Shown piece by piece: positions 1-28,472 of a stretch of DNA of 28,472 bases. The position numbers and the translations under genes were made by a program. The stretch lies in the IMG/VR virus record IMGVR_UViG_3300046167_000782, positions 1 through 28,472 of that record, one strand, 5' to 3'. The notes beneath the pieces are model-generated. The model was not told the DNA's origin, did no database searches, and saw nothing but the letters and a program-made list of their open reading frames with translations. Every line of letters starts with the position of its first letter. Positions within the stretch are counted from its first letter, which is position 1. This DNA is from a virus.

Positions 1-9
1 CTTCACTCA
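1..9. repeat. Left copy of 9-bp terminal direct repeat (candidate cohesive end)
   Basis: CTTCACTCA opens the window and also closes it (28464-28472). The small terminase gene begins about 100 bases inside, where the packaging start of cos phages normally lies. A linear molecule with 5-prime cohesive ends filled in during sequencing would show exactly such a duplicated overhang. A circular assembly with a short overlap would look the same. Confidence 0.55.
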
Positions 10-44
10 CCGCGAGCTTTTTTTGATATGTGTTAATTTTTACA

Positions 45-74
45 GAAAAAACAGAGAATATAAACGGATATAAT
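45..74 (+). promoter_or_regulatory. Putative promoter of the packaging genes
   Basis: A perfect TATAAT -10 hexamer lies at 69-74, inside a small inverted repeat (CGGAT-ATA-ATCCG). The bases 17-18 positions upstream are only A-rich, so the -35 is poor. The expected start near 81 would leave a short leader with the AGGAAAC ribosome site before the ATG at 104. Confidence 0.4.
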
Positions 75-103
75 CCGATTATGAATACAAAACAGGAAAC
101 AAG

Positions 104-769
104 ATGCCGAAACCGAAGGGAAGAAAGAGCAAATTTACCGCTCCAGTAAGAGAAAGAATAATCGAAGCACTACGAGCGGGTACTACTTATGAGATCGCTG
201 CACAGTACGCAGGAATATCTCGGAGTACTTTGTACGAGTGGATTAAGAAGGGAGAGAGTTTCGAAACCGGAGTATATCGATCTTTTTACGACAATGTAAA
301 AAAGGCAGAAGCAGAAGGAGCGGTAGTACATCTCGGAACGATAGCCCAGGCCTCGAAGAAAGATTGGAAGGCCGCAGCGTGGCTCCTTGAGCGTAGGCAT
401 GGTTACTCCAAAGATGGTGTAATGAAAGTACAAGAGCAATCGAAAGAGATGGAACTCCCCTCGAGTATGTTAGAACTTATGAAGATGCAAGCTAGAGAAC
501 TTCGCTCGAGTATGGCCAAAGCAGAATCGAGCCAATCTTGGCAAGCCTACGCAGCACTCCAGAGGCAACTCCTCCAAGTAGTACAACAGATAAGACAGAT
601 CGAAGCAGAGGAAGGCCTCGGAGATGAACTCGAAGGGTTAACCGATGAACAGCTGCTAAGCGAGATTACTTCTGCTATTGTATCTCTTCCTCCAATACTT
701 AGACAGAGATTGGAGGGTACGATAACAACTATGCAAGATGTGATAAAACTTCCTACGGTGAAAAGATGA
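104..769 (+). CDS. Terminase small subunit-like protein
   Basis: This 221-residue protein is the likely DNA-recognition subunit of the packaging motor. Residues about 12-50 form a helix-turn-helix of the type seen in phage small terminases (IIEALRAGTTYEIAAQYAGI followed by SRSTLYEWIKKG). A basic segment ending in WLLERRHGY follows, a common landmark of the family. The C-terminal half (about 105-221) is charged and helical, suitable for oligomerisation. It is the first gene after the left end, has an AGGAAAC ribosome site, and overlaps the next gene by ATGA. The large subunit follows two genes later, which supports the assignment. A general DNA-binding protein is the alternative. Confidence 0.75.
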   Translation: MPKPKGRKSKFTAPVRERIIEALRAGTTYEIAAQYAGISRSTLYEWIKKGESFETGVYRSFYDNVKKAEAEGAVVHLGTIAQASKKDWKAAAWLLERRHGYSKDGVMKVQEQSKEMELPSSMLELMKMQARELRSSMAKAESSQSWQAYAALQRQLLQVVQQIRQIEAEEGLGDELEGLTDEQLLSEITSAIVSLPPILRQRLEGTITTMQDVIKLPTVKR

Positions 770-1191
770 CAGTACTACAAATTATTTTAATCTCTGCGAT
801 GGGTGGCTCTCTTCTAACTACTGGGGCTCTCCTCGGATTAGAGAACCGCTCTAAGAAGTGGGAAGAGTTCTCTACTTCTCAATCCGAAGTTATCAACAAC
901 TTATCCACACTACAATCAGAGATACAGAAGGGAGAGCTCGAGATACAGAAATCTCTAACCGCTCCAGATCTGTTACAAGTTCCTTGCTCTTCGGAGTATA
1001 TGGGCTTAAATGGTGAAGGCCTCTGTAGAGAGATGTTTTGCAGACTACAAACGAGAGAAGGAGATGGGGCTTCTCAATCGGAATGTGAAGAGATAGCGAA
1101 TCTCAATAACACGATATCGATTATCGGAGCCTGTAAAGAGAATGGGATGGAGATAGATCTATGCTTAAAAGTACTAGATACTCGAAAGTAG
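766..1191 (+). CDS. Cys-rich membrane-anchored protein of unknown function (spanin-like layout)
   Basis: This 141-residue protein has one N-terminal hydrophobic segment (about residues 3-24) with no obvious lipobox. A polar helical stretch rich in E, Q and K (about 30-65) follows. The C-terminal domain contains six cysteines (starting with VPCSSEYM, then LCREMFC, SECEE, ACKENG and DLCLK), which suggests a disulfide-linked periplasmic domain. The anchor-coil-exported-domain layout resembles inner-membrane spanins of Gram-negative phages, but I see no outer-membrane lipoprotein partner and it lies between terminase genes rather than beside the lysis genes. It overlaps terS by four bases and is co-transcribed with it. 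The spanin idea is inference only. Confidence 0.6.
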   Translation: MTVLQIILISAMGGSLLTTGALLGLENRSKKWEEFSTSQSEVINNLSTLQSEIQKGELEIQKSLTAPDLLQVPCSSEYMGLNGEGLCREMFCRLQTREGDGASQSECEEIANLNNTISIIGACKENGMEIDLCLKVLDTRK

Positions 1192-1457
1192 AATACTGTA
1201 TAGTTTGTGAATGTGATCCTTGCGATTGCCACGGGGTAGAGGATGAACTTCGGTTTATGGGTACAACTGGAATTAATAAAGCACGAAAAGAGCCTCTCTT
1301 GGCTAGCTGGGAGGATAGGCTCTCATCCTTCTCTCTTGTGCAAGTGGAGAGCGGGCTTATCGAACCCAAAAACAGAATACTTCTTTCTAGTATGCAGAGA
1401 GATCTCTCTTCTGCGGAAGGAACCCATAGAGATAACGATAATCGAGGGAGCGAGTAA
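1161..1457 (+). CDS. Possible overlapping Cys-motif reading frame
   Basis: This frame overlaps both the end of the upstream membrane gene and the HTH gene that starts at 1243. Its first ~30 residues contain a dense cysteine cluster (CIVCECDPCDCHG) that looks like a metal-binding knuckle. A GGAG ribosome site lies just before its ATG. Beyond about residue 35 the translation looks like an out-of-frame shadow of the HTH gene. Either a very short Cys-rich protein is made and runs on out of frame, or the cluster belongs N-terminally to the HTH protein through a +1 shift near 1240. Translation of the whole 98 residues is doubtful. Confidence 0.3.
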   Translation: MLKSTRYSKVEYCIVCECDPCDCHGVEDELRFMGTTGINKARKEPLLASWEDRLSSFSLVQVESGLIEPKNRILLSSMQRDLSSAEGTHRDNDNRGSE

Positions 1458-1479
1458 GATGGGGATAAAACTTAAATGA
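1243..1479 (+). CDS. Small helix-turn-helix DNA-binding protein (paralogue family)
   Basis: This 78-residue protein has an XRE-like helix-turn-helix at about residues 14-38 (SLSWLAGRIGSHPSLLCKWR, then AGLSNPK). It begins FGLWV and has the same layout as the three consecutive HTH genes at 22929-23807: F-x-x-W/F start, recognition helix, a proline followed by a short helix with a cysteine (LVCREI). It ends four bases into terL (ATGA overlap), so it belongs to the packaging operon. A GGGG stretch six bases upstream can act as ribosome site. A second frame with a Cys cluster overlaps its start. It may bind DNA during packaging or regulate late genes; neither is shown. Confidence 0.65.
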   Translation: MNFGLWVQLELIKHEKSLSWLAGRIGSHPSLLCKWRAGLSNPKTEYFFLVCREISLLRKEPIEITIIEGASKMGIKLK

Positions 1480-2891
1480 GCATCCGGGATACTACAAAGA
1501 ATCTAAGGAGATTAAGGAACCGGGCTACCCAGAATCCTCTCGCTTATTTTTGTCCTACTCCCCCGCAGGAGGCATGGTTAAAGGATCCCTCTAAGATTAA
1601 GCTATTACTCGGAGGGAACCAAGTAGGCAAAACCTACGCACAGACCGCAGAACTCCTCTATCGATGCTTAGGAAATCACCCTTATATCGATACCGCTCCT
1701 CCTCCTATCCAATGCTTTCTTATTACCCACTCTCATCAGCAGAGTATCACTATCCAAGAGAAGTTATATGCGATGTGTCCAAAGGATGCTCTCCATCCTT
1801 CCTGCGAGTTCGTACCCGGTAGAGGATTCCGAGGAATCCATCCAGTAGTAAAATTTAATAATGGATCTATGATCTACGTAAAAACTGCAAATCAAGGATT
1901 AGGACTAGCCTCCGCTACTGTGGGCTATGTAGCGATAGACGAGCCTGTATCTTCGGAGGTCTGGGGAGAACTTGCAGCTCGAGTCTTACGAGGGGGAGCG
2001 GGTGGAACTACTGGAACGATAGGGATAACTATGACTCCAGTAGGTCAAGATGTAGGATACCTCAAGGAGCTTGTAGATCAAGGTCGAGTTACATGCCATA
2101 AAGCTCCCTTAACCGTAGAGGCTACAACTCCAAAATATTGTAAAGCGATCATCTCACAGGAGCAGGTGGATAATATCTCTCAAACTTACCTTCCAATAGA
2201 TAGAGCTGCGAGGTTAAACGGAGATTGGGTAGTGGGTATCCCAGAGGGTAGAGTATTCGATCAGTTCTCGGAAGATATGATATCGAAAGAGCCCGCTCCG
2301 ATAGGTAATTACACGTTCTGTATCGGAGTAGATCATGGATCTCAACCGAATGCACAAGTAGCAATACTCGCAGCGGTAGAGATGAGCGATACTTCTAAAC
2401 CTTGGGTATATGTTCTCGATGAATACATAAGCGGAGCCGCTCCTCCAGAAGCCCATGCTAGAGCAATCTTAGAGATGCTTTCTCGAAATCATATACAGCC
2501 CTCTTCCTGTAGGTGGACAGGAGATAATATACATTATGGAGGCTCCGGAGGTGGGAAGATGTCCAACTCTCTTTTAATGCGAGCCTTCGAGAAGGTTATG
2601 CAGTATCCGCAAGGAAATCTCCCCTTTCGAATTAGAACGATAAAGAAGCCTCGATATAGTGTATATTATGGGAGTGCTATGATACACTCTATTATGGCCC
2701 GTAGGCAGTTCTTTGTTAATCCGAAGTGTGAGAGGTTAATCCTCTCTATCCAACGATGGACAATGAAGAGAAACCAATCCGCGAGAAGTAAAGATGAGTT
2801 CGGTCATGCGGTCGACGCACTTCGATACTGTGTCGTTCCAACCCTAGAGAGTACTAGAGCTAATATCCCCGGTAAACTAAGGATTTATTAA
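1476..2891 (+). CDS. terL: Terminase large subunit
   Basis: This 471-residue protein is the ATPase/nuclease that pumps DNA into proheads. The ATPase domain carries a Walker A motif GGNQVGKT at residues 46-53. A Walker B with catalytic acid, VGYVAIDEP, follows at about 150-158. The C-terminal RNase H-like nuclease shows GVDHGSQPN near 285-293 as the first acidic strand and KDEFGHAVDAL near 440 as the last. The length is normal for the family. It overlaps the upstream HTH gene by four bases and its last base is the first base of the portal start, so the genes are translationally coupled. Confidence 0.96.
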   Translation: MSIRDTTKNLRRLRNRATQNPLAYFCPTPPQEAWLKDPSKIKLLLGGNQVGKTYAQTAELLYRCLGNHPYIDTAPPPIQCFLITHSHQQSITIQEKLYAMCPKDALHPSCEFVPGRGFRGIHPVVKFNNGSMIYVKTANQGLGLASATVGYVAIDEPVSSEVWGELAARVLRGGAGGTTGTIGITMTPVGQDVGYLKELVDQGRVTCHKAPLTVEATTPKYCKAIISQEQVDNISQTYLPIDRAARLNGDWVVGIPEGRVFDQFSEDMISKEPAPIGNYTFCIGVDHGSQPNAQVAILAAVEMSDTSKPWVYVLDEYISGAAPPEAHARAILEMLSRNHIQPSSCRWTGDNIHYGGSGGGKMSNSLLMRAFEKVMQYPQGNLPFRIRTIKKPRYSVYYGSAMIHSIMARRQFFVNPKCERLILSIQRWTMKRNQSARSKDEFGHAVDALRYCVVPTLESTRANIPGKLRIY

Positions 2892-4351
2892 TGCAATATA
2901 TGAATACACCCCTTAAGCCTTTCGCTCCCAATCCAGATGAACAGGAAAGATGGAGCCATACTTCCCTCCGGAAACGAATGATTATCGGAGCATGGGAGCA
3001 AGATCTCGAGGATGAACTCGGAAGGCATCTTCCTGCAGATAGGAGAGAGGCCTGGGGCCCTGCAGATCTTTCCTCGAATCCTTTCGAACAGATTACAAGG
3101 CAGTTATCGGTACTTTATCACGAGATACCCGCAGTAACGAACCTTAACGGAGATATATCCGATCTTACATCTCGAGAAGGACTTGTAACGAAGGCCGGAT
3201 TATGGCAGCTTATGCAGAGAGCGCAGCAGATGGTAATCGGACTCCGAGAGAGTGCTATTCGAATAGATGTTAATCCTCATGTAGAAGGAGCTCCAACTAT
3301 CGCACCGGGTATACAGTATCGAATCGTTACTCCAGATCTCCTATATTGTGAAGCCCATCCAGATCAACCGGATATTCCTGTATATTATCAAGAGGCTAGA
3401 CTTCGAGAGCATAATGGGAAGCCTCTATGGGTTGCAGATGTAATCGATATCCGAGATCCTAATATGCCTATCTTCGGAATGTACATAATAGAGAAGGATG
3501 GATCTCTTGGAAGAGATGTATCGGAAGAGTTTATGGGCCATCCAACCCACAGAGGAGAGGATTATCCTTATCGAGATGGAGAAGGTAATCCCTTCCTCCC
3601 TGTAGTTCTCTATCATGCGGAGAAAACTGGATTCTTATGGGATTCTTATAACGCTTCTCAAATGGTCTATGGATCCCTAACTTCTGCGGTTCTATATAGT
3701 ATGTGGGTTCACTTGGTACGCGATGCCTGTTGGAGCCAGAAATATGTAGCAGGCCTCTCCGTAGCGGGCTTATCCCAGATAGACCAGAACGAGATAGCCC
3801 GTAGATCTTCTATCGCTACCGATCCGAGTTCTATTCTCGTATTTACTCAGGATCCAGATGCTCAAGGACAGCCCTTAGTCGGTTCCTTCTCTATTCCTAC
3901 GGATCCCCATGCTCTGTTAGAGTCTATCTCTAAGTACGAGATGAGAGTAGGACTAGCAGCAGGCCTCTCTCCAAGCGAACTAAGCAGAACGAACGGAGAT
4001 CCGAGATCCGGTTATGCTCTCGCAGTGTCTAAGAGTGGCCAGAGAGAAGCCCAAAAGAAGTTCGCTCCTGTATTCCGCTTGGGAGATGAGGAGTTACTCG
4101 CTAAAACTGCGATGCTCTCTAATCGATTCCTCGGTACTTCTCTTCCGGAGGATGGATATCGAGTAAGTTATCACTCAATGCCATTAACACCGGATGAAAT
4201 GAGAGCACAGAGAGAAGATATTATCGCGAAGATGCAAGCCTCTCTTATCTCTCCAGTACAGGCCGTTATGATGATGTATGATGATATGGATGATCGCGAG
4301 GCTAGAGAATACCTTCTCCAGATTCGAAGAGAAAGAGCGGAGTTTATGTAA
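2891..4351 (+). CDS. Portal protein
   Basis: This 486-residue protein should form the dodecameric ring at the head vertex through which DNA enters. It follows terL directly and precedes the scaffold and capsid genes, the usual portal position, and its length is typical. The C-terminal third shows portal-like features: a long helical segment with GLAAGLSPSELSR, SGYALAVSKSGQREAQKKFAP and a final acidic/basic helix ending in LLQIRRERAEF. The first ~90 residues describe a helical clip-like region (LEDELGRHLPADRREAW, NPFEQITRQLSVLY). The identification rests on gene order, length and these helices rather than on a unique motif. Ends overlap neighbours by one base on both sides. Confidence 0.88.
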   Translation: MQYMNTPLKPFAPNPDEQERWSHTSLRKRMIIGAWEQDLEDELGRHLPADRREAWGPADLSSNPFEQITRQLSVLYHEIPAVTNLNGDISDLTSREGLVTKAGLWQLMQRAQQMVIGLRESAIRIDVNPHVEGAPTIAPGIQYRIVTPDLLYCEAHPDQPDIPVYYQEARLREHNGKPLWVADVIDIRDPNMPIFGMYIIEKDGSLGRDVSEEFMGHPTHRGEDYPYRDGEGNPFLPVVLYHAEKTGFLWDSYNASQMVYGSLTSAVLYSMWVHLVRDACWSQKYVAGLSVAGLSQIDQNEIARRSSIATDPSSILVFTQDPDAQGQPLVGSFSIPTDPHALLESISKYEMRVGLAAGLSPSELSRTNGDPRSGYALAVSKSGQREAQKKFAPVFRLGDEELLAKTAMLSNRFLGTSLPEDGYRVSYHSMPLTPDEMRAQREDIIAKMQASLISPVQAVMMMYDDMDDREAREYLLQIRRERAEFM

Positions 4352-4665
4352 TGAACTGCGAGGAGTGTAATAAGCCCATCGAAGAGATCAAAGATTGTAA
4401 GGTAGAGTGGATCTCTTCCGAGGACTGGGCTCTTTCTATGTATATTCGAATAGTTCATCCGGATTGCTGCTATTACGAGAAGAAGAGGGAGATACTAGAG
4501 GAGATGGATGCTAACGATCATTGGCTACCGCTTATCGATATCGAATCTTTATTGGAGATAGCTTTCGAGATGCCTTGGGACTCTAAGAGGCTAGCGAAAT
4601 CCGCTTTTTTACATTACATTAACGAGAGAAACCAACAAACCAGAGGTACAACATGCAAACAATAA
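4351..4665 (+). CDS. Small zinc-ribbon-like protein of unknown function
   Basis: This 104-residue protein begins with a Cys pair (MNCEECNKPI) and has a second Cys/His cluster about 35 residues later (IVHPDCC), which together could hold one zinc ion. The rest is acidic and helical (EKKREILEEM; LLEIAFEM). It starts on the last base of the portal gene and overlaps the scaffold start by 13 bases, so it is expressed with the head genes. Such small Cys-knuckle proteins recur between portal and scaffold genes, but I cannot assign a role. A virion assembly factor or a moonlighting host-takeover protein are both conceivable. Confidence 0.6.
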   Translation: MNCEECNKPIEEIKDCKVEWISSEDWALSMYIRIVHPDCCYYEKKREILEEMDANDHWLPLIDIESLLEIAFEMPWDSKRLAKSAFLHYINERNQQTRGTTCKQ

Positions 4666-5279
4666 ACCATGAAGGAGTCGAGTACGTTCTTAAAGCAGAT
4701 ATCGAAGCTGCTTTCAAAGATCGAATCTCCAAACTATCTTCCAGAGCAATCCAAGCGGAAGAGGCAGCGAAGGCTCTTCAAGAGAGCTTAGATAACCAAT
4801 CGGGAGAACTGCAGAAGATCTCCAAACTACAAGAGAAAGTATCTACTCTAGAGCAATCCTTAACGGATGCAGAGAGTAAGTATTCTCGAGTATCGATGCT
4901 ATCCGAGCAAGGTTTTACGGATCCAGAACTCCGAGAGGCTGTAGAATGGGCTTATCAAAGAAGTAAGAGCGAATCTCCATTGGATGAGTGGATTAAGGGA
5001 ATCAAAGAGAACCCGGATAACGCTCCTCTAGTCTTAAGACCTCATCTCCAATCGAAGCAGGCTACTCCTCCCACCGCAGAAGGATCCAATCCGGAAGCAG
5101 TAGCTCCAACCGCAGAAGCAACTCCAAGCCCTTCTCTCCTTCCTCCCAAAACCAATACAGGAGCGAAGCCCGCTCCAGTACAAAGCGGAGATATTCTTAA
5201 GAGAGCTGCACAGGATAGCGAGTTTTATGCACAGAATCGAGAGGCTATTAAGAAGGCCTGGAGAACTCGAAAGTATTAA
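4653..5279 (+). CDS. Capsid scaffolding protein
   Basis: This 208-residue protein is the likely internal scaffold for prohead assembly. Residues about 20-85 are a long predicted coiled coil with heptad-like spacing (ISKLSSRAIQAEEAAKALQE; LQEKVSTLEQSLTDAESKYS). A proline/alanine/threonine-rich linker (about 130-178) follows. The basic C-terminal helix (REAIKKAWRTRKY) is the type of segment by which scaffolds bind the coat protein. It lies upstream of the capsid gene. No separate prohead protease gene is visible, so the scaffold may leave intact, as in P22-like assembly. Function is inferred from composition and position. Confidence 0.78.
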   Translation: MQTINHEGVEYVLKADIEAAFKDRISKLSSRAIQAEEAAKALQESLDNQSGELQKISKLQEKVSTLEQSLTDAESKYSRVSMLSEQGFTDPELREAVEWAYQRSKSESPLDEWIKGIKENPDNAPLVLRPHLQSKQATPPTAEGSNPEAVAPTAEATPSPSLLPPKTNTGAKPAPVQSGDILKRAAQDSEFYAQNREAIKKAWRTRKY

Positions 5280-5295
5280 TATTTAAGGGGGTACT

Positions 5296-5604
5296 ATGTC
5301 ACTAGATTTACGATCATCAAATTTATATCCAAGTGTGAAAACATTCACAGCTAATCAACTCGCTACAGAGATTCTCCTTCCGAAAACTGCCAATAAGGTT
5401 ACTATCGGATGCGAGCAACACGAGATACACTGGAGCACAGTAGGAACGGATGGAGTAATCCTCGGAGCGGATAAGGCCTATATCGATGGGGGAGCATATA
5501 TGCAGCTCTCTCTCGGTAAAGGGTACAACCGCTCTAACGCTATATACATAGCAACAAAGAGCGCGAGTTCTGCTACAGTTATTCTCATCTTCGAAGAGGT
5601 GTAG
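5296..5604 (+). CDS. Small head-region structural protein (decoration-like)
   Basis: This 102-residue, beta-strand-rich protein has no recognisable catalytic motif. It contains many T, S, V and I residues, GG turns (IDGGAYMQLSLGKGY) and ends in hydrophobic strands (ATVILIFEEV), as expected of a capsid decoration or fibre-cap protein. A strong GGGGGTAC ribosome site precedes it, the best in the head cluster, which predicts high output. It sits between scaffold and head fibre and is followed two bases later by another small beta protein. A virion surface role is inferred from position and composition only. Confidence 0.6.
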   Translation: MSLDLRSSNLYPSVKTFTANQLATEILLPKTANKVTIGCEQHEIHWSTVGTDGVILGADKAYIDGGAYMQLSLGKGYNRSNAIYIATKSASSATVILIFEEV

Positions 5605-5606
5605 AG

Positions 5607-5825
5607 ATGGCCTTATACTTTTCTCCATCCTCTTCGAGGCCACAGCTACACGCGTTTACGAATAGTACTCAAGTATTGATTAATCACAATCTCGGATATA
5701 AGCCGATGGTACAAATCATCTTAACAGATGGAACGCTCGCAGAAGGAGAGGTAACCCATAACTCTCTTAATCAAGTGGTGATATCTTTCCAAATTTCACT
5801 ATCCGGAGAGATTATCTTAAGGTAG
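5607..5825 (+). CDS. Small beta-sandwich protein sharing a domain with the head fibre
   Basis: This 72-residue protein is almost one domain: a strand, then INHNLGYKPMVQIILTDGT, EGEVTHNSLNQVVISF and a closing SGEIILR strand. This N-H-N-L-G...V.I...DG pattern is a common terminal domain of phage tail and head appendages. The last ~60 residues of the next gene product carry the same pattern (TLNHQLGEKIVHVSAYDSNG, NNVKVKS, GAEIVVSL). It is therefore probably a free-standing copy of the fibre tip domain, a virion surface protein. Its start lies two bases after the previous stop, with GAGGTGTAG as ribosome site. A hairpin-like GAGGG/CCCTC occurs after the stop. Confidence 0.62.
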   Translation: MALYFSPSSSRPQLHAFTNSTQVLINHNLGYKPMVQIILTDGTLAEGEVTHNSLNQVVISFQISLSGEIILR

Positions 5826-5875
5826 TATAAGAGCGAGGGATAACCCCTCTAATCTAAATACATGGAGTATCAAAA

Positions 5876-7243
5876 ATGCAATTCCTTGCACCGAACAATA
5901 TTTTCGAGGGAGCGGTTCAACTTAACCAAGCTCCAACCGCAGATAATCACGCAGTAACCAAAACATACTTGGAAGCTAATGCAGTAGTTGGTATCGCTAC
6001 AGATAGCGCAAACTATGCAGAGCTTGTAACAGAAGGTGGAGATCTTAAACTTAAGCTTAAGCCTCTCACTATTACAGATGTAGCAGTAGATACCGTAGCC
6101 GCTTCTTTGAGTGCCTGGGTAGCTTCTAACTATACTAATGGAGATGAAAAACAAGAAGGTGATATTATCATCTTGACCGGTGTAAGTGGTCGCGCTGAAA
6201 CTTGGATCCATAACGGTGGAAGTGCAGGCTCTACAGCTGACTTCACAGAGATCGAAGGACAAGATATTCAAGCTGCAGAAGTTCGCTCTTTCTTAAGTGC
6301 ATCTTCCGGTATCGATTATAATGCTTCTACTGGTGCTTTCACTGCTGATCAAGGTGAGATCCGAGGATTCTTCTCTGCAGGTTCAGGCCTTGCTTATGAT
6401 GCTTCTAACGGTGCTTTCTCTTTGAATGTTGATACCGATGGAATCTCCGAGGGAAGTAGCAACCTCTACCATACGGATGCAAGATCTCGCGGATCTATCT
6501 CTGTATCGGGTGATGGTATCGCTTACGATAGCTCTACAGGTGTTATCTCTTTGGCAGTCGGTAGCGATGATATCACAGAAGAAGGGAATCTTTTCTTCAC
6601 AGATGCAAGATCTCGAGGATCTATCTCAATCGCTTCTGTAGCTTCTCCAGATGTTCAGTTATTGCAATACAACAGTACTACAGGTGTTCTCTCTGTAGAG
6701 TTAAGCGATGTATTCGCGGAGTTATCTGCAGGTACTGGATTATCTTACTCAAACGGTGTTTACTCATTGGCAGCCAATACGAGTCAAGTAACAGAAAGCG
6801 GAAATCTTTACTTCACCGATAGCCGCGCTCGATCAGCTATCTCGGTAGATACAGATGGATTGGCTTATAACTCTCTAACTGGTCAAATTGCCCTTAATGC
6901 TGATACGGATGATATCGCAGAAGCAGGTAACCTCTACTTCACTGAACAAAGAGCCCAAGCCGCTATTACTGCAGATCCTGCAGCCGGTAACATGGCATCG
7001 GTTACTAATGGTGAAGTCTTAGTCGCTCTTAGTGACTTCCGAAGAACTTTTGCTCCTCAGAATCTGACTGCTAATACTTTCGCTACATTGAATCACCAAT
7101 TAGGTGAGAAGATCGTACACGTATCAGCATACGATAGCAATGGAAACAAAGTACAATTGGATGTACAGCTTGTAGATACCAATAACGTTAAAGTTAAATC
7201 AGTAATCAATATTACAGGTGCTGAAATAGTCGTTTCTTTGTAA
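5876..7243 (+). CDS. Repeat-containing head fibre protein
   Basis: This 455-residue protein has about six imperfect ~40-residue repeats from about residue 140 to 375. Each has the form ISV-GDGIAY-SSTGVISL followed by D-ITE-GNLYFTDARSRG. Such repeats are known from phage fibres and form trimeric beta shafts. Residues about 1-110 hold an attachment region (NNIFEGAVQLNQAPTADNHA and VTKTYLE, typical of phage fibres) and residues about 395-455 a tip domain shared with the gene before it. Its place between scaffold and capsid genes points to a head rather than tail fibre. Codons are enriched in GCT and GGT, as in the capsid gene, suggesting high expression. A GGAG ribosome site precedes the ATG, and a terminator follows the gene. 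Confidence 0.75.
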   Translation: MQFLAPNNIFEGAVQLNQAPTADNHAVTKTYLEANAVVGIATDSANYAELVTEGGDLKLKLKPLTITDVAVDTVAASLSAWVASNYTNGDEKQEGDIIILTGVSGRAETWIHNGGSAGSTADFTEIEGQDIQAAEVRSFLSASSGIDYNASTGAFTADQGEIRGFFSAGSGLAYDASNGAFSLNVDTDGISEGSSNLYHTDARSRGSISVSGDGIAYDSSTGVISLAVGSDDITEEGNLFFTDARSRGSISIASVASPDVQLLQYNSTTGVLSVELSDVFAELSAGTGLSYSNGVYSLAANTSQVTESGNLYFTDSRARSAISVDTDGLAYNSLTGQIALNADTDDIAEAGNLYFTEQRAQAAITADPAAGNMASVTNGEVLVALSDFRRTFAPQNLTANTFATLNHQLGEKIVHVSAYDSNGNKVQLDVQLVDTNNVKVKSVINITGAEIVVSL

Positions 7244-7293
7244 TCGAATCTTCCTAAAAAAAAGGGGTGGGTCGTACCTCCCCCGATCCCCTT

Positions 7294-7325
7294 CCTCTCT
7301 GTTCTCCTGCAGAGAGGTTTTTTTT
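7294..7325 (+). terminator. Rho-independent terminator after the head fibre gene
   Basis: A perfect 8-bp stem (CCTCTCTG 7294-7301, CAGAGAGG 7310-7317) with an 8-base loop is followed by eight T residues. It ends the packaging/head transcript before the capsid gene. A weaker GGGG...CCCC stem lies just upstream (7264-7284). Confidence 0.9.
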
Positions 7326-7329
7326 ATGC

Positions 7330-7358
7330 TTGCAAGTGGTTATTTATTGATATAAGAT
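7330..7358 (+). promoter_or_regulatory. Putative promoter of the major capsid gene
   Basis: TTGCAA (7330-7335) lies 17 bases before TAAGAT (7353-7358); TATAAG at 7351 is an alternative -10 with 15-base spacing. It lies directly after a strong terminator and before the capsid gene, where a fresh promoter is needed. The leader would be about 70 bases. Confidence 0.45.
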
Positions 7359-7438
7359 ACTAGTGGGTAGGGTCGCTCCCGAAACAGCAGAAGAGCCCAG
7401 AAACTAATTTTTTCCCCTTTCTTCTAATGGTGCATATC

Positions 7439-8371
7439 ATGGCAAATGAAATTACAAATACTGGGCTAGTCGGTGATTTAAGACTCGCTCAAATGATCTC
7501 TCAAGAAATCAAATTACTACTAAAGGACTCCGTAAACTTGCGTAATACCCCGTTCGTAGACTTCTGCGGAAGTATTAACGGAATGGGCTCGGATACGATT
7601 CGAGTTCGACAGGCATTCCTAGATGGTGAATCTGGGTTCTCTGCTTTTACAGGTGTAACCGAAGATTCTGCAGTGGGTAATACTGCTCTCGTAGATTCTC
7701 ACGTAGATATTGTATGCAAACGACAGAGTTTAGCTTACGCGATTACCGATCTCGCTTCTATGACTGGAATGGGCCAAGATATCGATCCTTTCCGTATCGC
7801 AGAGCATATCTCTCGTTCTTACGATGCTTTGTTCGCTAATCTTACAGCTGCTCTCTTCGGTGGTTTTACTGCTCAAGTCGGTGCTACTGCTGCTTTGACT
7901 GTAGATGTTTGGTTATCTGCTATCCAAGCTCTGGAAGCTGCAGACTCTAACAAAGGAGCCCCAGGCCCTTACGTTTGCGTATTGCATCCTGCACAGTTCG
8001 CAGAGTTACAAGATGGTATTCGCAATGAAACTGGAGCCGTAGCTTATGCTCCTGCTTCTTTCGAGGCTATCTCTGCTAAGGGTTCTCATTACAAAGGTTC
8101 TTTTATGGGTGTTGAAATCTATACTAGTTCTTACGTAACTGATAACGGTTCTAACTATGCCGGTGCTATGTTTTGCCCTGGTGCTATCGGTTATGCAACT
8201 GGTATGCCTTCTGCTCTTCCGGGTGCTGTTGAAGCTCGCGAGATGGGAGAAGTGATGGTAGAGATGGATCGTGATGCTACTAAGGCACTTACTAAGGTTG
8301 TAGGACATGCTTACATTGGTATGGCAATCTTGGAAGATGCTCGTGGAGTAGAGATCGCTACTTTGGTATAA
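7439..8371 (+). CDS. Major capsid protein
   Basis: This 310-residue protein (314 if the upstream in-frame ATG at 7427 is used) is the likely HK97-fold coat protein. Its place after scaffold and fibre, the length, the alanine-rich central domain (LFANLTAALFGG, IQALEAADSNKGAP), the strand YVCVLHPAQFAEL and the C-terminal sequence with GVEIYTSSYV and AMFCPGAIGYA fit phage coat proteins. Codons strongly favour GCT and GGT, a mark of very high expression. It has its own promoter and is bracketed by two terminators. Neither ATG has a Shine-Dalgarno sequence, unlike most genes here; I chose the second because MANEIT is the more usual coat start. Confidence 0.88.
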   Translation: MANEITNTGLVGDLRLAQMISQEIKLLLKDSVNLRNTPFVDFCGSINGMGSDTIRVRQAFLDGESGFSAFTGVTEDSAVGNTALVDSHVDIVCKRQSLAYAITDLASMTGMGQDIDPFRIAEHISRSYDALFANLTAALFGGFTAQVGATAALTVDVWLSAIQALEAADSNKGAPGPYVCVLHPAQFAELQDGIRNETGAVAYAPASFEAISAKGSHYKGSFMGVEIYTSSYVTDNGSNYAGAMFCPGAIGYATGMPSALPGAVEAREMGEVMVEMDRDATKALTKVVGHAYIGMAILEDARGVEIATLV

Positions 8372-8385
8372 TCTTTCCTATGGTT

Positions 8386-8417
8386 GGATGGGGGCTACGG
8401 TTCCCATCCTTTCTTTT
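8386..8417 (+). terminator. Terminator after the major capsid gene
   Basis: A 7-bp perfect stem GGATGGG (8386-8392) / CCCATCC (8403-8409) is followed by a T-rich run (TTTCTTTT). It isolates the capsid transcript from the neck genes, perhaps with read-through. Confidence 0.8.
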
Positions 8418-8443
8418 ATAAACTTAAATGAGGTACAAAAATT

Positions 8444-9103
8444 ATGAGTTTTACTCCACAGCCTTGGGCTCCAATGCAATCGAGCCAACAAACACTCCTT
8501 CCGGAGCAACCCAATCACCCCTTCTTTTATAAGTGGCATCCGAGTAACTGGCTCTTCCATTACTTCGAGAAGGAAGTAACGAAGGGAAAGAGCACAAAGA
8601 TCGAACGCAAAGGATACTTTATTCCATCGATTAGACTAGAGCGGATAGTACCCGGTGTCAATGGTGTACAGCAAGTTAACGGAGAGATGGGTAACGCAGG
8701 ATCTCGGATTGGGAAGCTACAGCAACAAGGATGGATCTATCTCGAAGCGGGTAAGTATCAGTACGTACATCAATATAGAGTAAGAGGTGGGAGATACCAT
8801 TGCCCTAAATGGCAATCCGTAAGAGTAGTAGGTAATCGAGTTATCAAGAACTTCGATAGAGATGCTTTCTATAAGTGGGGAATCTCTCTAATGTTAGATG
8901 GAACTCTCCAACCTGTAGAGCCTCACTTCTGGGAACTGGAAACCTTTACCCATAATAAAACGATCGGAAGATTACAGAATACACAGCATATTCCAGAGAT
9001 CAAAGTCAAGATGGAAGAACACTACAAAATAAGGAAGGATATGCTATCCTTTATCGAAGAGTTCAATAAGAAAGGACTCGAAATATACAACGAGATAAAA
9101 TAA
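8444..9103 (+). CDS. Neck-region protein of unknown function
   Basis: This 219-residue protein is rich in aromatic and basic residues (FFYKWHPSNWLFHYFEKEV; YVHQYRVRGGRYHCPKW). No known motif is recognised. It begins after a GAGGTAC ribosome site, follows the capsid terminator and overlaps the next gene by one base. In siphoviruses this position usually holds head-completion or connector proteins. The last ~40 residues form a charged helix (IKVKMEEHYKIRKDMLSFIE). A head-tail joining role is inferred from position; a DNA-contacting role would fit its basicity. Confidence 0.6.
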   Translation: MSFTPQPWAPMQSSQQTLLPEQPNHPFFYKWHPSNWLFHYFEKEVTKGKSTKIERKGYFIPSIRLERIVPGVNGVQQVNGEMGNAGSRIGKLQQQGWIYLEAGKYQYVHQYRVRGGRYHCPKWQSVRVVGNRVIKNFDRDAFYKWGISLMLDGTLQPVEPHFWELETFTHNKTIGRLQNTQHIPEIKVKMEEHYKIRKDMLSFIEEFNKKGLEIYNEIK

Positions 9104-9870
9104 TGCCTACTAGCACCCCTTACGCTCCACAGATTAAGATTCCAGAGTTACTCGAGAGAGGGATAAGTAATACTTCTACCCTTCCTATCTATCGGGATGG
9201 GGTGCTCGTAGTTCCTACAGAGGTTCGATATACTCTCTATAAACCTAATCAAGAGAAGTTAATCGATAATGCTACTGCTTCCTTCCCTGCTAATATTCCT
9301 ACCTATGTTCATAGCCCTGCTATCTTGGACTCTAGCCTCACACTCGGAGAGGGATACCTCCAAGAGTGGAAGATTACAATTGTAGGAGAAGTCTTTACTT
9401 TCCGCAGGATGGGAGCTCTCGTTATTCGAAGGTTATATCCTGTAGTATCGGATGGAGATCTTACTGCTACTTACTCTCAGCTCGAAGATATCAGACCCTC
9501 GAATCTTACTTCTTACCAGACTTACATAGACGAGGCCTGGTACACGATGATCCAACGAATGAGAACAGAAGGAGGAGGCCTCGAGTATCTTGTAATGAGT
9601 GCAGAAGCCTTTCGAGCTGCTCATCAGAATCTATCTCTCTACTACATCTTCCGAGATTTCCATTCTAGCTTAGGCCAGAGTAACGGAAGATATCTAGATC
9701 TAGCTAATGAGCATTACTCACAGTATAAGGATGAGTGGAAGCAGATTAACTTTATCTATGATCAAAACCATACAGGCCAGAGCAGCAGCCCAGATAACAG
9801 AGTATCGAAGCAGCCTGTTATTTTTCTCAATGGTCAAGGTAATTATACTCGTAGATTCCGGAGAAGATAA
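9103..9870 (+). CDS. Putative head-tail connector protein
   Basis: This 255-residue protein starts with a beta-rich domain (residues about 1-110: PIYRDGVLVVPTEVRYTLY, EWKITIVGEVFTFRR). A helical part follows (about 115-220) that resembles the gp6/gp15-type adaptor fold: DLTATYSQLEDIRPSNLTSY, YIDEAWYTMIQRMRTEGG, LANEHYSQYKDEWK. The end is basic (YTRRFRRR). Position between capsid and tail-terminator-like genes supports a neck ring. Overlaps are one base at each end, indicating coupled translation. The family assignment is from pattern and order only. Confidence 0.65.
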   Translation: MPTSTPYAPQIKIPELLERGISNTSTLPIYRDGVLVVPTEVRYTLYKPNQEKLIDNATASFPANIPTYVHSPAILDSSLTLGEGYLQEWKITIVGEVFTFRRMGALVIRRLYPVVSDGDLTATYSQLEDIRPSNLTSYQTYIDEAWYTMIQRMRTEGGGLEYLVMSAEAFRAAHQNLSLYYIFRDFHSSLGQSNGRYLDLANEHYSQYKDEWKQINFIYDQNHTGQSSSPDNRVSKQPVIFLNGQGNYTRRFRRR

Positions 9871-10298
9871 TGGGACAATCTCTATCCAGTATCCGGAGAG
9901 GAATAGCCTCTAAGATCGAAGAGATCTCGGGCTTCAAAGAATCTAAGCATACTCCGGATTATTTCGGAAGAACGGAGAACACTGTAGCCCATAGAGCCTT
10001 CTCTATCTCTGTAGCAAGCTCTACAGCAATGGAAGAGAGGCAACGGAGAGCGGTAGGAGTCTATCTTGCTACTCCAATACAAGTTCTATTCTCTTATCGA
10101 TTAAGACCTCTAGATATATATCCTACGGATTACGATGCCTCTCTTGATGCAGAGGAAGAGGTTATTAACAAGGTACTCGAGGCCTATACTACGGATAATC
10201 AGTTTACTATCCGATACGTAGCATCTCAGAGAACCGTAACAGATTCCCAAGAGTATATCCTTATTACTTTATCCTTCAATATTCTACACACTATTTAA
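9870..10298 (+). CDS. Putative tail terminator / tail completion protein
   Basis: This 142-residue protein lies just before the tail tube gene, the usual place of the tail terminator that caps the tube and docks on the neck. The size fits and the mixed alpha/beta pattern agrees: an N-terminal helix (LSSIRRGIASKIEEISGF), strands with YRLRPLDIYP, a helix DAEEEVINKVLEAYT, and final strands QEYILITLSFNIL. No catalytic motif is present. Overlap with the upstream gene is one base. I consider the role probable rather than certain. Confidence 0.62.
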   Translation: MGQSLSSIRRGIASKIEEISGFKESKHTPDYFGRTENTVAHRAFSISVASSTAMEERQRRAVGVYLATPIQVLFSYRLRPLDIYPTDYDASLDAEEEVINKVLEAYTTDNQFTIRYVASQRTVTDSQEYILITLSFNILHTI

Positions 10299-10318
10299 CC
10301 ATATCGGATACAATAGTA

Positions 10319-10324
10319 ATCATT
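10319..10324 (+). promoter_or_regulatory. Weak candidate -10 element before the tail tube gene
   Basis: TACAAT differs from the -10 consensus by one base and lies in the short gap before the tail tube gene; the upstream -35 is poor. A GGAGGCC ribosome site follows at about 10331. The tube protein is needed in many copies, so an extra promoter is plausible. Confidence 0.25.
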
Positions 10325-10340
10325 ATCCCCGGAGGCCATT

Positions 10341-10838
10341 ATGGCATATTCAACAATACCCAAGACTAAACGCGATGGAGTTATTACTCTTCTCGATGGA
10401 ACTGGAACACCTGTAACTCTCGAAGTAGCCTACGAAGATGGTAACTTCACCTTCTCAGATCCTCAGCAGTTCTCCGAGCTAGTGGTAATGGATAGAGGAA
10501 ACTTCGCAGCAGTACGAAAGCAAGATGAGCAAGCCAAGACAGGAAGCTTCTCTTTTCACTTCAGACAGTTTACAGATGCTTCAGAAGCAGGATCTATCCG
10601 AGATTTTATCTCTCAGAACGGATTTTATAATGGGAATATCTCTACCGGGTTAACTGGTACTCCTTTCGTAGAGCATTACACTATCGATATTAAGTATGTA
10701 GCAGATAGCCCAGATCTCGCAGAAGCAGATCATATCGTTACACTCAGTAAGTGTATATGCTCTTTGGACTTCTCAGAAGGAGATCCTTCTGCGTTTACTT
10801 TGAACTTCACTTGTTACGGTGGATTAACTGTAGCCTAA
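10341..10838 (+). CDS. Major tail tube protein
   Basis: This 165-residue protein should polymerise into the tail tube. It is beta-rich and begins with a conserved-type pattern for tube proteins: YSTIPKTKRDGVITLLDGTG, then VTLEVAYEDGNFTFSD. One helix follows (DASEAGSIRDFISQNG), and paired strands close the protein (HIVTLSKCICSLDFSEGD; AFTLNFTCYGG). It precedes the frameshifted chaperone pair, which in long-tailed phages directly follows the tube gene. It has its own GGAGG ribosome site and a possible promoter. Confidence 0.8.
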   Translation: MAYSTIPKTKRDGVITLLDGTGTPVTLEVAYEDGNFTFSDPQQFSELVVMDRGNFAAVRKQDEQAKTGSFSFHFRQFTDASEAGSIRDFISQNGFYNGNISTGLTGTPFVEHYTIDIKYVADSPDLAEADHIVTLSKCICSLDFSEGDPSAFTLNFTCYGGLTVA

Positions 10839-10855
10839 TAGCATAAGGAGGTACT

Positions 10856-11218
10856 ATGCTAGATCTTGGAAAACTCGGAAAGCATGAGGGGAAGATTCCT
10901 TCCTCGATTGCTACTTGCTTAGATTTTGTTTCTATCTGGGGCTCGGATCCCAATAGAGCACAACTCGGAAGGCTTTGCGCAGCTGCTATCGCAGTATCGG
11001 TTGACCATAAGCGGATACTACCTGCTTATCCTGTATCGAGTGGAGATCCAATAGCCTACGGTTATAAGATCCTCGATCGATTAATGGAGAATGGAGTTAC
11101 TCCTGCGAGAGTCTACGAGATGGGATCTTCTCTACTTATTGAGATGATGAAGGTAATCCCAAGCGAGAAAGAGGTAGAAGAGAAAGCAAATTTTTTGCAA
11201 GTGGGAGAGGAGGGCTAG
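10856..11218 (+). CDS. Tail assembly chaperone, short form (G-like)
   Basis: This 120-residue protein is the non-shifted product of the chaperone pair that lies between tube and tape measure genes in long-tailed phages. It is mostly helical (RAQLGRLCAAAIAVSVD; GYKILDRLMENGVT; EMGSSLLIEMMKV) and ends a few residues after a slippery run at 11188-11197. The ribosome site AGGAGGTAC is near perfect. The chaperone is thought to coat the tape measure during tail assembly and is absent from virions. Identification rests on position, size, helical composition and the frameshift arrangement. Confidence 0.8.
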   Translation: MLDLGKLGKHEGKIPSSIATCLDFVSIWGSDPNRAQLGRLCAAAIAVSVDHKRILPAYPVSSGDPIAYGYKILDRLMENGVTPARVYEMGSSLLIEMMKVIPSEKEVEEKANFLQVGEEG

Positions 11219-11412
11219 ATCTCCTCGCTATGCGGATCGCTCTCCGATGGGGGAAGGATCCGCTATGGTATTACTCTCTCACAGAAGATCTACAGATATC
11301 TCTCCTAGCGGAGTATAGGTTATCCAATGAAGATTCGAAAGATAGGCAAGATAGACAAGAGCGGATAAAAAGGGCTAGAATGGAGGAGATGCTTAGCAAG
11401 GGTAGACCATGA
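10856..11412 (+). CDS. Tail assembly chaperone, -1 frameshift fusion (GT-like)
   Basis: A -1 shift at 11188-11197 joins the short form to the overlapping downstream frame, giving about 185 residues. The new C-terminal part has the family's landmark pattern: MRIALRWGKDPLWYYSL, then LAEYRLSNEDSKDRQDR. The -1 frame is open without stops from the slippery site to 11412. The extension has no good ribosome site for independent initiation at the internal ATG 11230, which favours frameshifting. In lambda the equivalent long form binds both tape measure and tube protein. It overlaps the next start by four bases. Confidence 0.8.
11171..11197 (+). promoter_or_regulatory. Programmed -1 frameshift signal
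   Basis: Zero-frame codons read A AAT TTT TTG, so two overlapping heptamers fit X XXY YYZ: A AAT TTT (11188-11194) and T TTT TTG (11191-11197). A Shine-Dalgarno-like GAGGTAG (11171-11177) ends 10 bases upstream, the spacing that stimulates -1 shifting in dnaX-type signals. I see no strong downstream stem-loop. Confidence 0.75.
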
Positions 11413-11879
11413 AAAAATTTACAACAAAGAGAGCCGGAATAGAGATAGATACAGATCTCCAAGAATTCTATACAGGCTTTCTCGATAAGGTCGCTCCCAA
11501 TGCTAGAAAGATTCTCGAAGATACTCTAATCAAGATCGAAAGCGATGCTAAAAGAGATTGGCCAGTAAGACAGCCTCAAATAAGAAAGGATAAAGATGGA
11601 GATATCGTATTCTTTCGTAAAGTATCAAAGGGATCTTGGAAGATGTTCGAGCGAGGCTTCCGAATCTTACCGGATGGATCTTTCGAGGCCTATCTTAGAA
11701 ATAGAGCTCCTTACTCCTGGGCTATAAAGTTCGGAGTAGAATCGGAGAACAATAGAGGGCAGCATATTATACAGCCTCAAGGAAAGAGGGTATCTAACGA
11801 GTTAATGATTAAGCCCCAGAAAAAGGCATCTAACAAGATCGTGAAGGCTCTAGCCGATGATCTAATGCGGAGAATCTAA
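11409..11879 (+). CDS. Tail/neck protein, HK97 gp10-like candidate
   Basis: This 156-residue protein starts within the last four bases of the chaperone fusion frame and ends on the first base of the tape measure gene, an unusual extra gene in a normally tight pair. An N-terminal helix (APNARKILEDTLIKIESDAK) is followed by strands and the segment LRNRAPYSWAIKFGVES, which resembles the A-Y-x-x-x-V/I-x-F-G motif of HK97 gp10-like tail components. The C-terminus is basic and helical. That family normally lies in the neck cluster, so the position is displaced. The similarity is short and the call tentative. Confidence 0.5.
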   Translation: MKKFTTKRAGIEIDTDLQEFYTGFLDKVAPNARKILEDTLIKIESDAKRDWPVRQPQIRKDKDGDIVFFRKVSKGSWKMFERGFRILPDGSFEAYLRNRAPYSWAIKFGVESENNRGQHIIQPQGKRVSNELMIKPQKKASNKIVKALADDLMRRI

Positions 11880-13900
11880 TGGCAGAAGAGAAAAGAAGTA
11901 TATCGATCTCCTATAAGGCAGATCTCAAGGATCTAATATCTAAGCTTAAGCAGATGCCCAATGTAACCGAAGCAGAAGCTAAGAAGATGGTAGGGGCTCT
12001 CGATAAGCAACTTAAGCAAGCCGAGAAAGCAGCAAAGAAGAGCGCGGAAGCATCCAAGAAGGCTTCTCAGAACGCAGCGAAAGCAGCGCGAAGAGGGGTT
12101 AAAGATTTTGATGATATGGCAGATGCAGCCCGGAGAGCAGAGGAACGCTTAGAGAATGTAGGAGAGGCCTCTGGAGATATCGATAGAGGATTCTCTTCGA
12201 TGGGATTGGCTCTTCGAGGTGTTAATCCTCAACTGGCAGAGGCTGCGGATGGGCTTGCGGATGCTTTCGCAGTTACAGAAGGCTTAACTATGTCCTTCGC
12301 TGCTCTAAATCCTCTTGTAATTGCTGGAGCGGGTGTAGTAGCAGGATTAACGCTTGCTTATACTGTTTACACTGACAAAGTAGAGCAGGCTCGAATCCGC
12401 TCCGAAGAGATCAAAGAAGAGATTATAAAAATAAATGAATCAATAAAAGAACAGAAAGTAATTATTGAATCTATGAATACTACTTTCGGGAATATGACCT
12501 CGAAAGTAAACGAGTCTAGTTTACAACTATCAGTAATGAGAGGAGAGATCTCGAAGCTAGATGCTGCTACGATGAAAGCTACCTTAACAGCAGAAAATTT
12601 CAGAAGAGAGAACGAAGAAACTTTAAAGAATCAAAAACAAGCCTTGGAAACTAGTGTTCAATCTCGTAAAGATGAAATTCAATTAATGAATATACAGATT
12701 AGAACATTAAAAGATCAAAGAAAAATAGAGCAATCTCTAACGGAAAGAATAGCAGGCTCTCCAGAAAAGTTTAAGGCTATGAGCTTCGAGGAAGAGCAGT
12801 TAAGAAAGAAAACAGAAATTTTAAATGAACAATTAAAACTAGACCAAGACAGAATAGAAGAACTAAAAGGGCAAGAGAATCTCATAGCAAAGCAGGCTAA
12901 ACAATTAGAATCTAATCTAGTAGAGATAGCGAAGTTAGAATCTAAAGCAGCTACTCAAACAGAAAGGAGAGCAGATGCCGCAGAGAGAGCCTTAACCGCA
13001 GAAGAACTCAATAACGAAGCCTTAAAAGAGGCCTTCTCTCTTGCTGATGATCTTCTTAAGGGGAAATCTCTCGAAGAGAAGATGGATAAGGCTATGGCTA
13101 TGGCCTTCCTCGATGATGAAGGGAAGAAAAGACTAGCACAGAGAGAGAGAGTAGAAGAGCAGATTAAAGCGATAGAAGATCTGGGACTAGCAACCGGAAG
13201 AGAAGCAGAAGCAGAACTCGCAGCTATAGCCCTTCGAAGAGAAGCAGAAGAAGATCTTAACGATGAACTTCTAGAAAATGAAGAGAAGCTCCAAGAAAAG
13301 AGAAAGGAAGGAGCCCGCGCTAATATAGATGCTACCTTCGAGATGGGAGAGGCTCTAGCAGCCCTAGCGGATGCTAGAATAAATAGCGATAAGATCGATG
13401 TAGAAGCCCAGAAAGAGAAGCAAGAGCAAGTAGCACAGATGGGAGAGATCGAGAGATCTGCATACGAACAGAAGCAGAAGCAACTCCGAGCCCTATTTAG
13501 ATTCGAGAAGGGGATGGCACTTGCTCAAGTAGCGATGGGTACCGCAGAGGCAATCGTAGCAGCGCAGAAGTTAATCGCTCCATTTAATGCGATCCAATCT
13601 GGATTAGCAATCGCTACCGGGGTAGCGCAGGCCGGTGTCGTAATGAGTCAGCAGATGCCTTCTTTCCATATGGGAGGGATGGCCCCGGATGAGGCTACCG
13701 CTAGAGTATTGCGAGGAGAGGCCATTCTAGATAGATCTACAGTACGCAGGATAGGAGGAGAGCAAGGAGTTAGAAATCTTCAGCAGGGAGGCTCCTCTTC
13801 TACCAATACCGTAGTAATACAACCCTTTAAGCACTTCGGAAGGTTCGCTAAGGATCTAGGAATCTCGAAAGCTCAACCCGTAGGAATAAGAGGATATTAA
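11879..13900 (+). CDS. Tail tape measure protein
   Basis: This 673-residue protein should set tail length; by the usual ~1.5 angstrom per residue rule the tail would be near 100 nm. The N-terminus is highly charged and helical with Lys/Ala repeats (about 20-75). A hydrophobic segment (LNPLVIAGAGVVAGLTLAYT, about 143-162) follows, then a long coiled-coil central part. The C-terminus is typical: FEKGMALAQVAMGTAEAI, AIATGVAQAGVVMSQQ, PSFHMGGMAPDEA, RVLRGEAILDRSTVRRIGG. Bases about 12420-12860 are much richer in AAA, ATA and ATT codons than the flanks, suggesting an exchanged segment. It overlaps the upstream gene by one base. Confidence 0.92.
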   Translation: MAEEKRSISISYKADLKDLISKLKQMPNVTEAEAKKMVGALDKQLKQAEKAAKKSAEASKKASQNAAKAARRGVKDFDDMADAARRAEERLENVGEASGDIDRGFSSMGLALRGVNPQLAEAADGLADAFAVTEGLTMSFAALNPLVIAGAGVVAGLTLAYTVYTDKVEQARIRSEEIKEEIIKINESIKEQKVIIESMNTTFGNMTSKVNESSLQLSVMRGEISKLDAATMKATLTAENFRRENEETLKNQKQALETSVQSRKDEIQLMNIQIRTLKDQRKIEQSLTERIAGSPEKFKAMSFEEEQLRKKTEILNEQLKLDQDRIEELKGQENLIAKQAKQLESNLVEIAKLESKAATQTERRADAAERALTAEELNNEALKEAFSLADDLLKGKSLEEKMDKAMAMAFLDDEGKKRLAQRERVEEQIKAIEDLGLATGREAEAELAAIALRREAEEDLNDELLENEEKLQEKRKEGARANIDATFEMGEALAALADARINSDKIDVEAQKEKQEQVAQMGEIERSAYEQKQKQLRALFRFEKGMALAQVAMGTAEAIVAAQKLIAPFNAIQSGLAIATGVAQAGVVMSQQMPSFHMGGMAPDEATARVLRGEAILDRSTVRRIGGEQGVRNLQQGGSSSTNTVVIQPFKHFGRFAKDLGISKAQPVGIRGY

Positions 13901-13902
13901 TC

Positions 13903-16900
13903 ATGGCCAATATTACCCCAGACTATTTGAGAGGATTCCTTATCCCGAGTATCTCTATATCGAAGGATAATCTATGGACTGCAGAAGCCTCCTTTACTCA
14001 AGGAAACTCGAGAGCAGGAGTACCGGAAGCCCAATCGCAAGGAGTGAACCTAACACTTTCTTCTATTGGCTCTCAAGGTGAAGAGATCAAAGTAGAAACT
14101 ATCCAAGGAGGATTACCCGGAGATGCTCTCTTTAAATGGAGCGGAGAGGATTCCGTAGATCTTGGGCAAGATGCAGCCCATATCCTAACAGAGAGCGGAT
14201 ATTGGAGATACTCCTCGAGTACTGCGGTAGGAACTTATTTTAATTCGGATTGTACTTCTAGCCTCGAGGGTACTATCTGGGTAATATCGGAGATCTTAGA
14301 TTCCAGTGGGAGATATACAATATCTCTAAGAAGGCAAGAGAAGAACGGTAGTATCGATCTTATCAAAACCTTTGTATCGATTATCCCTGCTTCTACTCCT
14401 TCCTCTACTGCTCATCCTTGTATTACTCGCTTACAGGATGGGAGCCTCTTGGTAGCATACTTCCAATATACAACCGAGAACGCGATAAATATAAAAGTCC
14501 ATCGAAGTATCGATAATGGGGATAACTGGAAAGAGATCTCTCCTCGTGGCCTATCGGAATCAATAAGCTCTGGAACGTATGAACCTAAGAAGATGCGATT
14601 AGTAACCATAGATAATACTGTAGTTCTCTTTATAGAGGCCTTATCTACAGTTCGAAATCGATTAGCGCAGTACGTATCTCGAGATGGTGGAACTACTTTT
14701 AATCTAATCGATGGAATCTCTCCCTCTTCGGATGGGTACTTCCATCAAACTAGCCCGATCGCTCTTCCAGATGGATCTATAGGGATAGCTTATATCTCTG
14801 CAGCTGATGAGTTAAAGTTTACCAAGATTCCTAATCCAGGAATCCGAGCCTCTGCTTCTTACTGGAGAACCTCCAACGAGTATGAGATCGATACTAGTGG
14901 GGTAGACTTCGCTTTATTATCCTCTAATCAACTCTCCGAAGGGAATGTTACTACATTCTACAAGGATGGAAGAGTATGGGTTATCGCTCAAGTATACAAT
15001 AATGGAAAGTTAATCGGATACTATTCGGAAGATTTTGGAGTTACTTGGGAATATGCGAGCGGTTCTACTTCTGCGGATGCAGTTATACTCGATTACGGTT
15101 CGAATAGTGATAGGCTTAAGGCCCTCTCCTCTTGTGTACATGAAGGGAGAGCGAAGATAATAGGCCATAATACTAACAGTGTATGGAGTTTGAATCTCTC
15201 CGGGTACTCTTCCTTCTCTTATCCTCCTAGATCGGAGGCTCCTTCTAGATATCAGTATCTTATGTGGGAGAGTACTTATCTTCCGGTTATGCTACCTGCT
15301 ACGAGTAGCCAATATACAACCACAGGAGCAGGAACTCAAGTTCTAGATGATGAAGGCCTCAAGATAGAAACCTCTGGGAATACAAGAAATTATATCTATG
15401 CTCATTCCGGTAACTACTTCGCAGAAGGTCAAGTAATCAGATTAAGGCTCCAAGTAGATCAGAATACAAGTACAGCGAGCGATTTTATCGCTATCTCGAT
15501 TAAACAGGATAACGGAGCAACCAATAGCGCAGAGCTGCTACTTCGATTCTCTACCTCTTCTATCGTTGTAAGAGATACCGGAGGAGTTAAAGCTACCATC
15601 TCTCACGATATGACAGAATCTACAGAGATCGTAATCGCTTGGACTGATACGAACGCTAATATCTATTACAGAACTGCGAACGGAGCCCAGGCTAAGAAGT
15701 GGACTCTCCAAACGATTAGCGGGATAACTCTAAGCGGTACTGGATTGGGTAATACTATCGAATGGGGTCATAAGGCTTTCTCCGGAGTTACTACTTATCG
15801 ATCTCATTGGCAGGAAGTATCGATTACAACTGGAGAAGAAGCGGGCCTCTTTGATTTTAATCTACGAGGAGCGGAGTATCCTCCTCTTGGAGAGTATCAA
15901 TACATAGATCAAGGGCTAGCGATAACCGCAAAGGATAGCCCCGCTCGAGGAGAGGATGAGTATAAGATCTCTCCTCGATACGATTACGCAATAGAAAATA
16001 TCTTTCATGGAGTATCTTTATCTCCTCGAGTTACTTGGAGAAGTAAGAACGCTGCTACACTGCAGAAGATCCCTCTCTTTATCGATCCAGTAGTACAGGC
16101 TACAGAGAAGAGCCTAGGGTTATCGGATATGCTCGGAGTGCATCTCTCTAATATAAACTTCCGTACTTTTAATCTCCAATCTTGGAACGGAGCCTCCTGG
16201 GTAACTCTTGCAGCTGTTGATACTTCCGAAGGGTTCCAAGGTAAGTTTATTAAGAAGGGGAATACTTTAATCTCGAACGATAGTACCAAACAATTTTTAC
16301 TCCAATATGGAGAGGCTATTGGATGGAGAGCAGAGTTAACGAGTGGAGAAACTACTAAGATCGTTAAGATTAGAATGAATAGCGAGGGGATCTGGAGTAC
16401 AGATGCCACAGTTAAGCAGGCCGTAATCCAATACGATACAAGTTTAACGGATCCATCTTCTATTCCTGCTTCCGGAAATATTAAACTAATCCCGGATAAG
16501 ATTACCTTCCTTAAGTCTAGACTCGATGGAGTTAATCTTGGGCAGTATGCTCTCTCGATAGATATTCCAGTACAGACTACTCTAGAGGGATACTTCCAGA
16601 TAGGATCTCTTCTTATGGGCTCCGTAGCCTTCCCCGCTCCTCAGTATCAAAGAGGAAGAACAATCTCCTACAATCCAAATATCCAAGCCCAAGAGAGCCT
16701 CGATGGAATGTTCTTTGCTCGTAAGATGAGTAACGGAAGGAGAACCGCTTCGATCGCTTGGACAGAACCTATCGATACTACTCGATTATATGATCTCAAT
16801 CCGGATTACTGGAAAGTATCTAATACTGCAGGAGCTCAACCAGTAGCGAACTATGGAGATCCTTATCTAATGAATGGAATCTTTCGATACTTGAGTAATA

Positions 16901-17088
16901 AAGAGCCTCTTGTATATCTTCCTTCCATTCCGAAGGATCCTGCAGGAGATCAAGTATTGCTTAACCATCGAGAAGAGCATATGCTAGCCCGGACTACTGG
17001 AGAAGTATCCGTAGAGAGTGTTATCGGAGAGGAGCGAGTATCGGAGATGTTCCGAGTAGCTACGGTTAATCTTGAGGAGATCGAGTAA
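13903..17088 (+). CDS. Large tail protein with sialidase-type Asp-boxes (receptor-binding or distal tail)
   Basis: This 1061-residue protein directly follows the tape measure. Three Asp-box motifs (S-x-D-x-G-x-T/N-W/F) are visible: SIDNGDNW at 202-209, SRDGGTTF at 259-266 and SEDFGVTW at 375-382. These are hallmarks of BNR/sialidase beta-propellers. Intervening DGS/DG strand pairs (RLQDGSLLVAY, LPDGSIGIAY, YKDGRVWVIAQ) fit propeller blades. Residues about 480-640 look like a lectin/LamG-type jelly roll (LRLQVDQNTSTASDFIAISI). The rest is beta-rich. No sialidase arginine triad is obvious to me, so glycan binding is more likely than cleavage. The start lies just after the tape measure stop; the stop overlaps the next ATG. 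Confidence 0.75.
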   Translation: MANITPDYLRGFLIPSISISKDNLWTAEASFTQGNSRAGVPEAQSQGVNLTLSSIGSQGEEIKVETIQGGLPGDALFKWSGEDSVDLGQDAAHILTESGYWRYSSSTAVGTYFNSDCTSSLEGTIWVISEILDSSGRYTISLRRQEKNGSIDLIKTFVSIIPASTPSSTAHPCITRLQDGSLLVAYFQYTTENAINIKVHRSIDNGDNWKEISPRGLSESISSGTYEPKKMRLVTIDNTVVLFIEALSTVRNRLAQYVSRDGGTTFNLIDGISPSSDGYFHQTSPIALPDGSIGIAYISAADELKFTKIPNPGIRASASYWRTSNEYEIDTSGVDFALLSSNQLSEGNVTTFYKDGRVWVIAQVYNNGKLIGYYSEDFGVTWEYASGSTSADAVILDYGSNSDRLKALSSCVHEGRAKIIGHNTNSVWSLNLSGYSSFSYPPRSEAPSRYQYLMWESTYLPVMLPATSSQYTTTGAGTQVLDDEGLKIETSGNTRNYIYAHSGNYFAEGQVIRLRLQVDQNTSTASDFIAISIKQDNGATNSAELLLRFSTSSIVVRDTGGVKATISHDMTESTEIVIAWTDTNANIYYRTANGAQAKKWTLQTISGITLSGTGLGNTIEWGHKAFSGVTTYRSHWQEVSITTGEEAGLFDFNLRGAEYPPLGEYQYIDQGLAITAKDSPARGEDEYKISPRYDYAIENIFHGVSLSPRVTWRSKNAATLQKIPLFIDPVVQATEKSLGLSDMLGVHLSNINFRTFNLQSWNGASWVTLAAVDTSEGFQGKFIKKGNTLISNDSTKQFLLQYGEAIGWRAELTSGETTKIVKIRMNSEGIWSTDATVKQAVIQYDTSLTDPSSIPASGNIKLIPDKITFLKSRLDGVNLGQYALSIDIPVQTTLEGYFQIGSLLMGSVAFPAPQYQRGRTISYNPNIQAQESLDGMFFARKMSNGRRTASIAWTEPIDTTRLYDLNPDYWKVSNTAGAQPVANYGDPYLMNGIFRYLSNKEPLVYLPSIPKDPAGDQVLLNHREEHMLARTTGEVSVESVIGEERVSEMFRVATVNLEEIE

Positions 17089-18791
17089 TGGATACAATCA
17101 AGAGATCACAGATAGAAGAGGGAGATGTTTGCTTCCTCTTAGATATCTCATATTATGGAGCGATATATCGATTCTCTACAGTACCCATCGATATATCGGA
17201 CTTATCAGAGAATACAGTTATTCCCTATCGAGGGGCTCTCTCCGATCCTCCGGTTAATCTCCAGAGCGATCTCCTCGGAGTAGATCTCGAAGCCAATACA
17301 ATCTCGATGGAACTCATCTTTGAGAATGTAGATTGGGTATCGGAGTTCCTTAAGGGAAGAACTTTAAACGATGCTCTATGCGATCTCTCGATGGTGATTA
17401 TAAAAGAGGGGAAAACTTCTTTTACTCAGCAGGATAAGATCGGTATCTTTAAGGGTAGAGTATTGGATGCTATCTTTGGAGATCCATCCTCTCCGAAGGG
17501 TACTGTATCTTTCACGATAGAGAACTCTGTTAATATTCGAGTAGTCAAGCTCTTAGGAGAGCAGCATGTAATAATCGAAGATAACTACTCTATCGATATC
17601 ATTACTCAAAGTAAGGGTAAGGTAGTTCCTTTCGTATTCGGTACTCTAGGAATAAGCCCAAGAGAGGAAGCAGGAAGTATCTCTTTCGATACCGATCTAC
17701 ATGTATCTCCTGCATACCAGGCCGGAGGAACTCCAACTCTATTAACGCAATACTTCCAAGTAGCATACCATCAAGTAGTAAGACCTACTACAGGATCAAA
17801 TATTCAAATATTCGATGGTAAGGGAGGCTCCTTTACGAATCCAGTAGAGATCGAGATAGATTCTAAGGGTTTTGTACATTCTTACGTACCCTTCTATCTT
17901 ACTGGAGTAGGATCTCCAGAAGGAACAAATCTACAATTCGATAACTTCCAAGTATCGAGCCCGGAGTTATCCTTCTCGTATTATGCCTCCTGGGGCCAAT
18001 CCGGAGGAGGCTTTCCTAGTATAGATGGAAGCGGGCCAATAGAAGGAGCTGTAGATCTTTCCCTTTATGTATTAGAGAAATCGGAGTTATTCTTTGATTT
18101 TTCATCTTGGAAGGGCCTCTCTCCTATACTCAATCGATACAAGTTCGGAGGGTATGTTAACGATATAGAAGTTAACGCTCTCGAATGGATCCAGAGTAAT
18201 ATCTGGAGCCTCCTTCCTATTATGGTAGTAAATGGAGGGAAGGGGATACAAGCTGCTCTTAATCTCTATACATACTCCCAAGAGATTATCCCTTCTCATC
18301 ATCTAATAGAGAGTGGAGAGCTAGAGATTATTAGCCCACTTACTCCGCTCGAGAGTGAGATTATAAATAAGATTACTATCCGGTTCTCTTATGCAGGTCA
18401 GAGCGATGCGTACCGATCTAAGGTAGTTATAGATCCTTTACTTAAAGAAGATGAACCTCTTAAGTATAGAGATCCCCTCGCTTATATATCTTATACTCGC
18501 TACGGACTTCGAGAGAAGGTTATAGAGGCTCCTTTCGTTTACGATCTACAGACTGCTATCCGGATTGCTAGAGATAAGATTCGAGCCCATGCTCTAGGGA
18601 ACTACGCTATCGAGATCTCTGCAGCTCCAAAGTATGGATATCTGGATCTCGGAGATATTGTATCTATCTCTTCGGATAAAGTCGGATTCTCAAATCATAA
18701 GTGTCAGATCGTGGCTAAGTCTTGGAGTGATAACCGATGGAGATATGTCCTCCATATCGAAGATAATCCTCTAGTAACCATCCGAGATTAA
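17088..18791 (+). CDS. Tail tip / baseplate hub-like protein
   Basis: This 567-residue protein overlaps the preceding tail gene by one base and precedes the lysis genes, the usual place of the tail-tip hub. The sequence is beta-rich with features seen in hub proteins: SMELIFENVDWVSEFLKG, GIFKGRVLDAIFGDP, KGKVVPFVFGTLG, and a C-terminal domain with LQTAIRIARDKIRAHA and YLDLGDIVSISSDKVGF. The last pattern resembles the C-terminal part of Gp27/Gp44-like hub or central fibre proteins, which process OB-like strands. The assignment is by position and overall pattern. No peptidase or lysozyme domain is visible. Confidence 0.6.
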   Translation: MDTIKRSQIEEGDVCFLLDISYYGAIYRFSTVPIDISDLSENTVIPYRGALSDPPVNLQSDLLGVDLEANTISMELIFENVDWVSEFLKGRTLNDALCDLSMVIIKEGKTSFTQQDKIGIFKGRVLDAIFGDPSSPKGTVSFTIENSVNIRVVKLLGEQHVIIEDNYSIDIITQSKGKVVPFVFGTLGISPREEAGSISFDTDLHVSPAYQAGGTPTLLTQYFQVAYHQVVRPTTGSNIQIFDGKGGSFTNPVEIEIDSKGFVHSYVPFYLTGVGSPEGTNLQFDNFQVSSPELSFSYYASWGQSGGGFPSIDGSGPIEGAVDLSLYVLEKSELFFDFSSWKGLSPILNRYKFGGYVNDIEVNALEWIQSNIWSLLPIMVVNGGKGIQAALNLYTYSQEIIPSHHLIESGELEIISPLTPLESEIINKITIRFSYAGQSDAYRSKVVIDPLLKEDEPLKYRDPLAYISYTRYGLREKVIEAPFVYDLQTAIRIARDKIRAHALGNYAIEISAAPKYGYLDLGDIVSISSDKVGFSNHKCQIVAKSWSDNRWRYVLHIEDNPLVTIRD

Positions 18792-18833
18792 GACTTTCCC
18801 ATCTTTCTCTATTTTCAGAGGTATAGTAGCAGT

Positions 18834-19412
18834 ATGATAGTATTCATAGATAGACAACACAGTGGAAAACCAAATAAGCCCGAGGATAGAGGAGCGGAGG
18901 TTATGCCTTGCCCTGCTTTCGGTAATGGTATGGAAGCAATCTATACAGGTTATCTATCTCTGTTGATAGAGGAGAAGCTCTTAGAGCATGGGGTTAAGGT
19001 TTTACCTATTGCAGATGGATTCTATCCAGATAGACATAAAAGAGTGAATGAGTATTCAAAAAGATTTAAAGGAGAGAAGCAAGTCTATCTCGCTCTCCAT
19101 CTCAATAGCGGTGGAGGAGATTACTCTTCCTTCTTCCATATGGGAAGCGAGAAGGGCTCTACTCTAGCGAGTTCAATATGCGATAAGATGCGAGAAGCAT
19201 CTCTTCCGGGGTTAACTCGATGCCTACCAAAGAAGGCCTCCTCCGAAGATTGGACAAAAAACGCATGGTATACAATCCGAGGAATAGCAAGCCCGATCGC
19301 TATCTGCTGCGAACCTCTTTTCATGAATACCCATAGAGATCTACTTACCTTCGAACACTTAAAGACAATCGGAGGAGCGATCGCTTCCGGTATTGTTGCC
19401 TGGAGCCTGTAA
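18834..19412 (+). CDS. Endolysin: N-acetylmuramoyl-L-alanine amidase (Amidase_3 type)
   Basis: This 192-residue, single-domain enzyme should cut the amide bond between muramic acid and the stem peptide. The N-terminal IDRQHSG supplies zinc ligand H9, the helix starting NGMEAIYTGYL supplies E34, and LALHLNSGGG supplies H89. The late strand IAICCEPLFMNTHRD holds the catalytic glutamate E160. The position-specific pattern matches the Amidase_3 family, with the unusual DRQHSG in place of the common D-x-GH-G. There is no wall-binding domain and no signal peptide, so a holin is needed for release. The neighbour that overlaps by one base is holin-like. A GAGGT ribosome site lies about 11 bases before the ATG. 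Confidence 0.88.
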   Translation: MIVFIDRQHSGKPNKPEDRGAEVMPCPAFGNGMEAIYTGYLSLLIEEKLLEHGVKVLPIADGFYPDRHKRVNEYSKRFKGEKQVYLALHLNSGGGDYSSFFHMGSEKGSTLASSICDKMREASLPGLTRCLPKKASSEDWTKNAWYTIRGIASPIAICCEPLFMNTHRDLLTFEHLKTIGGAIASGIVAWSL

Positions 19413-19729
19413 TGGAACAAGAGCTTATCAATCTTCTATTAAATGGAGGAGCTAATATCGCTTTCGGAATGTTCTTATATATGCAGAATAAAGAACTCCA
19501 AAAGAGAGCAGATTCCAGAGAATCAAAGCAAGATAAGAAGGAAGAGGATCTCCGGGCTCGATACGATAAAGTTATCTCAGATATGCAAGCTCGAGAAGAT
19601 GCCATAAGAAAAGAACTTGTATCGGAGATAAACGATCTCGATAAACGGTTAACGATGCTAGAAACAAAGATAGAGCATATCTTTAATATCGTAGATGAGA
19701 TTAAAGCGAAGTTCGTAAGGGTAGGATAA
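19412..19729 (+). CDS. Holin-like small membrane protein
   Basis: This 105-residue protein has a single N-terminal hydrophobic helix (LLLNGGANIAFGMFLYMQ, about 8-25). A long charged coiled coil (about 27-95: KQDKKEEDLRARYDKVIS, LDKRLTMLETKIEHIFNIV) follows. This layout resembles BhlA/UviB-type holins. It starts on the last base of the amidase gene, giving an endolysin-holin cassette. Its 3-prime end overlaps the convergent minus-strand gene by 29 bases. A tail-associated or hinge-type membrane protein is the alternative. Confidence 0.65.
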   Translation: MEQELINLLLNGGANIAFGMFLYMQNKELQKRADSRESKQDKKEEDLRARYDKVISDMQAREDAIRKELVSEINDLDKRLTMLETKIEHIFNIVDEIKAKFVRVG

Positions 19730-20228
19730 TCCTTTCGATCTCCTCATCTTGGAAGAGATCCCAAGCTGCTCTCTTGAATATGGTCTTATCTTGCGGGCCT
19801 GTATTCTCTACATAGAACTCGCTAAGAAATGGAACGAGCCCATCGATAGCGGAGTACAATCTCCGAGTATCGATTATGGCCATCCAGAGCTTACCGGAGT
19901 AGAGAAAGCCTTCCATAGTAATATCGGAGATCTCTCCTCCGTTCTTTATCGAATCCAATCGAGAAGCAATCTCCAGAGGCATCTCCGGGTACTTTGTTCT
20001 CTTCCATCTAAGAGCGAAGTGTCTAGCGGGTCTACTCTTCCATAATCGAGCGGATATCGTTATCTCTGGGAAGCCTTCCTCGAGGTATGTATAATCTATC
20101 CCATGCTTAAGATCCCGATCGGTTCCAATCTCTGTTCTCCATTCACCGGGGAATCTTTCTGCGAGGGTAGGTACTACCCAATCGAACCACAATCGATCCG
20201 ATTCTTTTAATCTGTATTGTGTGTTCAT
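19701..20228 (-). CDS. Minus-strand protein of unknown function, possible PD-(D/E)XK-like fold
   Basis: This 175-residue protein is one of only two minus-strand genes. Residues about 28-75 contain EWRTEIGTDRDLKHGIDYTY followed by ITISARLWKS. An acid followed by G-I-D and then a strand ending in S-A-R could be a degenerate nuclease core, where R replaces the lysine. This is a weak resemblance. The rest is mixed alpha/beta with several W and R residues. The start has a clear GGAGG seven bases upstream and faces the divergent promoter region. It may be an early regulator, a nuclease or an anti-defence factor; none is shown. Confidence 0.6.
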   Translation of the reverse strand: MNTQYRLKESDRLWFDWVVPTLAERFPGEWRTEIGTDRDLKHGIDYTYLEEGFPEITISARLWKSRPARHFALRWKRTKYPEMPLEIASRLDSIKNGGEISDITMEGFLYSGKLWMAIIDTRRLYSAIDGLVPFLSEFYVENTGPQDKTIFKRAAWDLFQDEEIERIILPLRTSL

Positions 20229-20251
20229 TCCGTAGCCTCCGGACTCGATGC

Positions 20252-20262
20252 ACTATAGCATA
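20252..20262 (-). promoter_or_regulatory. Extended -10 element of the minus-strand gene
   Basis: Read on the minus strand this is TATGCTATAGT, an extended -10 (TGC-TATAGT) about 24 bases upstream of the minus-strand ATG. The identical 11 bases occur in mirror orientation at 20311-20321. The -35 is weak, which an extended -10 tolerates. Confidence 0.6.
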
Positions 20263-20267
20263 AAAAT

Positions 20268-20287
20268 AAATGAAAAAAGATTCATTT
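20268..20287. promoter_or_regulatory. Inverted repeat between divergent promoters (candidate operator)
   Basis: AAATGAA (20268-20274), a six-base AAAAGA spacer, and TTCATTT (20281-20287) form a perfect 7-bp inverted repeat between the two mirrored -10 elements. A dimeric HTH repressor bound here could control both promoters. The genome encodes several HTH candidates. Confidence 0.5.
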
Positions 20288-20310
20288 TATTGATACACAA
20301 TATAGAAAAC

Positions 20311-20321
20311 TATGCTATAGT
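20311..20321 (+). promoter_or_regulatory. Extended -10 element of the early operon
   Basis: TATGCTATAGT contains TGC followed by TATAGT. TTGATA at 20290-20295 is a possible -35 but its 20-base spacer is too long, so the extended -10 probably does the work. Transcription would start near 20328 and read the replication operon from 20360. Confidence 0.6.
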
Positions 20322-20359
20322 TATTTATATCCAATAAGGGATATACACAAGAGGTACAA

Positions 20360-20635
20360 ATGACTTTTACAGATGGAAATAACGATTACTCGGTAGACTG
20401 GACACAGAGCAAGCGAAAGAGCGGAACTACTCGTAGAGTGTACGTACAAAGATTAGCAGCTCCAGAGCGGAGAGATGGTACTACAGTTCGAAAATATGTA
20501 GGAGGATTCCCCGAAGGAGTAAACCTTACGAAGATCGGTAAAGAATGGAAGATCGAAGGATATAGAGGGACTTTTAAATGGCAGCAGGCTCTCTCGTATT
20601 CAGTCAATATCGCAGTAAAGAATATTAACGCTTAA
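20360..20635 (+). CDS. First early-operon protein, unknown function
   Basis: This 91-residue protein is small and basic and shows a beta-rich pattern: RVYVQRLAAPERRDGTTVRK, VGGFPEGVNLTKIGKEWKI, and a C-terminal helix/strand. It has a GAGGTAC ribosome site and is the first gene downstream of the divergent promoter, so it is probably among the earliest made. Such genes often act on the host or on nucleic acid, but nothing in this sequence identifies a function. A hairpin follows the stop. Confidence 0.65.
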   Translation: MTFTDGNNDYSVDWTQSKRKSGTTRRVYVQRLAAPERRDGTTVRKYVGGFPEGVNLTKIGKEWKIEGYRGTFKWQQALSYSVNIAVKNINA

Positions 20636-20642
20636 TCAATCC

Positions 20643-20661
20643 GGGGAGGGCCTTCCTCCCC
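20643..20661 (+). terminator. Strong hairpin after the first early gene (attenuator or processing site)
   Basis: A perfect 7-bp GC-rich stem GGGGAGG (20643-20649) / CCTCCCC (20655-20661) with a GCCTT loop follows the stop. No T run follows, so it is more likely to stabilise or process the transcript than to terminate it. Confidence 0.45.
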
Positions 20662-20684
20662 ATTCACTCAAAGAGGTACAAACA

Positions 20685-20789
20685 ATGAAACCAACAAAAG
20701 AACAAGTAATAGGCCATATCCTAGTAACTGGGGCCTTCTCTGCGATCTTCGCTACTTATGCTCTCCTATGCTATGCGGTGGGGGTGTAA
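20685..20789 (+). CDS. 34-residue single-span membrane peptide
   Basis: The short frame has a strong AGAGGTAC ribosome site about seven bases before the ATG and fills the gap between two early genes. The product starts MKPTKEQVIGHILVTGAF and ends SAIFATYALLCYAVGV, one hydrophobic span from about residue 9 to 34 behind a short polar head. The next gene starts two bases after its stop, so translation is likely coupled. Small early membrane peptides of phages can alter membrane transport, exclude other phages or act on lysis; which applies here is unknown. Confidence 0.65.
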   Translation: MKPTKEQVIGHILVTGAFSAIFATYALLCYAVGV

Positions 20790-20790
20790 G

Positions 20791-21147
20791 ATGACTAAGG
20801 CACAAAAATATAAAGCAATGTTTTTAATAGATTATGGAGAAGTATGGGGGAAGAAGTTCGAAGATATCTACGAAAAATGTCAAGCGGATTCTTTCTTGAT
20901 TCTACACGATTGCGAAGTATCATTACATAGCCCAGACCTAACAAAATATATAACTTGTGAAGCGATCTTTCTTCTCGTAGATGGTAGCTATATTATTTTC
21001 AAAACATGGGAAGAGATTACAACTTGTACAGCTCTTAAAAAACAGGGGTTCTCAATGGGATGTATAGAACTCATAGATACAATTAGCTCCTCATTGAGCT
21101 CGGTTATTGTATGCGAAAATCTATCTAAATTATTAAAAGGAGAATAA
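20791..21147 (+). CDS. Early protein of unknown function
   Basis: This 118-residue protein is best started at the ATG 20791, right after the membrane peptide stop, with GGGGGTG as ribosome site. The longer in-frame start at 20758 would overlap the membrane peptide. The sequence is mixed alpha/beta (KYKAMFLIDYGEVWGKKFED, YITCEAIFLLVDGSYIIFK, KQGFSMGCIELIDTISSSL). Its base composition is more AT-rich than neighbouring genes. A weak match in layout exists with the equally long protein at 26816 (V-[DN]-G-x-x-Y-I-[IV]-x-K-W type strand pair). No function is recognised. Confidence 0.6.
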   Translation: MTKAQKYKAMFLIDYGEVWGKKFEDIYEKCQADSFLILHDCEVSLHSPDLTKYITCEAIFLLVDGSYIIFKTWEEITTCTALKKQGFSMGCIELIDTISSSLSSVIVCENLSKLLKGE

Positions 21148-21150
21148 AAA

Positions 21151-21654
21151 ATGAACAAGCGAAGAAGAAACTACATAAAAGAGAATGGAAGAACATCTCT
21201 CCGAAAGATGAGTAACAAGAGAACCCCATCTAACCCCATCTTCTTAGATGATACTCCATCTAGAAAGATAGGCTCTCTCTGTAAAGTCTGGAGCTCTATT
21301 TATTGCTCTTGGGTATACGAGGCTACAGTAGAGATTAATGGGCTAGTACTCCGTAAAGAGATCTATACAGGAGATCCGCTTATCGTTATTTTATGGGCTC
21401 GAAAGAAGTACCAGGCTATAAATAATCCTCGGTTCGCTAGGTTGATACAGATGGATATCGCAGAGAGTGATTTTACAATCGAGGATATTGCGGATACTAT
21501 CGGGATTACAAAGAACGCGATCTCAAAGTGGATATCCGGAGATTCCCATCCTACTTGCCCATATCTAGTTAGGTTATGTCAGATGCTTTACGGAGTTTAC
21601 TGGGAAGCGCAGTATCTAACACTCTCTAAGATCTTAGAGATGGAGCGAGTATAA
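21151..21654 (+). CDS. HTH protein with basic N-terminal extension
   Basis: This 167-residue protein has a basic start (NKRRRNYIKENGRTSLRK), a beta-rich middle (residues about 45-85) and a C-terminal helix-turn-helix at about 110-136 (FTIEDIADTIGITKNAISKW followed by ISGDSHP). The HTH part and the helix after it (YLVRLCQMLYG) have the same layout as the four shorter HTH proteins of this genome. The clear AAAGGAG ribosome site supports the start. It overlaps rusA by one base, so it acts within the replication operon as repressor, activator or origin-binding protein. Confidence 0.7.
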   Translation: MNKRRRNYIKENGRTSLRKMSNKRTPSNPIFLDDTPSRKIGSLCKVWSSIYCSWVYEATVEINGLVLRKEIYTGDPLIVILWARKKYQAINNPRFARLIQMDIAESDFTIEDIADTIGITKNAISKWISGDSHPTCPYLVRLCQMLYGVYWEAQYLTLSKILEMERV

Positions 21655-22094
21655 TGTGGAAGCTAGCCTATCAAAGTATTATCCAAGGCCCTCCGGTAGC
21701 TATGGGAAGGCCTCGGATAACTCGAACCGGAAGAGCCTACACTCCGAAAACGAGTAGAAGTTATAAGGATGCAGCTGTTAAGGCTCTCAAGGATGGAACT
21801 GGAGAGGATTGGATTCCTCTCGATGGTATCTTTAAGATCAAAGTATCCTTTGTACATCCGAGAACGAAGAGATTACACCTGCAGAAGGGGAGCCTTCCTC
21901 ATGGTAGAATATGGAGGCCTAAGAAGCCAGATATCGATAATCTTCTTAAGATGGTACTCGATTGCATTACCCAATCGGAGATCTGGATAGATGATAACCG
22001 CGTAGTATCTCTTACCGCGGAAGATTACTACTGCGGAGAAGATGAGGAAGCCCATACACTCTTCTCTATTTATCAATGGAGAGAAGATGGATAA
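21654..22094 (+). CDS. rusA: RusA-like Holliday junction resolvase
   Basis: This 146-residue protein belongs to the RusA family of dimeric four-way-junction endonucleases. Landmarks are the N-terminal strand with GPPVAMGRPRITRTGRAYTP, the acidic signature RPKKPDIDNLLKMVLD (D93 and D95), and IWIDDNRVVSLTAEDYYC (D112, D113). These acids chelate the catalytic metal ion. Length is normal for phage versions. It resolves recombination or replication intermediates before packaging. Its end overlaps the primase-like gene by 8 bases. Confidence 0.93.
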   Translation: MWKLAYQSIIQGPPVAMGRPRITRTGRAYTPKTSRSYKDAAVKALKDGTGEDWIPLDGIFKIKVSFVHPRTKRLHLQKGSLPHGRIWRPKKPDIDNLLKMVLDCITQSEIWIDDNRVVSLTAEDYYCGEDEEAHTLFSIYQWREDG

Positions 22095-22932
22095 GAAGTT
22101 TAAGATAAGCACCTTCTCGAATAAGTTTACGAGGATTCCAGTACCTGCAGAAGTATCTCTCCGTAATCTAGCTCGCGCTCTTATGATGCCTTCGAAGCCC
22201 TTTCCAGTAAGAGAGAAAGGAAGCCTCCCTCTCTGGAGTCCTACTACCTTTAACGGAAATCGAAGCGGGGTTAATGCTATCGAGATCTCTTGCTTAGTAT
22301 TCGATATGGATGATGGTACGGATTATGGCCATAGATACAGCTTCTCGAAGTATCATTACATAGCCCATACCTCCTTCTCTCATTCCGAAGAGATCCACAA
22401 GTGGAGAATAATCCTTCCTCTCGAGGAGCCTATCCCCGCTATCGATTGGAAGAGAGCAGCGAAGGCAGCTAAGGAACTATGGGATAATACAATAGGAGAG
22501 GGAGAGCCAGATTCGAACGCTCTAACGGATTGCGCTAGAATGTATTACAGGTTCGCATACCCGGAGCGAGAAGATAAGGATCTTCAATCTACTGCAGCCC
22601 ATAAAGGAGAGGGCCTGCTTAGATTGGATTATTCCCATATTCCAAAGGAAGAGCCGAAAAAAAGATACGAACGATGGAAGCCCAGGAAGGCAGGAGCGAA
22701 GATCGGAGTAGAGGGATTATTCCACAATCTAGATTTTAGAATGAAGATAGCGAACCGGATAGGGGCTAGCATAGATGGGAATATCGCAAGGAATGTAACT
22801 TGTCCTTCCTGCGGTAGAGATGAGGTTTACTTCTCAATAGATCCTTATCTTCCTCATTCTGTTTTATGGCCTCACTGTAACCGCGCTAATAAATGCGGAT
22901 GGTGGGGAAGATTGGAGGACTTGATACAATGA
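22087..22932 (+). CDS. Primase-polymerase-like protein with C-terminal zinc ribbon
   Basis: This 281-residue protein looks like a phage archaeo-eukaryotic-type primase. The strand LVFDMDDGTDYG places acids D73, D75 and D76 in the metal site, YIAHTSFSHSEEIHKWRIIL gives the H and basic K-W-R of the third motif, followed by PLEEPIP. C-terminal cysteines CPSCGRDE (239-242) and CNRANKCGWWG (264-270) form a zinc ribbon suited to template recognition. The ATG at 22087 with GGAGAG eight bases upstream is preferred over 22042, which lies deeper in rusA. The VirE-type helicase four genes on supplies the partner activity often fused to such primases. Confidence 0.78.
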   Translation: MDKKFKISTFSNKFTRIPVPAEVSLRNLARALMMPSKPFPVREKGSLPLWSPTTFNGNRSGVNAIEISCLVFDMDDGTDYGHRYSFSKYHYIAHTSFSHSEEIHKWRIILPLEEPIPAIDWKRAAKAAKELWDNTIGEGEPDSNALTDCARMYYRFAYPEREDKDLQSTAAHKGEGLLRLDYSHIPKEEPKKRYERWKPRKAGAKIGVEGLFHNLDFRMKIANRIGASIDGNIARNVTCPSCGRDEVYFSIDPYLPHSVLWPHCNRANKCGWWGRLEDLIQ

Positions 22933-23249
22933 CTTACAAAGAAGTAATCCCTAGAGGGTGTACTCCCTTTGGAATGTTTATCTTTAGAGCTGCAGAGCAT
23001 AAGAATCTAACACTCCAAGAGGTAGCCCTTAAGACAGGAATAACAAAGCAAACGTTAAGAATCTATTTAACCGGATCCAGATATCCGAAGATCGATAGAT
23101 ACATAGCCCTAATCGAAGTACTCTCGGATAGTCGAGAGGAGTTCCAGATTAATCTCATAGGAGGATTATCTGTAATGAGTGAGCATATGTTCGCAGATAG
23201 AAGGCTTCGATACAAAGAGAAAATAAACGATAACAACAATCCAAAATAA
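22929..23249 (+). CDS. Small HTH DNA-binding protein
   Basis: The start ATG at 22929 overlaps the primase stop (ATGA), which is better than the longer in-frame start at 22893. The 106-residue product has an XRE-like HTH at about residues 28-54 (LTLQEVALKTGITKQTLRIY). It is preceded by FGMFIFRAAE and followed by PKIDRYIALIEVL. It is the first of three consecutive HTH genes and shares the F-x-x-F/W start and proline-plus-helix layout with them. The basic end (RRLRYKEKINDNNNPK) may touch DNA. It is a candidate regulator of the replication operon or origin factor. Confidence 0.75.
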   Translation: MTYKEVIPRGCTPFGMFIFRAAEHKNLTLQEVALKTGITKQTLRIYLTGSRYPKIDRYIALIEVLSDSREEFQINLIGGLSVMSEHMFADRRLRYKEKINDNNNPK

Positions 23250-23268
23250 CAAAAAATACGGAGGTACA

Positions 23269-23541
23269 ATGTATTTTAATAAGTGGGTTCAAAGCAAGAT
23301 AGAGCAATTATCTATCACTAGGAGATATCTCTGCGATATCTCCGGGATATGCTACTCGAGTATATCTCTATCCAAAAAGTTCCAACCTAGACTCGTTAAT
23401 CTTGTGCTAGTGTGTGAGGTACTAAACGAAGAGCAAGGAGGAGATCAATCTTCTCTCGATGCTCTCATATTAGAAGCGATTAGAGTATCTAGCAGAGAGT
23501 ATCGCTTCGCTATGGAAAGACTCGAAGAGGTGAAGAGATGA
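23269..23541 (+). CDS. Small HTH protein, tandem paralogue A
   Basis: This 90-residue protein has a helix-turn-helix at about residues 16-36 (ITRRYLCDISGICYSSISLS). It aligns along its whole length with the next gene product: FNKWVQSKIEQL / FNEWLKMKAAEL, FQPRLVNLVLVCEVLNEEQG / FRPRLDNLVILCEVMNRVQE, and SSLDALILEAI / DSFDGLIIEAI. It therefore arose by tandem duplication. A strong CGGAGGTAC ribosome site precedes the ATG, and it overlaps its copy by ATGA. A heterodimer or two different operator specificities are possible. Confidence 0.78.
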   Translation: MYFNKWVQSKIEQLSITRRYLCDISGICYSSISLSKKFQPRLVNLVLVCEVLNEEQGGDQSSLDALILEAIRVSSREYRFAMERLEEVKR

Positions 23542-23807
23542 TATTCAACGAATGGTTAAAGATGAAGGCTGCAGAGCTAGAGATTACTCGAAAGTATCTC
23601 GCAGAGGTAACCGGTATCAACTATCGAACCTTACAGACTACGAACACCTTTAGACCTCGATTGGATAATCTCGTTATCCTTTGCGAAGTTATGAACAGGG
23701 TACAAGAGGGAGATAAAGATTCCTTCGATGGGTTGATTATCGAAGCGATTGCAGCCTGTATAAAAGATTATGAGTACGCAGTAAAACGATTAGAGGAGGG
23801 GAAGTAA
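23538..23807 (+). CDS. Small HTH protein, tandem paralogue B
   Basis: This 89-residue protein is the second copy of the duplicated HTH gene, overlapping copy A by four bases and the helicase gene by one. HTH residues about 16-36 read ITRKYLAEVTGINYRTLQTT. The recognition helix differs clearly from copy A (NYRTLQTTNTF against CYSSISLSKKF) while scaffold positions are conserved. That pattern suggests divergence in the DNA sequence recognised. The C-terminal helices (FDGLIIEAIAACIKDYEYAV) are probably for dimerisation. Confidence 0.78.
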   Translation: MIFNEWLKMKAAELEITRKYLAEVTGINYRTLQTTNTFRPRLDNLVILCEVMNRVQEGDKDSFDGLIIEAIAACIKDYEYAVKRLEEGK

Positions 23808-25078
23808 TGAACCAAGAAACAATGAAGAAGATGTTAGAACTCGCTAAGCAGATGGGAATCGATGCAGAATATAAGCACGCTCCAGAAGGTGCAGATATTG
23901 ATACTTGGGATCTACTACAGAAGAGTGAAGCGAAGTACGATAAGGATGGAGAGTTAACCAAGCCTCCTAGACCATATGCCAATCGGAATAACATAGCCCT
24001 AATCTTAGAGAACGATCCTCTCTTTACTTCGCTCTGTTACAATGACCACGCTAATAAGGTGAAGTGGAACGATAGAGAGCTCTGGGATCCAGATCTCGAG
24101 GAGATAGGATTACATATCGAGAGATGTTATCGAATAAAATATCCTTCTGCAGATATCAAGAGAGCAGTTCTTAGAGTAGCCCATCAAAACCTAGAGGAAA
24201 GGATTAAGGATTGGCTAGAGGCTCTTCCGGAGTGGGATGGAGGAGAGAGAATCCATTCTTTCTTCCATAATGTATTTCGAGCGGAGAGAGTACCCGGTAG
24301 CGATCAGATTATTGAAGAGATGAGTTCGAAGTGGTTTATATCTCTAGTCGCTAGAGCACTGGATCCGGGGTGTAAAATGGATACCTTCCTTATCCTCTGC
24401 GGTGAGAAAGGACTCGGAAAGAGTACAGGCCTTCGAAATATCGTAGGCTCTCAATGGTTTTCTGATAGTAATCTCGATATCGCTAAGAAGGACTCTCTCG
24501 AGTTAATCCATTCTACGGAGACTTGGCTATGGGAACTAGCGGAGCTACACTCTCTAAGCGGTAAGACTGCGGATAACTTCAAAGCATTTATCTCCTCAAG
24601 TGAAGATAAGTTTAGGCCAGCCTATCAGCAATTCCCAAAGAGTTATCTCCGTAGAGTAGTGTTCGCAGGTACTTCGAATAACTATCAGTTTCTAACAGAT
24701 GGCCCGGAGAGAAGAGTATGGCCTATTACCTGTACAGGCCAGATTGACCAAGGATATATAAAAGCATGGAGAGAGCAGCTGTTCGCGGAAGCCCTTGCAG
24801 CCTATCGAGAGCCGGAGAGCATCTTTCATCTAGAATGGGAATCTCAAAGAATGTTAAGCGAGTTACAGCAGGCTTATATAATCGATGATCCTTGGACTAT
24901 TCGAGTAAGAGAAGCTCTAGTAAGTGGACAGAATACAAGTGCTCAGATTATGGAGTTCTTAGATCTCCCCATCAATCAGCAGCATACTGGGAACGCTAGA
25001 AGGATTATGAAGATAGCGAAGGAATCCGGATACAAACAGATAAACAAAGATGGATCTCGAGTATACATTAGAAAATAA
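23807..25078 (+). CDS. VirE-type replicative helicase / P-loop ATPase
   Basis: This 423-residue protein matches the virulence-associated-E family of phage replication ATPases. Walker A is GEKGLGKST at 199-207. TWLWELAELHSLSGKTADNF (239-258) is the Walker B-like region with E243 and E246, and SEDKFRPAYQQFPK follows. VVFAGTSNNYQFLTDGPERR (284-303) is the family signature with sensor asparagines and arginine finger candidates. The N-terminal ~140 residues are the usual family adaptor; the primase is encoded separately upstream. It should unwind the replication fork. The C-terminus carries a basic DNA-binding-like helical region. It starts on the last base of the HTH gene. Confidence 0.88.
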   Translation: MNQETMKKMLELAKQMGIDAEYKHAPEGADIDTWDLLQKSEAKYDKDGELTKPPRPYANRNNIALILENDPLFTSLCYNDHANKVKWNDRELWDPDLEEIGLHIERCYRIKYPSADIKRAVLRVAHQNLEERIKDWLEALPEWDGGERIHSFFHNVFRAERVPGSDQIIEEMSSKWFISLVARALDPGCKMDTFLILCGEKGLGKSTGLRNIVGSQWFSDSNLDIAKKDSLELIHSTETWLWELAELHSLSGKTADNFKAFISSSEDKFRPAYQQFPKSYLRRVVFAGTSNNYQFLTDGPERRVWPITCTGQIDQGYIKAWREQLFAEALAAYREPESIFHLEWESQRMLSELQQAYIIDDPWTIRVREALVSGQNTSAQIMEFLDLPINQQHTGNARRIMKIAKESGYKQINKDGSRVYIRK

Positions 25079-25089
25079 AGGGGGTAACG

Positions 25090-25980
25090 ATGGAGAAAAA
25101 ATATAGCATTGGGAGCCTCTTCGCAGGGATAGGAGGCTTCGAACTGGGATTGGAGCGGGCTATCCCTGGGGCTTATACTCTGTGGCAAGTCGAGCAAGAG
25201 AAATATTGTAAGAAGGTACTCTCTAAGCATTGGCCAGAGGCTACTATTTATGATGATGTAAGGAACATAACGAAGAACAATACAAAGCAAGTGGATATCC
25301 TATGTGGTGGGTTCCCTTGTCAAGATATATCCGTAGCAGGAAAAGGGGAAGGTTTACATGGGAAAAAGTCTGGTCTTTGGTGGGAGATGCACCGTATTAT
25401 CGAGGAGTTACAGCCCAAAGCAGTTATTATGGAGAACGTTGCAGCAATCACTATTCGAGGGCTTGGAACAGTACTTGGATCGCTATCCCAAATCGGGTAC
25501 GATGCGGAATGGTGTACTATACGAGCGAGTGATTTCGGAGCCCCTCATAGAAGAGCGAGATGGTTTTGCATCGCTTATCCCTCCTCAGTGTCTAACAGCA
25601 GATGGACTCCTACCCACTCCAATAAAGAGCGAGAGCGAACGAAGGAGCCGATTCCAGCAAGGAGGCAGACCTCTAATGTGTATGCTTTTAAAGGGTTATC
25701 TACCTACTCCCTCAGTAAACGAGAGCAAGAACAATCCTTACACCCCTTCACAATGGAAGAGGAAGGACTCCCTAAATATAGATGCAGCCAGGCTAGCAGG
25801 CTACACAGAAGAAACTATTGGGAAGGATTCCCAACTGAATCCCCCGTTTGTAGAAGAGATGATGGGATTCCCTATCGGATGGACAGACTTAGAGCCCTAG
25901 GTAATGCTATTGTTCCTCAGTGTTCGGAGTGGATAGGGAGGAAGCTCTGGGAGAGTGGTATTCTACAAAGTAGTAATTGA
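25090..25980 (+). CDS. C5-cytosine DNA methyltransferase (Dcm-like)
   Basis: This 296-residue enzyme transfers methyl groups to cytosine C5. Motif I is SLFAGIGGFELGLE (9-22), motif IV GGFPCQDIS (73-81) with catalytic C77, motif VI ENVAA (115-119), and motif VIII RRARWF (154-159). Motif X is LRALGNAIVPQ (267-277). The variable target-recognition part (about 165-265) ends YWEGFPTESPVC-RRDDGIPYRMD, typical of phage Dcm-like enzymes. Remarkably, the +1 frame over the same DNA reads as another recognisable methyltransferase C-terminus. A GGGGGTAAC ribosome site precedes it, and a terminator follows. It likely protects phage DNA from restriction. Confidence 0.93.
   Translation: MEKKYSIGSLFAGIGGFELGLERAIPGAYTLWQVEQEKYCKKVLSKHWPEATIYDDVRNITKNNTKQVDILCGGFPCQDISVAGKGEGLHGKKSGLWWEMHRIIEELQPKAVIMENVAAITIRGLGTVLGSLSQIGYDAEWCTIRASDFGAPHRRARWFCIAYPSSVSNSRWTPTHSNKERERTKEPIPARRQTSNVYAFKGLSTYSLSKREQEQSLHPFTMEEEGLPKYRCSQASRLHRRNYWEGFPTESPVCRRDDGIPYRMDRLRALGNAIVPQCSEWIGRKLWESGILQSSN
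25358..25900 (+). other. Overlapping +1 frame with second methyltransferase-type C-terminal domain
   Basis: The frame is open for 181 codons within the C5 methyltransferase gene. From about 25583 on it reads PQCLTADGLLPTP, GYLPTPSVNESKNN, DSLNIDAARLAG and finally SQLNPPFVEEMMGFPIGWTD-LEP before a TAG. These are the classical LPTP and LNP-FVE-MMGFP-GWTDL signatures of phage C5 methyltransferase recognition domains. The stop falls exactly where motif X begins in the main frame. It could be reached by a +1 shift, for example at TAT CCC TCC (25576-25584) where CCC can re-pair as CCT, giving ~269 residues. An internal start at 25358 is the alternative. Confidence 0.5.
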
Positions 25981-26040
25981 TTTATCTCTTCGAATACGGT
26001 ATACTCATATCGAGTTAATTGAATGAATGTTATAGGCTTA

Positions 26041-26070
26041 AGGGCTCGGAGTTCTCTCCGGGCTCTTTTT
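26041..26070 (+). terminator. Terminator of the early/replication operon
   Basis: AGGGCTCGGAG (26041-26051) and CTCCGGGCTCT (26056-26066) form an 11-bp stem with two G-U pairs and a TTCT loop, followed by a T run. It lies 60 bases after the methyltransferase stop. Confidence 0.88.
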
Positions 26071-26150
26071 GCGTTTAGAATACTCTGCAGAACTCAAGTA
26101 ATACTTGATAACCAGTAAGAAAAATAAACCAGTACCCCTCGAATCTAATC

Positions 26151-26214
26151 AAAAATACAGATCGGTAATGAAAAATACAGATAGAATACAGATGATATAC
26201 AGATGAAAACAGAT
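26151..26214 (+). repeat. Forward iteron array (ATACAGAT x5)
   Basis: ATACAGAT occurs at 26155, 26175, 26186 and 26197, and the variant AAACAGAT at 26207. The first two copies are extended to AAAAATACAGAT. Spacings of 20, 11, 11 and 10 bases put all copies on one face of the helix. Confidence 0.85.
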
Positions 26215-26256
26215 ACCCAAATATCTTATAATGCCCTACGATAGGGGAAAAAGTAC

Positions 26257-26275
26257 CAATATTTAACAGATATTG
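26257..26275. repeat. Small inverted repeat CAATAT/ATATTG
   Basis: A perfect 6-bp inverted repeat encloses TTAACAG; the overlap contains a degenerate iteron TAACAGAT (26264-26271). Confidence 0.5.
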
Positions 26276-26295
26276 AGTAGTTTTTATAAGAAGTA

Positions 26296-26319
26296 TATAA
26301 ATAGAGGGGGGTATTTATA
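26296..26319. repeat. Central AT palindrome TATAAATA/TATTTATA
   Basis: A perfect 8-bp all-AT inverted repeat flanks a GAGGGGGG loop, close to the midpoint between the two iteron arrays. It is a candidate DNA-unwinding or extruding element. Confidence 0.7.
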
Positions 26320-26400
26320 TTATACTAGCAAAGAAGAGGCCCGAAGTACCCTAGAATAGTACATCGAGCCCATAGCAGCGAACGTATAAAAGTATTTAGT

Positions 26401-26440
26401 ATCTGTATTCTATCTGTATTTTATCTGTTTCTATCTGTAT
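26401..26440 (-). repeat. Inverted iteron array (ATCTGTAT x4)
   Basis: ATCTGTAT occurs at 26401, 26412 and 26433, and the variant ATCTGTTT at 26423. Spacings are 11, 11 and 10 bases. These are the reverse complement of the forward units, including the AAACAGAT variant. Confidence 0.85.
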
Positions 26441-26442
26441 TT

Positions 26443-26787
26443 TTACTCTGCTTCCAGTTTACGGATAGCCCTTTTAACCCATCTAGAGGCAGGAGTACCA
26501 CCCCATAGAGCCCAAGCGATAGCAGCCTTACTCGTTTTATCTTGTCTAGCCTTGCTCTCTGCTTTTGCTTCTCCATGCCTAGCGAACCAAGCATCCATTA
26601 ACTTTAACTGGGGAAGATCAACCTCTCCAGAGGCTAGCCTTCTCGCAGTTCTTACTCCAGTACCGGGTATCTTCTTTCCTCCTTCCTCTTTGTACGATGC
26701 TCGTTTACTGATTGGGAGGGATAGGTTATAATCTATTGCTCTCTTCGCGAGTACTTGTATCTCTCGAGGAACTCTAATCTTAGGCAT
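26443..26787 (-). CDS. Small phage protein with WGG-type C-terminal motif, unknown function
   Basis: This 114-residue protein is started at 26787 because AGGAGG lies four bases upstream on the minus strand; a longer frame to 26916 would run through the opposite gene. The pattern GGKKIPGTGVRTARRLASGE, then LKLMDAWFARH, and SKAAIAWALWGGTPASRWVK resembles a domain found in many phages: GGT-x-VGxARA, a helix with FARH, and AWLLWGGDAG-W. In other phages it occurs alone or fused to head or protease proteins, and its function is unknown. It converges on the iteron region and diverges from the next gene. Confidence 0.72.
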   Translation of the reverse strand: MPKIRVPREIQVLAKRAIDYNLSLPISKRASYKEEGGKKIPGTGVRTARRLASGEVDLPQLKLMDAWFARHGEAKAESKARQDKTSKAAIAWALWGGTPASRWVKRAIRKLEAE

Positions 26788-26815
26788 GAAGCCTCCTGTT
26801 ATGTTATGGTGTGTT

Positions 26816-27172
26816 ATGAAAATGAAGTACTTAAATAAGATAAAAGAGCTCGAAGGAATCTGCTTATCGGAACTCTTTCCGGGTATAGAAGTAGAAGAGA
26901 ACTTTACAATCTCCAACGCTCAAGAGTTCCTAACTCTACAGATCGAAGAGATGCACGATGCTATACACTGTCATAGTATCGGAGATACATCTATTATATC
27001 AGTAAATGGAGAGATCTACATAGTAGCTAAGTGGGATACGAACGGAGTAGATCTAGACTTCCAGAGAGAGAGCTTCCCTGCTATTGGATTGCTTGGAGCG
27101 ATACTCGCTACAGTAAACCATGTAAGAGGCCATAACGGAGAAGAAGAGAGCGAGGACTATGGCACGATCTAA
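26816..27172 (+). CDS. Acidic protein of unknown function
   Basis: This protein is about 118 residues if started at ATG 26816; an upstream in-frame ATG at 26786 lies inside the start of the divergent gene, and ATG 26822 is a third option. No start has a good ribosome site. The product is acidic, with helices (LNKIKELEGICLSELF) and a strand pair TSIISVNGEIYIVAKWD, and ends EEESEDYGTI. It resembles weakly the equally long early protein at 20791. It overlaps the next gene by 14 bases. The promoter must lie in the short divergent gap (26788-26815), where TATGTT and TATGGT are possible -10 elements. Confidence 0.55.
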   Translation: MKMKYLNKIKELEGICLSELFPGIEVEENFTISNAQEFLTLQIEEMHDAIHCHSIGDTSIISVNGEIYIVAKWDTNGVDLDFQRESFPAIGLLGAILATVNHVRGHNGEEESEDYGTI

Positions 27173-27359
27173 GCAAGATAATCTCCTCATCCAATACAAG
27201 ATCTCCAGATTAATCCGAGAGGGTTACAAGTGGGAGCAAGCTGCAGCTATAACAATGAGAATGTATAAGGAAGGAGAGCTAAGAGGATCCACTCCTTACT
27301 CGAAGCCAAAGAAAAGAAAGAAGAGAGAAGATAGAAGAAGAGATAGATATCGCAGATAA
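27159..27359 (+). CDS. Small basic protein of unknown function
   Basis: This 66-residue protein has an N-terminal helical domain (NLLIQYKISRLIREGYKWEQ followed by AAAITMRMY). The short pattern I-x-x-L-x-x-E-G-x-x-x-x-QAxAI is widespread in small phage proteins. An extremely basic tail follows (KPKKRKKREDRRRDRYRR), which predicts nucleic acid or virion DNA binding. It overlaps the previous gene by 14 bases. No enzymatic function is apparent. Confidence 0.65.
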   Translation: MARSKQDNLLIQYKISRLIREGYKWEQAAAITMRMYKEGELRGSTPYSKPKKRKKREDRRRDRYRR

Positions 27360-27393
27360 TCTCAATACTAAAAGATACATGTAGAGGTACATA

Positions 27394-28089
27394 ATGGATA
27401 TAAAAGAACGAAGAGAACCGGAGATTAATCTCCATCTCGGATGCTCTCTGCAGGCTATGCGAGAGATGAAGGATAACCAATACGATCTAGCAATCGTAGA
27501 TCCTCCTTATGGGATAGACTTCGATGGTAATACTACAATTTATCCAAAGTCAGGATTTAACAAAGGATTTACCGATAAACAGCATCATAAAAAAAAAGGT
27601 TGGGATAAACAGAGGCCCCCTGTAGAATATTTTAAACAATTGCTTAGAGTATCGAAGAATCAGATTATATGGGGAGGTAACTATTTTTCTGATCTCCTAC
27701 CACCTTCCAAAGGTTGGATATATTGGGATAAGAAAATTACTAATTCCAATGAAAAAAACTTTTCAGATGGAGAGTTAGCCTATACATCTTATAAAAAGAG
27801 GCTTATAAAATATACATATGATTGGATTGGATTTGGGTATCTAAATAATCCTGACAGACAAAAAAAAATACATCCTACAGAGAAGCCCTTCGCTCTCTAT
27901 AAATGGTTATTAGAGAACTATGCGAAGGAAGGAGATAAGATTCTAGATACTCATTTAGGATCGGGCTCGATTGCTTGCGCTTGCTACGATATGGGATTCG
28001 ATCTAGATGCTTTCGAAATAGATACAGACTATTACAAAGATACTTTACTTCGCTATACTGAATATTCGAAGCAGTGTAAACTATTCTAA
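27394..28089 (+). CDS. DNA methyltransferase, DPPY-type (adenine-N6 likely)
   Basis: This 231-residue enzyme has motif IV DPPYG at 36-40, the conserved HPTEKP at 160-165 and the cofactor-binding motif I as DTHLGSGS at 185-192, followed by DAFEID. The order catalytic motif first, cofactor motif last marks the beta class (as in CcrM/HinfI types); DPPY favours adenine N6. The part between (about 45-158) is target recognition and is clearly more AT-rich, with A runs, than both ends of the gene, suggesting domain exchange. GAGGTAC ribosome site. No restriction partner is seen, so it is an orphan protective or regulatory enzyme. Confidence 0.92.
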   Translation: MDIKERREPEINLHLGCSLQAMREMKDNQYDLAIVDPPYGIDFDGNTTIYPKSGFNKGFTDKQHHKKKGWDKQRPPVEYFKQLLRVSKNQIIWGGNYFSDLLPPSKGWIYWDKKITNSNEKNFSDGELAYTSYKKRLIKYTYDWIGFGYLNNPDRQKKIHPTEKPFALYKWLLENYAKEGDKILDTHLGSGSIACACYDMGFDLDAFEIDTDYYKDTLLRYTEYSKQCKLF

Positions 28090-28098
28090 GAGGTACTT

Positions 28099-28407
28099 AT
28101 GGATATTAAACTAATAGCAGCTCCCCTCGATATGGGAGATCAAATAGAAAAGATCGAAGCGATGATAGAGAAGAGCGAACCCTTCTTTATCTGTATTAAT
28201 CTTAATCAACTTGTAGAAGATGGATTCTCAGAGAAGCAGATATTAGAACTTGTATCGAGTATTCAAAGAGGCCAGGATAACTCTCTCCATATTCTGCAAC
28301 CGAAAGACAATCAATTCCATTATACTAATGAATGGCTCCGCTCTCTATACCACGCTTGGGATAGAATGGATAACGTACTATGGTGGCAACCCAGTAAGAT
28401 CGAGTAG
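28099..28407 (+). CDS. Last gene, unknown function
   Basis: This 102-residue acidic protein is mixed alpha/beta (MDIKLIAAPLDMGDQIEKIE, EPFFICINLNQLVEDG, KQILELVSSIQRG) and ends in a Trp-rich segment (AWDRMDNVLWWQPSKIE). It has an AGAGGTAC ribosome site and follows the methyltransferase by nine bases. It resembles no family I recognise. Position next to the genome end is typical of small accessory genes. Confidence 0.6.
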   Translation: MDIKLIAAPLDMGDQIEKIEAMIEKSEPFFICINLNQLVEDGFSEKQILELVSSIQRGQDNSLHILQPKDNQFHYTNEWLRSLYHAWDRMDNVLWWQPSKIE

Positions 28408-28425
28408 AGGCTCGAGAGAAGCCTC
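28407..28425 (+). repeat. Stem-loop after the last gene
   Basis: GAGGCT (28407-28412) and AGCCTC (28420-28425) form a 6-bp stem around CGAGAGA directly at the stop codon. No T run follows, so termination is uncertain. Confidence 0.4.
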
Positions 28426-28438
28426 CTATAGGCCATGT

Positions 28439-28463
28439 GTACCTAGGGTACCCCCCCCCCGCA
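28439..28463. other. Right-end region with hairpin and C10 tract (candidate cos-flanking site)
   Basis: GTACC-TAG-GGTAC (28439-28451) is a short hairpin, followed by ten C residues (28451-28460) and GCA before the terminal repeat. Such symmetric and homopolymeric elements near the ends may be terminase contact sites. The C tract is also a spot where read errors are likely. Confidence 0.35.
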
Positions 28464-28472
28464 CTTCACTCA
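28464..28472. repeat. Right copy of 9-bp terminal direct repeat
   Basis: CTTCACTCA repeats the first nine bases of the window. See the left copy for the interpretation as cohesive end or circular overlap. Confidence 0.55.

Follow-up and report, generated by a model that had tools for sequence, protein, structure and literature searches.

We analysed a viral DNA of 28,472 nt (IMG/VR record IMGVR_UViG_3300046167_000782, positions 1 to 28,472, hereafter the window) and find that it very probably encodes a two-polypeptide C5-cytosine methyltransferase of the M.EcoHK31I type, made from two overlapping reading frames of one strand, with the smaller chain (beta) started internally within the gene of the larger one (alpha). 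In the mechanism that we propose, alpha would supply AdoMet binding and catalysis (motifs I–VIII), and its chain would continue through a disordered linker, some 90 residues long, before a motif X helix packs back onto the core. Beta, started at 25358, would bring the target-recognition cassettes and motif IX, dock on alpha, complete the small domain and thereby set which cytosines are methylated. The enzyme would serve to shield the phage DNA against host restriction.

Results

The features of the locus are collected in Table 1. Elsewhere the window holds a second DNA methyltransferase (phrog_23224/67) at 27394–28089, 1.4 kb downstream, as well as helicase/primase, RusA and terminase genes.

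Table 1. Elements of the nested methyltransferase locus, in window coordinates
Feature	Position	Strand	Remarks
Alpha subunit gene, 296 aa, proposed C5-cytosine methyltransferase catalytic subunit	25090..25980	+	frame 0; motifs I–VIII and X, without IX
Alpha motif IV PCQ, catalytic cysteine C77	25315..25323	+	from sequence
Putative internal ribosome-binding site and beta ATG, gaaaaggggaaggtttacATG	25340..25360	+	built from alpha codons for GKGEGLH
Proposed beta subunit gene, 180 aa, nested inside alpha	25358..25900	+	+1 frame; putative recognition cassettes and motif IX
Alpha linker, residues 173–260, overlapping beta's cassettes	25606..25869	+	open in frame 0, not conserved
Beta cassette 1, LPTPIKSESERRSRFQQGGRPLMCMLLKGY	25610..25699	+	LPTP cassette array
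Beta cassette 2, LPTPSVNESKNNPYTPSQWKRKDSLNIDAARLAGYTEETIGKDSQ	25700..25834	+	cassette family recurring in many loci
Beta motif IX, LNPPFVEEMMGFPIGWTDLEP	25835..25897	+	conserved +1 segment
Alpha motif X and C-terminal helices, residues 263–271 and 276–289, GNAIVPQ	25876..25956	+	model, invariant residues

Alpha is recognised as a C5-cytosine DNA methyltransferase by its PF00145/dcm fold (PF00145, E=1.1e-49; TIGR00675 dcm also matches) together with its PCQ and ENV motifs, and it belongs to phrog_363 (E=1.1e-78), which PHROGs labels 'DNA methyltransferase'. The core of its structural model superposes on M.HhaI (Foldseek E=1.4e-15, 168 columns, rmsd 2.5). PCQ, ENV, the HRR region and motif X are kept in alpha among 47–57 relatives; in alignment A2, P76, G271 and N272 are invariant, with C77 and Q78 at 90% or above, and the C-terminal end of frame 0 reads ...FPTESPVCRRDDGIPYRMDRLRALGNAIVPQ.... 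The model is ordered over the core, drops below a pLDDT of 50 over most of residues 173–260 and, after this disordered linker, returns to mean values of 82–95 in blocks over residues 271–296. Alpha does not unite motifs I–X in a single chain, since motif IX is absent from it and is present in beta. Judged from this distribution of motifs, alpha alone is therefore an incomplete enzyme, and the missing motif is held by beta.

Positions 25337 to 25897 are free of stops in the +1 frame. An ATG lies at 25358, and the closing TAG at 25898–25900 falls within the motif X codons of alpha (CTA GGT AAT). The initial annotation had described a methyltransferase C-terminus read in two frames at 25560–25925, and had taken LLPTP, YLPTP and SQLNPPFVEEMMGFPIGWTDLEP in the +1 frame for signatures of a recognition domain. 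These segments are present (LLPTP from 25607, YLPTP from 25697), as are the stop inside motif X and the CCC TCC at 25579–25584, and the frame is indeed conserved over the TRD. The overlap is thus real, but its extent had been understated, as it continues upstream into the catalytic core. Database searches with both translations returned relatives for each, namely PF00145 and phrog_363 for alpha and phrog_1008 'DNA methyltransferase' for beta (E=6.6e-21), with no match for beta in Pfam or NCBIfam. The two phrogs are separate PHROGs families, and the search output does not state that they overlap. The best-conserved part of beta is its motif IX segment, LNPxFVEEMMGFPIGWT (47–57 relatives), in which L160 and F164–F171 are invariant in alignment A3; single-chain relatives carry motif IX in the main frame (KMI9, LSPRECFRLQGFP; SPR, RRLTPLECFRLQAF). 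Modelled alone, beta reached a mean pLDDT of 60 and a PDB search gave no meaningful match, and its alignment, compared with PDB profiles, retrieved only a few DNA methyltransferases over the IX region at a non-significant E of about 0.3.

A scan of IMG/VR with beta gave 471 relatives, the best 80 of which were fetched. All 80 of these viral loci place beta in the +1 frame of alpha, and in one of them (L064) alpha is interrupted. This bears out the claim that there are two readings, each of them real and conserved. Nesting of this kind is also present in Microcystis phage Mwe-JY08, Synechococcus phage S-H1, Acinetobacter phage ABMM1, Salmonella phage S9-5, Paenibacillus phages, Bacteroides phage BS-TP4, mycobacteriophage Nitzel, a Porphyromonas phage, virus Rctr197k, a Leptospira plasmid and an E. 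coli prophage. On the host side it is found on contigs of Bacteroidota (Prevotella, Phocaeicola, Chitinophaga and Pedobacter), of Planctomycetota and of a Euryarchaeota MAG. Existing annotation of the nested loci names alpha, beta, both or neither, for the most part just one of the two, and our search of the open literature, with subscription papers outside its range, found no report of the alpha/beta overlap in phages. Two prophage genes of E. coli are related to L003. In PT62 both frames are open from one end of the gene to the other; in PCP07014 (L117) the alpha and beta frames are each hit by a stop, and the two stops lie near one another, as though the pair had decayed jointly.

The actinophage loci L004–L006 depart from this arrangement, as alpha stops prematurely and the beta frame runs through motif IX into motif X. 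Going by these sequences, the beta frame is the only possible C-terminal half of the enzyme here, and, since no other is available, this argues independently that the frame is translated. As a separate observation, mycobacteriophage alpha shifts frame in the middle of the gene in L010 (Seabastian and relatives) and in L004 (GigiOuiOui), where the annotation gives two overlapping methylases; many phages share the L010-type split.

Close relatives carry a Shine–Dalgarno-like AAGGAG or GGAGGG, made from the GKGEG-type codons of alpha, before an ATG at the 25358 site or one or two codons away from it; the corresponding match in the window itself is weaker (-8.1 kcal/mol). Enterobacterial, Acinetobacter and Leptospira relatives have a beta-frame ATG 4 nt after the alpha start (ATGAATG, GTGAATG, TTGAATG). 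With this spacing in L003, L116, L118 and L119 the +1 frame covers almost the entire gene, and both starts may share one ribosome-binding site. Internal initiation appears to be the simplest account of beta synthesis, and among the options offered by the initial annotation, that of a partner protein with an internal start fits best, with the coding signal starting at the ATG and Shine–Dalgarno sequences in relatives.

C5 methyltransferase cores tend toward long open +1 frames, and chance was therefore tested directly. The longest +1 stretch measures 187 codons at alpha and at most 89 in every other window ORF tested; alpha recoded synonymously gives a mean longest stretch of about 115 codons. 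When the alpha protein was held fixed and its codons were recoded, the beta stretch remained open in 66 of 50,000 trials, and with the beta protein fixed the alpha frame remained open in 0 of 50,000. Permutation of codons within each of 19 loci gave 0–7 per 2000 for seventeen loci; the remaining two gave 23 and 35.

Constraint was then compared between frames as amino-acid identity in +1 and +2 over 187 pairs, which share ancestry, and rechecked with ten disjoint pairs, nine of which showed +1 above +2 over the TRD and motif IX. Upstream of the beta ATG the two frames are alike (+1 0.388, +2 0.390), with about 0.05 stops per codon. Within beta, where +1 stops are zero throughout, +1 exceeds +2 over the core (0.553 versus 0.486), the TRD (0.464 versus 0.357) and motif IX (0.892 versus 0.683); downstream of the beta stop the values are 0.416 and 0.384 and stops reappear at about 0.05 per codon. 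The stop-free signature with +1 above +2 is thus confined to the span from the beta start to the beta stop. In Straboviridae single-chain enzymes, used as controls, +1 and +2 identities are equal.

Enzymes of Streptococcus and Latilactobacillus phages had also been considered as single-frame controls, but were not clean, and the Straboviridae were used instead. In all seven of these C5 methylases (L113, L120–L125) the +1 frame is open for 141–174 codons over the core and is more conserved there than +2, and in most it ends in a LSDILEEEVDERYFLS-like segment, typical of the stretch after motif VIII in other C5 methylases. They possibly represent a second overlap or a history of frameshifts on a separate branch. 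Reduced third-base variation over the core, taken alone, is not specific to beta, as the streptococcal phage enzymes share it; the N-terminal third of beta therefore rests on the missing stops and a modest excess of +1 over +2.

Compared by frame, the core is more conserved in alpha (0.696) than in beta (0.555), while over the TRD beta reaches 0.533 and alpha, at 0.393, is close to the unused frame (0.378). Over motif IX (alpha residues 251–269) frame 0 differs by 0.289, 0.035 and 0.068 at its first, second and third codon positions, as expected for a gene read in +1, with the wobble base of beta as the free position; frame-0 third-base variation is 0.068 here and 0.516–0.552 outside. After the stop of beta, alpha codes normally again (third base 0.516, second base 0.172), and its frame remains free of stops in places where the unused frame has 0.06–0.16 stops per codon. 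Taking the TRD conservation, the motif IX codon pattern and the disorder in the alpha model together, the DNA between motifs VIII and X is best read as chosen for beta, with the alpha frame only kept free of stops as a linker that reaches motif X. The proposal of two enzymes with one catalytic core and two recognition ends is therefore not supported, since over the TRD frame 0 hardly surpasses the unused frame in conservation and its model is disordered there.

Between its N-terminal part and motif IX, beta consists of tandem units that start with LPTP and have a median length of about 41 aa. Among 88 loci, 19 have one such cassette, 47 have two, 17 have three and five have four to seven, with seven in Prevotella bivia (L102). 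After removal of loci at contig ends, 99 pairs of loci with alpha cores more than 75% identical differ by one or more unrelated cassettes, and in 21 cassette pairs the two members are similar but occupy different slots. One cassette, ASDATTGAI...GSxGLAR, is common to Bacteroides phage BS-TP4 and L017, the cores of which are 38% identical; the cassette itself is 62% identical in beta and 24% in the frame of alpha. The modules of this family are therefore both tandem and exchanged, and they look like exchangeable recognition modules comparable to those of multispecific phage enzymes. The locus may still have dual or multiple specificity, as had been suspected, via the tandem cassettes of beta instead of via two frames.

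Discussion

The pair is best understood against the known split enzymes. M.EcoHK31I and M.EaeI (target YGGCCR) are two-polypeptide C5 methyltransferases. For M.EcoHK31I, Lee, Kam and Shaw reportedly described in 1995 an alpha of 309 aa and a beta of 176 aa lying inside alpha in another frame. The window pair, with 296 and 180 aa, would match this layout. The large chain of M.EcoHK31I has motifs I–VIII and X and the small chain has IX (PMC3404938), and the window pair divides its motifs likewise. The likeness is one of motif layout, and there are differences: the predicted TRD of M.EcoHK31I was placed in the large chain (PMC3404938), whereas the recognition stretch of the window lies in beta and the corresponding part of alpha is a linker; the window enzyme is a phage orphan with no restriction gene noticed nearby; and its family has tandem exchangeable cassettes. 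In M.AquI (CYCGRG) the small subunit holds motif X together with IX and the ORFs are not nested as in the window, where X is in alpha. The core and the motif IX half of M.AquI reside on separate polypeptides (PMC3404938). The actinophage relatives L004–L006 show an AquI-like split.

Among single-chain enzymes, M.SPRI and M.H2I of Bacillus phages are multispecific, and the SPR group has tandem recognition modules between motifs VIII and IX. SPR is one polypeptide in one frame with in-frame motif IX, and its +1 frame closes after at most 37 codons, in contrast to the two frames of the window pair. BCE_0393 modifies seven sequences (PMC3459991). M.BatI, formerly predicted to be EaeI-like (PMC4722110), is an orphan C5 methylase of a prophage and is active; its gene is unusually short and its toxicity does not depend on catalysis (PMC8936443).

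Other readings of the locus have to be weighed against the nested pair. The initial annotation had offered a programmed +1 frameshift near 25579 (CCC TCC), which would fuse the alpha core to the recognition end of beta and yield two enzymes from one core. The CCC-U site does sit just past motif VIII, and the fusion would carry motifs I–VIII, the TRD and IX in canonical order. The +1 coding signature, however, does not begin at the shift site but at the ATG, about 220 nt upstream, where relatives have a Shine–Dalgarno sequence and ATG; the fusion would furthermore lack motif X, found only in frame 0, and the unshifted alpha would have no recognition domain of its own. We therefore regard a frameshift as quite unlikely. 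That only alpha is translated, and the open and similar +1 frame is a by-product of its amino-acid composition, is a highly improbable reading. It could appeal to the about 115 codons reached on average by recoded alpha and to the 141–174 codons of the streptococcal phage enzymes, but recodings as open as the natural gene are rare (66 of 50,000), openness is repeated independently across lineages, beta is more conserved than alpha in the TRD, frame-0 third bases are nearly frozen over motif IX, and alpha is without motif IX.

The opposite reading, in which only beta and the alpha core matter and the C-terminus of alpha is a relic of compensating frameshifts, draws on the unconstrained linker. 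Against it, alpha remains open where the unused frame accumulates stops, normal coding in alpha resumes after the beta stop, motif X of alpha is modelled with high confidence, and no recoding of beta left alpha open. With both frames intact and under selection across phyla, the relics suggested by the initial annotation hold very little credit with us. Beta might instead act on its own, as a DNA-binding protein or regulator that overprints the methylase without being its subunit, and the separate start of beta and the lack of any relative of solved structure would suit such a protein. We nevertheless consider this extremely doubtful, as beta has motif IX exactly where alpha has none, the actinophage beta frame continues into motif X as the C-terminal half of the enzyme, and beta was never seen apart from a C5 core in the loci examined.

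In kind, the two-polypeptide enzyme of the M.EcoHK31I type proposed here is ordinary; its breadth and the out-of-frame cassette array are unusual. We lean towards the view that such enzymes form a widespread class among the C5 methyltransferases of phages and bacteria, with an out-of-frame specificity subunit that carries one to seven interchangeable recognition cassettes, shuffled from locus to locus without closing either frame. If this is true, phages could change or stack their methylation targets with the catalytic code left untouched. Such a class would explain many phage 'methylases' that seem short or appear to be without motif IX, and it calls for caution, as cloning or mutating alpha also alters beta. 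It would further provide a naturally split methyltransferase whose specificity modules can be swapped. Long nested overlaps on the same strand with both frames under selection are seldom recognised, and here one extends across phages of several bacterial phyla and into host genomes. The family could thus serve as a test case for one strand evolving two proteins, in which one frame is informative and the other is just a linker.

Follow-up and report, generated by a model that had tools for sequence, protein, structure and literature searches.

Two inverted iteron arrays downstream of a VapE-like helicase gene as a probable PICI/SaPI-type replication origin in an uncultivated phage family

The DNA analysed here (the window) is 28,472 bases long, comes from a virus record and has no exact end repeats. 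It encodes the large and small subunits of terminase (terS starts at 104), RusA, two methyltransferases, and proteins with weak matches to a major head protein and to a phage tail protein. Because of the terminase subunits and the weak head and tail matches, the record looks like a tailed phage, apparently complete, rather than a satellite that needs a helper phage to make its particles. Two short matches came from a nucleotide search of phages, each within a methyltransferase gene, and a scan of genome contigs returned two distant VapE relatives and identified no host or prophage. Towards the right of the window, a primase-like protein (22042..22932, + strand; PHROG DNA primase, 9.5e-05), in which a DMDD motif was read by eye, is encoded separately from a VapE-like self-loading helicase (23807..25078, + strand; PF05272, E 1.9e-58), our proposed initiator. 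Just before vapE, at 23269-23807, two tandem genes specify similar small proteins of 89-90 amino acids, one with a weak HTH match; the relatives described below fall into two clades, I and II, and most clade II contigs gave no BLAST match to these proteins.

Between vapE and the repeats that are the subject of this study stands a gene for a C5 cytosine methyltransferase (25090..25980, + strand; PF00145, E 1.1e-49), for which several relatives had no BLAST match. The methyltransferase genes (25090-25980 and 27394-28089 in the window) shift place among relatives, being found in the vapE-origin interval, before the primase gene, or not at all. A 180-codon open frame (25358-25900, + strand) overlaps the C5 methyltransferase gene in a different frame, and a terminator-like hairpin (26040..26067, + strand) lies 3' of it. 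On the other side, ending at the right-hand repeats, is a highly conserved gene for a 112-amino-acid protein (26443..26781, - strand), which has at least 504 relatives in viral contigs by alignment search and a weak match to phrog_2859. In the other 14 of 15 aligned sequences, this protein is 71-82% identical to the window copy; these 14 relatives span both clades, between which VapE is only about 46% identical.

The two flanking genes are convergent, as the earlier note had said, with open reading frames ending at 25980 and 26443, and two iteron arrays that read toward each other lie between them. The left array (26155..26214, + strand) holds five ATACAGAT-type units, starting at 26155, 26175, 26186 and 26197 (ATACAGAT) and at 26207 (AAACAGAT), while the right array (26401..26440) holds four, inverted relative to the left array, on the - strand at 26401, 26412, 26423 (AAACAGAT) and 26433. 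The steps are 20, 11, 11 and 10 on the left and 11, 11 and 10 on the right. The layout of five units facing four at 10-11 base spacing, previously described for this site, is therefore confirmed apart from one left step of 20, where a slot near 26165 is missing or decayed. The gap, given before as about 190 bases, measures 186 bp and contains a single extra ACAGAT at 26266. The window contains 66 words that match ATACAGAT with at most one mismatch, where shuffles give 40.7 (sd 5.6). Using a de novo scan to which no unit was supplied (any 6-mer, with at least three phased copies facing at least three phased inverted copies), the window scored 9, and none of 300 dinucleotide shuffles of it contained an inverted phased array.

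The central spacer (26215..26400) is 66% AT, its most AT-rich 60 bases (78%) start at 26246, and it is the probable unwinding region. No perfect 8-bp palindrome exists between the arrays, and in this respect the all-AT palindrome that had been placed near the midpoint was wrongly described; the feature at that place is an inverted repeat of 9 bp, all AT, whose arms are 8 bases apart (26295-26303 / 26312-26320), centred exactly on the inter-array midpoint. An AT inverted repeat within one base of the midpoint also occurs in three relatives (L168, L171 and L181) and was not found in the other 21 representatives. A further hairpin in the spacer (26338..26370, - strand; 7 + 4 bp stem) adjoins the right array and shows compensatory changes in part of clade I: both sides changed in 10 of 11 pairs over 18 sequences, which 6 of 500 shuffles reach, and paired cells make up 77.8%, a share that falls to 64.6% in shuffles and does not exceed 51.5% when the structure is slid, values that are biased in its favour since the structure was derived from the window sequence. 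The number of pair types is no higher than in shuffles, four sequences (L171, L174, L175 and L179) do not fold the hairpin, and no structured RNA matched Rfam at gathering scores. This hairpin may be a site for single-strand initiation or for primase, or else an RNA.

The earlier note had proposed searching related genomes for the symmetry of the arrays, and it proved to be widespread. A search with the 112-amino-acid protein gave 27 viral loci. The corresponding set, read downstream of the 112-aa gene and not chosen for arrays, comprises 33 sequences (the window and 32 contigs; 29 distinct regions). Two inverted arrays are present in 31 of the 33 (27 of the 29 distinct regions), the exceptions being L130 and L131. 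The left and right arrays agree in type in every one of the 31 (CAGAT, ACACTA, or ACAC + GT/CA); that both arrays differ together between lineages is what a single binding protein would impose.

A VapE alignment search provided 75 loci, many on contigs already in the first set, or 76 with the window. An exact 6-mer scan found an inverted phased array in 44 of the 76, and a rescan allowing one mismatch raised this to 51, the window being included in both counts; in this set, word sharing between the two arrays is imposed by the scan itself. The rescan covered 25 of the 32 array-less loci plus four that had an array, and omitted seven contigs ending inside vapE (L155, L182, L185, L186, L213, L216 and L218). 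Four loci (L209, L220, L221 and L223) were dropped before counting because of AT-rich words or a distance of 1.8-5.5 kb from vapE; near 9720-9960, two of these (L220 and L221) carry inverted GTCCAA arrays, 3.6 kb from a more distant vapE, possibly another unit type. Shuffling the 75 related loci ten times each gave an inverted array in 0 of 750. The 21 array-less loci include 12 that end inside vapE or within 250 nt past its stop and four that end within about 1 kb, leaving five real negatives (L211, L214, L215, L217 and L219) with at least 2.8 kb 3' of vapE and no array; nor was an array found in the longer contigs of these five (four whole, and 19.3 of 27.3 kb for L219). Read toward the spacer, the units seen among relatives are ATACAGAT; AATCAGAT mixed with ATACAGAT; AACACTAG; AATACACGT; GATACAC; TTTCACAC; CCACATAA; and AATAACA.

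Unit steps in relatives are 10 or 11, or about double at a missing slot, and in 13 of 15 measured clade I genomes the innermost units lie at a distance of 197-199 nt. The exceptions are L165 (111) and L171 (180, or 199 without one extra inner word). In the other eleven genomes the distance is 188-211 despite differing unit and spacer sequences, although some of the clade II distances, like the 180 of L171, include an extra inner word that is perhaps spurious. With distances near-fixed within clade I and scattered elsewhere, we do not claim a strict helical phase between the two arrays. The spacer is more AT-rich than its own locus in 27 of 28 measured loci, the exception being L165; on this contig, which also appears as L118, the spacer is 87 nt short, with the AT-rich part among the missing bases and both arrays intact, which reflects either an assembly fault or a real deletion. 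Arrays lie 132-188 nt past the vapE stop in 25 of the 51 array loci; in the window the distance is 1.08 kb, with the methyltransferase gene between.

The perfect DnaA box TTATCCACA is concentrated at the arrays, with 48 copies within 450 nt of them (58,421 nt) against 8 in the remaining 329,498 nt of these loci. Such clusters accompany the arrays in 12 of the 51 loci, which include near-duplicates, and all 48 boxes are on the vapE side. In L162, for example, where vapE stops at 4929 and the array lies at 5274, they occupy positions 5030-5209 in the interval, and similar clusters are seen in L190, L187, L174, L158 and L212. The window has no DnaA box near its arrays. These clusters point to a replication function for which only some members use host DnaA. 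GC skew of the window did not help.

The earlier note saw no obvious dedicated initiator, a view that we would revise given the VapE-like helicase, whose C-terminal winged helix tracks the repeat type. The best structural match of the helicase is PriRep1 bound to double-stranded DNA (7pds, E 5.4e-15; sequence profile E 1e-39), with a predicted model of the core that is of low confidence. A winged helix is predicted, at a mean pLDDT of 89, for the last 89 residues; within it, residues 362-423 (24890..25075, + strand) form the proposed iteron-binding domain. The winged-helix fold, here with a best Z of 7.4, is a common one and does not by itself reveal a function; going by the predicted model, this domain would bind DNA.

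Five proteins are shared by both clades in our first set (VapE, primase, RusA, HTH 21151 and the 112-aa protein), and 16 of their alignment columns distinguish genomes with CAGAT units from those with ACAC units. VapE contributes six of these, HTH 21151 five, the primase four and RusA one, whereas the 112-aa protein contributes none. Only one of these, VapE 398, has a single residue per type. In a larger set of up to 49 genomes, which overlaps the smaller one in which residue 398 was first spotted by eye, it is Arg in 28 of 28 CAGAT genomes and Lys in 21 of 21 ACAC genomes, and none of the other columns, out of 1,114 in the five proteins, gives a clean separation; primase column 177 does split the unit types, but with many residues. 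Among representatives, Lys accompanies ACAC units in 13 of 13 and Arg accompanies CAGAT units in 10 of 10, and 398 is the sole separating column of 445 in the VapE alignment of these 23, these counts and those of the larger set excluding L198 and L210 (both Arg; units CCACAT and AATAACA). The residue (codon 24998-25000) falls within the recognition helix (394-406), the third of four helices from residue 362. The unit types are not entirely pure: some ACAG units occur in class B Lys genomes, two ACAC units in the right array of L161 (Arg), and a crude tally assigns ACAC words to L210, an Arg genome.

A tree of the VapE core that leaves out the C-terminal domain shows two changes of residue and two of unit among the 23 representatives, or three of each over all 25 rows, where L210 is labelled ACAC despite its Arg. 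A sign test on the association was not significant, and could not be, because there are only two or three independent switches. The covariation argument rests instead on the uniqueness of column 398 and on its position inside the recognition helix. The repeat type tracks residue 398 in these alignments. A more specific proposal, to which we give somewhat less than even odds, is that residue 398 is a natural specificity switch, Arg reading CAGAT and Lys reading ACAC, and that the residue and both arrays changed together in two lineages. If so, mutually incompatible replicons would exist within one phage family. Natural initiator/iteron pairs that differ at one recognition-helix residue also offer a test of origin choice by self-loading helicases.

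Taken together, we consider it probable (about 0.83) that the two arrays are the phage replication origin, of the PICI/SaPI satellite type, and that the VapE-like helicase recognises it via its C-terminal winged helix. The suggestion that this site is an origin and not a set of promoter operators is supported, and comparison gives good support to an origin with the helicase as its putative initiator, through the conserved arrays, the covariation with VapE and the DnaA-box clusters. Our confidence is tempered because there are only two switches and because the agreement between arrays is partly built into the scan. We also count against it the five array-less relatives, the genomes whose units depart from the Arg/Lys rule, the separating primase column, the shortened spacer of L165, the lack of a DnaA box in the window, and the methyltransferase gene between vapE and the array.

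The origin might instead have a different phage-encoded binder, the primase or HTH 21151 for instance, with VapE 398 hitch-hiking. Primase column 177 separates the unit types, and both proteins diverge more than VapE between the two clade II types; however, that primase column is multi-residue, HTH 21151 has no separating column in the larger set, the VapE change is one conservative swap in a recognition helix in two clades, and SaPI and SCC relatives bind via the helicase C-terminus according to PMC7581432. We therefore regard another binder as unlikely. The same holds for the small HTH proteins that the earlier note had put forward: besides the result for 21151, those at 22893 and 23269 had no BLAST match in 12 clade II contigs, and that at 23538 had weak matches in 3 of the 12. 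The 112-aa minus-strand neighbour, likewise considered as a binder, has no separating column.

A partition site (centromere) deserves mention because of parC in plasmid R1, a site with two sets of 11-bp iterons to which an adaptor protein attaches; with about five iterons of 10-11 bp in each of two sets, the window resembles it. The R1 sets, however, flank a promoter and run in the same direction, no par gene was found by Pfam among 29 distinct window proteins scanned, the repeat type follows VapE, and DnaA boxes adjoin the arrays in 12 of 51 loci, all of which makes partition very improbable. Least probable of all is a packaging (pac/cos) site or a set of regulatory operators: repeats near terminase genes do occur in packaging sites and terS begins close to the left end of the window, but the arrays lie between convergent gene ends beside the replication module, with an AT-rich spacer and, in relatives, DnaA boxes (TerS was represented by only 6 sequences for any comparison of covariation).

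Returning to an origin recognised by the VapE-like helicase, its operation can be envisaged as follows. The helicase would bind the iterons of each array via its C-terminal winged helix, and the 10-11 bp steps would place the units on one face of the helix, allowing one oligomer, probably a hexamer, per array. The two oligomers would face each other across the AT-rich spacer and melt it, and the helicases would then load onto the strands to give two forks, hence a bidirectional start, with the adjacent primase supplying primers. The possibility of two initiator complexes, raised before from the symmetry of the arrays, has a parallel in SaPI Rep, which appears to bind its origin as two hexamers (PMC7581432).

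The inverted-iteron plan may be general to VapE replicons, since it apparently occurs in some cultured phages too. From the 40 listed of 558 phage records found with VapE, eight were picked by hand. In three of the eight (Marinobacter PS3, Bacteroides F2 and Corynebacterium IME1320_01) the top inverted-repeat score of the locus lies just 3' of vapE; three others (Pae U5, Emery and Javan100) look alike by eye without it being the top score of the locus, and two (PM708P3 and BU183P1) have no inverted repeats 3' of vapE. On the specificity-switch proposal above, and at the same somewhat less than even odds, the PICI-type origin would further be a general origin of VapE phages, taken by satellites, and not a hallmark of satellites.

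Among known systems, the origin of phage lambda is comparable in having iterons beside AT-rich DNA, and differs in that a single iteron set lies inside the initiator gene (O) and a separate protein loads the helicase. In the satellite phage P4, the helicase part of the alpha protein ends in a winged helix that recognises iterons both at ori and at crr, as proposed for the helicase and two iteron sites of the window. In alpha, however, primase and helicase are fused and the two iteron regions are kilobases apart, whereas in the window primase and helicase are separate ORFs and the arrays are 186 bp apart; the P4 origin-binding domain structure was not among the 50 fold matches listed for the C-terminal winged helix.

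The closest likeness is with the Rep-ori systems of PICI/SaPI elements (SaPIbov1, SaPI5 and EcCICFT073), in which the iteron sets are oppositely oriented. The window shares with them the two iteron sets around an AT-rich region, the position of the arrays 3' of the helicase gene (directly so in 25 of 51 loci), and a VapE/D5-like helicase, best matched by PriRep1, with a C-terminal domain predicted to bind DNA. For these satellites, two iteron sets around an AT-rich region 3' of the rep gene have been described, a plan said to be found in "no other known bacterial replicon" (PMC6092414). Similarly, according to PMC7581432, SaPI Rep recognises the directly downstream origin via its C-terminal domain, and Cch2 of SCCmec is a self-loading helicase that uses its C-terminal domain to bind direct repeats lying downstream of its own gene, as the window has repeats downstream of a self-loading helicase gene. 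Although the arrangement had not been recognised from a described phage, it thus fits the published PICI origin plan. The differences are that the window record looks like a phage, that a methyltransferase gene intervenes, that primase and helicase are separate, and that DnaA-box clusters and a spacer hairpin occur in part of its relatives. In the open-licence literature, searches for VapE with iteron, for two sets of iterons and for virulence-associated E with origin each turned up no paper with every term. A plan given in print as restricted to PICIs occurs throughout a family of uncultivated phages and, apparently, in some cultured phages with VapE-type primases, which bears on the source of satellite replicons. 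In conclusion, the plan itself is already described for phage satellites, and what differs here is its setting in a phage family, the separate primase and helicase, the DnaA boxes in part of the family, and the spacer hairpin.
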